Assembly: GCA_001899855.1 (NCBI GenBank)
Contig: MKWR01000017.1
Location: 1 to 64,000 of the forward strand
Length of the DNA: 64,000 bases
Direction: 5' to 3'
From: Lysobacterales bacterium 63-13
GTDB lineage: Bacteria > Pseudomonadota > Gammaproteobacteria > Xanthomonadales > Rhodanobacteraceae
In this document: in pieces, positions 1 through 64,000 of the stretch
Position numbering within the stretch: position 1 is the first letter of the stretch
Layout: each line of letters begins with the position of its first letter
The notes under the pieces: generated by a model
Database searches by the model: none
What the model was told of the DNA's origin: nothing
Seen by the model: the letters and a program-made list of their open reading frames with translations, nothing else
Translations under genes and position numbers: made by a program

Positions 1-44
1 TGGCTTGTCACCCCCCGCAATGGCTTGTCACCCCCCGCAACCGG
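1..44. repeat. Two perfect tandem copies of a 20-bp unit (TGGCTTGTCACCCCCCGCAA) at the window edge; may continue to the left
   Basis: Direct reading of bases 1-40; a third copy does not follow on the right. Confidence 0.9.
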
Positions 45-292
45 CAACCTTTCGTCGCCAGCGAGCCGCACATCATACAACCAAATTCTTGACCGTCAAC
101 ACCCCGCGAAAACTATTTTCGCCATCCCGCAGAGCCGACTGCCTCACCGCAAAACACCGCACATTCCTCATGCCTGCGTTCGCGGGGCGCGCATCCTAAC
201 CGCAGCAGCGGGAGAACGGAAGGGGTTTCGACAATGAAATCGGCACATCCATTGCGGCAAGCCCGCAAACCCTTGTTTCAACTGATGCCGGA

Positions 293-472
293 TCACGCTT
301 CCTTCATCGTCGATGCATCCGATTCAGGAGGACATTCAAGCGACGGGGCATCCAGGTTCCATTCGTCGAATCCACGCAACTCGTGCGCACAGGCAAGTCC
401 GCAGCGATAAGGCACCAGCAAGGGAATGCCGTTGCCGGAGAGAGCATCTTCAGCCGGTACGAAAACTCGCAT
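293..472 (-). CDS. Possible small hypothetical protein (MRVFVPAEDALSGNGIPLLVPYRCGLACAHELRG...)
   Basis: ORF downstream of rubredoxin on the same strand; no recognised family. Confidence 0.3.
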   Translation of the reverse strand: MRVFVPAEDALSGNGIPLLVPYRCGLACAHELRGFDEWNLDAPSLECPPESDASTMKEA

Positions 473-616
473 GACTTCCGCCTTCGCCACGTTGGCGCTT
501 GTTGACCGGGTACCAGTCAAACAGCGGTGGCGGCAATGCCGCTGATCGCGTGTGTCGAAGGCCGGGAGACATGTGGCGGAACGCGGGCATTGCGGCGCAG
601 CGGAACGCGGCTCGAA

Positions 617-802
617 TCAGAGCTCGATCATCTCGAAATCGGACTTGGTCACGCCACAGTCCGGGCAAGTCCATGTTTCAGGCACATCTTCCCAGCGCGT
701 GCCGGCCTCGATGCCGTCATCCGGCCAGCCCTCGGCTTCGCTGTAGAGAAATCCGCAAACCACACACATGAACGTGCGAAACGGTGTATCAGCCTGGGTC
801 AT
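617..802 (-). CDS. Rubredoxin
   Basis: [61 protein letters not shown]: two CxxC(G) knuckles typical of rubredoxin. Confidence 0.95.
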
Positions 803-895
803 GATCACTCGGTATGAATGGAGGATGCGCGCGAGCGCAGCGCATATCATTGTGTCAGCTTGCGCATGCCGCGCAAAGTCGAAAGCGACGAGCAC

Positions 896-1504
896 ATGCC
901 CAGCCTCCGCGGTCTTTACGCAATCACCAATGGTCCACGCGACGACCTGCGGCAAGCTGTCGCGGCCGCGCTGAGCGGTGGCGCCCGCGTGATCCAGTAT
1001 CGCGACAAGACCACCGACCAGGCGCGGCGCCTGGCCGAAGCAAACGCGCTTGCCGGACTCTGCCGCGAGCATGCGGTTCCGCTGATCATCAATGACGATA
1101 TCGAACTTGCCCGCGCCTGCCGTGCAGCGGGCGTGCATCTTGGCGCGGACGACAGGGACATCGCCACGGCACGGCAGCGCCTCGGCGACCAGGCCATCAT
1201 CGGCATTTCCTGTTACGCCTCGCTCGAGCGCGCGCGATCCGCAGTCGATCAGGGTGCCGATTACGTCGCCTTTGGTGCCTTCCATGCGTCCTCGACCAAG
1301 CCGCTGGCGCAGCGCGCGACCTCGCAGATCCTGCGCGAGGCAACGACACTTGGCGTGCCGGTGGTGGCGATTGGCGGGATCACGGCCGACAATGCCGCAG
1401 CCCTGATCGATGCCGGTGCCGATTGCGTGGCCGTCATTTCCTCGCTGTTCGACGCGGACGATATCGAAGCGGCCGCGCGAAGCTTCAGCCAGCTTTTTTC
1501 CTGA
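896..1504 (+). CDS. thiE: Thiamine phosphate synthase
   Basis: [62 protein letters not shown] motifs; start chosen at [13 protein letters not shown]. Confidence 0.92.
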
Positions 1505-1520
1505 TTCCAACGAGAAGCCC

Positions 1521-2804
1521 ATGAGTTCAAATCACGAGTTGTTCCAACGCGCCCTGGCCTTGATGCCGGGCGGCGTCAATTCGCCCGTTCGCGCGTTCAA
1601 GTCGGTCGCTGGCGAGCCATTCTTCACGACACGTGCGGACGGCCCCTGGTTGTGGGATGTCGAAGGCAATCGCTACATCGATTATGTCGGCTCGTGGGGA
1701 CCGATGATCGTCGGCCACAACCATCCGGCCGTGCGCGAAGCGGTCGCCAGGGCCATCGGCAACGGCCTGTCCTTTGGAACACCCTGCCCGGCCGAGATCA
1801 CCATGGCCGAGACGATCAGCAAGCTGGTGCCGTCGATCGAAGTCTCGCGCATGGTCAACTCGGGCACCGAGGCGACCATGTCGGCGATCCGGCTTGCGCG
1901 TGGTTTCACCGGACGCTCACGCATCGTCAAATTCGAAGGCTGCTACCACGGCCATGCCGATGCCTTCCTGGTCAAGGCCGGATCCGGCGCGCTGACCTTC
2001 GGCACACCGACCTCGCCAGGCGTGCCCAAGGCCCTGGCCGACCTGACCCTGACCCTGCCGTTCAACGATTTCGATGCGGCGACGCGGATGTTCGACGAGC
2101 TCGGCAGCGAAATTGCCGGGCTGATTGTCGAGCCGGTGCCGGGCAACATGAACTGCATTCCGCCACGTGAAGGCTATCTGCAACACCTTCGCGACTTGTG
2201 CACGAAACATGGCGCATTGCTGATCTTCGACGAAGTCATGACCGGATTCCGCGTTGCCCTTGGCGGCGCGCAAGCGCACTACGGCATCACCCCGGACCTG
2301 ACCACGCTCGGCAAGATCATCGGCGGTGGCATGCCGGTGGGTGCCTATGGCGGCAAGCGCGAGATCATGAACCAGATCGCGCCGGCCGGGCCGATCTACC
2401 AGGCTGGCACGCTGAGCGGGAATCCGGTTGCCATGGCCGCAGGCCTGGCCATGCTCGAGCTGATCCAGGCACCGGGGTTCCATGCGGAGTTGAGCCGCCG
2501 TACGCAACTGCTGGTCGACGGCCTGCAGGCGCTTGCCGACGGTGCGGGCATTCCATTCACGACCACGCGCGTCGGCGGCATGTTCGGCCTGTTCTTCAGC
2601 AGCGAGAAAATTGAAACCTACGCCCAGGCCACCGCTTGCGATACGACGCGCTTCAAGCTGTTCTTCAAGGCCATGCTGGATCGCGGGGTCTATCTCGCGC
2701 CCTCCGCCTTCGAGGCCGGCTTCATGTCCATGGCCCACGACGAGCAAGTCATTGCCGACACGCTGAAGGTTGCCCGCGAGGCATTCAAGGCGCTGGCGGC
2801 CTAG
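1521..2804 (+). CDS. hemL: Glutamate-1-semialdehyde 2,1-aminomutase
   Basis: [35 protein letters not shown]...; [35 protein letters not shown]. Confidence 0.97.
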
Positions 2805-2844
2805 GCATCCACGATCAAACCTGCATTCCTGCGGAGACCCAGCC

Positions 2845-3963
2845 ATGCGCCTTGAAACCCTTGCCGTGCATGCCGGCGGTGAAAGCGATGCGGCGACCGG
2901 AGCAGTCGCTCCGCCGATCCATCTGGCGACCACGTTCCGGCACGGCCCGGCGGCCGAAAGCATTGCCGGCTACGAGTACCAGCGCGGCGGCAACCCGACC
3001 AATGATCGCCTGTGCGCGGCGCTTGCCGGGCTGGAAGGCGGTGCGGCGGCACTGACCTTCGCCTCGGGCATGGCCGCCATCAGCGGCCTGCTCGAATCCC
3101 TGCAGCCGGGCGCGCACATTGCGTTGCCGGATGATTGCTATACCGGTTTGCGCACGCTGGGCGCGGAGTTCCTGCCGCAACGCGGCGTTCGCGTGAGTAC
3201 GCTGGACATGAGCGATCTCGACGCGCTGCAGCGGCTTTGCCGGGATGGCGTCGACATGATCTGGGTCGAGACGCCATCGAATCCACGCATGAACGTCAGC
3301 GACATCCGGGCCCTGGCCGGCATCGCGAAAGCGCACGGCAGCGTGCTGGTTTGCGACAACACCTTTGCCTCGCCGGTGCTGCAACGCCCGTTGCAGCTTG
3401 GTGCCGATATCGTCATGCATTCGACGACAAAGTATTTCGGCGGCCACAGCGATGTCCTCGGCGGTGCACTGGTTTTCGCGCAGGCTGGCGACTGGCACGC
3501 GCGCGTTGCCCATCGCCTGCACATCACCGGCGCAACGCTTTCCCCGTTCAGCGCCTGGCTGACCTTGCGCGGTTGCCGATCATTGCCGGCGCGCATGGCC
3601 ATGCATTGCGCCAACGCACGCGCAGTCGCGGGATTTCTCGACGCACATGTGGCCATCGAGCGCGTCAACTATCCGGGCCTCGCCAATCATCCCGGGCACG
3701 CGATTGCCGCGCGCCAGATGAGTGATTTCGGCGGCATGCTCAGCATCCAGGTGCGCGGCGGGCGCAACGCGGCAATCAAGATGGCCGGCCGCTTGAAGCT
3801 GTTCACCAATGCCACTTCGCTTGGCGGCTGCGAATCGCTCATCGAGCATCGCGCCTCGGTCGAGGGAGCCACGCCGACGTCGCCGGACAACCTGCTGCGC
3901 ATTTCCGTGGGACTCGAACACCCGGATGACCTGATTGCCGATCTCGCCCAAGCCCTCGATTAG
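2845..3963 (+). CDS. Trans-sulfuration family PLP-dependent enzyme (cystathionine gamma-synthase/lyase-like)
   Basis: Cys/Met metabolism PLP fold: LETLAVHAGGE, ETPSNPRMNVSDI, DNTFASPVLQRPLQLGADIVMHSTTKYFGGHSD, SLGGCESLIEHRAS. Confidence 0.9.
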   Translation: MRLETLAVHAGGESDAATGAVAPPIHLATTFRHGPAAESIAGYEYQRGGNPTNDRLCAALAGLEGGAAALTFASGMAAISGLLESLQPGAHIALPDDCYTGLRTLGAEFLPQRGVRVSTLDMSDLDALQRLCRDGVDMIWVETPSNPRMNVSDIRALAGIAKAHGSVLVCDNTFASPVLQRPLQLGADIVMHSTTKYFGGHSDVLGGALVFAQAGDWHARVAHRLHITGATLSPFSAWLTLRGCRSLPARMAMHCANARAVAGFLDAHVAIERVNYPGLANHPGHAIAARQMSDFGGMLSIQVRGGRNAAIKMAGRLKLFTNATSLGGCESLIEHRASVEGATPTSPDNLLRISVGLEHPDDLIADLAQALD

Positions 3964-4616
3964 GGTGCGGACAAGGGGCACACCGACTGCGCCAGCGTAT
4001 CCGCGCGCAGGCCGGGTTCAATGGTTGTTGCGGCATTCGCTTCGGCGGCGGCGATTGCCTGCGGGACATAGCTGGCGATGATGCCGGCCAGCAGCGGATT
4101 GCAGTTGTTGCTGGTGGCGTAATTGGTGATCGTCACCACTGGCGGCATGAGGTCATCGCTGTAGACGCCGTCGACGCCATCGGCCTGCATGAGGTAGTCA
4201 AGCAGGTAGCCAAGCGTGATGGCGGTCAGGTTGATCGTGCAGTTGCCGAACGCCGTGGTCGTCACCGGGATGGCAATGTTGTTGGCGCTGCCGGGACCGG
4301 AAAATTCGCCATTGACAAAATTGCCGGAGAACGCACCGGCATGCATGGTCACGGCGCATCCATTGACGGCGGTGCCACAGCCGTTCACCGTCTGGCAGAT
4401 CGTGTAGCCCACGCCGGATTGCTCCCCCGATCGCGGCGGAATGCAGGCGGTCGTGCCTTCGATGCTCGTGCGCATCGACTCAAGGAACTGCGGCCTGGTC
4501 TTTGCCGATGCCCAACAGGTCTCGAAACCGTCGTGGATCAGCAGGTCGCCTGCACTCGAAGGTGACGCGGCAACGGCGAACGCGGCAAGCACGGCGAATC
4601 GAATGGCGTTGAGCAT
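3960..4616 (-). CDS. Predicted secreted hypothetical protein carrying a DGFE motif just after the signal peptide
   Basis: MLNAIRFAVLAAFAVAASPSSAG signal peptide followed by DLLIHDGFETC; start chosen at MLNAIRF. Confidence 0.75.
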   Translation of the reverse strand: MLNAIRFAVLAAFAVAASPSSAGDLLIHDGFETCWASAKTRPQFLESMRTSIEGTTACIPPRSGEQSGVGYTICQTVNGCGTAVNGCAVTMHAGAFSGNFVNGEFSGPGSANNIAIPVTTTAFGNCTINLTAITLGYLLDYLMQADGVDGVYSDDLMPPVVTITNYATSNNCNPLLAGIIASYVPQAIAAAEANAATTIEPGLRADTLAQSVCPLSAP

Positions 4617-4674
4617 GATTTCCTCCCCGAAAGATCGCTGATTCTGGGCAAGCGCGCACGAATGCGCCATGCCC

Positions 4675-4962
4675 AGGGCAACGCTGATTAAGTAGCGCAA
4701 CCGTCATGGCGTTCGAAAGGTTCGCCATGCGTGCTGCGTGGCGAAGCGAAGGCTGGTGGCCTTGGCGAGCCGCGCGGTGCGCGTGGCGGACCTTCCGAGC
4801 GCCACCGTTTCAGATATGAATCAATGAGTTCGGCGACACCTGTCTGCGCGCGGATCTTTGTTGCGCTGCCTTGAAGGACGGCCAGTCCATCTGCGTCAGC
4901 GCGCCGTGATCTGCACGCAGACAGGTGTCGTGACGGTTGTGCCACTTGATCAGCGTTGCCCT
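4675..4962. mobile_element. MITE-like non-coding element with 34-bp imperfect terminal inverted repeats and an internal 22-bp inverted repeat
   Basis: Left TIR AGGGCAACGCTGATTAAGTAGCGCAACCGTCATG (4675-4708) matches the reverse complement of 4929-4962 with 4 mismatches; internal arms 4835-4856/4908-4929 match with 2 mismatches. Confidence 0.75.
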
Positions 4963-5779
4963 AGTCGAGGAAAAGATCAGGCAGCAGGGGCTTCCCGGGC
5001 GAAACCGCATAGCGGTCAAGATCGGTCACGCCTTGCGCCGCCAGCACTTCTTCATCGATCAGGAATCCGCCGGTTTGCGTGCGGCTGGGCAGGGTCAGGA
5101 TCGCATGCGCGGCATCGGCGACAATCTCCGGCGTGCGCGCATTCTCGGTGTTGACCCCGGGAATCATGTTCAAGGCATCGGTGGCGATCACCGTGCGCGG
5201 CCACAACGCATTTACGGCTATGCCGTCAGCACGGAATTCCTCGGCCATGCCCAGCACGCACAGGCTCATGCCGTACTTGGCCATGGTGTAGGCCACATGT
5301 GGCGCAAACCATTTTGCATGCATCGACAGCGGCGGCGACAGATTCAGGATGTGCGGATTGGCCGCCTGCTTCAGGTATGGCAGGCAGGCCTGTGAACAAA
5401 GGAAAGTGCCGCGTGCATTGACCTGATGCATGAGGTCGTAACGCTTCATCGGTGTCGCGGCGGTACCGCGCAACCAGATCGCACTGGCATTGTTGACGAG
5501 GATATCGATGCCGCCAAAGCGATCGGCGGCGGCGGCAACGGCAGCAGTGACACTTTCCTCTTCGCGGATGTCGACCTGCAGCGGCAAGGCCTGGCCACCG
5601 GCCGCTTCGATTTCGGTGGCGGCGCTGTGGATCGTGCCGGGCAGTTTCGGATTGGCCACGGCACTCTTGGCGGCAATGACGATGTTGGCGCCATCGCGTG
5701 CCGCGCGCCTGGCGATCGCCAGTCCGATGCCGCGCGAGGCACCGGTGATGAACAGGGTCTTGCCTTGCAGGGTGCTCAT
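4961..5779 (-). CDS. SDR family oxidoreductase (HSDL2-like)
   Basis: KTLFITGASRGIGLAIARRAARDGANIVIAAK; LVNNASAIW; YTMAKYGMS. Confidence 0.92.
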   Translation of the reverse strand: MSTLQGKTLFITGASRGIGLAIARRAARDGANIVIAAKSAVANPKLPGTIHSAATEIEAAGGQALPLQVDIREEESVTAAVAAAADRFGGIDILVNNASAIWLRGTAATPMKRYDLMHQVNARGTFLCSQACLPYLKQAANPHILNLSPPLSMHAKWFAPHVAYTMAKYGMSLCVLGMAEEFRADGIAVNALWPRTVIATDALNMIPGVNTENARTPEIVADAAHAILTLPSRTQTGGFLIDEEVLAAQGVTDLDRYAVSPGKPLLPDLFLD

Positions 5780-5790
5780 GTCGATCTCCT

Positions 5791-6381
5791 TCAACCGCCC
5801 TGGAAGCGCGGCAGGTAGTGCATCAATTGCCTGAGCCGTTCGATGGGATCGGACATCTGCAGCAGCAGTTGCCGCTCCGTCTGCTCCAGCGCAAGCGCTT
5901 CGGCAAGCCGCCAGGCGACCCAGCTCGCGTCATCATAGCGGGCACGTTCGATGCGCGCGTATTCGCCACCGGCCTGCTCGTGGAAGCGTTCGAGGATGGT
6001 TGCCAGCAGGCCGCATTCGGCGGGAACCGCTTGCGGCTCGTCTTCCTCGATCCATTCGACCTGCGCATGGATCAGGCCGTTGTCGCGCACGCGCGTGTGC
6101 TGCACGCGGAAGCGACGCTCGCCGCGGGCGAGAATGCCGAGCAGGCCATCCGCCTGGACATTGAAATCGACAATGCGGGCGCATGTTCCCACCGCGGCTG
6201 GCGTCGCCGGTTCGCCGACCTCGCCACCTTCGAGGATGAGGCAGACGCCAAATCCCGAATCGTTGCGCGCGCAATCGCGGATCATGTCGAGATAGCGGGG
6301 CTCGAAGATGCGCAGGCTGAGCGTGCCCTGCGGGAACAGGGCCGAGGACAGCGGAAACAGCGGCAGGTCGAATCCGCTCAT
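5791..6381 (-). CDS. LON peptidase substrate-binding domain-containing protein
   Basis: LPLFPLSSALFPQGTLSLRIFEPRYLDMIRDC...FGVCLI; GERRFRV. Confidence 0.9.
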   Translation of the reverse strand: MSGFDLPLFPLSSALFPQGTLSLRIFEPRYLDMIRDCARNDSGFGVCLILEGGEVGEPATPAAVGTCARIVDFNVQADGLLGILARGERRFRVQHTRVRDNGLIHAQVEWIEEDEPQAVPAECGLLATILERFHEQAGGEYARIERARYDDASWVAWRLAEALALEQTERQLLLQMSDPIERLRQLMHYLPRFQGG

Positions 6382-6388
6382 GCCGCGA

Positions 6389-7744
6389 TCAAGCCTTCAG
6401 TCGATCCGCGAACCGACGCGGTGCCGATTCAAATCCGCCATTCGACATGAAGACGACGTGGTCACCCGGCCGGGTCGCCGCGTGCAGGGCAACGAGCAAG
6501 GCATCAACGTCGGCGAGCGCCTGCGCGCGACCATCGAGTTGCGCGATCACCTTGTCGGCGTCCCACGGCAGTTCCGCGCGGCGCAGCAGGAACACCTGAT
6601 CGGCCGCAGCCAGCGACGGCGCCAATTGCGCGGCGTGCGCGCCAAGGCGCATGGAGTTGGAGCGCGGCTCGATGGCGACCAGGATGCGCGCCTTGCCGAC
6701 TTTCGCGCGCAGGCCGGCCAGGGTGGTCTCGATCGCGGTCGGGTGATGGGCAAAATCATCGTAGACGACGACACCGGCATGCTCGGCAATCTGCTCCATG
6801 CGCCGCTTGACGCTGCGGAACTCCGCGAATGCCGGCAGCACGCTCGCCGGATCGCTGCCGAGCGCATGCACGGCGGCCAACGCAGCCAGCGCATTCATGA
6901 CGTTGTGCCGACCAAGCAGCGGCCAGCGGATCGTGCCTAGCAGATTGCCATGATGGCGGACCTCGAAGACCGAGCCGTCCGCTTCAAGCAGGCGCGCGCG
7001 CCAGTCGCCGGCATCGATGCCAAAACTCTCGACACGCGACCAGCAGCCCATCGCCAGCACTTCGGCCAGGTGCGCATCCTCGGCGTTGACGATGATCAGG
7101 CCGTTGCCGGGGATGATGCGGACCAGGTGATGGAACTGGCGCTGGATTGCCGCGACATCGGGAAAGATGTCGGCATGGTCGAACTCGAGGTTGTTGAGGA
7201 TGGCGATCGATGGGCGGTAATGGACGAACTTCGAACGCTTGTCGAAAAACGCGGTGTCGTATTCATCGGCCTCGATGACAAACGGCGCGCCCTGGCCAAG
7301 CCGCGCCGAAACCGGGAAATTGCCGGGCACCCCGCCAATCAGGAATCCGGGATCAAGTCCTGCCGCCTGCAGCAACCAGGCGATCAGCGAGGTGGTCGTG
7401 GTCTTGCCATGCGTGCCGGCCACGGCGACCACGCGGCGTGGGCCAAGCAACTGCTCGCCCAGCCATTGCGGGCCGGAAATGTAGGCAAGGCGCCGGTCGA
7501 GCACGTGTTCGACGGCGGCGTTGCCACGCGACAGCGCATTGCCGACGATGACCTGATCGGTGTCGCTGGCGATGTTGGCAGCCGTGTAGCCCGGCTTGAG
7601 GGCGATGCCGAGCGCTTCAAGCTGAGTGCTCATCGGCGGATAGACATTGCTGTCGCTGCCTTCGACGTCGTGACCCAGCTCGCGTGCCAGTGCGGCGATG
7701 CCGCCCATGAAGGTGCCGCAGATTCCGAGGATATGAAGTTTCAT
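6389..7744 (-). CDS. mpl: UDP-N-acetylmuramate:L-alanyl-gamma-D-glutamyl-meso-diaminopimelate ligase
   Basis: MKLHILGICGTFMGGIAALARELGHDVEGSDSNVYPPMSTQLEALGI; GTHGKTTTTSL; Mur ligase layout. Confidence 0.96.
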   Translation of the reverse strand: MKLHILGICGTFMGGIAALARELGHDVEGSDSNVYPPMSTQLEALGIALKPGYTAANIASDTDQVIVGNALSRGNAAVEHVLDRRLAYISGPQWLGEQLLGPRRVVAVAGTHGKTTTTSLIAWLLQAAGLDPGFLIGGVPGNFPVSARLGQGAPFVIEADEYDTAFFDKRSKFVHYRPSIAILNNLEFDHADIFPDVAAIQRQFHHLVRIIPGNGLIIVNAEDAHLAEVLAMGCWSRVESFGIDAGDWRARLLEADGSVFEVRHHGNLLGTIRWPLLGRHNVMNALAALAAVHALGSDPASVLPAFAEFRSVKRRMEQIAEHAGVVVYDDFAHHPTAIETTLAGLRAKVGKARILVAIEPRSNSMRLGAHAAQLAPSLAAADQVFLLRRAELPWDADKVIAQLDGRAQALADVDALLVALHAATRPGDHVVFMSNGGFESAPRRFADRLKA

Positions 7745-7768
7745 CGTGCCAGTTTAGGACAACGCCGG

Positions 7769-8308
7769 TCAGGGGGCAGCGACAAAGAGGACCCGGCTGA
7801 GGGCGAAATCGGCAACCGACCAGGCCAGCGCCAGCGCAAACCCGAGCCAGAACGGTGCCTCGATGGCCTGGCGGACATTGTGCGCATCCACGGCGATCTT
7901 CCAGACGAGTACGCCAAGGCCCAGCCAGGCAACGAGGATCTGCTGCGGACTGAGCACCGCCTCGGCACCGTCCGGCTTGCCGAACAACCAGGCCAGCGGA
8001 ACGATGAGGATCGAAAAGATCATCGCGCAGCCGACCAGGGCGATTGCGGTCTGCACGAAGCGGGCAAGCATGCCGCGGATGCCCAGGGCGATCCAGCACA
8101 GGGCCAGCAACAGGGAAGTCGAGAACAGGCTGCGCGCGAGCGCGTTGTCGCCGATATCGAGCAGGTTCGCCGAGCTCAGGTCGAGGATGACGCTGGCGAC
8201 GAGCAAGCCGATCAGCAAGCCGGGCTTGTGCGGAAGATCCTGCGGGCCACCGCGGAAGCGGCAAAGGTTGATGATCTGGCCAATCAATCCGGACATCAGT
8301 GCTGGCAA
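7769..8308 (-). CDS. Hypothetical integral membrane protein
   Basis: 179-aa ORF with about four to five hydrophobic segments between mpl and adk, same strand. Confidence 0.7.
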   Translation of the reverse strand: MPALMSGLIGQIINLCRFRGGPQDLPHKPGLLIGLLVASVILDLSSANLLDIGDNALARSLFSTSLLLALCWIALGIRGMLARFVQTAIALVGCAMIFSILIVPLAWLFGKPDGAEAVLSPQQILVAWLGLGVLVWKIAVDAHNVRQAIEAPFWLGFALALAWSVADFALSRVLFVAAP

Positions 8309-8386
8309 CTCAAGTCCGCACCCCGCGACACGGGTTGCCGGCGCACGAGGCAGGGCCCGCGGACAGGCCGACGCCCGGCAACGGCA

Positions 8387-8950
8387 TCAAGCTGGCAGCG
8401 CCTTGCGGATGCGCTGGAAGACCTCATCGAGCTCACCGACTCCATCAACCGTGACCAGCTTGCCGATCTCGGCAAAATGGTCGGCCACCGGCGCAGTCTG
8501 CTCGGCATACACGCGCAAACGTGCACGCACCGTTTCCGGCGTGTCATCGAGGCGACCCTCGGCCGCCGCGCGACCGGCGATGCGCTCGACGATCAGTTCA
8601 TTCGGAACCTCAAGCTTGACCGCGACATCGAGTGGCTGTCCCAGGCGTTCGAGCAGCGCTTCGAGCGCGGCACACTGGGCGACATTGCGTGGATAGCCAT
8701 CAAGGATGAAACCCGCCTTGGCATCGACCTGCGCCACGCGCTCTTCGAGCATGCCGAGGACGATGTCGTCGGAGACCAGGCCGCCGGCATCCATCACCGA
8801 CTTTGCCTGCATGCCCAGCGGCGTCCCGGCCTTGACCGCGGCACGCAGCAGATCGCCGGTGGATACATGCGGGATTCCCAAGGTGTCACGGAGTCTGGCC
8901 GCCTGGGTGCCTTTGCCCGAGCCGGGCGCGCCGAGAAGCACGAGTCGCAT
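8387..8950 (-). CDS. adk: Adenylate kinase
   Basis: MRLVLLGAPGSGKGTQAARL; GFILDGYPRNVAQ. Confidence 0.97.
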   Translation of the reverse strand: MRLVLLGAPGSGKGTQAARLRDTLGIPHVSTGDLLRAAVKAGTPLGMQAKSVMDAGGLVSDDIVLGMLEERVAQVDAKAGFILDGYPRNVAQCAALEALLERLGQPLDVAVKLEVPNELIVERIAGRAAAEGRLDDTPETVRARLRVYAEQTAPVADHFAEIGKLVTVDGVGELDEVFQRIRKALPA

Positions 8951-9099
8951 ACAGTTCCTTGAAGTGATGCGCACGCGCGGAAATCCGTTGACGCTGCGCT
9001 AGACTTTGAGCGGTTGAATCCAGCGTAAAGCTATCCGCTGGAGGCATTTCAGTCAAACCTTCACACTGTCCCATTCCCTGTCACCAAGGAGCCTCCTCG

Positions 9100-10359
9100 A
9101 TGCAAGGCAACCTGCTCTATGCGCAGTCCGGCGGCGTCACCGCCGTCATCAACGCCAGCGCCTGCGCGGTCATTGAAACCGCACGCAAACACAAGGTTCG
9201 CGTTTACGCGGCGCGCAACGGCATCATTGGCGCCCTGCGCGAAGAACTCATCGACACCTCGAAAGAGTCCGCCAGCGCGATCGCGGCATTGCGCCACACT
9301 CCCGGCGGCGCGTTTGGTTCATGCCGCTTCAAACTCAAGTCGATCGAGGAGAGTCGCCCGCAGTACGAGCGCCTGATCGAGGTCCTGCGTGCCCATGACA
9401 TCCGCTGGTTTCTCTACAACGGCGGCAACGATTCGGCGGACACCGCCAACAAGATATCGCAGATCGGCAAGGCGCTTGGCCATGATGTCAAGGTGATCGG
9501 TGTGCCGAAAACAGTCGACAACGATCTGGCCGTGACCGATTGCTGCCCCGGCTTTGGTTCGGTGGCCAAGTACACGGCGGTGTCGGTGCTCGAGGCGAGC
9601 CTGGATGTCGCCTCGATGGCCGAATCCTCGACCAAGGTCTTCGTCATGGAGGTCATGGGCCGGCATGCGGGATGGATCGCCGCTGCCGCCGGGCTTGCCG
9701 GAAAGACCGCCGATGACGCCCCGCACATCATCCTGTTCCCGGAAATCCCGTTCGACGAGGAAGCCTTCCTGGCCCGCGTCAAGGCCACGGTCGAGCGGGT
9801 TGGCTGGTGCACCGTGGTTGTCTCCGAAGGCGTGCGCAACAAGGACGGCAAGTTCCTCTCCGAAGTCGGCACGCGCGATGCCTTCGGCCACGCCCAGCTC
9901 GGCGGCGTCGCCCCGCTGCTGGCCGACCTGGTCAAGCAGAAACTCGGCTACAAATACCACTGGGCCCTGCCCGACTACCTGCAGCGCTCGGCCCGTCATA
10001 TCGCCTCGAAGACCGATGTCGAGCAGGCTTACGCGGTAGGCAAGGCAGGTGTCGAATACGCGCTCGCCGGAAGGAATGCCGTGATGCCGGTGATCGTGCG
10101 CACCTCCGATGCGCCGTATCGCTGGAAGATCGAGCCGGCGGCGTTGAGCAAGGTCGCCAACCACGAGAAGACCCTGCCAAAGAACTACATCCGCCGCGAT
10201 GGCTACGGCATCACCGAGGCCGCGCGCCGCTACCTGGAGCCGCTGATCCGCGGCGAGGATCCGCCACCATCGGGCAAGGATGGCCTGCCGAAGTACGTGC
10301 GCCTGAAAAACGTGGCGGTCAAGCAGAAGCTTGCCGCATACAACATAAATGACAAATAG
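9100..10359 (+). CDS. pfp: 6-phosphofructokinase, probably diphosphate (PPi)-dependent
   Basis: LLYAQSGGVTAVINASACAVIE; YNGGNDSADTANKI; VIGVPKTVDNDL; VMEVMGRHAGWIAA. The GGNDS/PKTVDND signature is typical of PPi-PFK. Confidence 0.88.
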   Translation: MQGNLLYAQSGGVTAVINASACAVIETARKHKVRVYAARNGIIGALREELIDTSKESASAIAALRHTPGGAFGSCRFKLKSIEESRPQYERLIEVLRAHDIRWFLYNGGNDSADTANKISQIGKALGHDVKVIGVPKTVDNDLAVTDCCPGFGSVAKYTAVSVLEASLDVASMAESSTKVFVMEVMGRHAGWIAAAAGLAGKTADDAPHIILFPEIPFDEEAFLARVKATVERVGWCTVVVSEGVRNKDGKFLSEVGTRDAFGHAQLGGVAPLLADLVKQKLGYKYHWALPDYLQRSARHIASKTDVEQAYAVGKAGVEYALAGRNAVMPVIVRTSDAPYRWKIEPAALSKVANHEKTLPKNYIRRDGYGITEAARRYLEPLIRGEDPPPSGKDGLPKYVRLKNVAVKQKLAAYNINDK

Positions 10360-10382
10360 CATTGTTCCTCGGTAGCCGCACA

Positions 10383-11798
10383 ATGCAGGGCACGCATGCG
10401 GGTGACAGCGACACCATGGCCGGGCCGATCGGAGTTTGGCTGCTGGTGTCGCTGGGGTTCTGCATTTCCCTGGCCTTGCTCTATCCCGGCCATTATCCGT
10501 TCGATTCCGCCTATCAATACTGGCAGGCACGCAGCGGCGAGTTTTCCAACATCACGCCGGTGCCCATGATCGGTGTCTGGTCATTGCTGCTGGCCGCCTT
10601 TGGAAATCCGGCCAGCCTGCTGTGCCTGAATCTCGGCATGTTCTGGGCCGGCATGGGCTGGTGCCTTGCTGCCAGGAAGCTCTCGTTCGGCTGGCTCCTG
10701 GTCGTGGTGCTGGCGGGCGGCCTGAGTCCGCTGGTACTCGTGCAGATGGCGCATCTCCTTTCCGATGCGCACATGACGGCCGTGCTCGTGCTGGCCATGG
10801 GATTGCTCGCAAGGCATCGCCCAGGCCGGTCACCTTCGGGCATCTGCATGGCCCTGGCCTTGATCGTCTACGCGGGTTGCATCCGGCAGAACTCCCTTGT
10901 CGCGGTGGTCCCGCTGGGTGCCACCGCGGCATGGATGATGTCGACGTTGGCCACCTCGCGATATCGCCTCGTGCTTGCCGGTGCCCTTGCAACCGCCTTG
11001 ATCGGCGTGGCGGCAAGCATTGCTTTCGATCGCGCCCTCGCCGACGAGCGCCGTTCCTTGTGGCCCATGCTGGCATTGTGGGATCTGGCCGCCGTGTCGG
11101 TGGCCACAGACCAGTTGCTGCTGCCGCACTTCACCCACGGTGCGGGACTGGACGTGCAGGAACTTCGCGACAGCGGGGCCTTCGATCCCTCCTCTGCGAC
11201 GCATTTGTTTGCCCGCTCGCGCTCCGGTATCGGCAGCGGATTCATACGCCCCTATGCCGCCGCGCAACAACGGCAGCTGGCCGCCGCCTGGTGGTCGGCG
11301 CTGCGCGAGCATCCGCGCGAATACCTTGCCCATCGATTGAGGACGACCCAACTGGTGTTCGGCAGGCACGATGGGGCGACTGCAGGGCTGGCCTATTACA
11401 CCGATCGCTCCAGCTACCGCGACAATCCGCCATTGCCGGAAATCCTCAATCCACGCGCCCATCAGGGGTTGCTCGATATGGCGGCGCGCCTGCGACCGAC
11501 CTGGATCTTCAGTGCATGGCCGTACCTGCTGGCCCATCTCGCCGTGCTGATCCTCGCCTGGCGAGGCCGTCAGGATCCACGGGCGGCGCTGGTTCTTGGC
11601 GTGACCTCCAGCGCGCTCGTATATGCCGCCAGCTTCATCATCCTTGCACCGAGCGCGGAGCTGCGCTTCGTGACCTGGCCGATTGTTTCCGCAACGCTGG
11701 CCATTGTGCTGTGGTTCGCGCCCATGCAGGCCCGGCACCCGGACGCGCAGTCGGGCGGCGCACCTCGATCAGTCCCGGCGCGGTCCGCCGCCGGTTGA
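10383..11798 (+). CDS. Polytopic membrane protein, hypothetical (possible GT-C-like)
   Basis: Long hydrophobic ORF with multiple predicted TM segments; ATG at 10383 preferred over TTG at 10362. Confidence 0.7.
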   Translation: MQGTHAGDSDTMAGPIGVWLLVSLGFCISLALLYPGHYPFDSAYQYWQARSGEFSNITPVPMIGVWSLLLAAFGNPASLLCLNLGMFWAGMGWCLAARKLSFGWLLVVVLAGGLSPLVLVQMAHLLSDAHMTAVLVLAMGLLARHRPGRSPSGICMALALIVYAGCIRQNSLVAVVPLGATAAWMMSTLATSRYRLVLAGALATALIGVAASIAFDRALADERRSLWPMLALWDLAAVSVATDQLLLPHFTHGAGLDVQELRDSGAFDPSSATHLFARSRSGIGSGFIRPYAAAQQRQLAAAWWSALREHPREYLAHRLRTTQLVFGRHDGATAGLAYYTDRSSYRDNPPLPEILNPRAHQGLLDMAARLRPTWIFSAWPYLLAHLAVLILAWRGRQDPRAALVLGVTSSALVYAASFIILAPSAELRFVTWPIVSATLAIVLWFAPMQARHPDAQSGGAPRSVPARSAAG

Positions 11799-12074
11799 TC
11801 GGGCCGGCAAACGCGGCGGCCTCGATCCTCTCCTGTTCTCGCCCGCGCCCGAAGCATCGGCATGCAGCCAAATCCGCATCGCCACCGCGCCTGCGCCGGA
11901 TGCTGCAGCGCAAGGCTGTGATGCCCGCGCAGGCACGGCTATACTCGACCGGATAGGGATGCCTTGATCCCTGCCTCGTTCCGGCCATGACCGGAAGGAG
12001 GCATGCGCATCACGAGCATCCATGGTGGGGTTTTCAGTGGTCCTTGTCCTTTGCTTGCCTGCTCCCTGGGAGGA

Positions 12075-14147
12075 ATGATGTTGCAGCAACATGGTTTACT
12101 GTTTTCATTGATTTGCGCGGGTGTCGCCCTTGTCTATGGCGCATGGTCGATCCGCTGGATCCTCTCCAAGCCGGCCGGCAACGAGCGCATGCAGGAGATC
12201 GCCGCGGCGATCCAGCTGGGTGCGCGGGCCTACCTCAACCGCCAGTACATGACGATTTCGGTTGTCGGCGTGGTCCTCTTCCTTGCGATCGGGCTTGCCC
12301 TCAACTGGCTGACGGCGATCGGCTTCGCCATCGGCGCCATCCTCTCCGGCCTCGCCGGCTATATCGGCATGAACGTCTCGGTCCGAGCCAACGTGCGCAC
12401 CGCCGAAGCGGCACGCAGCGGCATCGCCGCAGCTCTGGCAGTTGCTTTTCGCGGCGGCGCGATCACCGGAATGCTCGTGGTCGGCCTTGGCCTGCTGGGC
12501 GTCGCCGGCTATTTCGTCCTGCTGGCGAAACTGGGCTACGCCTCCGACCAGGCCTTGCACGCGCTGATCGGCCTGGCCTTCGGATCATCGCTGATCTCGA
12601 TCTTCGCCCGCCTCGGCGGCGGCATCTTCACCAAGGGTGCGGACGTCGGCGCGGATCTGGTCGGCAAGGTTGAAGCCGGCATCCCGGAGGACGATCCGCG
12701 CAACCCGGCGGTGATCGCCGACAACGTCGGTGACAACGTCGGCGACTGCGCCGGCATGGCCGCCGACCTGTTCGAGACCTACGCAGTGACCCTGATCGCG
12801 ACCATGCTGCTCGGCGGCGTCATGTTTGCCGGCAACCCGAATGCCGTGCTGTATCCGATCGTGCTTGGCGGCGTTTCCATCCTTGCCTCGATCATCGGCA
12901 CGTTCTTCGTCAGGACCAGCGAAGGCGGCAAGATCATGAATGCCCTGTACAAGGGAGTCATCGTCTCGGCCGTGCTCTCGGCGATTGCCTTCTGGTTCGT
13001 CACCCACGAACTCTTTCCGACCGGCCTCGATGTCGGCAACGGCGTCAGCATTTCCTCGAACAGCATCTTCTACTGCTCGCTGGTTGGCCTGATCCTGACC
13101 GGTGCCATGGTCGTCATCACCGAGTACTACACGGCCACCGAATATGGCCCGGTTCGCCATATCGCCAAGGCATCGACCACCGGACATGCAACCAACATCA
13201 TTGCCGGCATCGGAATTTCGATGAAGTCGACGGCATGGCCGGTGCTTTCCGTGTGCGTGGCCATCTGGGCTGCCTACTTCTTTGGCGGCCTGTACGGCAT
13301 TGCCGTCGCCGCCACGGCAATGCTGTCGATGACCGGCATGATCGTCGCCCTCGATGCCTACGGCCCGATCACCGACAACGCCGGCGGCATCGCCGAGATG
13401 GCCGAGCTGCCAAGCGAAGTGCGCGCCGTGACGGATCCGCTGGATGCGGTCGGCAACACGACCAAGGCCGTGACCAAGGGCTACGCGATCGGTTCGGCCG
13501 GCCTCGCCGCGCTGGTGCTGTTTGCCGACTACACGCACAAGCTCGCCGTGGAACACCCCGACAACATCTACACCTTCGACATCTCCAACCACTACGTGAT
13601 CATCGGCCTGCTCATCGGCGGCCTGATTCCGTACCTGTTTGGCGCCATGGCGATGGAGGCGGTCGGTCGCGCGGCAGGCAGCGTGGTCGAGGAAGTGCGC
13701 CGCCAGTTCCGCGAGATCAAGGGCATCATGGAAGGCACGACCAAGCCCGACTATTCGCGTGCGGTCGACCTGCTGACCAAATCGGCAATCAAGGAAATGA
13801 TGGTTCCGTCCCTGCTGCCCGTGCTCGTGCCCGTGATTGTCGGTTTCGGCATCGGCTGGATTGCCGGTCCGATGGCCGGTGCCCAGGCCTTGGGCGGCGT
13901 GCTCATCGGCACCATCGTCACCGGCCTGTTCGTGGCGATCTCGATGACCACCGGCGGCGGTGCCTGGGACAATGCCAAGAAGTACATCGAGGATGGCAAC
14001 TTCGGCGGCAAGGGTTCCGAAGCACACAAGGCCGCCGTCACCGGCGACACCGTCGGCGACCCGTACAAGGACACCGCCGGCCCCGCCGTCAACCCGCTGA
14101 TCAAGATCATCAACATCGTCGCCCTGTTGCTGGTGCCGCTGCTCTGA
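12075..14147 (+). CDS. hppA: Membrane-bound H+-translocating pyrophosphatase, K+-independent type predicted
   Basis: [57 protein letters not shown] (Lys at the K+-independence position). Confidence 0.96.
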
Positions 14148-14178
14148 TGTGCTGATTGCACGGCTACACCCGCACAAG

Positions 14179-14206
14179 AAAAACCCCCGGATTCCGGGGG
14201 TTTTTT
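14179..14206 (+). terminator. Rho-independent terminator after hppA
   Basis: AAAAACCCCCGGATTCCGGGGGTTTTTT: GC stem plus U-tract. Confidence 0.9.
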
Positions 14207-14354
14207 CTGAACGCAGGTACCACCCGGGAAACCCGTACCGGTCGTCCCGGCTTGCTCAGGAAGGGCCTTCAGGCCCGATGCTCTTCACCGCGTTGCGACA
14301 AGTGCATCGTGGCTGACTCCGCTTGCCGCGAAATCACGATGCATCACGGGCAAA

Positions 14355-15197
14355 TCAGGATTTCCGCGAAACCAGCCCGCGCAACTTGCCCATCGCATCA
14401 CCGAGGCGATTGAAGCGCGCACCCAGCCCGTATTCGCGCTTGAGCATGGCGATGTCTTCCTGTTGACGCGAGGCGATCTGCGACTCCCAGCGCCGCTTGA
14501 CCTCATCGTGATGGACGCGGGCGCGCAATTGGCTGCGGTAATCCTCGGGCAGCACTTCGCGCAACAGTTCGGTCGGCTCGCGCATCAGATAGCGACCGAT
14601 CTGGTCATACAGTGCCTCGCTGACCTGATCCGACGCAACCGTCTTCACCGCCGTGGCGAAGTCGTCGAAATTCGTGAAGCTCATGCGCAACTGGCCAGTC
14701 GCGGCATCGGCGCTGAACACGGCGGTCAGCGGCACGCGGCCCTTCGCCTTGAAGGTTGCCCCGACGATTTCACCAGACGCATCCTTGCTCGCCGCCAAAG
14801 GCGCACCCAGGCGATGGCGCTGGAACAGCGCCGAAACGGCTCGCACGCGCGCCGAGCCCTCGACCTGCACGTTCGGGCATTCCGAACTCGCCACGGTGGC
14901 AAAGAATGCCAGGGTGATTTCCCTGGAAGACGGCTGGCGCGCCTCGCGAACGTCGTATTCGTGCTCGACATAGGCCACGACATCACCGTAGCCGGCCAGC
15001 GCATGGCGGATGGCGATCTTCGGTTGCAGTTGCTTGAGCTTGGTCACCAGTTCGGTGAGATAGGCGAACAGCTTGCCCATGGCCGGCTCCAGCGCCGTGC
15101 GATACGCCGTCTCGCGCGCAGCCTTCAGCGCAGCCGCGTCGTCGTCGTTCGACTTGCGCCGTTGCGCTTCACTTTCAAGTTCGTCCAGCAATCCCAC
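14355..15197 (-). CDS. Hypothetical protein
   Basis: 280-aa ORF MGLLDELESEAQRRKSNDDDAAALKAARETAYRTALEPAMGKLFAYLTELV...; coiled-coil-like N-terminus. Confidence 0.75.
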   Translation of the reverse strand: MGLLDELESEAQRRKSNDDDAAALKAARETAYRTALEPAMGKLFAYLTELVTKLKQLQPKIAIRHALAGYGDVVAYVEHEYDVREARQPSSREITLAFFATVASSECPNVQVEGSARVRAVSALFQRHRLGAPLAASKDASGEIVGATFKAKGRVPLTAVFSADAATGQLRMSFTNFDDFATAVKTVASDQVSEALYDQIGRYLMREPTELLREVLPEDYRSQLRARVHHDEVKRRWESQIASRQQEDIAMLKREYGLGARFNRLGDAMGKLRGLVSRKS

Positions 15198-15445
15198 GAT
15201 CTGCCCCCTGCCGATGGCGTACAGCCTGCTGCGGAATCATCGCCCGTGACCATGTGGTGCAAGGTGTCCGCCTGCCGCATCCGCCCGTGGACGATAGCCC
15301 CGACCCATCAGCGAAGCAAGATTCAAGGCCGTACAGCCGCATGCCGCCCATGCGGGCGTTGCCCACCCACTGCGCCCGGATTCCCGGAATACTGAGGCCA
15401 GCCCCGATACAATCCCCGGTTCCCATACCGCCACGAACTCCGTCC

Positions 15446-16381
15446 ATGCACGCAGCGGCCGAATCAGTACTTGTCCTTGGCTCGGCCGGCTTCATCGGTT
15501 CCGCCCTGTGCACGCACCTGGCAAGGCAGGGCCATCATGTCCACGCACTCGGGCGCTCGCAGGCCGATGGCAACCAGGCCGGCATCACCCACATGCGCGG
15601 CTCGATCGAGGATCGCCACCTGCTTCGCGATGCGCTGGGCAAGTGCAATCGGGTTGTCTATGCCGCGTCGATGACGACGCCCGGCGTTTCGGCGCGGGAT
15701 CCCTCGCTGGAGGTGCTCGGCAACCTGCTGCCGCTGACGCGCCTGCTCGAATGCGCTGCCGAATTTCCCGGGCGCCGCATCGTCTACCTGTCCTCGGGCG
15801 GCGCCATCTACGGTGACGAGGCGGCCAATGCCGTCGAATCCAGGCCGCTTCGCCCGCGCTCCTACTATGGCGCCGGCAAGGCTGCCGCCGAGGCTTTCCT
15901 GCACGCCTGCGTGGCAACGGGTGACTGCTCGGCGGTCATCCTGCGACCGAGCAATCTCTATGGCCCGGGTCAGCGTGTGACCAAGGGATTCGCCATCGTG
16001 CCGACCATGTTCGACCGCGCCAGCGACGGCAAGGCATTCCAGATCTGGGGCGATGGCTCGACCGTTCGTGACTATTGCTATATCGATGACCTTGTCGAAG
16101 CGGTGACTGCCGCGTTGTTCTCACCACTGCAGCGCCAAGTCAATGTGTACAATGTCTCCAGTGGCCAGACGGCATCCATCCTCGAACTGATCGATGCCTG
16201 CCAGATCGCCAGCGGTCGCAGCATAAACGTGGAATTCAAACCGGCGCGTGGCGTCGACGTGGCCTGTGTTTCACCTTCTCATCAGCTGATCGCAGATGAG
16301 CTGGGCTGGACGGCACACGTCGACCTCGCCAGCGGATTGCGAAGAACCTGGGCCTGGCACCAATCATCAACGCTTGCCTGA
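15446..16381 (+). CDS. NAD-dependent epimerase/dehydratase (nucleotide-sugar type)
   Basis: ESVLVLGSAGFIGSALCTHL; YLSSGGAIYG; SYYGAGKAAAE; start chosen at MHAAAESV. Confidence 0.92.
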   Translation: MHAAAESVLVLGSAGFIGSALCTHLARQGHHVHALGRSQADGNQAGITHMRGSIEDRHLLRDALGKCNRVVYAASMTTPGVSARDPSLEVLGNLLPLTRLLECAAEFPGRRIVYLSSGGAIYGDEAANAVESRPLRPRSYYGAGKAAAEAFLHACVATGDCSAVILRPSNLYGPGQRVTKGFAIVPTMFDRASDGKAFQIWGDGSTVRDYCYIDDLVEAVTAALFSPLQRQVNVYNVSSGQTASILELIDACQIASGRSINVEFKPARGVDVACVSPSHQLIADELGWTAHVDLASGLRRTWAWHQSSTLA

Positions 16382-16404
16382 ACCACCCATCGAGACCTGG
16401 CCAA

Positions 16405-17379
16405 ATGTTTCATCCAAGCATGCCCCCTGAAATCGACGTCACCGTGGTCGTGCCCGTGTTCGGCGGCAGCGACGCCCTGGCGGAACTGCATCAGCGCCTT
16501 GCCGCCAGCATGGCGAAAGCCGGATTGTCCTGGGAGTTGATCCTCGTCGATGATCGCGGACGCCCGCAATCCTGGCCGGCAATCCGTGCACTGGCGAACA
16601 ACTCCAAGGAAGTGACCGGACTGCGCCTGAGCCGCAATTTCGGCCAGCACGCCGCGACCATCTGCGGCATCGAGCACGCACGGGGGCGCTGGATCATCAC
16701 CATGGATGATGATCTGGAGCATCCGCCCGAAGCCATCGCCTCGATGCTCGAAGCCGGCAGCGAGGAAACGCCCCTGGTCTACGGGCTGTTCCCGCGCCGC
16801 ACCCATTCCGGCGCGCGCAACCTCAGTTCGGAACTGATGCGCTGGACGCTCAAGCGCGCGTTTCCCGAACTCAATGAACACTACTCGTCGTTCCGCGCCA
16901 TCCATGCACCGCTGGCCCGCCAATTGACCGGATTCCGCCTCGCCCGACCCTACATCGACGGCATGCTGTCGTGGATGACCTCGTCGGCGAAGACTGTCGA
17001 AGTCACCCACGGCGAACGCGAATACGGCGAGAGCGCCTACACCTGGCGCAAGCTGATCTCGCATGCGCTCAACATCTTCGTGACGTTCTCGCATCTGCCG
17101 CTGCGCATCGCCAGCTACGGCGGTGCGGCAATCGCGGCAATCAGCTTCCTCTACATGATGTACGTGGTGTACGGCTATTTCAGCGGCCAAATCACCAACC
17201 CCGGCTACACCTCGCTGATGTCGGTCATCCTCTTCGCCTGCGGCATCCAGTTGCTGATCCTCGGCATCATTGGCGAGTATCTTGGGCGACTGATGGGCGC
17301 AACCTATCGCAAGCCGGTTTATCTGGTGGAAACAAGACTGAGCTCCCGCGCGCAGCCCGGTTCGGATGAAACCTTGTGA
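16405..17379 (+). CDS. Glycosyltransferase family 2 (polyprenyl-phosphate sugar transferase-like)
   Basis: VTVVVPVFGGSDAL; GLRLSRNFGQHAATICGIEHARGRWIITMDDDLEHPPEAI; two C-terminal TM helices. Confidence 0.93.
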   Translation: MFHPSMPPEIDVTVVVPVFGGSDALAELHQRLAASMAKAGLSWELILVDDRGRPQSWPAIRALANNSKEVTGLRLSRNFGQHAATICGIEHARGRWIITMDDDLEHPPEAIASMLEAGSEETPLVYGLFPRRTHSGARNLSSELMRWTLKRAFPELNEHYSSFRAIHAPLARQLTGFRLARPYIDGMLSWMTSSAKTVEVTHGEREYGESAYTWRKLISHALNIFVTFSHLPLRIASYGGAAIAAISFLYMMYVVYGYFSGQITNPGYTSLMSVILFACGIQLLILGIIGEYLGRLMGATYRKPVYLVETRLSSRAQPGSDETL

Positions 17380-17804
17380 ACCCGGAGCCTGCTTCACGCA
17401 ATGACGTGGCACCGGTTGAGCACGTGCAGCGGCATCGGAAAATGGCGGGAGAATTCCTGCGCTTCCTGATCATGGGCGGCACCAACACGATTGTTGCCTA
17501 CGCGATCTACCTGCTGCTGCTGCAATGGATGCGTTACGAAATCGCCTACTCGATCGGCTACGCCGTCGGCATCGTCCTGGCCTATGCCCTGAGTGCCGCG
17601 TTCGTGTTTCGCCAACCCATGCGCAGGCGCTCGGCGATACGATTTCCGCTGGTCTACCTGGCCCAGTTCCTGATCAGCCTGGGACTGCTTCGCCTCGCCG
17701 TCGAGGTCATCCACATCCCGCAATGGCTGGCATTCGCCTTCGTTGTCATCTTGACCATCCCGGTGACGTTCCTGCTTTCACGCTGGGTTCTGCGCTCCGG
17801 CTGA
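17376..17804 (+). CDS. GtrA family protein
   Basis: GEFLRFLIMGGTNTIVAYAIYLLLL..., four TM; GTG start overlapping the upstream stop (GTGA). Confidence 0.88.
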   Translation: MNPEPASRNDVAPVEHVQRHRKMAGEFLRFLIMGGTNTIVAYAIYLLLLQWMRYEIAYSIGYAVGIVLAYALSAAFVFRQPMRRRSAIRFPLVYLAQFLISLGLLRLAVEVIHIPQWLAFAFVVILTIPVTFLLSRWVLRSG

Positions 17805-18515
17805 TTCCGATCCCAGCGGGCGACGTCCGCAAACGACGTACTGCGCACCGAGCGGCAACCAGCGCAGCAGGCGATCAAACCGACGCGCCCACGGACGATC
17901 AAACGGCATGAAGAAAAGATATCGGCGCGTGACGATCTCGAAACCCTGATCGCGCAGTAATTGCCGGACCTTGCCAGCCCGCAGCAGCACGGCATCATGA
18001 TCGAACGGGCAACGCCAGACCGCCCAGCGCGTCATTGGATTTATCGGGTTGTGCTCATACACGGCGAACAGCCCTCCCGGCCTGGTCACCCGCCAGGCCT
18101 CGGCGACAAACGAAGGCCATTGATCGGGTGGGACGTGATGCATGACACATGCAGTGTTGCAGAAATCAAAAGATCCGGATGGAAACGGTATCACTCCATC
18201 GTGCTGTACCCGATAGTCGACATCTGCGTTTGACTTGCGTGCGACATCAATGGCTTCATCCGAAACATCCACAGCCGAAAGGCACGCCACCATGGGTCGG
18301 ATCCTGGGGTGCGATACCCCAATACCGCAGCCGATATCGAGACATTCCGACTTGCCTGGCGCCCATGTTGAATGGCTGCGCAGCAATTCCAGCATGTCTT
18401 CGACCTTGCCACGCGCGAACATGTCCACGTCCAAACCGGAAAATGCGATGGACTCGTTGACATCTTGCCGATAATTGGAAGGAAAACTCTCCGATGCCCA
18501 GCGATTGTCACTCAT
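17778..18515 (-). CDS. Class I SAM-dependent methyltransferase
   Basis: CLDIGCGIGVSHPRI; FDFCNTACVMHHVPPDQW; VTRPGGLFAVYEHNP. Confidence 0.9.
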   Translation of the reverse strand: MSDNRWASESFPSNYRQDVNESIAFSGLDVDMFARGKVEDMLELLRSHSTWAPGKSECLDIGCGIGVSHPRIRPMVACLSAVDVSDEAIDVARKSNADVDYRVQHDGVIPFPSGSFDFCNTACVMHHVPPDQWPSFVAEAWRVTRPGGLFAVYEHNPINPMTRWAVWRCPFDHDAVLLRAGKVRQLLRDQGFEIVTRRYLFFMPFDRPWARRFDRLLRWLPLGAQYVVCGRRPLGSESAGAQNPA

Positions 18516-18626
18516 TGGCTTCGTGTGCCGGTTGTTTGCAAAATTGACTGCCTGGACGAAACTACCCGTCGGGGCAATGCCAAGCATATCCAATTTCCAC
18601 TGATCCTATTGAAAGGAGTTTTTTGA

Positions 18627-20570
18627 TTGAGCACTTCAAGTACCGACTTTCAATTGGAAATCAACCGGATGTGGCGGTGGTTGGGTGTACTTGTCTGGAT
18701 CTCTGTCGCCATGGCAACCCTCGCGCATTTCCATGACCGACTCTACTCGACAAGCATCGATGTCGGATTGCACGGCACTCTGGTTGCCCGGCTCATGGAG
18801 AGCTCGAATCTGCCGGCCGTCGACGAAAACCTGTCGATGATGGCGACTTATCCACGCATTGCCCATGCCATCGCCTCTGCGGTAGGAGCGGAAGTCGATT
18901 CGGCTCTGGAAGGCATGCAATACATCGCCTATCTCTCCGTCTTCCTCTTGTGGTCGGCGATTGGATTCGCCTTTCTTCGACTTCCGCCTCGAACCCGTCT
19001 CGTTGCGTTCAGCGCATTGGCCATGATGCTGCTGGCCAATCGACAATGGTTCGAGCTGGAAATTTTCGGCAGCGAATTGGTTGCCACCTATTTCTTTGCA
19101 CACTTTGTCGCACAGGCGCTCGCGCTGTGCCTGCTTGTCTGCGCCATCCAGCTGGAATGGCGCAGGCCTGATTCAGTCGAAAACCTCCTCGTTCTCGGGT
19201 TGGGCGGCGCACTGCTCACCAGTGTCCACCTGTTGCCTGCGGTTGAGCTGATTGGAACACTCGGTGTGCTGGTGCTGTTGAATGCAATAACCGATTCCAG
19301 GGAAAAGCGAACACGAAGCCTCCTCGCCGGGGCTGGCATCAGCCTTTTCAGCCTCGGCCTGATGGTGGTCAACCCTGATTTCCTTGCCATGTACCGGGTC
19401 AGCTCCAACAACGGACTGATGCTGCTGAAATACATTCACAGTATCCGCGGCATGGCCGTGCTGGCTGTCGGAGTCGCCTTGTTTTCGCTTGGCCTCATCG
19501 CCCTCTGGTGGCGAAAGCAAAAAGTGGCAGTCACTTACGAAGGACTCCTGCTCAAGTATTTCGGCGCTTTCGGTTTGGCGATTTCCGGATTGTGCGTGAT
19601 CCAGATCGCACTTCTTGTCGGTCTCTCGAAAGGCTCTGAGTACGCGTGCTTCAAATACGCCAACGCTCTCCAGTCGATGCTTGTTCTCGATTTCATTCTA
19701 CTTGTTGCGCAACTCGGAAAGGATCGCCTCCAAAGCACTGGCAGCGGTCCCGGCGTTTTCGCCCCGAGCGCCTTGGCACTGCTGGCTTGCGTGTGTGTTT
19801 TTTCAAATGGGAGCTTCATCCTCACTGGGAAGATCATCTCGGCCGAGCGAGAGGCCCGGGCATTCGCAAAATCGGCTGGACAACCTGCTCCCGGCACCCA
19901 TGATTTCGCCATCGGAATTGCCGAAATCGGCGGTTTCGGCAATTACCTCGTTTCACGTTTCTCCCTGGGCACGCCCGCGCTGGACGACTCGTTTGAGATC
20001 TTTCAGGGGAAATTCCCGAAAGATGCAACGAGGATCAACCGCATACTGAGCAGCAGCGGCTCAGACCCGTGGGACAGGAAAGACTGCCGCCGAGGCACCG
20101 CTGGTTCGCTGATCGTACTGGATGGTGATTGCGCCTACGCTGGATTCACGACCGTCAATTGCGCCGGCGTGATCGAGTTCGCTTCTAGAGGTGCTCTTGA
20201 CACGGCCAGCAGCGGACTCTCAAAGGCTGAAGTGAATGGCCGATGGAGTGAAGGGTCGTCCGCTACGCTGACCTGCAAAACCGACGGGAATTCCCCCCGC
20301 ATGGCCTATCTTCAGGCCACCGGCTTGGTTACCGAAACGCACCGCCAACGCATGACCGTACGTGTCAACTCAGGCGACCTGCAAAGCGTAGAGTTCAACG
20401 CCCAATCACCCTCGCAACGAGTGCGAATAGCACTCCCCCGTGACCAATCCGCACAATTGGTTTTCCACTTCTCGTTTCCAGATGCGATCGCTCCGAACGC
20501 GCTGGGGATAAACAACGATCTTCGAACGCTTGGCGTCTTCATGTATTCGATGAGTTTCGCAGATGATTGA
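18627..20570 (+). CDS. Large polytopic membrane protein with C-terminal extracytoplasmic domain, hypothetical (possible GT-C family)
   Basis: 647 aa, many hydrophobic segments in the N-terminal ~430 aa, then a soluble beta-rich tail; TTG start with AAGGAG upstream. Confidence 0.7.
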   Translation: MSTSSTDFQLEINRMWRWLGVLVWISVAMATLAHFHDRLYSTSIDVGLHGTLVARLMESSNLPAVDENLSMMATYPRIAHAIASAVGAEVDSALEGMQYIAYLSVFLLWSAIGFAFLRLPPRTRLVAFSALAMMLLANRQWFELEIFGSELVATYFFAHFVAQALALCLLVCAIQLEWRRPDSVENLLVLGLGGALLTSVHLLPAVELIGTLGVLVLLNAITDSREKRTRSLLAGAGISLFSLGLMVVNPDFLAMYRVSSNNGLMLLKYIHSIRGMAVLAVGVALFSLGLIALWWRKQKVAVTYEGLLLKYFGAFGLAISGLCVIQIALLVGLSKGSEYACFKYANALQSMLVLDFILLVAQLGKDRLQSTGSGPGVFAPSALALLACVCVFSNGSFILTGKIISAEREARAFAKSAGQPAPGTHDFAIGIAEIGGFGNYLVSRFSLGTPALDDSFEIFQGKFPKDATRINRILSSSGSDPWDRKDCRRGTAGSLIVLDGDCAYAGFTTVNCAGVIEFASRGALDTASSGLSKAEVNGRWSEGSSATLTCKTDGNSPRMAYLQATGLVTETHRQRMTVRVNSGDLQSVEFNAQSPSQRVRIALPRDQSAQLVFHFSFPDAIAPNALGINNDLRTLGVFMYSMSFADD

Positions 20571-20684
20571 ATACCATGTTCGTTAGCGAAAGCCACGTTG
20601 CACAAGTTGCTCGTATCCCTTGGTCGAACCACCCGCAATAGGTGACCACCACTGGGGGCGTACGACAGCCTTTGGCAAGACTCG

Positions 20685-22769
20685 TCAATCTTCCCCAGCC
20701 GATCGATCAAACCCCGCGCCAAAGATCTCCGGCGATAACCCGACCAGGAATGGAACCTCCAAGCTCGCTTCGCTGAGCTCCCTAAGCCCGTCCGGAAACT
20801 GCTGCACCAATGCAATCCTGAGCTTGCCCGCGCCAGAAGGAGCTTCAGGCAACTTGATCTGAGCCGAACGGGTTTCACCCGGAAGGATTGCGCAAGGAAG
20901 CGGGATTTCCACGGAAGAAGTAATCGAGTCGCTTTCTGCACCACGGACCCACGCGAATGCCAGCGCAATGGGTGCCACACCCTGGCCAGCGAGCACCTGG
21001 GTTCCGCGATTGCGAATCAGCACGCTGACCACATCGTCGGCATTCATCGGATTCCTTCTTGCCAGGCTTGCAGACAGGATATTCCCGCGCGCGTGGTTTG
21101 ATTCATCCGGCGCAAGCATCAATGATGACTGATCGCAGGAAAATCCACTGGCGATATTCCAGTCGTAGACAAAAATGGTGAATTCGTCCGAGTTGATCGT
21201 TCTGTTCGCTGCCCCCAGCAACATCCCAATTGAAGACAACTTCTCCTGAGTGGCCTCACCTCGTGAGAGAACGAGAAAAGTCTCGCCCGTCCAACTCGCT
21301 GGCTTGTACCAACGACGATGGATCATCGTGCTGAAAGGTACCAGCCCCTGTTCGGATTCATAGATCGGGCTGACGCGGCTCGCGCCTGCCGAAAGTACCG
21401 TCGCTGCACCGGCATTCCACCAAGTGGCATAACCCCACTGCAACCTTTCCTGCACGAGAAGTTCCGCAAGCCTTATTGCATGGGAACTCCGAGTTTGAAG
21501 AAACCGCATTTCCGGATTTGTTGCCGCGGGAATGAATCTCACACTCGATACGGCGATCAGGAAGGAGCTCATCAAAATGCCCGCTGCTGGGGCAAATACC
21601 TTCCATGACTCTCCGGCACTGGCCACTCGAATCGCGGCCATCGCCAACAGCATCAGCAATGGCAAAGTGAAGTAGCGCATCGTCGAGGAATCGATCGCCA
21701 ACGGTGCAAACACAATGAAAAGCATGAGGGTTGGAATCAGCGCAGCCAACCATGCCAGCACAAGCGCAGTTCGCAAGGGATTTCGGTTTTGGCGCAGTCG
21801 CATGACCTCTGCGAGCGCGACCCATGTCAACCAGGCTGCAAACAAAACTCGAATGTGTCCAAGCCATCGCTCCAGGGAACCGGGGGTCGCGATGAACTCC
21901 GGACCACCGCCCAAACTTGGCAGCCATCCCCGCAGAAAGACCTCCGCATGCTTGCGGAGGCTTCCCAATCCGTCCCAATAGAGTCTTGACGCATTGTGTG
22001 TTGTTTCGACAATTCCTAAATGGAACAAACACATGTAAGAAATCGAAGCGACCAAGAACGGCAATGCAAGGCCAACCAGCACCGAGGCATCGTTCAGGCC
22101 GACCATGCCAGCAAATTTGCGCAGTCCTGCGCCCGAGCGTGGCAAATGCAGAACCAATGCGCGATCGAACACATAGAGCGGCAACAGCAACATCACCAAT
22201 GCACGCCCCGGATTTGCGAACAAGAGCAGGAACACGATCACCGCCAAACTGATCAGGCCAGCGATACCTGGCCGTTGCCCTGTTTCTCTTGCGCAAAAGC
22301 GCCGCCAGATCAAGGTAACCGAAATGAAGAATCCTGCAGCCAACCATACATAGGTGGTCTGCAGGAAGAGCATGATCGCCAGAAGCCTGGAGGGCCCCGT
22401 TGCGAGCACTGCCGTTGCCAGTAGAACAATCGGGATCGGCACCCGAGCCGATTTCAAGAATGTGAAGAACGACAGCAGCATCAATGCAACGGCGAGAACA
22501 CCCGCAACCGCATGGAGCGCAAAACTGTTGGAGAACCAAGCAAGCAACGGCGCGAGGATAAGAGCACCCGAAGGCACCATGAGGTCGCCATTGTTGGAGA
22601 CCCAACCGATTGGAAACAGGGCTTTTTGCTGCGCAATCGCCTCAGCGAGCATATTGAGCACGGCATCGTCGCTGCTGAAATCCGCGCGGCCGAAATGCGT
22701 GACATAGAGCAACAGCACGCCAATCACCACAACGAACGCGGTGATGATCGCGAATTGTGCAATGCGCAT
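20685..22769 (-). CDS. Large polytopic membrane protein, hypothetical glycosyltransferase-like
   Basis: MRIAQFAIITAFVVVIGVLLLYVTHFGRADFSSDDAVLNMLAEAIAQQKALFP...; multiple TM segments with a C-terminal beta-rich domain. Confidence 0.7.
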   Translation of the reverse strand: MRIAQFAIITAFVVVIGVLLLYVTHFGRADFSSDDAVLNMLAEAIAQQKALFPIGWVSNNGDLMVPSGALILAPLLAWFSNSFALHAVAGVLAVALMLLSFFTFLKSARVPIPIVLLATAVLATGPSRLLAIMLFLQTTYVWLAAGFFISVTLIWRRFCARETGQRPGIAGLISLAVIVFLLLFANPGRALVMLLLPLYVFDRALVLHLPRSGAGLRKFAGMVGLNDASVLVGLALPFLVASISYMCLFHLGIVETTHNASRLYWDGLGSLRKHAEVFLRGWLPSLGGGPEFIATPGSLERWLGHIRVLFAAWLTWVALAEVMRLRQNRNPLRTALVLAWLAALIPTLMLFIVFAPLAIDSSTMRYFTLPLLMLLAMAAIRVASAGESWKVFAPAAGILMSSFLIAVSSVRFIPAATNPEMRFLQTRSSHAIRLAELLVQERLQWGYATWWNAGAATVLSAGASRVSPIYESEQGLVPFSTMIHRRWYKPASWTGETFLVLSRGEATQEKLSSIGMLLGAANRTINSDEFTIFVYDWNIASGFSCDQSSLMLAPDESNHARGNILSASLARRNPMNADDVVSVLIRNRGTQVLAGQGVAPIALAFAWVRGAESDSITSSVEIPLPCAILPGETRSAQIKLPEAPSGAGKLRIALVQQFPDGLRELSEASLEVPFLVGLSPEIFGAGFDRSAGED

Positions 22770-22863
22770 CAGAGCGGGGGTGCAACCCGGAGCCCCAGGG
22801 TTTGTTGTGCGCTTCACAAACACCCCCAACCTTACCGATACGCGGCGGTTCGACCCGGACTCA

Positions 22864-24036
<1,173 letters not shown>

Positions 24037-24152
24037 GTCAAAGATTCTCGTGGAATGGAAGCTGTCACGCTGCCTGGAGGAATCCAGGCGCGGTTTGTTG
24101 TCTGGACCCGCATTGTACAGAACGGACTTGGCCATGGCCCGGCGACACCGAT

Positions 24153-25940
24153 TCAGGGCGTCAATTCAAAGCCGTTGGTGAAGATCAAATCAGGCAGATA
24201 AACGCCGCCGTTGATGGCATCACGGCGAAACATCGGCCAATCCATCAGTCGCGGATCCGCCGTACTGCTGTTGAACGTCCACGCGTAAACAGTCACAAAC
24301 GACCCCGACTGCCCCGGTACGTTGCTGTTGGTACCCGCGCCGATGACTTCCAGCCTGCCGTTCCTGTCAATGTCAGCCACGGCTGCAGAATTGAAGAATG
24401 CATCGCTGTTGGTGCTCAGGTTCAATGTTCCTGCCGGGATGGGGCAACCCGTTGCTGCCGTCAGTTGTTGACCCGCCCGATTCCAAATGACGAACTCATT
24501 GGCAGCCGGAAGGATGATTTCCGGATCCGTGTCGCCGAGAAGATTCGCCACCACGGGCGACGCCTGGGTTCCGTAGTGCCAGGAATTCCCCACGCAATCC
24601 GCCGCAATGCTGGGTTCGCGCGGCCAACCAGGTAGCTCCACGCCGTTTGGCTGGATGGCATGCACAACACCAGTCTCATCGTCATTTCGCAAATTGTTGA
24701 TCACGCTGACGAGCCCATTGACCCCGGAGAATTTTGCCAATGCGGGTGATGCGACGCGAGAACTCTCCGCTGGCGTCGCAACCGGCCAACCCGGCAAATC
24801 CTGGCCATTGGACTGGACGCCGAGCATCTGTTTGGTAACCGGATGCACGACAGCGCAACTTGGCATGTCCCAGCAGCGGCCGCTTCCAATCGTGATGGCT
24901 ACTTCACCGATTCCACGGATATCGCCTATTGCGGGTGAGGAATAGATGACCTCGTCATACAACTTTGGAAATCCCGGAAGCTCTCCACTGCCATTGCCGT
25001 GCATGGCGCGCAACAAGCCTCCGTCTGGCAAGGTGATTCCCGGCAATTGGTGAAAATTGCTGTCTGCGCCGACAACGATGTCCATCGTGCCATTGCGATC
25101 AAGATCGACGATCGAGGGCGACGACCAGATCGAATCAACGACATATTCCTGCACGCCTTTTTCCCACCATACCGAGCAATCATGGCGCAGTACGCGGAAT
25201 TTGAAGTCGAAACTTGCCACGGCAATCTGCATCTTCGTCGGTTGGGACGGATCCAGACGCCCAACGGCCGGTGAGCTGTACATGCCCTGTGGATGCGCTG
25301 GATTCAACGCAGTGAACGAACACTGCAATTGCCCCGTGTTGCTGAGGACGTAGATGCCGCCACCATTGAAACTCGGCGACCCCACGCCGACCACGACCTC
25401 GACCAGACCATCGCCGTCGATATCAGCTATCGCAGCCTTGCTTTGGACAGGAACCGCACCCGTATCGTAAGTCCACAGCAGGGTTCCATTGGATCTGACG
25501 GCAACAACACGGCCACCTTCGGTTCCAAAGACGATCTCCGGATCACCGTCGCCATTCAGGTCCGAAATGGTTGGGCTTGATGGCCCCACGCGGTCGTTGC
25601 CCAACTCAGTCAGCGCAGAAGGAAATCCGGGCTGGCAAGGAGGATCGTTTGGAATTCCTGGATGATTGCGCGTCGGGCACGGCAACGTAACAGCTGCGGA
25701 AGCGAATCCGCATGCGAACGCACAAACAATGAGCGCCCCGGCAACGAATGCCAACGCACGGAGTTTCCACTGACGAGCTCCTGTATTTCTTATGCCATCT
25801 TTACAGATGTTCAATCGACGTTGCAGCCTGCATGCCAGCGCAACCGGAAGCAAATGTCCCGGGCCACATTCGACTAGTCGAATGAACAATGCATCGGCTG
25901 ACAAGTCACTCATGGTTCCGTGCTCCCGTCCGCTCAACAA
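24153..25940 (-). CDS. Secreted FG-GAP/VCBS repeat protein ending in DLIFTNGFELTP
   Basis: Repeated DLNGDGDPEIVFG, ADIDGDGLVEVVVG, DLDRNGTMDIVVGAD, ADIDRNGRLEVIGAG; signal peptide LAFVAGALIVCAFACGFASA; true start uncertain. Confidence 0.85.
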   Translation of the reverse strand: MLSGREHGTMSDLSADALFIRLVECGPGHLLPVALACRLQRRLNICKDGIRNTGARQWKLRALAFVAGALIVCAFACGFASAAVTLPCPTRNHPGIPNDPPCQPGFPSALTELGNDRVGPSSPTISDLNGDGDPEIVFGTEGGRVVAVRSNGTLLWTYDTGAVPVQSKAAIADIDGDGLVEVVVGVGSPSFNGGGIYVLSNTGQLQCSFTALNPAHPQGMYSSPAVGRLDPSQPTKMQIAVASFDFKFRVLRHDCSVWWEKGVQEYVVDSIWSSPSIVDLDRNGTMDIVVGADSNFHQLPGITLPDGGLLRAMHGNGSGELPGFPKLYDEVIYSSPAIGDIRGIGEVAITIGSGRCWDMPSCAVVHPVTKQMLGVQSNGQDLPGWPVATPAESSRVASPALAKFSGVNGLVSVINNLRNDDETGVVHAIQPNGVELPGWPREPSIAADCVGNSWHYGTQASPVVANLLGDTDPEIILPAANEFVIWNRAGQQLTAATGCPIPAGTLNLSTNSDAFFNSAAVADIDRNGRLEVIGAGTNSNVPGQSGSFVTVYAWTFNSSTADPRLMDWPMFRRDAINGGVYLPDLIFTNGFELTP

Positions 25941-26079
25941 CCAAACATTCGCGCTGCAGAGATGTTGATGCTACCTCGCTAGCGGCCTTGCAATAACGCC
26001 GAGATGAGTCTTGCCACGGCGCAGCGAAAATCAGCGGGGGTTGCAGTTGCTCGTCGACAGGTGCGTCTATTCGGTAAAA

Positions 26080-27387
26080 TCACAACTTTCGAAGTACGAC
26101 CTGACTGATACTGATTTTGGTACGTCCGTCGATTTGAATCCGGAACTCAACGTCGTTTGCTGCCTGGACAATCCTGAATCTGGTGTGTGCAATTATGTTG
26201 TTCGGCTCCCCTGCAGGTCCCGGGGAAATCGAGAAGTCTGCCACGCCAAGTATCATCTGCCCCCCATCGCTGGCCACATCCGCCCGACCAGTTGACGGGT
26301 TCCCCATTGCAAGCCCAAGCCATTGGACTTCGTAGAACCCTGCATCAAGCTTCGCATAAGGTCCGTAAACAAGAAATCCCGCTGCGCCAGTCGACTCGAT
26401 AGCGCGCGAATCAGAGGTCAGAATCCCCACCTGCGTGCGCAGTTCTGGATCCTTGGCCTCCCAAGTTGCCATGACTTCGTTGCCGCTGGGCATTGAATAG
26501 ATGCTGTGACCCTCCGGACGCCTTGCGATCCATATATCCATCAGCGGCAAGGCTCGATTCGGCTTGAAAGAGAGGCTCCAGTCCATGCTTTCCAACAGGC
26601 TCCTGAAGTAGTCCTCCTTGAATCCCAATTCCATCCACCCGTGTCGGCGGATGCACCAAAGACTGAGTCCGTCCATGCGCAATCCCCAGGGATAAGGAAC
26701 AGCAAGGGAGCCCTCAGGCACTATGGGCTCGCCACCAAATACCAACACACCGTTTGGCTCCAGCAATCGGGGCAACGCCTTCAGCACGGCTGCATGGTCG
26801 GCGGCATGATGAAATGACTCGAAGAATACGATCGCATTGAAACTGCCCTTGAGTTCCAGTGAATTCATATCCGCAACCAATGTCTCGACATTCCCGGGGA
26901 GGCCTCGAGTACGCTCGTCGACATAAGCGAGGAGCGGCTCGTGCACATCGACACAGGTGACGTGAATACCCATGCTGGCCAGATGCCAGGTCAACGGGCC
27001 ATATCCCGATCCGATTTCCAGAACGCGCGCACCTTGCGCGAGATTCATGGTCTTGATCAGGTTGCCATAAGTCATCAGGTAGTCGCCGACGAGCGATGCG
27101 CTGCGCGTCGAATAGGGAAACGGCCAGCGCAACATCTGTTCACGATCGAATGGCGTGCTTTCGTTCTCCGTCGTGTAGTTCCGCTCAGCCAGAAATTCGT
27201 ACAATTTCATCTGCTGTTCGCGGTATCTGTCGCTCCTGGGATTCGCGTCGAGGCGGCCCGCCAGTTCGCCAGGATCGAGCACGAAGCTTTCCAGCACCCG
27301 CCGAAAATCGTCGCCGGATCGGTTGGCCGCATCAGCTGCAAGATTGAGCTTTTCGTCCAAAGCTGCGATCGAATTGATGATCTGCAT
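26080..27387 (-). CDS. Class I SAM-dependent methyltransferase with C-terminal beta-rich domain
   Basis: ARVLEIGSGYGPLTWHLASMGIHVTCVDVHEPLLAYV; NAIVFFESFHHAADHAAVLKALPRLLEPNGVLVFGGEP. Confidence 0.88.
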   Translation of the reverse strand: MQIINSIAALDEKLNLAADAANRSGDDFRRVLESFVLDPGELAGRLDANPRSDRYREQQMKLYEFLAERNYTTENESTPFDREQMLRWPFPYSTRSASLVGDYLMTYGNLIKTMNLAQGARVLEIGSGYGPLTWHLASMGIHVTCVDVHEPLLAYVDERTRGLPGNVETLVADMNSLELKGSFNAIVFFESFHHAADHAAVLKALPRLLEPNGVLVFGGEPIVPEGSLAVPYPWGLRMDGLSLWCIRRHGWMELGFKEDYFRSLLESMDWSLSFKPNRALPLMDIWIARRPEGHSIYSMPSGNEVMATWEAKDPELRTQVGILTSDSRAIESTGAAGFLVYGPYAKLDAGFYEVQWLGLAMGNPSTGRADVASDGGQMILGVADFSISPGPAGEPNNIIAHTRFRIVQAANDVEFRIQIDGRTKISISQVVLRKL

Positions 27388-27461
27388 GGCTATTCAGCTC
27401 CGATGCCGAACTGGACCCACGGCGTATCCATGCAAGCTGGATTGGGTGATTCGACGCACCT

Positions 27462-28832
27462 TTACTGCACGCGCCTGCGCAAATAGTTCAATAGGTCAAT
27501 CCGCGTGATCAAGCCGAGGAATTTCTCGCCATCCATGACGATGGCGACATGGCCGGCATCGAACAGTGGCAGCAGGCTTTCGATCGGCGATTTCACGTCG
27601 AGCTTTTCCAGGCGGCTGACCATCGCGGTCGAGACCGGATCGCGGAATTTCGATTCATCGGCATAGACGTGCATGAGAACATCGGATTCGTCGAGGATGC
27701 CGACGATTGCGTCACCTTCCATGACCGGCAGTTGCGAAACATCGTAGAGCTTCATGCGGTTGTAGGCGGTGACGAGCAGATCCCTTGGCGCAACGACAAC
27801 CGTGTCGCGCAGCGAATACGGCCTCAGGATGAGATCGCGCAAGTCGCCATGGCGTTCGCGTTCGAGGAAGCCGTTGTCGAGCATCCAGTAATCGTTGTAC
27901 ATCTTCGACAGGTACTTGTTGCCCGTATCGCAGACGAAGACGACGACGCGCTTGGGTTCGATTTGTTCCTTGCAGTACTTCAAGGCGGCTGCGACCAGGG
28001 TGCCGGTGGATGAACCGCCGAGGATGCCCTCTTTCGCAAGCAACTCGCGGGCAGTGAGGAAACTCTCCTTGTCGCTGATCGCGTAGGCTTTCTCGACCCG
28101 CGAAAAGTCGCTGATCGAGGGCAGGAAATCCTCGCCAATGCCTTCGACCATCCAGCTCGCCGACTTGTCGGAAAGCACGCCATCGTTGATGTATTCGGCA
28201 AGGATCGAGCCGACCGGATCGGCGAGCACAAACTCGGTTTCCGGCGAATGCTCGGCGAAGTACTGCGAGAGTCCGGTCATAGTGCCGGATGAGCCACAGC
28301 CGAAGACGATCGTATCGACCTTGCCACCCATCTGTTCGAGGATTTCCGGTCCGGTGGTCAGCTTGTGGGCAAGCGGATTGTCCGGATTGCCGAACTGGTT
28401 GATGAAATAGGCGCCGGGTGTTTCCTCGGCGATGCGAGCGGCGAGGTCCTGGTAGTAATCGGGATGGCCCTTGGCCACATCCGAGCGGGTCAGGATCACC
28501 TCGGCACCCATGGCCTTGAGGTTGAAGATCTTCTCGCGACTCATCTTGTCCGGCACGACGAGGATGAGCCGATAGCCTTTCTGCTGGGCGACCAGGGCAA
28601 GGCCGATGCCGGTATTGCCGGCGGTGCCCTCGACCAGGGTGTCACCGGGCTTGATGCGGCCATCGCGTTCGGCGGCCTCGATCATGCTCATGCCGATCCG
28701 GTCCTTGATCGATCCACCCGGGTTGTTGCACTCCAGCTTGAGGAACAGCTCGCAGCTTCCGGTTTCGAGGCGCTGGGCCTGAACCATCGGCGTATTGCCG
28801 ATCAGTTCGAGGACGCTTTGATGGATCGACAT
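27462..28832 (-). CDS. Pyridoxal-phosphate-dependent cystathionine beta-synthase with C-terminal CBS domains
   Basis: LELIGNTPMVQ; LECNNPGGSIKDRIGMSMIEAAE; EGTAGNTGIGLALVAQQKGY; CBS pair at the C-terminus. Confidence 0.95.
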   Translation of the reverse strand: MSIHQSVLELIGNTPMVQAQRLETGSCELFLKLECNNPGGSIKDRIGMSMIEAAERDGRIKPGDTLVEGTAGNTGIGLALVAQQKGYRLILVVPDKMSREKIFNLKAMGAEVILTRSDVAKGHPDYYQDLAARIAEETPGAYFINQFGNPDNPLAHKLTTGPEILEQMGGKVDTIVFGCGSSGTMTGLSQYFAEHSPETEFVLADPVGSILAEYINDGVLSDKSASWMVEGIGEDFLPSISDFSRVEKAYAISDKESFLTARELLAKEGILGGSSTGTLVAAALKYCKEQIEPKRVVVFVCDTGNKYLSKMYNDYWMLDNGFLERERHGDLRDLILRPYSLRDTVVVAPRDLLVTAYNRMKLYDVSQLPVMEGDAIVGILDESDVLMHVYADESKFRDPVSTAMVSRLEKLDVKSPIESLLPLFDAGHVAIVMDGEKFLGLITRIDLLNYLRRRVQ

Positions 28833-29058
28833 GCAGGCTCCGCGTGACTACAGGGGGTCCCGGCATGATAACCCACGGTGGATTTTGTGCGTCTCCAGGC
28901 AGCGGGCGTGGAATTGAAGGATCGGCCTGTCAGCCACGTCACCGGAAGCTGAGGTCGGTTTGCTGGGGGATTGGTGGATGCATTGCGCTTGTCCACCATA
29001 CCGATGCCAGTCGCGCCACTGCCTGGTGACGGGCAGCGGCGCCGGAAATACGGTTGGA

Positions 29059-29289
29059 TCAGCGTGCGGGGGGAGTATGCATGTGTGCCCACATGGTAGT
29101 GAGCTTGTCCTTCGCGAGAAGCTTTTCCTTCTTGAGCGTGTGCAGGGTGACGACATCCATCGGCAACACGCCGAGTTCGGCATCACGTACCTTGTCATCG
29201 AGTTCGCGGTGCTTGTGATAAAGCTGGCGGAATTCGGTGTTGCCATGCATCAAGGATTCCAGATCTTCTCTCTCAGCTTGTTCGAACAT
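29059..29289 (-). CDS. YdcH family (DUF465) protein
   Basis: MFEQAEREDLESLMHGNTEFRQLYHKHRELDDKVRDAELGVLPMDVVTLHTLKKEKLLAKDKL. Confidence 0.85.
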   Translation of the reverse strand: MFEQAEREDLESLMHGNTEFRQLYHKHRELDDKVRDAELGVLPMDVVTLHTLKKEKLLAKDKLTTMWAHMHTPPAR

Positions 29290-29669
29290 CAGGCTACCTC
29301 CTCTCAGGACGGAAATGCAGACACCATGACGCGACACCTTTCGGCGTCGCGTCATGGGTTGCAGGGACGATGGAACAGACACGCTATGGCCTGGATTCAG
29401 GCCGCCTGAGCCGCTGAGGTCAGCGCTCGGATCGCAATCGGGCTGCGACACGGGCGTGCGCCACTGCCAGGCACCCGACCGTGCGTATCGGCTGGCTGGT
29501 GCCGATCTCGCGGGATGAACGGTCTTCTGTGCTGAACTCATGGGCTAGGCAATATCCCATGCGGGTTCCAGAGAAACACCGGGTCGCATGGGGTTTAGAA
29601 ACTACTCCTTTGCCTACCCCTTGGCAACCGCTTTTCCGGCAGTTTTCGAATTGAAAATAATTCGTTAAC

Positions 29670-30638
29670 TCATTGTTTCTCAACAAGAATAACGTCAACC
29701 CGCCGATTTCTCGCGCGCCCGTCGGCATCCTCGTTGGAGGCTACCGGCCGCTCCGCTCCGACGCCGACCGCGGTCATCCGCGAGGCTTCCACGCCAAGCG
29801 CCACGAGTGCATCGCGCACGGCCTCGGCACGTTTTTGCGAGAGCACCTGGTTGGCATTGGCGCTGCCGGTGGAATCCGTATGCCCCTCGATGCGGATCAA
29901 CTTGGCCGGATCCTGGGCGACAAACTCGGCTACCTTGGCCAGCGAATCGTTTGCTTCGGCACGCAGCCGCGATTGTCCGGGCGCGAAGGCGACGTCATCC
30001 AGTGACATCTGCATGCCCTGCGTACCGCGTGTGGCGCGCATGGTGGAGATGCGCGTGCGCAAGGCATCGGCGGCGGCACCGGCAAGCTCGGCCTCCCGGC
30101 GCGCCAGGGCAGTCTCTCGCGCCTGCGCGTCGGCGAGGCGCTGTGCCTGATTGGCTTCCTCGCGCGCGGCAGCCGTCTCCTGCTCACCCAGTGTGCGTGC
30201 CTCCTCGGCCTGACGCTCCGCCTCTTCGAGGCGGATTTGCGCCAGCAGGCGTTGCTGGTCGAGTTCACGCCGCGCCTGCTCGGCTTCGTGGCGAGCGGCG
30301 GCAAGCTGCAGGCGGCTGTGCTCACGCTGCAACTCGGCTTGCTGGTCCTCCAGATCGAGGACATTGGCGGTCGCCCAGGCGATATCCACCCGGCGTTCGG
30401 CCATGTACAGAAGGTGCGCGCGCTTCTTGCCCTTGCCGCTCTCGCCGAGGGTCACCAGGGCAGCGCGGGCGCGGGCAATCTCGGCCGCCGCATGACGGCC
30501 GAGCCTGGCATCAGCTTCGAGCTGGCTCAGGCTGCGCGACAGGCGTTCCTGATCGACATCAAGCTTGGCTGCCCGGGCTGCGGGTGCCAGCGAGAGCACA
30601 GCGAGCAAGACCAGGGCCAACACGCCGGGGCGAGTCAT
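29670..30638 (-). CDS. OmpA family protein
   Basis: Signal peptide, coiled-coil middle, OmpA-C domain: IRIEGHTDSTGSANANQVLSQKRAEAVRDALVALGV...GRARNRRVDVILVE. Confidence 0.93.
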   Translation of the reverse strand: MTRPGVLALVLLAVLSLAPAARAAKLDVDQERLSRSLSQLEADARLGRHAAAEIARARAALVTLGESGKGKKRAHLLYMAERRVDIAWATANVLDLEDQQAELQREHSRLQLAAARHEAEQARRELDQQRLLAQIRLEEAERQAEEARTLGEQETAAAREEANQAQRLADAQARETALARREAELAGAAADALRTRISTMRATRGTQGMQMSLDDVAFAPGQSRLRAEANDSLAKVAEFVAQDPAKLIRIEGHTDSTGSANANQVLSQKRAEAVRDALVALGVEASRMTAVGVGAERPVASNEDADGRARNRRVDVILVEKQ

Positions 30639-31027
30639 GGCGCACCCCCTGGAACAGCGCCTGCAGACTGCAGGACCCGGTTGATCTCGGCGTTGTCTCG
30701 CTTCAGTTGATCAATCGATTCGCGCAGCTTGCCAAGGCTGGCCTTGATCGTGGCCAGCTCGCTGTTGGCGGCGGATTCATCGGCCAGATTCGCGGCCAGG
30801 TTGAAATCGTGTTCCAGCATCGCCGTCTGGGCTTGGCTGAAGCGCTCTTCGGCGAAACGCAGCTCAAGTGGCGCGAAAGTTGCAGCGCCTGAACTGCGCG
30901 CGCTGGTCAGGCGCTGCTGGGCATTGCCCAGCAGATCCGGTGGTGGTTTTGTCGGCCCGCAAGCCACCAGGATCAGGGCCAGCGAAAGAACGATTGGGCC
31001 ATGGATTTTCAAACCGCTTGGTGTCAT
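30635..31027 (-). CDS. DUF4398-type lipoprotein
   Basis: MTPSGLKIHGPIVLSLALILVACGP lipobox; helical repeat; overlaps the OmpA start by 4 nt. Confidence 0.8.
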   Translation of the reverse strand: MTPSGLKIHGPIVLSLALILVACGPTKPPPDLLGNAQQRLTSARSSGAATFAPLELRFAEERFSQAQTAMLEHDFNLAANLADESAANSELATIKASLGKLRESIDQLKRDNAEINRVLQSAGAVPGGAP

Positions 31028-31130
31028 AAGAGTAGTCTGCGCCCGGGGCGATCCCCTATTGTGGGAAGGCTGCCAGGCATTCGCAATGTTCACGGCGATT
31101 TTCCTGCCGAGTTTCCGAGGATTTGATCAG

Positions 31131-32234
31131 ATGGACATCGGATATTTTCTCAAGCTGATGACCGAGAAAGGCGCGTCGGACATGTTCCTGACCACAGGCG
31201 CCCCGGTGAACATCAAGGTCGAGGGCAAGCTCTATCCGCTCGGCAATACCGGGCTTCCCGGCGGCATGGTCAAGAAGATCGCCTATTCGCTGATGGATGA
31301 GGGCCAGGTCCCGCTGTTCGAGAGCAAGCTGGAATTGAACATGGCCATTGCGGTCAAGGATGCCGGCCGCTTCCGCATCAACGTGTTCAAGCAGCGCGGC
31401 GAAGTCGGCATGGTCATCCGCGCGATCAAGAGCGAGATCCCGAGCATCGAACAGTTGCGCCTGCCGCAGTTGTTCAAGGAACTGATCATGGAGCCGCGCG
31501 GCCTGATCCTGGTGGTCGGTGCCACAGGTTCGGGCAAGTCGACCACGCTGGCGGCAATGATCGATCATCGCAACACGAACACTTCCGGTCACATTCTGAC
31601 GGTCGAGGATCCAATCGAATACCTTTATCGTCACAAGAAATCGGTGGTCAATCAGCGCGAGGTCGGCCTCGATACGCACAGCTATTCCGAGGCGCTGAAG
31701 AATGCGATGCGCGAGGCGCCCGATGTCATCCTGATCGGCGAGATCCGCGATGCCGAGACCATGGAGGCAGCCATCTCGTTCTCGGAAACCGGCCACCTGT
31801 GCCTGGCCACCCTGCACTCGAACAACGCCGACCAGACCCTCGAACGCATCCTCAATTTCTTCCCCGAGGCCGCGCATCGCAACATCCTCATGAACCTGGC
31901 CCTGAACCTGCGCTCGGTCATTTCGCAGCGCCTGGTCATGGGCAAGGACGGACGCCGCCTGCCCGCCGTCGAAGTACTCCTGAACACGCCACTGATCCGC
32001 GACATGATCCGGCGTGGCCAGATCCACGAGATGAAGGAAGCCATGGATCGCAGCCTGCAGGAAGGCATGCAGACCTTCGACCAGGCGCTGTACGCGCTGT
32101 ACAAGGATGGCCGCATCGAACTGGAAGAGGCATTGTCGAAAGCCGATTCACGCGACGGCCTTGCCCTCAAGATCCGCCTTGCCGAAGGCGGCGAGACGCC
32201 GATGGACGAAGGCTTCGAGGATTCACACTTCTGA
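31131..32234 (+). CDS. pilU: Type IV pilus retraction ATPase PilU
   Basis: MDIGYFLKLMTEKGASDMFLTTGAPVNIKVEGKLYPL; GATGSGKSTTLAAMIDHRN; GEIRDAETMEAAISFSETGHLCLATLHSNNA. Confidence 0.93.
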   Translation: MDIGYFLKLMTEKGASDMFLTTGAPVNIKVEGKLYPLGNTGLPGGMVKKIAYSLMDEGQVPLFESKLELNMAIAVKDAGRFRINVFKQRGEVGMVIRAIKSEIPSIEQLRLPQLFKELIMEPRGLILVVGATGSGKSTTLAAMIDHRNTNTSGHILTVEDPIEYLYRHKKSVVNQREVGLDTHSYSEALKNAMREAPDVILIGEIRDAETMEAAISFSETGHLCLATLHSNNADQTLERILNFFPEAAHRNILMNLALNLRSVISQRLVMGKDGRRLPAVEVLLNTPLIRDMIRRGQIHEMKEAMDRSLQEGMQTFDQALYALYKDGRIELEEALSKADSRDGLALKIRLAEGGETPMDEGFEDSHF

Positions 32235-32249
32235 TTGCGGTCTGGCGGC

Positions 32250-33236
32250 CTACATGGCCGCCGCAACCGGTGCCGAACGTTCGTCGGCCAGCATTTCCGC
32301 ATCCGCGTCATTGATGGCGACGGCGACGATCAGGCTGTTCATGGCCTTGATCAGCCCGGTGCCATTCTCCAGCTTCATGCCTTCGCCGATCCGCGCCAAC
32401 TCGTCGGCGAACAGCTTCAGTGCCTCCGCGTAGTCGGCATGGCCACCGCCCGCGTCACCGTGCATGGCCCAGAGTGATCGCCAATGCCGATGAAAGTGGC
32501 CGGCCAGTTGATGCACCATGCCCAGCGCGGGATGCGGCAGCGCGCCTTCGAGGACAAAGCTCAGCTGATCCTGGACTTCCCACGGCGTCATCACCGCCGG
32601 CACATTGAACGACTCCAGACGCAACTCGCCGTGGGCGCGCGGATTCGGTGGCCGCTCATTGGCCTTCCAGCCGGGGATGGCCGCGCCATGCGGTCGACCC
32701 GCCGCGATCAGGTTCCACAGGCCCGGGCCGCCGACGGAATCCGCAACGAGGTGGATGCGTGAGAGTTCGTTGGTGTTGACCACCCGATGCGGTTGCCAGG
32801 TATCGAAGATCCAGCATTCACCCTTGGCCATGTGGATCGATTCGTTGCCACAGTGAAAGCGCACTTCGGGCTGGGTCACGATGGGAACGTGGACACGCAT
32901 GTGGTCACGCCAGTAGTAGTCGATGTCGACGTGGGCAGTGACTTCGGCATTTCCCGACAAGCGCATCAAGCGGCTGCGTCCCCAGACGCCGCCAATCTCG
33001 CTCAGCACCTGGAGCAGATACGGACAGCGCTCAAGTTGCGGGGTGGGCCTCATGGCACCCTTCACCGCATCGCTTTGCGGATTGCCATCGCGGGCGATCA
33101 ATGGCACGGCGGAATTGCCCTTGAATCCCTGCGGATGGGGCCGCCATACGGACTCGCCAAGTGCGGCGATTTCCGCGGCAAGGAGTTCGGCGTCAAAGCG
33201 CAGGGGCAGTTGCAGAAAGGGAACCTGGAGCTTCAT
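32250..33236 (-). CDS. Aspartyl/asparaginyl beta-hydroxylase domain protein
   Basis: RLMRLSGNAEVTAHVDIDYYWRDHMRVHVPIVTQPEVRFHCGNESIHMAKGECWIFDTWQPHRVVN. Confidence 0.9.
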   Translation of the reverse strand: MKLQVPFLQLPLRFDAELLAAEIAALGESVWRPHPQGFKGNSAVPLIARDGNPQSDAVKGAMRPTPQLERCPYLLQVLSEIGGVWGRSRLMRLSGNAEVTAHVDIDYYWRDHMRVHVPIVTQPEVRFHCGNESIHMAKGECWIFDTWQPHRVVNTNELSRIHLVADSVGGPGLWNLIAAGRPHGAAIPGWKANERPPNPRAHGELRLESFNVPAVMTPWEVQDQLSFVLEGALPHPALGMVHQLAGHFHRHWRSLWAMHGDAGGGHADYAEALKLFADELARIGEGMKLENGTGLIKAMNSLIVAVAINDADAEMLADERSAPVAAAM

Positions 33237-33415
33237 GTGTCTGATCCAATCGGGTTTTCGACGATGCGACGCGATGAATCCGGCGCAAGGCCGGGAATCA
33301 TAGCAAGGCCGGCCAGTGCGGGCTGTATGGGCCATGCCGGTGCGGCGGATACATCGCTGGAAGGCGGCGGCAGGCATGCGACAATAGCGGTTTGCCCCGC
33401 GGAATTCACGCGTCG

Positions 33416-34066
33416 ATGATCATATCCAACCGGCACCGGTTCATTTTCTTTGCAGTCCCGAAAACCGGGACGCATTCGGTTCGCCAGGCGCTGCGCCCGT
33501 TCCTGGCGGAAGACGACATGGAACAGGTTGGCCTGTTCGTGCAGAAGCGCATTCCATTGCCGCAGCTTGGCGAACTGGGCCATGGCCATCTCAGCGTCGC
33601 GCAGGTCCGGCCGGTACTTGGCGAGGAGATCTTCGGCAGCTATTTCAAGTTTGCGTTCGTGCGCAATCCGTTTGATCGCTTCATTTCCTATTGTGCTTTC
33701 ATGAGTCGCAACAACGGGCAATTCGAGGCGAATCCGCAGGCCTTCATGCGCTTCATCATCCGTGACCGTCCACCCCTGCAACACATCCTGTTCCGGCCGC
33801 AACACGAGATGCTCTGCGACGCCGACGGACGCCTGGCCATGGATCAGCTCGGCCGCGTCGAGACCATGCAGGCCGATTACGATGCGATCTGTGCGCGGAT
33901 CGGAATTCCTTCGCTGGCGCTTGAACAGGTCAACGCCTCGCGTCATCGCCATTACGCCGAGTACTACGATGACGAACTGCGCGAGCGGGTCGCGGCCATG
34001 TATGCGCGCGACCTTGAATTGCTCGGCTACCGCTTCGAATCAGACCGCACGGTTCAAACCGGATAG
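33416..34066 (+). CDS. Sulfotransferase family 2 domain protein
   Basis: FIFFAVPKTGTHSVRQAL (5'-PSB-like loop) and FAFVRNPFDRFISYC (3'-PB-like) motifs. Confidence 0.9.
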   Translation: MIISNRHRFIFFAVPKTGTHSVRQALRPFLAEDDMEQVGLFVQKRIPLPQLGELGHGHLSVAQVRPVLGEEIFGSYFKFAFVRNPFDRFISYCAFMSRNNGQFEANPQAFMRFIIRDRPPLQHILFRPQHEMLCDADGRLAMDQLGRVETMQADYDAICARIGIPSLALEQVNASRHRHYAEYYDDELRERVAAMYARDLELLGYRFESDRTVQTG

Positions 34067-35865
34067 TTCCAACGCTCGATGTGTCGGCGCAGGATCGGAA
34101 TGGCCGGTTCGAGATATTCCCGGTATTTCTCCCAGCGCGCGACACCGCGGCGGTTGATCGGTTCGACAACCTGCTGGTAGCTCGGCGTACCGATGAAACC
34201 CCGATCCTTCGCGCGCTCGTGGAAATTGACCATGCGCTCATCCCAGTCGATGCCGATGAAATCCGCGATCCGTCGCGATTGCGCGTCGATGTCGTCGACG
34301 ACATCCTCGTAGCGCAACTCAAGCACATCCGGCGACAGCACGCCCGCCTGGTCAATCCAGAAATCAAAGGTGTCGGCGTAGCCTTGCGCGGTCGACTCGA
34401 TCGTCGCGCACATGGCAATGTAGGCCGGCGCGCGGAAGGTCTGCATGAAGTTGCTGAGGACGACATCGCAGGGATGGCGCAGGGCAAGGATGATCTTGGC
34501 CTTCGGGAAAAGTCGGACGATCAGCGGCAAGCGCATGATGTTGAGTGGATTCTTGTCGACCAGACGCAGGGTCGGATCGACCCGGGCCTGGGTCTTCACC
34601 AGATTGGCATACGTCGCGCGCAGGTGCGCGCATTGCGCGTCGTCAAGCTCGCCGAGGCCGTCGGGATAAGCGAAACCCATCTTGTGCATTTCGTCGACGA
34701 CATCCTGGATGAATGCGCGCTCGTCCATGCTGGCCAACTGCGGATGTGCATCGAGCATGGTTTCAAGCATGGTCGTGCCGGAGCGAGGAAAGCCCACCAC
34801 GAAGATCGGTGATTCTTCCGCACTTGGAGCCGTGACGGGTTTCCAGGCCGCAACCTGTTCCGCGGACAGCGGCTGGCGGATGATGCGCAAGGGATCCGCA
34901 CCCTCTTCGAAAATCTGGGGTGCGCGTTCGCGCAGTTGCGCCAGATGCAGCGCACGACCGTGGACCAGCCACATCATCGCCGCGGCAGGATCACCCAGTC
35001 GATCACATACGCGGGCCAGTTGCGACGGCAGTTGCGGATCACGACGAACCAGATCAGCGTCTACAACAAGCTTTTCGTAGAGATGACGCGCGCCTTCCAG
35101 ATCGTCGCCGCGTGCGGCCAGATCGGCGCGCAGGATCGTTGCATCGGTGCCAAGACCTACCCGGTCGAGCGCCTCCTGCGGAATCTGCTGGAGCAGCGCG
35201 CGCGATTCCGCGACGCGATTGGTCCGTTCGTAAAATGCCGCACGGCGCAGGTCGACGCGGGTGTTGTTCGGCATCATCTGTGCCGCCATCTCGAGTGCAC
35301 GCCCGGCTTCTTCGGCGCGTGTCAATCGGGTCAATGTCCAACCGAGATCGGTGAGCACCTCGACGTTGCCGGTTGCCCATCGCTCCCAGTCGACAAGCAG
35401 GCGATCGGTCTGCTCGAAATCGGCGCATTCAAAGCACGCGGCGACGGCAAGCGCACGGATTGACGGGTCTTCCGGCGCGGTCTCCAATGCCCGCAACAGA
35501 AGGCGGCGTGCTTCGCCGTAGTTTCCCTTGTCGAAGCTCAACGAACCGAGGTTGAACAGCGAGTTCGCGTCCCCGCCGTCGCGATCCAGGGCAGAGCGAA
35601 ATGCCTGCTCGGCCTTGTCGGCTTGTCCGGCCGCACGCAACACGGTGCCCAGATTCGCCCAATTCGCGGCTTGTTCCGGGGACAAGACGGTCAGGCGCTC
35701 GAAGAGCTGGATCGCTTCAATGGTCCGGTGTTGGGCATCGAGGCTCATGCCCAGGAAAAGCATGGCCACCTGGTCATCCGGTTTGGTCGCAAGTATTTCC
35801 CGGCAAAGCGTCTCGGCCAGCTTGGGGTTGCCCGATTGATAGGCTTCAAACGCACGCTGCAACAT
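34054..35865 (-). CDS. TPR-repeat sulfotransferase family protein
   Basis: N-terminal TPR repeats (NPKLAETLCREIL..., NWANLGTVLRAAGQADKAEQAFRSAL) and C-terminal sulfotransferase (IFVVGFPRSGTTMLETMLDAHPQ; ILALRHPCDVVLSNF). Confidence 0.93.
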   Translation of the reverse strand: MLQRAFEAYQSGNPKLAETLCREILATKPDDQVAMLFLGMSLDAQHRTIEAIQLFERLTVLSPEQAANWANLGTVLRAAGQADKAEQAFRSALDRDGGDANSLFNLGSLSFDKGNYGEARRLLLRALETAPEDPSIRALAVAACFECADFEQTDRLLVDWERWATGNVEVLTDLGWTLTRLTRAEEAGRALEMAAQMMPNNTRVDLRRAAFYERTNRVAESRALLQQIPQEALDRVGLGTDATILRADLAARGDDLEGARHLYEKLVVDADLVRRDPQLPSQLARVCDRLGDPAAAMMWLVHGRALHLAQLRERAPQIFEEGADPLRIIRQPLSAEQVAAWKPVTAPSAEESPIFVVGFPRSGTTMLETMLDAHPQLASMDERAFIQDVVDEMHKMGFAYPDGLGELDDAQCAHLRATYANLVKTQARVDPTLRLVDKNPLNIMRLPLIVRLFPKAKIILALRHPCDVVLSNFMQTFRAPAYIAMCATIESTAQGYADTFDFWIDQAGVLSPDVLELRYEDVVDDIDAQSRRIADFIGIDWDERMVNFHERAKDRGFIGTPSYQQVVEPINRRGVARWEKYREYLEPAIPILRRHIERWNYPV

Positions 35866-35930
35866 TGAATGGCTCCTGCATTCGGACGCTGGCCGTGCAT
35901 TACCCGCACGGCAGTACACCTTCACAATGA

Positions 35931-35967
35931 AAAGGCCGCGTGGCTTTCGCCACGCGGCCTCCTTTTA
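35931..35967 (-). terminator. Rho-independent terminator downstream of the TonB-dependent receptor
   Basis: Perfect 10-bp stem GGCCGCGTGG-CTTTCG-CCACGCGGCC followed on the minus strand by TTTT. Confidence 0.88.
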
Positions 35968-35985
35968 CACGCGTGAAACGTCAGA

Positions 35986-38862
35986 TCAGAACTTCACGCC
36001 AACACGAGCCCAGTAGTAGCGGCCGACGACGTCATAGGTACGCTCGTCGGTGTTGCCGTTGAAGCCGTACTGCCACAAGATCGGCGGCTGCTTGTCGAAG
36101 ACATTGTCCACGCCGATTTCAAAGCGCGTGTTGATGGCTTCGGCATTGTATCCAGCCGTCAGGTTGTGGAACGTCGAACCGCCGATGCGGAACGAGTTGT
36201 CGAGCGGATCGCCACCCGGAGCGATGACCTGCGAACCGTCGCCAGCGGTGGCGTAGACACCGAAGCGGGTCGGGCCGACGAAGCGCATGCGCCAGCCTGC
36301 ATCGAACGCACCCATGTTCCAGCTGATCGCACCCAATCCGCGCCAGCGTGCGTAGTTGCCATCACCGCCGGTCGAAGACGAGGTGTAGGTTCCTGCACGA
36401 TGGTAACGCGTGGTGATGTCGCCTTCGATGACTTCGGCGTCATACTTGGCGACGTAGGTCGTATCCAAGGAGACGTTGAAGTTGCCGAAGCGGGTTTCCG
36501 GCAGACGATACTTGATGCTGAAATCCACGCCGTTGGTATCGATGCGACCGATGTTCTGGGTCAGGTTGCTGACGAAGTCGATGTCGCCAGTGCCGCCGGC
36601 ACCGAGCTGACGCGAGAACAGGTTGCAGAAGCGACCGAAGGTGAAGCACTGGTCAATGATGACCTGGGTGCCGATCGCGCCGATGGTGTCGGTCAGCCTG
36701 ACCTTCCAGAAGTCCAGGGAGGTCGACAAGCCCGGCAGCCACTGCGGGTCATACACAGCGCCCCAGGTAAAGGTACGGCCCTTTTCCGGCTGCACGAACG
36801 CATTGGCACCGTACAGGGCCTGAGTCTGTGTCGTCACCTGCTCGAAGCCCGCTGCCAGGCCGGCGCAAGCCGGATTGGACAGGCGCGGATCACCCGCAAC
36901 GAGCCCATCGCATGGATCGTTGTAGGTATCGGCGCTCGGCGTGGTGCCGCCGTACAGATCGCTGATGGTCGGCGAACGGAAGACTTCCGCGATCGTGCCA
37001 CGCAGCATCAGGTCGTCGATCGGACGGTACTCGATGCCGATCTTGGAATTGGTCGTGGTGCCGAATGCCGAGTAATCCGAATAACGCGAACCCAGGGTCA
37101 CGTTGAGGGACTTGGCAAACGGAAGGTCGGCCAGGACCGGGATGAACAACTCGCCGTAGAACTCACGCACGCTGAGCTGGCCACTGGAGGGCGAACCGCA
37201 GGCGTCGGTGAAGGTCAGGCAGGTGCCCTGATTCGGATCGAGAATGGTCGAAACGAAGTCCGGCTGGAAGTACTGGTAGTCCTTGCGGTACTCGCCACCA
37301 ACCGCGAGACCGACCGCACCGGCGGGCAGATCGAAGATTTCGCCGGTGAGGTTGAACTGTGCGCTCTTCTGCGTCGAATAGCTGTGCGAACGTACGATCA
37401 GCTGGAGCTGATCGAGCTGGGCACGGGTCAAGGCGCCGGCAGCCGTCGTGGCGTCGAGGTTGAACAGGTTCAGCGGCGTGCAGTCAGCGATGGGTGCGTC
37501 CGGCGTACCGCAGGTCGGCACACCATTGTCGTCATAGAACGACGGACCGATCGCATTGGCAAAAGCCGGCAGGTAGTAGTAGCCGGTGTTGCCCGTATCC
37601 TGCGAGGTGCGCGCCCAGGTGATACCCGCATCCCACTGCCAGGTGTCGCCGAAGCTGCCGCGCAGGCCAGAGCTGAACTGGTCGGCCTGGGTTTCGAACA
37701 TGCCTTCACGATTGCCGCCGAAGGTATCGCGGATACCACCGGACGAGATATCGACGCCAAACGGGTTGTAGATGTTGTCGGCCGAAATCGGCGCACCCAA
37801 CTGGGAGACGATCAGCGGCAGCGGCGCGATGATGTAGCGCGAACGGGTCTTGTTGGTGAACGCCGTCACGTACGCTTCGATCGTGTCGGTGAGGCGGTAA
37901 TTGCCGTTGACGAACAGGCCGCCGCGTTCCTGCGGGGTCAGCTCGAGGTTGTACGGCGAATAGTTGTAGGTGTCGTTGTTGTCGCCACTACCCCTATAGC
38001 AACGGAAGTCCGCTTCCGAGCCGTGGACACGGGTAACCTGGACGTTCGTAGTGGTGCCAGGGCAGAGGACGCCAGCGGCTTCTGCGTTAACGCGAGGAAT
38101 GACGAAACGACCATCCGGGACGGAGCCGGAGCCAAGGGAAATAACCGTGCCGTAGTAGTTGTACAGGGCCGGATTGGAGAAGCTGCGGTCGCCAGCACCA
38201 ATGGCGTCCTGCTTGTTGTAGGTCGCACCGATGTTGATGCTGCCGCGGTCGCTCGAATGACCGAGGTTCATCTGGAAGCCACGACGCTCGCCGTCATCAC
38301 GATCGGAGATGCCGTAGTCGAACGATGCCGAGAGACCCTGGTAGTTCTTGCTCAGGATGAAGTTGACCACGCCGCCGATTGCGTCGGAGCCGTAGATCGC
38401 CGAGGCGCCATCCTTGAGGATGTCAATGCGCTCGACCATGTTGATCGGAATCGAGTTCACGTCCGCATAAGCAAGACGACGTCCGTCGACCAGCAACAGG
38501 GTGCGCTGTGAGCCGAGGCCGCGCAGCGAAACCGTCGAAGCACCGCTACCACCACCGTTGTTCACGGACGGGTTGGTTGCCGCGCCCGAGATTGACGGGC
38601 TTTCCTGGATCAGGTCACCGATGGTGAGCTTGCCGCTCTTCTGGATATCGGCTTTCTCGATCGAAAACACCGGGCTTGCGCTTTCGACGTCAACGCGACG
38701 AATGCGTGAACCGGTCACTACGATGGTTTCCAGCCTTTCGCTGCCCTGCTCGTTGTTGTCCTGGGCAAAAACCGGCATGGAAGTCAGACCCACGGCGGCC
38801 GTGGCACTCGCATACAGCGCGAGTCGCACAGCTTTCAAAAGCTCGTTGTTCGTTAATCTCAT
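35986..38862 (-). CDS. TonB-dependent receptor
   Basis: Signal peptide, ERLETIVVTGSRIRR, plug domain (IQKSGKLTIGDLIQESPSI...LRGLGSQRTLLLVDGRR), C-terminal YYWARVGVKF. Confidence 0.95.
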   Translation of the reverse strand: MRLTNNELLKAVRLALYASATAAVGLTSMPVFAQDNNEQGSERLETIVVTGSRIRRVDVESASPVFSIEKADIQKSGKLTIGDLIQESPSISGAATNPSVNNGGGSGASTVSLRGLGSQRTLLLVDGRRLAYADVNSIPINMVERIDILKDGASAIYGSDAIGGVVNFILSKNYQGLSASFDYGISDRDDGERRGFQMNLGHSSDRGSINIGATYNKQDAIGAGDRSFSNPALYNYYGTVISLGSGSVPDGRFVIPRVNAEAAGVLCPGTTTNVQVTRVHGSEADFRCYRGSGDNNDTYNYSPYNLELTPQERGGLFVNGNYRLTDTIEAYVTAFTNKTRSRYIIAPLPLIVSQLGAPISADNIYNPFGVDISSGGIRDTFGGNREGMFETQADQFSSGLRGSFGDTWQWDAGITWARTSQDTGNTGYYYLPAFANAIGPSFYDDNGVPTCGTPDAPIADCTPLNLFNLDATTAAGALTRAQLDQLQLIVRSHSYSTQKSAQFNLTGEIFDLPAGAVGLAVGGEYRKDYQYFQPDFVSTILDPNQGTCLTFTDACGSPSSGQLSVREFYGELFIPVLADLPFAKSLNVTLGSRYSDYSAFGTTTNSKIGIEYRPIDDLMLRGTIAEVFRSPTISDLYGGTTPSADTYNDPCDGLVAGDPRLSNPACAGLAAGFEQVTTQTQALYGANAFVQPEKGRTFTWGAVYDPQWLPGLSTSLDFWKVRLTDTIGAIGTQVIIDQCFTFGRFCNLFSRQLGAGGTGDIDFVSNLTQNIGRIDTNGVDFSIKYRLPETRFGNFNVSLDTTYVAKYDAEVIEGDITTRYHRAGTYTSSSTGGDGNYARWRGLGAISWNMGAFDAGWRMRFVGPTRFGVYATAGDGSQVIAPGGDPLDNSFRIGGSTFHNLTAGYNAEAINTRFEIGVDNVFDKQPPILWQYGFNGNTDERTYDVVGRYYWARVGVKF

Positions 38863-39299
38863 TACGCTCTCCAACGTTTTTAGAGTGGTGTTACAGGTGA
38901 CACGGATTCGGGACGTTGCGCGGAAAGGAACTATGAGGCACTCATTCCCTGCTGCTGGGTAGCCAAAAACAGACCAGATGGCTGCTGGCATTGGCGGGAT
39001 ACTAACAACATTCTCACGTTATGGGAATCCCTGATTGCGCTCTTAACAAGACCCGCAAATTCGACACTTAATTCATCATATTCAGGGACTTAGATTGCGG
39101 TCACACGATCGCCGGCCGCAGACCCGTTTGCACCGATCCGACTTCAAAGGGGGGGGGTGATGCCGACACGCGCGCGATGGCTCAGGCGCGAACTGCGCCT
39201 GCCAAGTGAAGACGGGAATCGGAAAGGGCCGCCGGCTCAAGGGCAGCGGAGTGCGCACAACAGGGCGAAGCCATGTCGAAGCCGGCAACGCGGATTGGC

Positions 39300-40352
39300 T
39301 CAGAGATCCTGCCGATACTGCACGTAGGGCATGCGCGCCTGGCTTGGATCGGCCTCGCGGGGTGCCGATGCATCAAGCTGGGCAGACCACACGTTTTGCG
39401 CGCCAACGGTGACTTCGCCGCGCCAGGGCGTGCGCCATGAGACACCCAGATCCAAGCCGCTCCAGCGACGAGTGCCGATCTGGCCGGGGACATCGATGCT
39501 GCTGATCCTGCCAACGATGCTGCCACGCAGGGGGCCGCTGGCCAGACCCAGTCCGAGTGAAGCCTGATCCAGATCGAGTCCGGAATTCGCCAGTCCGTAC
39601 CAGATTGGCGAGACCTTGGAGCGACCGATGGCAGCACTGAGATCGACGACCTTGTCCTGCCCCAGCTGCCAGACACCCCGCGCATTCACCTGCCGCGAAG
39701 AATTCAAGCGGTAATCAACCAGGCCGGGCATGTCGACAAGGGCCAGGTCAATCGGGCTGGTATTGGCCGCAAAGCCCGACAGCAACGGCAACTGCTGGTT
39801 TTCGACATTCAACCAGGACAAACCAAACGAGAGATCCGGGCCGTACCCGGACAAGGACGTCCAACCCAGACCAATGCTCGCGGCCAACGCTTCGGCCGGG
39901 GCCAACGCGTCGGCGTCAGCGAAACATGATGCGGACAGGCAACTTGCATGGGCTGCAAAACCTTGCGAAAGCGGCGAGGACGCCTCGCGACCAAGCGCCA
40001 GGTCGGCACGCAATCCATGGCCCATGCGCAAACGCAGCCCGGCCGAGAACAGATCGGTGGCATCAACGATGCGCAGATCCGAAACGCCACCAAATGACGG
40101 CGAGGGCGGCAAAGCCGGCGCACCTGCATTGCGCGACATCGCGACAATGGCGAGCAGGCGACCGTCCGGGCTGGCCCACAAGGGAACGACCTGTGTGGAA
40201 CTGCCGGCCAGCGGCGCATCCACCTCGATCGACAGCAGGTGGTCCACCAAGGGGCGCTGCGCATCGACCAGGGTCGCAGGTGCAATCTTCTGCGCGACGG
40301 CATCAACCGACAGCAGCAGGGACAACACGATGATGGCAAGGCGCGACAACAT
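39300..40352 (-). CDS. Predicted exported / outer-membrane barrel-like hypothetical protein
   Basis: MLSRLAIIVLSLLLSVDAVAQK signal peptide; alternating beta-strand pattern (LGWTSLSGYGPDLSFGLSWLNVENQQ). Confidence 0.65.
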   Translation of the reverse strand: MLSRLAIIVLSLLLSVDAVAQKIAPATLVDAQRPLVDHLLSIEVDAPLAGSSTQVVPLWASPDGRLLAIVAMSRNAGAPALPPSPSFGGVSDLRIVDATDLFSAGLRLRMGHGLRADLALGREASSPLSQGFAAHASCLSASCFADADALAPAEALAASIGLGWTSLSGYGPDLSFGLSWLNVENQQLPLLSGFAANTSPIDLALVDMPGLVDYRLNSSRQVNARGVWQLGQDKVVDLSAAIGRSKVSPIWYGLANSGLDLDQASLGLGLASGPLRGSIVGRISSIDVPGQIGTRRWSGLDLGVSWRTPWRGEVTVGAQNVWSAQLDASAPREADPSQARMPYVQYRQDL

Positions 40353-40668
40353 CTCGATCTTGGCGAATCCGGTCGGGGTGACAGGTGACTGTGGCGAGCC
40401 TCGCAAGTTCCCTGCGATCCTTGTCTGGAGCGCGGGTTTCACGGTGGCCTTCTGCCGTTGAGTTTATCCGCATTCACGGAAAATAAACAGTCTACCGGGT
40501 CTCAACTATGCACCGGTAATGCTTGAATCAACAGAAGTTTTCGATTGCCGGTCAAGGGCTTGCGATAGTGCTGGCCATGCCTCGCGCAAAGCCAGTCGAT
40601 GGGCAATTGGGCGGCTGGAACCGCTTTGCCCTCCTGGCTGGGCGATTGCCGCCGGAGCAGGAGCCCGG

Positions 40669-41559
40669 CTACTGGGCGGTTGCTGGACCAGGTGCCTGGG
40701 GGAATTTGGCGAACTGGCCGGCAAGATCGACTTCATCCAGCAGGTAGTCGCGATTGCAGAACTCGCAGGTCACCTTCAGCTTGCCCGACGCGTCAAGGCC
40801 GGCAAAAGCCTCCTCACGTCCCAGTGCTCGCAGCATGTCCAGCACACGCTTGCGCGAGCAACTGCAGCGAAAGCGCAGCGGGCGCGCGTCCTGCAGGATC
40901 ACCCCTTCTTCATGGAACAGGCGCAGCAGCAAGGTTTCGACCGGCAGATCGAGGAGCTCGTCCTCGCGCAAGGTCGCCAGCAGGTGGCACACGCGGTTCC
41001 ACGCATCGCCATCGCTTGCCGCCGCCAGTCCACCCGCTTCGGCAACCCGCTGCAGCATGATTCCGGCGCAACGACCATTGCGCTCGACCAGCATGAGGCG
41101 GGTTGGCAACTGTTCGGAACGCTCGAAATAGCCCTCGAAGGCCCCGGCCAACTGGTTTGCTTCAACCGCGACCAAGCCCTGGTAACGCGTTTCGGTTTGC
41201 GTGTTCTCGATGGTGATGGCGAGCTGGGTCCCGGGCTGGGCGAGATCCACGCGCACATCGCGCACGCCTTCCTCGACACGCGCGATGCCGCGCAGATCAC
41301 CCGCATGCGTGCATTCGGCAAACAGCAGGCGCAGCGCACCGCTGCCGCGCAGGTGAATCGACAGGCTGCCCTCGAATTTCAGGGCACCGGCAAACAGGGC
41401 GCTGGCCACCAGCGATTCGCCGAGCAGCCGGCGCAGGCTGGCCGGGTAGTCGGCGGTGGCGAGGACCTGCTGCCAGCTCGACTGGAGATGCACGACTTGC
41501 CCGCGCACGTCGGCATTCTGCAGGTGGAACGAATAGGCCTTGTCGTCATTCACATTCAT
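40669..41559 (-). CDS. hslO: Hsp33 family redox-regulated chaperone
   Basis: C-terminal CSCSRKRV...KVTCEFCNRDY (CxC/CxxC zinc redox switch). Confidence 0.95.
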   Translation of the reverse strand: MNVNDDKAYSFHLQNADVRGQVVHLQSSWQQVLATADYPASLRRLLGESLVASALFAGALKFEGSLSIHLRGSGALRLLFAECTHAGDLRGIARVEEGVRDVRVDLAQPGTQLAITIENTQTETRYQGLVAVEANQLAGAFEGYFERSEQLPTRLMLVERNGRCAGIMLQRVAEAGGLAAASDGDAWNRVCHLLATLREDELLDLPVETLLLRLFHEEGVILQDARPLRFRCSCSRKRVLDMLRALGREEAFAGLDASGKLKVTCEFCNRDYLLDEVDLAGQFAKFPQAPGPATAQ

Positions 41560-41912
41560 GGTTTTGCGGTGATGGATACGGTTCAACGAAATGCGGACTG
41601 CGCTGGCGGATGCAATGGCGGCATGGAACTGCGGAAAGCCGGCCGTGGCCCGGCCAACCGGGGCTCTGGACACGGCAGGGTGTTCAGGCGCAATTTCCGC
41701 ACTTCAAACGCAAAACGCGTGGTTACCGATCCGCCGCTGGAATGGTCGCGGATCGTTCCCGGGCTGGAGCATTTGAACGGCGGCTCAAGTCAATATCAGG
41801 ATTGCCGGAAAACCCAGTGACCGGATCGGCATCGCACGAGCTCTTGCACTGTCAATCGAATTCGTATCCCACCGCAACCAACCTTCGAAAATCGAATCTC
41901 CCGGGGAACCAC

Positions 41913-44900
41913 ATGAAATCGAAAAACCACGTTCGCTCGGCTCTCGCCGCTGCGATCCTCCTTGCAATTGGCAACGTTCACGCTGCGACCGACAACTTGC
42001 CGCGCGTTGCTCCCGAAGCCGTGACGCCCGACCAGTTGACCGACGCGCGTGCGGGCGACAGTCATCTCTTGCTGCTTCGATCAGGTCTCATTGATCCAAC
42101 CAGCGAACGCATCGATTTTTCCGCGACGGGTGCTGCCGCCGATGTGCAATCGGGCCGCTACGCCATCGTGCAGTTCAATGACGATCCGGCAAAGGCGCGG
42201 GCCCGGCTTGAGCAGCGCGGCGTGCGCTTCCTTGGCTACGTACCAAACAACGCCTATCAGGTTCGCCTCGAAGGCAACGCGCTGCGTGAGTTGCACGCCG
42301 ATGCCGACGTGCGCTGGGTTGGCGTCTACCAGCCCGGACAGAAACTGGATCCCGCACTCTGGATCAGCGTCCGTGCAGATTTGATACTCGCTCCGCAAGG
42401 GGGACTTGAAATCGATGTGTTCGGTTTTGCCGGCGAATCAGCCAGCCAGATCGGCGCCGCCCTTTCGAAAGTGCCGGGTACAACGATCGTCTCGGTTGCG
42501 GAAAGCGATTCCGTACCTTTCACCCGCGTGCATGTCGGCGAACAGGGTCTTGACGCCCTGGTTCGTGCGGCAACCGCCGAGGACAGTGTCGCCTGGGTTG
42601 CCCCGCATCTCCAGGAATACGTCAACAATTCGGGCGGCATCAGCGCAATCCAGGGCGATTCCCCGACCGCCAGCACGCCTGGGTCAGGTGCCGTCGAGGC
42701 GGGACGTCAGCCGCTCTGGGATCACGGGCTGTTTGGCACAGGTCAAATCATCAGCATTTCCGATTCCGGCCTCGATGCCAATGAAGCGTGGTTCACGACA
42801 CTCAACAAGGGTGCCGGCGACCACATCGAGATCACGACGGCCGACACGCCGGTACCGCCGGCACTCGGCGTCGCCCACGCCGACAACAAGGTCTATGCCT
42901 ACTGGGTACAACCAGGCGCGACCGCTTATGACAACACCACCACGTGTCCCGGCGGCAACCCGACCGGCTTTCACGGCACCCACACCAGCGGCACGATCGC
43001 TGGTGATGCCGGCGGCGCGGTTGGCGCCACCACCTATACCGCATCGACGCCGACTTCATCGGGCCACGAACTGGCCGATGGCATGGCGCCGAATGCGCAA
43101 CTGCTGTTCCAGGATATCGGCAACGACACCACGGGCTGCCTGTCCATAACCAATCTTGGCGGCACGATCAGGCAGGCGCACAGTGCCGGTGCACGCATCC
43201 ACAGTGCGAGTTGGGGAAGTGCGAGCGCGGGCGCCTACAGCGGCAGTGACCGCATCGTCGACAATACGTTGTCGCTGATCGAAGACATGATCTTCGTTGT
43301 CTCGGCGGGCAATAACGGCAGCGGGCCAACCACGACCGGATCGCCGGGAAATGCCAAGAACGCGATCACGGTCGGCGCGCTCGGACATTCCGGCAGCAAG
43401 GTGGTTGCGAGCTTTTCAAGTCGGGGACCGACTGTCGACGGACGCCTGAAACCGGACATCATGGCTCCCGGGAGCAGCACCGTTTCCGCATCGGGTGATG
43501 CCAGCACGACGGGCACGATCGAGGCCGCCGTGTCGAAAGGGCTTTCCGGAACATCGATGTCCGCACCGACGATCGCAGGCAATGCCGGACTCGTGCGCCA
43601 GTTCTTCACTGACGGTTTCTATCCACGCGGAACAAAGACCATCGCCGACTCCTACAACCCGAGCGGCATGGCGTTGAAGGCTGTGCTGCTGAATGGCACA
43701 AACCCGATCCTGAACTCGAACACCGCGCCGACCGACCAGTTCTTCAACGGCAACTACGGCTGGGGTCGCGGCTGGACCGACTCGAACCTCTGGTTCACGA
43801 CTACGCCGAGCGCATTCGGCAACGACAATCGTCGCCTGCGCATTTTCGAGCGCACCAACGTGGCCGGCGTGCAGACCGGCGACACGCAGGAATACACGAT
43901 TGCCAACGTCGCGGCGGGTCAGGAGTTGCGTGCGACCCTGACCTGGTATGACCCCGAGGCAACCAGCGGTGCCGCGCTGAGCCTGGTCAACAATCTCGAC
44001 CTCGAAGTGGTCGGCCCCGGTGCCACGCTGTATCGCGGCAACGTGTTCACCGCCGGTGTATCAACCACCGGCGGCAGTGCGGATATTCGCAATACGGTCG
44101 AGCAGGTGCGCCTCACCGCGCCGACCGCCGGCAGCTACACGTTCCGTGTGAAAGGCACGGCGGTCCCGGGCGGTTCGCGGCCGAACACGAATCGGCAGGG
44201 CTATGCACTTGCGGTATCCGGCGCATTCGGCCTGCCCAACACGCCGGCCTTCGCGGCACCAACCGGACTCAGCGTAGCGCCGGTGGCAGGCGGCACCCAG
44301 GTCGCCTTCAGTGCCGCTGGTGGCGCCCAGGGCTTCCAGCTCTATCGTGCGGCCGGCACATGCGCGGCAGCGGCAGCCGGTGATTTCCGACTGGTTGGCT
44401 CGTCCGCATCCAGCCCGGTGGTTGATTCCACGAGTCAGGGCGGCTATCCGTATGCCTACAAGGTTCGTGGCGTCAGCAACGATATCGAGGGTGATGCCTC
44501 GGCCTGTATCGATACGACTTCCAGTGGTGCATGCAACCTGCAACCGTCATTCGACGGCACCAGTGTGGTCGGCGGCGCATCGCTCAACGCAACCTGCAAG
44601 GTGCCACTGAACTGGGCGGCCGCGACATCGAACTGCCCGCTTTCTCCCAGCGTCAGCTATTCGGTGCAGAGATCCTCGGATCCCTATTTCACGTCGCCGG
44701 CCACGATTGCCACGAACGTTGCAAGCACGAGCTATGAGGATTTCGCGGTCCTGCCCGCGGCACCTTACTACTACAAGGTTCTGGCGACCGATTCGCAAGG
44801 CAACAGCGCACCAATCAGCCAGACCGTCGGTGGCACGGCGATCGGGCCCAGCGGCGTCGATGGCAACACTTACCTGGATGATGGCGATACCCATGTCTAC

Positions 44901-45467
44901 TCGAACCTGGCTGCTCCGTGGCAAGTCACCAACACGGCGGCCACCTCGGGCACCCTCAGCTATCACAGCGGTGCCGATGGGGCGAACTATCCCGCCAGCA
45001 GCTGCGGCGCGATGACGACACCGCCGATTGTCGTACAGCCGAGCGCTACGCTCGACTTCAAGATGAAGTACAACATCGAGACGGGCTGGGATGTGCTCAT
45101 CCTGGAAGTCTCGACCAACGGCGGTGCCAGCTGGGCCGATCTGCCACCCAACGGTGGCTACCCGGCCTCGGGTACGGTGACCAATGCCGGCAATGCCTGC
45201 GGATATCCGGTTGGCAAGACCGGATTTGCCGGCTCGACGTCCGCGACACCGACCAATGACGCGGCGGTGGCTTCGTTCCAGAACTTCTCGGCAAGTCTCG
45301 CTGCGTATTCCGGCCAGACGATCCAGTTGCGCTGGCGCTTCTCTTCGGATGGTGGCTACGAAGTGGGCGGTGCGTTTATCGATGAGATCAGTCTGAGCAG
45401 TGCCGATCGGATCTTCGTCGACGGCTTCGATCCGGCCAACAGCGCCTACGTGTGCACACCGCTGTAA
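41913..45467 (+). CDS. Secreted S8 (subtilisin-like) serine peptidase with C-terminal DRIFVDGFD motif
   Basis: Catalytic ISDSGLD, FHGTHTSGTIAGD, GTSMSAPTIAG; signal peptide MKSKNHVRSALAAAILLAIGNVHAA. Confidence 0.93.
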   Translation: MKSKNHVRSALAAAILLAIGNVHAATDNLPRVAPEAVTPDQLTDARAGDSHLLLLRSGLIDPTSERIDFSATGAAADVQSGRYAIVQFNDDPAKARARLEQRGVRFLGYVPNNAYQVRLEGNALRELHADADVRWVGVYQPGQKLDPALWISVRADLILAPQGGLEIDVFGFAGESASQIGAALSKVPGTTIVSVAESDSVPFTRVHVGEQGLDALVRAATAEDSVAWVAPHLQEYVNNSGGISAIQGDSPTASTPGSGAVEAGRQPLWDHGLFGTGQIISISDSGLDANEAWFTTLNKGAGDHIEITTADTPVPPALGVAHADNKVYAYWVQPGATAYDNTTTCPGGNPTGFHGTHTSGTIAGDAGGAVGATTYTASTPTSSGHELADGMAPNAQLLFQDIGNDTTGCLSITNLGGTIRQAHSAGARIHSASWGSASAGAYSGSDRIVDNTLSLIEDMIFVVSAGNNGSGPTTTGSPGNAKNAITVGALGHSGSKVVASFSSRGPTVDGRLKPDIMAPGSSTVSASGDASTTGTIEAAVSKGLSGTSMSAPTIAGNAGLVRQFFTDGFYPRGTKTIADSYNPSGMALKAVLLNGTNPILNSNTAPTDQFFNGNYGWGRGWTDSNLWFTTTPSAFGNDNRRLRIFERTNVAGVQTGDTQEYTIANVAAGQELRATLTWYDPEATSGAALSLVNNLDLEVVGPGATLYRGNVFTAGVSTTGGSADIRNTVEQVRLTAPTAGSYTFRVKGTAVPGGSRPNTNRQGYALAVSGAFGLPNTPAFAAPTGLSVAPVAGGTQVAFSAAGGAQGFQLYRAAGTCAAAAAGDFRLVGSSASSPVVDSTSQGGYPYAYKVRGVSNDIEGDASACIDTTSSGACNLQPSFDGTSVVGGASLNATCKVPLNWAAATSNCPLSPSVSYSVQRSSDPYFTSPATIATNVASTSYEDFAVLPAAPYYYKVLATDSQGNSAPISQTVGGTAIGPSGVDGNTYLDDGDTHVYSNLAAPWQVTNTAATSGTLSYHSGADGANYPASSCGAMTTPPIVVQPSATLDFKMKYNIETGWDVLILEVSTNGGASWADLPPNGGYPASGTVTNAGNACGYPVGKTGFAGSTSATPTNDAAVASFQNFSASLAAYSGQTIQLRWRFSSDGGYEVGGAFIDEISLSSADRIFVDGFDPANSAYVCTPL

Positions 45468-45492
45468 GAGCTTTCTCGCGATCGTGAAGGCA

Positions 45493-45530
45493 GCAGACGG
45501 GCGCGGATTTCCGCGCCCGTCTGCATTTCT
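45493..45530 (+). terminator. Terminator hairpin after the S8 peptidase
   Basis: Perfect 14-bp stem GCAGACGGGCGCGG-ATTT-CCGCGCCCGTCTGC. Confidence 0.75.
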
Positions 45531-45569
45531 ACAGCCATTCAGCGTTCGCTGGATGGCACAATCGACGCA

Positions 45570-46292
45570 ATGGAATCCCGAAAGTTGCCGCGCCGATCCC
45601 TGCCCCACCGCATCGTCCGCTGGGTGGCAGTTGCCTTGCTGCTTTGGTTCGCCTTGAGTGTGTTGGTCGTGGTGATCCTGCGCTTCGTGCCGCCGTTGAC
45701 CTCGGCCTTCATGATCGAACGCCGCCTGGAAGCCCTGGTCGAGGGTCAGCAGGATTTCACCCTGCGCTATCGCTGGACGCCGCTGGCCCAGGTTTCCACG
45801 AACCTGCCGATTGCCCTCGTCGCGGCCGAAGACCAGAAATTCCCAAATCACCATGGCTTTGATGTCGATGCGATCCAGTCGGCGCTGGCCGATGCCGAGG
45901 ACGGCGCGCGGCTGCGCGGTGCCAGCACGATCAGCCAGCAGGTGGCGAAGAACCTGTTCCTGTGGAATGGCCGCAGTTTCGTGCGCAAGGGCCTGGAAGC
46001 GTATTTCACCGCCCTCATCGAACTGCTCTGGCCAAAGCAGCGCATCATCGAGGTCTATCTCAACATCGCCGAATTCGGTGACGGCATCTACGGTGCCGGT
46101 GCGGCCAGTGCGCACTTTTTCCGCAACACGCCCGCGCAATTGAATCCACGCCAATGCGCCCTGCTCGCCGCCGTGCTGCCAAATCCGCGCAAGCTGCACG
46201 TCGAGCGGCCTTCGACCTATGTGCAGCGGCGCGCCAACTGGATCGAGCGGCAGGTCCGCCAACTCGGCGGCGCCGACTGGCTGAAACCCTGA
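45570..46292 (+). CDS. mtgA: Monofunctional biosynthetic peptidoglycan transglycosylase
   Basis: VAAEDQKFPNHHGFDVDAIQ; RGASTISQQVAKNLFLWNGRSFVRKGLEAYFT. Confidence 0.95.
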   Translation: MESRKLPRRSLPHRIVRWVAVALLLWFALSVLVVVILRFVPPLTSAFMIERRLEALVEGQQDFTLRYRWTPLAQVSTNLPIALVAAEDQKFPNHHGFDVDAIQSALADAEDGARLRGASTISQQVAKNLFLWNGRSFVRKGLEAYFTALIELLWPKQRIIEVYLNIAEFGDGIYGAGAASAHFFRNTPAQLNPRQCALLAAVLPNPRKLHVERPSTYVQRRANWIERQVRQLGGADWLKP

Positions 46293-46326
46293 TCGCCTTC
46301 GATCAGGGTTGCGGCCTCCGGAAGAT

Positions 46327-47883
46327 CTATTCTTCCGCGGCAATGCCCGGCATGCTGCCGCCGGCCGTGGAATGCCCGAGCACCGCTTCGGCGCTGTGCG
46401 TTGCCGAGAGGCGCTTCATCAGCGGCAAGACCGCGATCGCGATCAGCGCGCAGAGCAGGGCGGCGATGCCTAGCCGATTGAACAGGCTGGTGTAGATCGG
46501 AAGGGTTTGCAGCGGTTCGGTGATGTCCTGCGGCACGCTGGCGTAGGTGGCGACGACACCGCCAAGGTATTGCGAAACGCCCGAGGCGACGTAATAGGCA
46601 CCCATCATGAAACCGCCCATGCGCGCCGGCACGTAGCGCGCGATCATCGCCAGGCCGAGTGCGCTGACCAGCAGTTCGCCAAGCGAGATCGCGCCATAGC
46701 CCCAGACCATCAGCCACGAGGAAACCTTGCCGCTGGCATCGGCAAAATGACCGGCCGCACCATAGATGAAGAAGCCTGCCGCGACGATGACGAAGCCCAA
46801 TGCAAACTTGCCGGCGATCGACAGATCCTTCTTGTTGCGCCCGGCGACCGCATAGACCCATGCGAGAATCGGGCTGAGGATGAAGATCCAGATTGGATTG
46901 AAGGCCTGGAACTGCGCCGGCGACCAATCCCAGAGATGGTTGCCGAACACGTTGAACGCCGGATCGATATTGCGCAATGCAAACAGGCTCAATGACGTCG
47001 ACATCTGCTGGTAGAAGATGAAATAGAACATCGTCTGCACGACCAAGACCAGGGCGGCGATCAGGCCGGCCCGCTCGCCGCGTTGGCCGGTGGCAATCAG
47101 CCAGCCGAAGATGCCGACAACGGTAATGGCGGCGATGTAGACAAAGGCACGAGCAACGCCCTGATGCTCGAGGATGTAGGCCGAAGCGAAAACAGCGACG
47201 ACACCGAGGCCGAGGACCATGCCGAGCTTGCCCCAGTCAAGCGGGCGCGAATCGGGATCAGAACCGATATGCGACATCGCCTTGCGCATGAGGAAGTAGT
47301 TGGCCAGGCCGAAAACCAGGCCGATCGCGCAGACTGCGAAGGCGACATGCCAGCCGAGTTCGTTGCCGTAATGTTCGTTGACGTAGTCCTTCAGCCAGGG
47401 CGTCAACAACTGCGAAATCATCGCACCGAGATTGACCGCCATGTAGTAGATCGTGAAGGCGCTGTCGATTTTCGAATCGTCGCCTTCGTAGATCTTGCGC
47501 ACGAGGTTGCCGGCATTGGCCTTGAACAGGCCATTGCCGACGACGACCACGCCGAGCGCGCAGAACAGGAACCACACGCTTTCGCCCGGCACCACCATGA
47601 GGCCATAGCCGATGGCAAGGATCACGGCACCCAGCAACATGGTGCGCCGCGTGCCGAGGATCTTGTCGCCGATCCAGCCACCGATCGCCGGGGCCACGTA
47701 GATCAATGCGGCCGCGGCACCCCAGACCAGGGTCGCGCGTTCGTCGGCGAAGCCGAGGCGCTGCACCATGTAGTAGACGATCAACGCCTGCATGCCGTAG
47801 TAGCCGAAGCGTTCCCACATCTCGATCAGGAAGATCGTCGAGAACGATCGGGTCTGGCTGTTTCTGGCGCTTGCTGCGTTCAT
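46327..47883 (-). CDS. POT/PTR family peptide MFS transporter
   Basis: FLIEMWERFGYYGMQALIVYYMV; GGWIGDKILGTRRTMLLGA; FTIYYMAVNLGAMIS. Confidence 0.95.
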   Translation of the reverse strand: MNAASARNSQTRSFSTIFLIEMWERFGYYGMQALIVYYMVQRLGFADERATLVWGAAAALIYVAPAIGGWIGDKILGTRRTMLLGAVILAIGYGLMVVPGESVWFLFCALGVVVVGNGLFKANAGNLVRKIYEGDDSKIDSAFTIYYMAVNLGAMISQLLTPWLKDYVNEHYGNELGWHVAFAVCAIGLVFGLANYFLMRKAMSHIGSDPDSRPLDWGKLGMVLGLGVVAVFASAYILEHQGVARAFVYIAAITVVGIFGWLIATGQRGERAGLIAALVLVVQTMFYFIFYQQMSTSLSLFALRNIDPAFNVFGNHLWDWSPAQFQAFNPIWIFILSPILAWVYAVAGRNKKDLSIAGKFALGFVIVAAGFFIYGAAGHFADASGKVSSWLMVWGYGAISLGELLVSALGLAMIARYVPARMGGFMMGAYYVASGVSQYLGGVVATYASVPQDITEPLQTLPIYTSLFNRLGIAALLCALIAIAVLPLMKRLSATHSAEAVLGHSTAGGSMPGIAAEE

Positions 47884-48026
47884 CGTCGGCGTCCACGGGC
47901 TTGCGGAAAGTGGGCGAGACTAGCGCATGCGTCCGGTTTGCGCTTGTGCGAATGCACAACGTCGCGGACAGCGCTAGACTTGAACTCCGCGATTGTGGCG
48001 GGCATCGGATCCCAGCGGAGGCAGCC

Positions 48027-48455
48027 ATGCTTCAGGTCAAGCACCTACTCGATGACAAGGGCCACGAGATCCTCGCCATCGCCCCGGGTTCGCCCGTGAT
48101 CGACGCGATCAAATCGATGGCTGAACACCGTATCGGTGCCTTGCTGGTGATGGATGGCGGCGAGCTTGTCGGCATCATCAGCGAGCGCGACTACGCGCGC
48201 AGCATCGTCCTCAAGGGGCGCTCGTCGGCGACGACCCTGGTCAGCGACATCATGGGCAGCGGAATGATCACGGTCGGCCCCGACGACAGCATCGACCACT
48301 GCATGCGCTTGTGCACAAACGAACGTGTCCGATATCTGCCGGTGCTCGACAAGGGCAAGGTCGTCGGCGTGCTTTCCCTCGGCGACCTGGTCAAGGCGGT
48401 GATCAGTCAGCAGAGCGAGCAGATCGAGCAGCTGCAGCGGTACATCGCCGGTTGA
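48027..48455 (+). CDS. CBS domain-containing protein
   Basis: Tandem CBS motifs: VIDAIKSMAEHRIGALLVMDGGELVGIISERDYAR; LCTNERVRYLPVLDKGKVVGVLSLGDLVK. Confidence 0.93.
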   Translation: MLQVKHLLDDKGHEILAIAPGSPVIDAIKSMAEHRIGALLVMDGGELVGIISERDYARSIVLKGRSSATTLVSDIMGSGMITVGPDDSIDHCMRLCTNERVRYLPVLDKGKVVGVLSLGDLVKAVISQQSEQIEQLQRYIAG

Positions 48456-48459
48456 ACCG

Positions 48460-49137
48460 TCAGGCGGTGCCGGCCCGCTTCGGCGCGTCGGGCTGATTTT
48501 CAGGACGCGCGCTGTCGAAGGCAGGCAGGCTGAGGCATTCCTGCTCGATGCGTGAAATCACCGGGTAGGCGCTCATGTCGATGTCGTAGCGACGCGCGTT
48601 GTAGACCTGCGGAATCAGGCACAGGTCGGCCAGGGTCGGCGTATCGCCGTCGCAATAGATGCCGGTACCGGAATTGTCATCGAGCATCTGCTCCAGGGCG
48701 CGGAATCCCTGCACGATCCAGTGCCGCGCCCAGCGCTCACGCTCGACTTGTGGCGAACTGAATTCATGCTCGAGGAATTGCATGACGCGCAGATTGCCGA
48801 GTGGATGGATGTCGCAGGCAACGACCTGGGCAAGTGCGCGCACGCGCGCACGCTCGCGCGCCGTCGAGGGCAGCAGCGCCGCGCCCGCGGGATAGGCTTC
48901 CTCCAGATACTCGATGATCGCCATCGATTGGCGGAACACGCGCGAACCATCAAGCAGGGTCGGCACGCAGGCTTGCGGATTGATGTCGCGATAGCTGGCA
49001 GCATGCTGCTCGCCGCCATTGTTGACGAGATGCACGGGCACGATTTCGTGCGGCAATTGCTTGAGGTTCAACGCAATCCGCACGCGATAGGCGGCACTTG
49101 AACGCCAGTAGCTGTAGAGCTTGATGCTGTCGGACAT
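48460..49137 (-). CDS. maiA: Maleylacetoacetate isomerase
   Basis: IKLYSYWRSSAAYRVRIALNLKQL; NPQACVPTLLDGSRVFRQSMAIIEYLEE. Confidence 0.94.
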   Translation of the reverse strand: MSDSIKLYSYWRSSAAYRVRIALNLKQLPHEIVPVHLVNNGGEQHAASYRDINPQACVPTLLDGSRVFRQSMAIIEYLEEAYPAGAALLPSTARERARVRALAQVVACDIHPLGNLRVMQFLEHEFSSPQVERERWARHWIVQGFRALEQMLDDNSGTGIYCDGDTPTLADLCLIPQVYNARRYDIDMSAYPVISRIEQECLSLPAFDSARPENQPDAPKRAGTA

Positions 49138-49202
49138 GGCCCACCCCTGCATTCCGGAACGGTCGACGATCGCGCAATCACCGCGCAACCCCGCGCGGAT
49201 GT

Positions 49203-50192
49203 TCAGGCTGGCGAATACTTCGCGACAACCTGCTCGATCGCGCCGAACACCGATTTCCCTTCGCCATCGGTCATTTCAATCCGCACACGATCGCCAAACT
49301 TGAGGAACGGGGTCGTCGCCTTGCCGTCGCGCAGGGTCTCCACGGTGCGCTGCTCGGCCAGGCAGGACGCTCCCTTTGCCGTGTCCTCGTTGGCAATCGT
49401 ACCTGATCCAATCAAGGTTCCGGCAGCCAGTGGTCGGCTTTTTGCAGCGTGTGCGATCAGCTCGGCAAAGCTGAATTGCATGTCGACACCGGCTTCTGCC
49501 TCGCCGAACCAGTGGCCGTTGATCCAGGTGCGCATGGGCAGGTGCAGCTTGGAATCCCGCCAGGATTCACCAAGCTCGTCCGGCGTGACAAATACCGGCG
49601 ACAGTGCCGAGCGCGGTTTCGATTGCAGGAAACCAAAGCCCTTGGCCAGCTCGCCCGGGATCAATCCACGCAACGAGACATCGTTGACCAGACCGACCAG
49701 CTGGATATGCGCGGCGGCGCGAGCCGGGGTGGTGCCCATGTTCACGTCATCGGTGACGACGACGACTTCAGCTTCAAGATCGATGCCCCACTCCTCGCTG
49801 GCGGCCAGGATCGGATCGCGCGGTGCGAGGAAGCCGGCGCTGGTCGCCTGGTACATCAGTGGGTCGGTGTAGAAACTCTGTGGAACTTCGGCACCACGCG
49901 CACGACGCACGCGCTCGACATGCGGCAGGTAGGCGCTGCCGTCGACGAACTCGTAGGCGCGCGGCAACGGCGAGGCAAGCTTGTCGACATCGAGCGCAAA
50001 CGCATCGGCGGCCGTGCCGGATTGAAGTTGTTCGAACAGCGCATTCAGCCGGGGCGCGATGTTGCTCCAATCCTCCAGGGCGGTTTGCAGGGTTGCGGCA
50101 ATGCCGGTGGCGCGGACGCCGCGGCTGAGATCGCGATCGACCACGATCAAGGTACCGTCGCGGCCACCTTCCTTGAGACTTGCGAGTTTCAT
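49203..50192 (-). CDS. Fumarylacetoacetate hydrolase family protein
   Basis: FAH-type LEAEVVVVTDDVNMGTTPARAAAHIQLVGLVNDVSLR; LAAGTLIGSGTIANED. Confidence 0.92.
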   Translation of the reverse strand: MKLASLKEGGRDGTLIVVDRDLSRGVRATGIAATLQTALEDWSNIAPRLNALFEQLQSGTAADAFALDVDKLASPLPRAYEFVDGSAYLPHVERVRRARGAEVPQSFYTDPLMYQATSAGFLAPRDPILAASEEWGIDLEAEVVVVTDDVNMGTTPARAAAHIQLVGLVNDVSLRGLIPGELAKGFGFLQSKPRSALSPVFVTPDELGESWRDSKLHLPMRTWINGHWFGEAEAGVDMQFSFAELIAHAAKSRPLAAGTLIGSGTIANEDTAKGASCLAEQRTVETLRDGKATTPFLKFGDRVRIEMTDGEGKSVFGAIEQVVAKYSPA

Positions 50193-50217
50193 TTCGGCTC
50201 GGTTTCCTGGTTTCCTG

Positions 50218-51516
50218 TCAACGACGCTGCGGGTCGAAATGCTTGCGCAACCCTTGCCAGCATTCAATGTAGTCGTGTTGCAGCTGCGGCGATTCGAGGG
50301 CTTGCCGGGTCGGCTGGATCACCGCGCGGGTCTCGAACATGAAGGCCATCGTATCGGTGATGTGATCCGGTTGCGAGGTCTCGCTGCGCGTCGCCTTGTC
50401 GAATGTCGCCGCATCCGGTCCATGCCCGGTCATGCAGTTGTGCAGGCTGCTGCCACCGGGCACGAAACCACCGGCCTTGGCATCGTATTCGCCATGGATC
50501 AGGCCCATGTATTCGCTGGCGATATTGCGATGGAACCACGGCGGCCTGAAGGTGTTTTCCGCACAAAGCCAACGCGGCGGGAAGATGGCGAAATCGATAT
50601 TCGCCGTACCCGGCGTGTCGCTCGCCGAAGTCAGCACGGTGAAGATTGACGGATCGGGATGGTCGTAGCTGATCGAGCCGATGGTGTTGAAGCGGCGCAG
50701 ATCATAGCGATACGGCACGTGATTGCCGTGCCAGGCGACGACATCAAGCGGCGAGTGCCTGATGGTCGCTGTCCACAACCTGCCCTGGAACTTGCTGAGC
50801 AGTTCGAATTCGCCTTCGACATCCTCGTACGCCGCCACCGGCGTCTCGAAATCGCGGGCATTGGCCAAGCCGTTGGAACCGATCGGGCCGAGGTCGGGCA
50901 GGCGAAAGGCGCTGCCGAAGTTTTCCGCGACATAGCCACGCGCTGCGGCATCGAGCAGGTCGACGCGAAAGCGAATGCCGCGTGGAACCACGGCAATCTG
51001 CTGCGGCTCGATTTCGATCACGCCAAGTTCGGTGGCAAGGCTCAGGCGCCCCTGCTGCGGGACGATCAACATCTCCGCATCGGCATTGCAGAAGAAGCGG
51101 CCCTGCATCGAGCGGTTGGCCGCGTAGACGTGGATGCCGATGCCGCACTGGGCAGCCGCACTGCCATTGCCGGCCATGGTTTCAAGGCCATCGATGAAAT
51201 CGGTGGGTGCTGCAGGGATCGGCAAGGGATCCCAGCGCAACTGGTTTGGATCGGCCGGAACCTCGGCGAAGCGGTTGTGGAATCGTCCGCCCTCCAGCAT
51301 GACGAAGCGCGTGTGCATGGCCGCCGGGCGAATCCGGTACAGCCAGGCGCGGCGGTTGTGCGAACGCGGCGCGGTGAACGCGGTGCCCGTCAGTTGTTCG
51401 GCATACAAGCCATAGGCCACGCGCTGCGGCGAATTGCGCCCCTGCGGCAGCGCACCAGGCAAGGCCTCGCTGGCAAACTCGTTGCCGAAACCGGTTTGGT
51501 AGGGATCACGGTTCAT
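50218..51516 (-). CDS. hmgA: Homogentisate 1,2-dioxygenase
   Basis: [80 protein letters not shown]. Confidence 0.97.
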
Positions 51517-51542
51517 GTTGAAGACTCATGGATGGTGAGCCG

Positions 51543-51559
51543 CTCTCCCGACGGGAGAG
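51543..51559. repeat. Short palindromic hairpin CTCTCCC-GAC-GGGAGAG between hmgA and hpd
   Basis: Direct reading. Confidence 0.7.
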
Positions 51560-51570
51560 GGTGCTGATGG

Positions 51571-52668
51571 CTAGAGCACGCCACGGCGCATCTGGTCGCG
51601 CTCGATGGATTCGAACAATGCCTGGAAGTTGCCTTCGCCGAAACCCGGATTGCCCTTGCGCTGGATGATCTCGAAGAAGATCGGACCGATGCAGTTCTGC
51701 GTGAAGATCTGCAGCAGAAGTTTCTTCTTCGTTTCGGCATCGGCGTCGATGAGGATCTTGTTCGTCGCCATGCGCGGCACGTCTTCGCCGTGGTTCGGGA
51801 TGCGCTCGTCGATCACCTCGTAATATGCCGCCGGTGTATCGAGGAACTCGACGCCTTGCGCGCGCATGGCCTCGACCGTGGTGTAGATGTCATCGGTGAA
51901 GCAGGCAATGTGCTGGATGCCTTCGCCCTTGTATTCGTTGAGATACTCGTTGATCTGCGATTTCTCGTCCGAGGACTCGTTGAGCGGAATGCGCACCATG
52001 CCGTCGGGTGCGGTCATCGCCTTGGATACCAGACCAGTCTTGGCGCCCTTGATGTCGAAATAGCGGATTTCGCGGAAGTTGAACAGGCGCTCGTAGTAGT
52101 CCGACCACTTTTGCATGTTGCCGAAGTACAGGTTGTGGGTCAGGTGGTCGATGAAGGTCAGACCGAAACCTTTCGGGTTCTGCTCGGCACCGGCAATCGG
52201 CTCGTAGTCGGCCGAATAGATGTCGCCGGCGTCGCCATAGCGATCAACGAGATAAAGCATGCAATCGCCAATGCCCTTGACCACTGGCGCGGCAACGGCC
52301 TTGCTCGCCGCCTTGTGCGTGATTGCTTCGCCACCGTTGCCGATCACCTTGGCACAGACCTTGTCGGCCGGCTGGTTGACGCGAATGGCGAAACCGCAGG
52401 CGCTGGGCCCGTGCGCCTTGGCGAAATCGGCGGCAAAGGAATCGGCATCCTCGTTGACGAGGAAGTTGACGCCGCCCTGGCGATAGACCGTGATCGGCCG
52501 GCGCTTGTGCCGGAGTACCGCGCTGAAGCCCATCAGGCGAAAGTATTCATGCAGTTTCCGCGGCTCGGGCGAGGCGAATTCGACGAACTCGAAACCGTCG
52601 ATTCCCATCGGATTCTCGAACGTCGTAACCTGCATGCCGGCGTTGGCGGATTCGAGCTGCGCGTTCAT
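51571..52668 (-). CDS. hpd: 4-hydroxyphenylpyruvate dioxygenase
   Basis: NPMGIDGFEFVEFASP; FGLTFIDHLTHNLYFGNMQKWSDYYERLFNF; QIFTQNCIGPIFFEIIQRKGNPGFGEGNFQALFESIE. Confidence 0.97.
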   Translation of the reverse strand: MNAQLESANAGMQVTTFENPMGIDGFEFVEFASPEPRKLHEYFRLMGFSAVLRHKRRPITVYRQGGVNFLVNEDADSFAADFAKAHGPSACGFAIRVNQPADKVCAKVIGNGGEAITHKAASKAVAAPVVKGIGDCMLYLVDRYGDAGDIYSADYEPIAGAEQNPKGFGLTFIDHLTHNLYFGNMQKWSDYYERLFNFREIRYFDIKGAKTGLVSKAMTAPDGMVRIPLNESSDEKSQINEYLNEYKGEGIQHIACFTDDIYTTVEAMRAQGVEFLDTPAAYYEVIDERIPNHGEDVPRMATNKILIDADAETKKKLLLQIFTQNCIGPIFFEIIQRKGNPGFGEGNFQALFESIERDQMRRGVL

Positions 52669-52751
52669 GATGATTTCCTCGATGCCTGCGCAAATCGCGC
52701 ATTGAGCCACCCACCTTAGTTACATGTGCAACCACTTGCAAGAGACGCGCG

Positions 52752-53207
52752 ATGGCCGGTCATGCCCTGCTTGAACTTGAAACCTTCCTGCCGTACCGGC
52801 TTTCGGTGCTTTCCAACACGCTGAGCCAGGCGATAGCCAAGGTGTATGACAAGCGATTCGACCTTTCAGTGACCGAATGGCGAGCCATGGCCGTGCTCGG
52901 CAATCGACCGGATATCTCCGCTCGTGAAGTCGCCGAGCGCACGGCAATGGACAAGGTGGCCATCAGCCGCGCCGTGGCGCGCATGCTGAAGAAAGGCCGC
53001 ATCGAACGCAGCAGGGCGCGCCACGACAAGCGCCAGTCGGTGCTGCGCTTGTCCGAGGAAGGCTGGAGGATCTACAACCAGGTCGCGCCATTGGCCCTTG
53101 AACACGAGCAACGCCTGCTGGCCCATCTGGATACCGAGGAGCGCCAATGGCTGGCGCGGATCCTCGATACCTTGTGGAAGGCCGAATTGGCCGAGTCGAT
53201 CGACTGA
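52752..53207 (+). CDS. MarR family transcriptional regulator, divergent from hpd
   Basis: Winged-helix: LSVTEWRAMAVLGNRPDISAREVAERTAMDKVAISRAVARMLKKGRIERSRARHDKRQSVL. Confidence 0.92.
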   Translation: MAGHALLELETFLPYRLSVLSNTLSQAIAKVYDKRFDLSVTEWRAMAVLGNRPDISAREVAERTAMDKVAISRAVARMLKKGRIERSRARHDKRQSVLRLSEEGWRIYNQVAPLALEHEQRLLAHLDTEERQWLARILDTLWKAELAESID

Positions 53208-53404
53208 GGCGCGATTCCCTGGCGCTGACGATCTGCACGGACGAGCCGGGTGACTCAAGAACAAGATTGCAGGTCGTGCTTCGTGCAATCTTCCCGTCTC
53301 ACCCGCGTGCAGGCATTCGTTGCCGGCACGGGGTGAATTCATTCCCCCATGGATCCCGTGTCATCGGCCATCCATGGCCGGCACGGGATGAGTCCATCCT
53401 GAAC

Positions 53405-54913
53405 TCACTTTACGCCGTGCATGAGTTTGTTGATGAGGGGGGCGATCAGGAACAGGAACGCGCCGGAGCCGACCAGCACCCAGAAACCGAAGGTGTAACC
53501 GGACAACGCCGACTCCACGCTCATGCCGCCTTCACCGCTGACGTGGCTGGCGAAGATGCCCGAGAGGTTGTTGCCGATCGCGGTGGAGAGGAACCAGCCG
53601 CCCATGCCGAAGCCGACCAGGCGCACCGGCGCGAGCTTGGTCACCATCGACAGGCCGATCGGCGACAGGCACAGCTCGCCGATGGACTGGATCACGTAGA
53701 CCATGAACAGCGTCCAGAAGGGGATCTTCAGGGACTGCGGATCCACCATGCTCGACAGCGCGATCATCAACAGCAGGAAGGCCAGGCCGTTGAAGATGAT
53801 GCCGAGGCCGAACTTGCGCGGGATCGACGGATTGGCGCGCCCCAGCTTCACCCAGATCCATGCGACGACCGGTGCCAGGGTGATGATCGCCAGCGAGTTG
53901 ACCGACTGGAACCAGCCGACCGGGAAGATCCAGCCGCCAAAGTCGCGATTGACGATGTTCTGCGCGAGGAAGTTGAACGAGCTGCCGGCCTGTTCGAAGA
54001 ACATCCAGAACAGCACGTTGAAGGCGAAGATGATCAGCATCGCGATGGCCATGTCGCGACGCACCGCGCCATCACGAAAACCTTCGCGCAGGATCAGCAC
54101 GCACAGTGCCACGAACAATCCGGTCAGCAACCACTGCAACTGGCTGGCGTCGATGGAGAGCAGGAAATAGATCACCGGGATCGAAACCAGCGTCCCCAGC
54201 AGCGTGTACACCACCCGCGGCATGCCGCCGCTGCCTTCCGCCGGGCGACCGATGCCCGCCAACTGTTTGCGGCCGAACCAGAACCACACCAGGCTGATCA
54301 GCATGCCGATGCCCGAGGCGATGAACACCACCTTGTACGCCGGCATGTCGGGCGAGCCGCCGAACATGCGCTCGGCCAGCCAGCCGGTCAGGACCGGCGC
54401 GATCAGGGCGCCGGCGTTGATGCCCATGTAGAACAGGGTGAACCCCGAATCGCGGCGCTCGTCGCCGGTGGCATACAACTTGCCGACCATGGTCGAGATG
54501 TTCGGCTTGAACAGGCCGTTGCCGGCAATGATCGTGGCCAGTCCAAACTTGAACACCTGTTCGTTGGGCAAGACGATCATGAACAGGCCGGCGGCCATGA
54601 TGACCGCGCCGAGCAGGATCGAGCGCTGGTAGCCGATCACGCGATCGGCGACGTAGCCTCCGAACAGCGCGGCCGCATAGACCAGGGCGAGGTAGGCACC
54701 ATAAAGTCGGCTGGCCGGTGCTTCACCCGCACTGTCGCCGGCGTAGAACTGGGCAACGATGTAGAGCGCCAGCGCCCAGCGCATTCCATAGAACGCAAAG
54801 CGTTCCCAGAACTCGGTCATGAAGAGCATCCACAACGGCCGCGGGTGCCCCAGGCGATCCTGGAATTGGCGGGGCGGCGGTGCGGGTGTTGCTGCGTCGG
54901 TAGCGCCGGTCAT
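53405..54913 (-). CDS. POT/PTR family peptide MFS transporter
   Basis: FMTEFWERFAFYGMRWALALYIV; GGYVADRVIGYQRSILLGA; FTLFYMGINAGALIAP. Confidence 0.95.
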   Translation of the reverse strand: MTGATDAATPAPPPRQFQDRLGHPRPLWMLFMTEFWERFAFYGMRWALALYIVAQFYAGDSAGEAPASRLYGAYLALVYAAALFGGYVADRVIGYQRSILLGAVIMAAGLFMIVLPNEQVFKFGLATIIAGNGLFKPNISTMVGKLYATGDERRDSGFTLFYMGINAGALIAPVLTGWLAERMFGGSPDMPAYKVVFIASGIGMLISLVWFWFGRKQLAGIGRPAEGSGGMPRVVYTLLGTLVSIPVIYFLLSIDASQLQWLLTGLFVALCVLILREGFRDGAVRRDMAIAMLIIFAFNVLFWMFFEQAGSSFNFLAQNIVNRDFGGWIFPVGWFQSVNSLAIITLAPVVAWIWVKLGRANPSIPRKFGLGIIFNGLAFLLLMIALSSMVDPQSLKIPFWTLFMVYVIQSIGELCLSPIGLSMVTKLAPVRLVGFGMGGWFLSTAIGNNLSGIFASHVSGEGGMSVESALSGYTFGFWVLVGSGAFLFLIAPLINKLMHGVK

Positions 54914-55039
54914 GCATTTCTCCGTCGAGGATCAGTGGCTCAACTGGCGAGGATCACCGACCGCAGGCTGCGCCGTCAAATGCGCCGATGGATGCTGCAA
55001 CGCAGTATCGCGGACCCGCGTCAGGCCCAGGGCAACGCC

Positions 55040-55885
55040 CTAGACCCCGATCACCGTGCGCACATCGAGCAATTCCGGGAAGAAGGTCAGGTCGAGCGCC
55101 TTCTTCAGGAAGCCAACCCCGGACGATCCGCCGGTGCCGCGCTTGTGGCCGATGATGCGTTCAACCGTCTTCATGTGGCGGAAACGCCAGAGCTGGAAGG
55201 ATTCCTCGACATCGACCAGCTGCTCGCAGAAATGGTATTCGGACCAGAACTCGTCGGCGTTTTCGTAGATGCGCTTGAATACCGGCACCAGGTCCTCGCG
55301 GCGACGATGCGGCAGCGACCAGTCGCGCTCGATGCAATCCGCCGGGATGGCATGGCCGGCGCGGGCGAGATGGCGCAGGAACTCGTCATACAGGCTCGGT
55401 GCCTCGAGTACGGCGCGCAACTCGGCCTGACGCAGCGGATCGTGATTGAACACGGCGAGCATGTCGGCGTTCTTGTTGCCGAGCAGGAACTCGATCATGC
55501 GGTACTGCTGCGACTGGAACCCCGAGGCCGGACCGAGGACATGGCGGAATTGCTGGTACTCGGTTGGCGTCAAGGTTTCCAGCACCGCCCATTGCTCGAA
55601 CAACTGGCGCTGGATCTGCTTGACCCGGGCGAGGATCTTCAGGGACGTGTCGGTCTGGTCGGTCGACAACAATGCCGTGGCCGCACGCAGTTCGTGGATG
55701 ATCAACTTCATCCACAGTTCGCTGACGTGGTGCTGGACGATGAACAACATCTCGTCATGGTGTGTCGGCTCGCTGAGCGGCTTCTGCGCAGACAGCAAGG
55801 TGTCCAGTTGCAGGTAGCCACCATAGTTCTGGCGATCACGCAGATCGACCTCGATGCCTTGTTCGAGTTCGCGTCGGTTTTCCAT
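55040..55885 (-). CDS. kynA: Tryptophan 2,3-dioxygenase
   Basis: [70 protein letters not shown]. Confidence 0.97.
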
Positions 55886-56217
55886 ATCGGTTCGTGCAGT
55901 GTCGGGAGTGAATGTGCACGCTACCGGACGCGCCCGCGCTGCGCCAGCGCCCGCAAGCGCGGCCGAATTGCTGCAGTGAGCCTTGCGCGTCGCGGCGACG
56001 CTTGCTATCAAGTCACGGTAGTTTCACGATACCGGGAAGCAATACGGCGCAGTATCGCGCAATCCGGCACTGGATCCGGATCCCGCACGACACGTTCGCA
56101 CCGCTCCCCGGAGCCGGTCGGCAATGCCGATGTCGCACAGCGACGACAACTGACACCTCCGGTCCCGACAGACCCGCATGCGCTGTCTTCGCGAAGCGCG
56201 ATCCAGTGGAGAATTCC

Positions 56218-57294
56218 GTGCCAACAGCCGCCACGTTTGAAATCGAATACGTCCAGTATCTCAATGCCGAAGGCAAGCTGGTCCGCGACGACCTGCCCGC
56301 CTTCGCGCGCGATGTCCGACAACTGGTCAAGCTGTACCAGGAAATGCTCATGGTGCGCATTTTCGATACCAAGGCGATCGCCCTGCAGCGCACCGGCAAG
56401 CTGGGCACCTACGCGCCCTGCCTCGGCCATGAGGCGACCTACCTGGCCATTGGCAGCGCCATGCAGGAAGACGATTGCTTCGCCCCGAGCTACCGCGAAT
56501 ACGGCGTGCAGTTCCATCGCGGCGTGAAACCGCGCGAGCTGCTGATGTACTGGGGCGGCGACGAGCGTGGCAACAATTTTTCCGGGCCGGCGCATGATTT
56601 CGCCTGGTGCGTGCCGATCGGCACGCAGTGCCTGCACGCAGCCGGCGCAGCGCTGGCCTTCAAGACGCGCAAGGAGCCGCGCGTGGCGGTCTGCACGATC
56701 GGCGATGGCGGCTCTTCAAAGGCCGATTTCAACAGCGCCATCAATGTTGCCGGGGCGATGACGCTGCCGCTGGTCGCGGTGATCGTCAACAACCAGTGGG
56801 CCATCTCGGTGCCGCGCAGCGCGCAGACCGGGGCAAAGACCCTCGCCCAGAAAGGCATTGCCGCGGGCCTCGAATGCGTGCAGGTCGACGGCAACGACCT
56901 CATCGCCATGCGCACCGTGATGGACCACGCCCTAAAGCGCGCCCGCCACGGCCATGGCGGCATGGTCATCGAAGCGGTCACCTATCGCCTGTCCGACCAC
57001 ACCACTGCCGATGACGCGCGTCGTTATCGATCCGAGCAGGAGGTCAAGGATGCCTGGATGCGCGAGCCCTTGCGCCGCATGAAGGCTTACCTGATGTCGC
57101 TGAACGCGTGGACCGAGGACGAGGAAACCGCGCTCAAGGAGCAATGCACGAAATATGTCGATGGCGAAGTCAACGCCTATCTGGAAACCCGCGCGCAACC
57201 GATCGAGAGCATGTTCGACTACACCTATGCCGAACTGCCACCGGATCTGCTTGTCCAGCGCGACGAAGCGATCTTCTGGGAAAAGCGCGGCTGA
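56218..57294 (+). CDS. 2-oxoacid (pyruvate/branched-chain) dehydrogenase E1 alpha subunit
   Basis: ThDP-binding GDGGSSKADFNSAINVAGAMTLPLVAVIVNNQWAIS; GTG start at 56218. Confidence 0.93.
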   Translation: MPTAATFEIEYVQYLNAEGKLVRDDLPAFARDVRQLVKLYQEMLMVRIFDTKAIALQRTGKLGTYAPCLGHEATYLAIGSAMQEDDCFAPSYREYGVQFHRGVKPRELLMYWGGDERGNNFSGPAHDFAWCVPIGTQCLHAAGAALAFKTRKEPRVAVCTIGDGGSSKADFNSAINVAGAMTLPLVAVIVNNQWAISVPRSAQTGAKTLAQKGIAAGLECVQVDGNDLIAMRTVMDHALKRARHGHGGMVIEAVTYRLSDHTTADDARRYRSEQEVKDAWMREPLRRMKAYLMSLNAWTEDEETALKEQCTKYVDGEVNAYLETRAQPIESMFDYTYAELPPDLLVQRDEAIFWEKRG

Positions 57295-57383
57295 AGCCGC
57301 TTCCTGAAAAGTTGCGCAACACGCATGGCACTCGCGACAACGCTGCCAGGCAAACATCCAATGCAAACCGACGAATCCAAACC

Positions 57384-58364
57384 ATGGCCCAAATCACCCT
57401 GATCGAAGCAGTCACCCAGGCGCTGGCCTGGGAAATGAAACACGATCCCAGCGTCGTCGTCCTTGGCGAGGATGTCGGCGTCAATGGCGGCGTGTTCCGC
57501 GCCACCCAGGGCCTGCTCGACAAGTTCGGCGCGGAGCGCGTGATCGACACGCCGCTCGATGAAACGACGATTGGCGGCATCACCGTGGGCCTTGCCGCGC
57601 AGGGCATGAAACCGGTTGCCGAAGCGCAATTCGAAGGCTTCATCTACGCCATGCTTGAGCAGATCATTTGCCACGCCGCGCGCATGCGCAATCGCACGCG
57701 CGGACGCCTGACCTGTCCGGCCGTCTGGCGCGCGCCCTGGGGCGGCGGCATCCGCGCGCCGGAACACCATTCCGAGGCCAATGAAGCATTGTTCACGAAT
57801 GTACCTGGCTTGCGCGTGGTCCTGCCGTCGTCACCCGCACGCGCCTACGGCCTGCTGCTCGCCTCGATCCGCGATCCCGATCCGGTCATCTTCTTCGAGC
57901 CCAAGCGCATCTATCGCCAGTACAAGGAAGAAGTACCCGATGACGGCGAAGCCTTGCCGCTGGATGTCTGCTTCGTGCTTCGTGATGGCAGCGACGTGAC
58001 CCTGGTCACCTGGGGCGCGCAGGTCAAGGAAACCCTTGAAGCCGCCGAGGCACTGGCCGCCGAAGGCATCAGCGCCGAAGTCATCGACGTGGCCACGCTG
58101 AAGCCGCTTGATTTCGACACCATCCACGAATCGGTGCGCAAGACCGGGCGCTGCGTGATCGTGCACGAGGCACCGCGCACGGCCGGCTTTGGGTCCGAGA
58201 TTTCCGCACGCCTGGCCGAGCACGCGATGTACGATCTTGTCGCGCCGGTCGAGCGCGTGACCGGCTACGACACGCATATCCCGCTGTTCCGACTTGAAAT
58301 GAAATACCTGCCGAGCGTCGACAAGATTGTCGCCGCCGCCAAACGCACCCTGGCCGCAAGCTGA
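57384..58364 (+). CDS. 2-oxoacid dehydrogenase E1 beta subunit
   Basis: ITLIEAVTQALAWEMKHDPSVVVLGEDVGVNGGVFRATQGL; GRCVIVHEAPRTAGFGSEI. Confidence 0.95.
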   Translation: MAQITLIEAVTQALAWEMKHDPSVVVLGEDVGVNGGVFRATQGLLDKFGAERVIDTPLDETTIGGITVGLAAQGMKPVAEAQFEGFIYAMLEQIICHAARMRNRTRGRLTCPAVWRAPWGGGIRAPEHHSEANEALFTNVPGLRVVLPSSPARAYGLLLASIRDPDPVIFFEPKRIYRQYKEEVPDDGEALPLDVCFVLRDGSDVTLVTWGAQVKETLEAAEALAAEGISAEVIDVATLKPLDFDTIHESVRKTGRCVIVHEAPRTAGFGSEISARLAEHAMYDLVAPVERVTGYDTHIPLFRLEMKYLPSVDKIVAAAKRTLAAS

Positions 58365-58381
58365 GCCGACGGAGTCGATGC

Positions 58382-59755
58382 ATGAGCGAGACAAAAACAT
58401 TCCACCTGCCCGACCTCGGCGAAGGCCTGCCCGATGCCACCATCGTCGAATGGTTCGTCAAACCCGGTGACGTCGCCAGGCTCGATGAGCCGCTGGTGTC
58501 GATGGAGACGGCCAAGGCCGTCGTCGAAGTGCCCTCGCCGTTCTCGGGCAAGGTCGTCAAGCAGCATGGCAACGCCGGCGACATCATCGAAACCGGAGCG
58601 GCGCTGATTGAGATCGAGATCGATGCCAGCCTGCCGCAACGCGCCGACGCCGAAGCCACAGGACATCATCACGGGCCGCCAAAGCCGGCCGCGCCGAAAG
58701 TCGAATCCAGTGTGGCAAAACCGGCGCCGGCCGAAAGCAAGGCCAGCACGGAGCGCGCCGACTCGGGCACCGTGGTCGGCGCGATGGAAGCGAGCGATCG
58801 CGTGCATGCCGAGCAGACCTCGAATGTCGGCGGCGTCAAGGCCGTGCCTGCGGTGCGCGCGCTGGCGAAGAAACTCGGCATCGACCTGGGCCGGGTCAAG
58901 CCCAGCGGTGCCGATGGCGTGGTCACCCTCAAGGACGTCAAGGCCGCCGCTGAAGCCGGAAGCGCACGTATCGGTGCGACACCGGCCCCGGAGCGTGCAG
59001 CCGCCGCAGCGAGCCCGCCGCCTGCCGCGGCGGTTGCGCAAAGATCCGCAAGCGAGCGCACCACGCTTTCCGCATCCGGCCAGCCGATGCGCACGACGCC
59101 GCCGACACAGCGGGTCAGCGGCCAGCCCGAGCAACTCAAGGGCGTGCGCCGCAACATGGCGCGGGTGATGGCCGCCGCGCATGCGCAGGTCGTCCCGACC
59201 ATGGTCAGCGATGACGCCGACATCCACGCCTGGCTGCCGGGCAATGACATCACCGTGCGCCTGATCCGCGCGATCGTGCGCGCAGCCCAAGCCGTGCCGG
59301 CGCTGAATGCCTGGTTCGACGGCGAAAACCTGACCCGCACCCTGCATCCACACGTCGATATCGGCATCGCCGTGGATACCGACGACGGCTTGTTCGTGCC
59401 GGCCTTGCGCAATGCCGACGTGCTCGATGCCAACGGCATCCGCCAGGCGGTCAATCGCTTGCGCGACCAGGTCATCAACCGCAGCATCCCGGCCGATGAA
59501 CTCAAGGGCTACACGATCTCGCTGTCGAATTTCGGCGTCTTCGCCGGCCGCTACGCGACGCCGATCGTGGTGCCGCCCACGGTTGCCATCATCGCGGCCG
59601 GCAAGGGCCGCCACCAGATGACCCCGGTCATGGGCGGCTTCGAATCGCACAAGGTCATCCCGCTGTCGCTGACCTTCGACCATCGCGCCGCCACCGGCGG
59701 CGAGGCAGCACGCTTCCTCAAGGTGATGCTGGACGATCTGGCGCGGCCGGCCTGA
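58382..59755 (+). CDS. Dihydrolipoamide acyltransferase (E2), single lipoyl domain
   Basis: Lipoyl motif LVSMETAKAVVEVPSPFSG; E3-binding VRALAKKLGIDLGRVKPSG; catalytic FDHRAATGGEAARFLKVML. Confidence 0.95.
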   Translation: MSETKTFHLPDLGEGLPDATIVEWFVKPGDVARLDEPLVSMETAKAVVEVPSPFSGKVVKQHGNAGDIIETGAALIEIEIDASLPQRADAEATGHHHGPPKPAAPKVESSVAKPAPAESKASTERADSGTVVGAMEASDRVHAEQTSNVGGVKAVPAVRALAKKLGIDLGRVKPSGADGVVTLKDVKAAAEAGSARIGATPAPERAAAAASPPPAAAVAQRSASERTTLSASGQPMRTTPPTQRVSGQPEQLKGVRRNMARVMAAAHAQVVPTMVSDDADIHAWLPGNDITVRLIRAIVRAAQAVPALNAWFDGENLTRTLHPHVDIGIAVDTDDGLFVPALRNADVLDANGIRQAVNRLRDQVINRSIPADELKGYTISLSNFGVFAGRYATPIVVPPTVAIIAAGKGRHQMTPVMGGFESHKVIPLSLTFDHRAATGGEAARFLKVMLDDLARPA

Positions 59756-59816
59756 TCCGGCGGATTCGCGATCGCCGCGGTTCAGTGTTTTTGGGTTTGA
59801 TGCTCGGGATCAGGAG

Positions 59817-60250
59817 TCCCTCATCCGCCCTGCGGGCACCTTCTCCCGCAAGGGGAGAAGGAAAGGAAAAGCGCGATGCAGAAGCATGCGGAAATCTGCT
59901 TTGGCGTTGCTGCGCAGGATGCGCAGTGAATGGGGCCCCTATGCAGCGGCAACGTGATGGAGGGATAGCCCGCAGGGTGGGCGCAGGGGATTGCGCCCAG
60001 TTCGACGTCAGTCCAGGGATGGACTGTCGGCGAACCCCCGGAGTCGCGTTGCGCAGTCGGAGGGCAGGATGCCCGGAGACCGCTGCATCGGGGTGGCCTT
60101 TCTTTTGGTTACTTTTCTTTGGCCACGCAAAGAAAAGTGACTCGCTCGCCGGAGGCGAGTGAAAAAGGACAGGATGCCGCGCTCCGAAGGAGCGTGCTCT
60201 GAAGATGCAAGGAGCACAGTCACTGGATCCGAAGGTGATGGACTCGAATG
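59817..60250. repeat. Intergenic repetitive-element region between convergent E2 and rib genes, several stacked palindromes
   Basis: TCCCTCATCCGCCCTGCGGGCACCTTCTCCCGCAAGGGGAGAAGG; ACTTTTCTTT-GGCCACGC-AAAGAAAAGT (60111-60138); CTCGCTCGCCGGAGGCGAG. Confidence 0.65.
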
Positions 60251-60313
60251 CAGGAAATGCAGGAGCAGTTTCCTGCCGGCCTGCGCCGGGATAGCAATCA
60301 GCGAAACCCCAGG

Positions 60314-61426
60314 CTATCGATCGTTCGATGGCACGGAAACATCCTCGTAACCGACGATATCGAGGTCGAAACCTGCCAGGCCGACCAGCTTGCGCGGCGT
60401 GCCGAGCACGCGCAGGTGGCGCACGCCGAGATCGGCGAGGATCTGCGCACCGAGTCCATGGCGGCGCCATTCGCTGGCCGGATCGCTGGCTTGCTTTGCC
60501 GTCGTTCCCGCCAGGCAATCGAGCGCGGCTTCAGCCTCGCCAGCCTCGCTCAGCACGACGACGACACCGCGATCTTCGTCGGCAATGCGGCGCAGGGCCG
60601 CGGTAACGCTCAGGCCGAGATCGTCGCGCCGCAGGTGCAGCACGTCGGACAGCGTGTTGCGCACGTGCACGCGGGTCAGCACCGGCTGGCCATCGGCGAC
60701 GTTGCCGCGCACGAGGGCAAAATGCAGGGCCTTCTGCACCAGATCGCGATAGACGACCAGGTTGAACGTGCCGAACTCGGTATCGACGGCGACATCGCGC
60801 ACCCGCTCGATGGTGTTCTCGGTCTGCAGGCGATAACGGATGAGGTCGGCAATGGTGCCGATCTTCAAGCCGTGCTTGCGCGCGAATTCCTCCAGCGCCG
60901 GCCGCCGCGCCATGGTGCCGTCGTCGTCCATCACCTCGACGATCACGCCGGCCGGTTCAAGGCCGGCCATGGTGGCCAGATCGCAGGCTGCTTCGGTATG
61001 CCCGGCGCGCACGAGCACGCCACCGGTCTGCGCGGTGAGCGGGAAGATGTGCCCGGGCTGGGCCAGGTGTTCCGGGCGCGCATCGGCGGCCACCGCGGTG
61101 CGGATCGTGTGCGCACGATCGTAGGCCGAGATGCCGGTGGTGACGCCTTCGGCGGCTTCGATCGACACGGTGAAATTGGTGTGGTGCGAAGAGGTGTTGT
61201 TGTGCACCATCGGCTTCAGGCCAAGCTGGCGGCAGCGTGCCGCGGTCAGGGTCAGACAGACCAGACCGCGCGCTTCGCGGACCATGAAGTTGATGTCCTC
61301 GGGGCGCACCTTTTCCGCAGCCATGACCAGATCACCTTCGTTTTCGCGATCCTCGTCGTCAAGGATCACGACCATGCGGCCGGCGCGGATGTCATCGAGG
61401 ATATCGGGGATCGTGTTGAAGCTCAT
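60314..61426 (-). CDS. ribB: 3,4-dihydroxy-2-butanone-4-phosphate synthase fused to a degenerate GTP cyclohydrolase II domain (RibBX-like)
   Basis: VILDDEDRENEGDLVMAAEKV; HNNTSSHHTNFTVSIEA; the GCH-II half lacks the conserved Cys metal site. Confidence 0.92.
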   Translation of the reverse strand: MSFNTIPDILDDIRAGRMVVILDDEDRENEGDLVMAAEKVRPEDINFMVREARGLVCLTLTAARCRQLGLKPMVHNNTSSHHTNFTVSIEAAEGVTTGISAYDRAHTIRTAVAADARPEHLAQPGHIFPLTAQTGGVLVRAGHTEAACDLATMAGLEPAGVIVEVMDDDGTMARRPALEEFARKHGLKIGTIADLIRYRLQTENTIERVRDVAVDTEFGTFNLVVYRDLVQKALHFALVRGNVADGQPVLTRVHVRNTLSDVLHLRRDDLGLSVTAALRRIADEDRGVVVVLSEAGEAEAALDCLAGTTAKQASDPASEWRRHGLGAQILADLGVRHLRVLGTPRKLVGLAGFDLDIVGYEDVSVPSNDR

Positions 61427-61465
61427 CATCTGTTTCCGTGGAAATCCATCAGTGGAGATCTGGCG

Positions 61466-62077
61466 TCACATTGCGGGGGCTTGTTCGCGGAACTCGGCGA
61501 GGCGCTCGGCGTAACGCGCCATGCGGTCGACTTCGATGTTCACCGCATCGCCGATGCGGCGCGTGGCAAACGTCGTCACTTCCTGCGTGTGCGGAATCAG
61601 GTTGACGCCGAAGCGCAGGCCTTCGACCTCATTGACGGTGAGGCTGACGCCATCGATGCAGATCGAGCCCTTGCTGGCGATGTAGCGCGCAAGCGTGGCG
61701 GGCACCTCGAAGGTCCAGCGCTGCGAACGCGCATCGCCGTGGACATCGATGACCCGGCCCAACCCGTCGACGTGACCGGACACCAGGTGCCCACCGAGCC
61801 GATCACTGAGGCGCAATGCCTTTTCCAGATTGACCGGCGCACCCGGCAGCAAGGTGCCCAGCGTGGTCAAACCCAGCGTTTCCAGCGAGACATCGGCAGC
61901 AAAGGTATCCGCGGTCAGCTCGAGCGCAGTCAGGCAGACGCCGGCCACGGCAATGCTGTCGCCCTGGCGCACGTCATCAAGCGCCAGCGTTCCGACATGG
62001 AAAACCATGCGCCGATCGCCACCGCGCTCTTCACTGCCGAACAGTCGGCCGATCGACTGGATGATTCCGGTAAACAC
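61466..62077 (-). CDS. ribE: Riboflavin synthase (alpha-type)
   Basis: MFTGIIQSIGRL; DSIAVAGVCLTALEL; LGGHLVSGHVDGLGRV; GSICIDGVSLTVNEV. Confidence 0.96.
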   Translation of the reverse strand: MFTGIIQSIGRLFGSEERGGDRRMVFHVGTLALDDVRQGDSIAVAGVCLTALELTADTFAADVSLETLGLTTLGTLLPGAPVNLEKALRLSDRLGGHLVSGHVDGLGRVIDVHGDARSQRWTFEVPATLARYIASKGSICIDGVSLTVNEVEGLRFGVNLIPHTQEVTTFATRRIGDAVNIEVDRMARYAERLAEFREQAPAM

Positions 62078-63196
62078 TCACGCCTCCAGGGGTCGCAACA
62101 GCAAACGCCAATCCGCGCCGATCATGCGCTGATCGACCACACCCAGTTTCCAGCGCGCGGCCATCTCGCCAAGCGCGGGCAGCGCCAGCAAGGGACGTGC
62201 GCTGTCGCCAAGCAGGACCGGCGCCACATACAGCAACAGCTCATCGACCAGGCCAGCGGCAAACAAGGCTCCAGCAAGCGTCGGCCCGGCCTCGACCTGG
62301 ATCTCGTTGATCTCGCGCGCGGCAAGCAAGGCCAGCACCGCTGACAGGTCGAGCCGCCCTTGGCGGATTTCAACCGCGGCCAGCTCGACATGCTCGAAAC
62401 GTCGATCGATTGGTCGCGCCCCAGGCCCATGCAGGACCAGGGTCGGCAGCGAACCATCAAGGACCTGCGCAGTAGCTGGAACACGCAGTTCGCGATCGAG
62501 GATGACGCGCAGCGGCGGCAGCGGTGCCATGGCGGCATCCGTGGCATCTGGCAGGCGCAGGCTCAGCGCCGGATCGTCGGCGAGCACGGTGCCGATGCCG
62601 CTCAGGATCGCCGAACTGCGTGCGCGCCAGCGCTGCACATCGGCGCGCGCGGCCGCTGCGGTAATCCATTTCGACTCGCCGCTGGCCAGCGCCGTGCGGC
62701 CATCGAGGCTCATCGCCAGCTTGACCCGCAACCACGGCCGGCCACGTTCGATGCGCGAAAGGAACCCGCGATTGATCTCGCGCGCGGCACTGGCCATAAG
62801 GCCGCTCTCGACGATGATCCCGGCCTCGCGCAATTTGGCTGTTCCGCGACCATCGACCTCGGCAAACGGATCCGCATGCGCGATGACGACCCGTGCGACG
62901 CCCGCGGCGATCAAGGCATCGGCGCAGGGCGGCGTGCGCCCGAAGTGCGCGCAGGGTTCGAGCGTCACATAGGCGGTGGCGGCGCGTGCGCGATCACCCG
63001 CTTCGTTCAAGGCAAAGACTTCGGCATGTGCGCCACCGGCACGCTGGTGCCAGCCACTGCCAAGGATCTGCTCGCCGTGCGCGATCACGCAGCCAACGCG
63101 CGGATTGGGGTCGGTGGTGAACAAGCCGCGTTCGGCCAGGCGCAGCGCAAGCGCCATGTGCGCATGGTCGACGGCGCTGAATTCCACCGCGCTCAC
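62078..63196 (-). CDS. ribD: Bifunctional diaminohydroxyphosphoribosylaminopyrimidine deaminase / 5-amino-6-(5-phosphoribosylamino)uracil reductase
   Basis: DHAHMALALRLAERGLFTTDPNPRVGCVIAH; GGAHAEVFAL; LEPCAHFGRTPPCADALI. Confidence 0.96.
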   Translation of the reverse strand: MSAVEFSAVDHAHMALALRLAERGLFTTDPNPRVGCVIAHGEQILGSGWHQRAGGAHAEVFALNEAGDRARAATAYVTLEPCAHFGRTPPCADALIAAGVARVVIAHADPFAEVDGRGTAKLREAGIIVESGLMASAAREINRGFLSRIERGRPWLRVKLAMSLDGRTALASGESKWITAAAARADVQRWRARSSAILSGIGTVLADDPALSLRLPDATDAAMAPLPPLRVILDRELRVPATAQVLDGSLPTLVLHGPGARPIDRRFEHVELAAVEIRQGRLDLSAVLALLAAREINEIQVEAGPTLAGALFAAGLVDELLLYVAPVLLGDSARPLLALPALGEMAARWKLGVVDQRMIGADWRLLLRPLEA

Positions 63197-63216
63197 GGCA
63201 AGCCGGCCATGCCGCT

Positions 63217-63735
63217 TCAGCCCCTGGCCTTGCGTGCGGGACCTTCCTCAAGCAAGGGCAGTTGCAGGGTTTCCAGTCCGGGCAGGTCGCGTTCGAGCTT
63301 TTCGATTTCCTCGCGGAAGGCCTGCACGTCCTCGAAACTGCGATAGACGGAAGCAAAGCGCACGTAGGCGACCTGGTCGAGCTTCTTCAATTCGCGCATG
63401 ACCAGTTCGCCGACATGCATCGAGGCAATCTCGCGCTCGCCACTGCGCCGCAGATCATCGATCACGCTGCGCACGGCCAGGTCGACCTCGTCGCTGGCAA
63501 CCGGACGCTTCTGCAAGGCCCGACTGAAACTGGTGCGCAGCTTGCGCTCGTCGAACGACTCGCGACGGCCATCGGACTTGACCACCGCCGGCAATTTCAA
63601 TTCGGCCGTCTCGAAGGTATTGAACCGCTCATTGCACTTCTCGCACTCACGCCGCCGCCTGATCGTCGTGCCATCGTCGGACACGCGCGAATCAATCACC
63701 CGGGTATCTTCGTGCTGGCAGAAGGGGCAGTGCAT
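63217..63735 (-). CDS. nrdR: Transcriptional repressor NrdR
   Basis: [45 protein letters not shown]-cone domain. Confidence 0.97.
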
Positions 63736-63737
63736 CT

Positions 63738-63868
63738 AGGGGAACGGGAATGGGGAATTGGGAATGGGGAATGGGTTGAAAGCAGTCCTCGCACCCTTGG
63801 CGGACTCCCGCACGGATATCGAAATCCGGCTCTTGCCGATTCCCGATTCCCTGTTCCCCATTCCCTGC
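63738..63868. repeat. Intergenic GGGAATGGGGAA-type repeats with an inverted counterpart
   Basis: GGGAATGGGGAATTGGGAATGGGGAATGGG at about 63747-63776; CGATTCCCGATTCCCTGTTCCCCATTCCC at about 63838-63866. Confidence 0.75.
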
Positions 63869-63871
63869 ACC

Positions 63872-64000
63872 TCAGCCATACACCGGATACTTCCGGCATT
63901 GCGCGGTGACTTTCTCGCGTACGGCCTTGATCACTTGTTCGTCGGCTGGCGCATCGAGGACGTCGGCGATCCAGTTGGCGAGGTCGATGCAATCGCTTTC
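63872..64000 (-). CDS. glyA: Serine hydroxymethyltransferase, C-terminal fragment (runs off the window)
   Basis: Reverse translation ...[40 protein letters not shown]. Confidence 0.85.

Follow-up and report, generated by a model that had tools for sequence, protein, structure and literature searches.

Tagged proteins in the window and anatomy of the tag

The window, that is, the whole 64,000-nucleotide stretch of DNA from Lysobacterales bacterium 63-13 that was analysed, contains the genes of two secreted proteins carrying a nine-residue tag near the C terminus, and of a third with a possible N-terminal variant (Table 1). The S8 peptidase, a protein of 1184 residues (start MKSKNHVRSALAAAILLAIGNVHAA), matched the Pfam families PF00082 (5.7e-37) and PF20773 (1.9e-11, residues 1009–1180). 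A sequence-only reading of the window had given its tail as DRIFVDGFD, and the DNA does read so. The same reading had DLIFTNGFE at the end of an FG-GAP protein; this was also borne out, the motif being followed by LTP and the stop codon. For the third carrier, a secreted protein of 218 residues (3960–4616) for which a Pfam search returned no family, the claim held in part: DLLIHDGFE does lie behind the signal peptide, but LLIHDGFE is a weak, rather loose match to the motif and, taken singly, is without significance. Since strict N-terminal tags occur in two other proteins (L093 and L349, below), it may be a true N-terminal tag. It may be noted that the window also holds a frame (31137–31949, plus strand) that clearly resembles secretion ATPases of the GspE/PilB type (5e-24 and 6e-26 by tblastn), away from both type II secretion loci of the genome.

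Table 1. Positions of the tagged proteins and their tags in the window
Feature	Position	Strand	Remarks
Secreted S8 peptidase with tag	41913..45467	+	Signal peptide, Peptidase_S8, C-terminal InhA-like MAM / choice-of-anchor-J-like domain; ATG at 41913, stop 45465-45467
C-terminal tag DRIFVDGFD of S8 peptidase	45405..45431	+	
Trailer PANSAYVCTPL	45432..45464	+	11 residues, between S8 tag and stop
Secreted FG-GAP beta-propeller protein with tag	24153..25940	-	FG-GAP_3 3e-16; signal-peptide-like stretch ALAFVAGALIVCAFACGFASAA; stop at 24153
C-terminal tag DLIFTNGFE of FG-GAP protein	24165..24191 (24191-24165)	-	
Possible N-terminal tag variant DLLIHDGFE	4521..4547 (4547-4521)	-	Directly after signal peptide

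The consensus of the tag is D-x-I-F-x-[DN]-[G, less often S or R]-F-[E/D]. We aligned 85 tails, obtained by pattern searches in which I, F, D/N, G, F, and E/D were fixed and the remaining positions free. At these free positions aspartate occurred at −2 in 60 of the 85 tails, and alanine was the commonest residue at x. The protein ended right at GF[ED] in 46/85 tails, while the others had P-, A-, and T-rich trailers of up to 21 residues. No hydrophobic or transmembrane helix, basic end, conserved cysteine, or lipidation cysteine was found in the 85 tails. An AlphaFold model of the C-terminal 185 residues of the S8 peptidase, based on a 16-row alignment, placed the tag beyond the last strand (154–162) of the MAM-like domain, with a confidence below 50 for residues 173–185. 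As modelled, the tag is an exposed peptide outside the preceding fold and not a folded C-terminal domain.

Tags also occurred in tandem, 11–13 codons apart at the end of the protein, in the loci L099 (IFLDGFEGDVIFKNGYD), L107, and L102, and likewise at G461:C3:9229/9262, G400:C1:871665/871701, and G377:C70:17874/17913. A minority of the tags were not C-terminal. In a DUF1800 protein (L093) and an FGE-sulfatase-like protein (L349) the tag stood immediately behind the signal peptide, and in L346 it was found between the pro-region and a reprolysin-like domain. In L356 (G467:C20) a glucose/sorbosone dehydrogenase domain was matched in two halves with the form IFSDRFE between them, at residues about 427–433 of the frame 223–2070 and apparently in an expanded surface loop. 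Occurrence at the C terminus, at the N terminus, and in loops makes a displayed epitope likelier than a C-terminal cleavage signal, and recognition of a displayed peptide is the better fit to these observations.

Abundance, carriers, and distribution of the tag

When the genome of Lysobacterales bacterium 63-13 (3.75 Mb) was searched for IFx[DN]GF[DE] with the pattern ATHTTYNNNRAYGGNTTYGAN, 38 exact matches were obtained; the reversed pattern, used as the control, gave none. In 29 of 30 loci fetched from this genome, a stop codon followed the in-frame motif at 0–11 residues. We also scanned a 0.7-Mb sample taken in stretches (595 called genes, 19% of the genome) for the form [ILVM]Fx[DN]GF[DE]. 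Here 14/15 matches fell inside the last 25 residues of the proteins, a region holding 7.3% of all residues (p=2e-15). Signal peptides were called by a crude detector, and the starts of the carriers were checked by eye. Of the carriers whose start was intact, 13 of 13 had a signal-peptide-like N terminus, compared with 206 of the 595 genes overall; a Sec/Tat signal peptide is what is expected of type II secretion substrates. A sugar-dehydrogenase-like protein of the same genome (L128, G000:C4:241682–243430) has LLFADGFD some 30 residues from the C terminus and a low-complexity trailer behind it; its tail is possibly frameshifted.

The carriers were of unrelated folds: subtilases, M14 carboxypeptidase, endonuclease I, glucose/sorbosone dehydrogenase propeller, FG-GAP, and PKD/PPC. 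At the level of the DNA, 33 of the 38 20-mers at the tags of this genome were distinct, so that selection acts on the peptide and the DNA itself is not conserved; AT-rich genomes encode the same peptide with different codons. The initial proposal of a motif common to unrelated exported proteins was hence confirmed, and the motif proved more widespread than had been noticed. Both checks that had been suggested along with it were run, and neither refuted the tag: C-terminal enrichment on signal-peptide proteins was strong, and the carriers had no shared fold. Scanning of eight tails against NCBIfam, together with whole-protein model searches, placed no CTERM or anchor model on the tag. Nor was the motif matched in NCBIfam, Pfam, or the literature, where no account of sorting signals for this order turned up either, although an earlier naming outside open-licence papers is possible.

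An exact pattern requiring a stop directly after GFE was run over 85,462 species. It returned 25 stretches, all from Lysobacterales/Xanthomonadales or members of this order (Dokdonella fugitiva, Pseudofulvimonas gallinarii, and a Wenzhouxiangella MAG) or from loosely labelled Proteobacteria MAGs. Among 369 genomes of the class, those outside the order gave a background of 0–3 matches, and nearly all of these that were fetched were internal and lay in unrelated or spurious frames. The tag does not extend beyond the order Lysobacterales/Xanthomonadales. The 249 genomes from this order showed a sharp split between lineages with 10–81 copies and lineages with 0–1. Among the latter are the crowns of family f1, to which the window belongs, and of family f2, two early-branching genera of which had 27 and 18 copies. 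Families f188 and f190 were of mixed status.

A second type II secretion system and its co-distribution with the tag

A co-distributed protease or transpeptidase had been suggested as something to look for. The partner that was found is neither of these, but a second type II secretion system (T2SS), here called T2SS-A. A panel of 53 genomes was searched for T2SS secretins, and 80 secretins placed in a tree formed two deep clades, A and B. Clade B, the orthodox, Xps-like one, was present in nearly all panel genomes, and for most tag-free genomes it was the only one. Each of the 25 tag-rich panel genomes contributed one secretin to clade A (25/25). The tag-free genomes in clade A came from f187 (1), f190 (2), and f189 (1), in addition to the long-branch rows G593 and G425.

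The clade-A locus consists of gspC-gspD-gspE, in several relatives often with gspF adjacent, and lies beside rhlB-trxA-rho; the synteny rho-trx-rhlB-gspC-D-E was kept across families. The encoded GspC has a T2SSC and a PDZ domain, and GspD has N0 and secretin domains; GspE is also encoded. The XpsN-like protein of the genome's own T2SS-B gave no T2SSC match. No T2SS-A pseudopilins GspG–K or GspL/M were found at the own locus or in the 19% of this genome that was sampled. T2SS-A is ancestral in the order, as is the tag. In L171 (G421:C19) a gene for a protein ending in DLIFENGFE (16484–18274, plus strand) follows, at a distance of a few genes, on the downstream side of T2SS-A gspCDEF and an ftsE/ftsX-like neighbourhood.

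Co-distribution was assessed over the 249 genomes of the order, with PF11356 (gspC) as the marker of T2SS-A and at least four copies as the threshold for tag-positive. With strict tags alone, 78 tag-positive genomes had the marker and 6 did not; for tag-negative genomes the numbers were 42 and 123. When the variant tags described below were included, the marker was present in 101 tag-positive genomes and absent from 9, and present in 19 tag-negative genomes and absent from 120 (Fisher p=1.6e-38), a whole-genome value that overstates the evidence because shared ancestry is ignored, the independent concordant losses being about four. These losses are in crown f1, in crown f2, in genus g294 of f188, and, within f189, in G384, a genome without any T2SS. 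Counted by genus, with both tag forms, the corresponding numbers were 33, 1, 5, and 37 (p=8e-15).

The biggest block of exceptions with strict tags was genus g296, of which 27 genomes had T2SS-A and two or fewer strict tags each. Here the orthologues of a subtilase from the own genome ended in IFLDRFE and IFQDRFE. When the order was then searched for G-to-R/S variants, g296 genomes had as many as 44 copies, typically 7–20, and the reversed control had none; a few small g296 MAGs had 0–3 copies, and tag-free crown lineages 0–2. The variant tags were C-terminal in 28 of 32 examined from g296 and its sister genus g335. The IFxDRFE variant in this T2SS-A-positive genus is a prediction from T2SS-A presence that held.

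Tag-positive genomes without PF11356 were mostly incomplete. The sole good-quality misfit was G427 (f188, genus g313; 97% complete), with ten tag-like matches and clade B alone among its secretins. The remaining tag-free, marker-positive genomes were small or incomplete MAGs, the divergent f2 systems, f187, G428, where the subtilase orthologue ends in IFMHGFES, and G593. It also speaks against the export role proposed below that many bacteria with a PDZ-type GspC, such as Vibrio, lie outside the range of the tag. In G593, which has no IFxDGFE tag, a true rhombosortase gene (131 bits) adjoins gspC of a clade-A-like gspC-D-E (L181, G593:C47:11500–30500); perhaps one tag system has here naturally replaced another on the same machine.

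The subtilase whose orthologues gave the variant tag (an S8 subtilase by Pfam) was the query in a search of 42 genomes. Homologues were found in 23/42, all 23 with a clade-A T2SS, and the shorter matches spanned only the shared C-terminal region (residues about 780–1190). As the homologues occurred only in clade-A T2SS genomes, cargo and machine appear to have been lost together. When tag dialect was compared with the residues of the GspC PDZ domain, the differences were indistinguishable from relatedness, with only two R-type sequences at hand.

Proposed function, rival explanations, and known systems

In species with two T2SSs, each genome has dozens of proteins marked by the nine-residue motif. 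As the motif is nearly confined to genomes that keep T2SS-A, it probably serves this system as an address label. The carriers would cross the inner membrane via Sec and fold in the periplasm with the tag displayed, usually as the last element of the protein. The displayed tag would then mark them for passage through the outer membrane by T2SS-A, and the part of the system reading it would be periplasmic, the PDZ domain of GspC or the N domains of GspD. That tags are also found behind signal peptides and within a sugar-dehydrogenase domain is as a displayed epitope would predict. We consider it rather probable that a modular, displayed tag picks Sec-exported proteins for T2SS-A, with the GspC PDZ or the GspD N domains as its likeliest reader. 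T2SS-A may be taken as the putative exporter of tagged proteins and GspC PDZ or GspD as the candidate binding partner. Some T2SS substrates, but not all, are known to require the GspC PDZ domain, and in PelI it is a disordered loop that makes contact with the PDZ domain of OutC (PMC12369372). According to the same paper, of 2025, T2SSs have no known universal signal of a linear kind (PMC12369372). A wider proposal is that a short linear peptide, whether C-terminal, N-terminal, or in a loop, serves as the general export signal of a dedicated T2SS, read by the GspC PDZ or GspD N domains in the clade dialects IFxDGFE, IFxDSFE, and IFxDRFE; this we advance tentatively, its chances seeming to us a little short of even.

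The choice of cargo by T2SSs is a long-open question. If the proposal is true, the tag is the first known short linear signal for such systems, and T2SS cargo becomes predictable from a sequence motif across a whole bacterial order. The G, S, and R dialects would be a natural experiment in co-evolution, and the tag a possible tool for the export of chosen proteins.

The sequence-only reading had left sorting, anchoring, and processing side by side as roles of a short tag. A short tag is supported, and the evidence favours sorting or export, the function being reached by inference. The main rival to an export address is retention after export, in which T2SS-A would recognise the folds of its substrates, and the tag would later hold them to an outer-membrane or LPS receptor, its link with T2SS-A being indirect. 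The co-distribution data fit this too, the proteases, nucleases, and dehydrogenases among the carriers are suited to the surface, and the known T2SS-linked tags, GlyGly-CTERM and MYXO-CTERM, act in holding proteins at the surface and not in their export (PMC13393428, PMC11980579). The present tag, however, lacks a membrane anchor, a cysteine for lipidation, and a basic tail, and no receptor was identified; tandem, N-terminal, and loop tags could occur under retention yet are not specifically expected of it. We regard retention as unlikely. Coincidental loss, with the tag serving some other system that disappeared alongside T2SS-A in the crown lineages and the two being mutually independent, we think quite improbable. 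Both are ancestral and the independent events are few, and G427 has tag-like matches without a clade-A GspD; against this stand the roughly four concordant events, among them two tag-rich genera in an otherwise tag-free family and G384, and the variant tag foreseen from the presence of T2SS-A in its genus.

A processing signal, cleaved at the C terminus by a sortase-like enzyme of the exosortase, rhombosortase, or myxosortase type, would explain the C-terminal bias and, as in CTERM systems, the dozens of substrates per genome. It is nevertheless very improbable: a transmembrane segment, a basic tail, and a CTERM model match are all lacking, internal and N-terminal tags exist, and the tags that end at the motif leave nothing to be cleaved off. 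Rhombosortase was rejected as a partner, TIGR03902 being over cut-off in 2/53 panel genomes, both without tags. A search with TIGR03501 (GlyGly-CTERM) gave no match in any genome or control and is hence uninformative. That there is no tag at all, the motif being the last strand of one fold, a product of chance, or an element of the DNA where genes end, deserves practically no credence, even though a MAM-like C-terminal domain is common to several carriers. This reading was refuted by the carrier folds, the model, codon diversity, and the reversed control. The AlphaFold model, where the tag lies past the last strand as confidence drops, and the unrelated carrier domains rule out a last strand, and codon diversity, in this genome as in AT-rich ones, rules out a DNA-level or REP-like element.

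With an export address as the preferred reading, the tag can be set beside known systems; that it differs from PEP-CTERM, GlyGly-CTERM, and the T9SS CTD had been claimed from the outset and stands, as it has no CTERM model match, helix, or basic tail. The T9SS CTD is also a C-terminal secretion address on many unrelated proteins, but it is a folded domain of Bacteroidota, while the present tag is a nine-residue peptide of Gammaproteobacteria, exposed according to the model. The type I secretion signal is a linear C-terminal motif, acidic plus hydrophobic; its substrates have no signal peptide, unlike the present carriers. PEP-CTERM has a PEP-like motif, a helix, and a basic tail, which the tag does not match. 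GlyGly-CTERM is likewise a C-terminal tag carried by Sec-exported hydrolases, in T2SS species, and its carriers have similar domains. It consists, however, of a Gly/Ser motif, a transmembrane helix, and a basic tail and is cleaved by rhombosortase, whereas our tag has nine residues without helix or basic end, and rhombosortase exceeded the cut-off only in tag-free panel genomes. MYXO-CTERM resembles the tag in being lineage-restricted and C-terminal on secreted proteins, and its bearers reach the surface via T2SS. Its invariant cysteine, transmembrane helix, and Arg-rich tail are all absent from our tag, which is also found N-terminally and internally. GlyGly-CTERM and MYXO-CTERM are precedents for tags that work with T2SS, but in both a dedicated intramembrane protease attaches the protein to the membrane (PMC13393428, PMC11980579). 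In the known type II signals, the Ig fold of VesB with the EpsC PDZ and the Fn3 loop of PelI with the OutC PDZ, the GspC PDZ reads the substrate and a disordered loop can be the contact. Those signals are structural or belong to a single substrate, whereas the present peptide is common to dozens of unrelated proteins.
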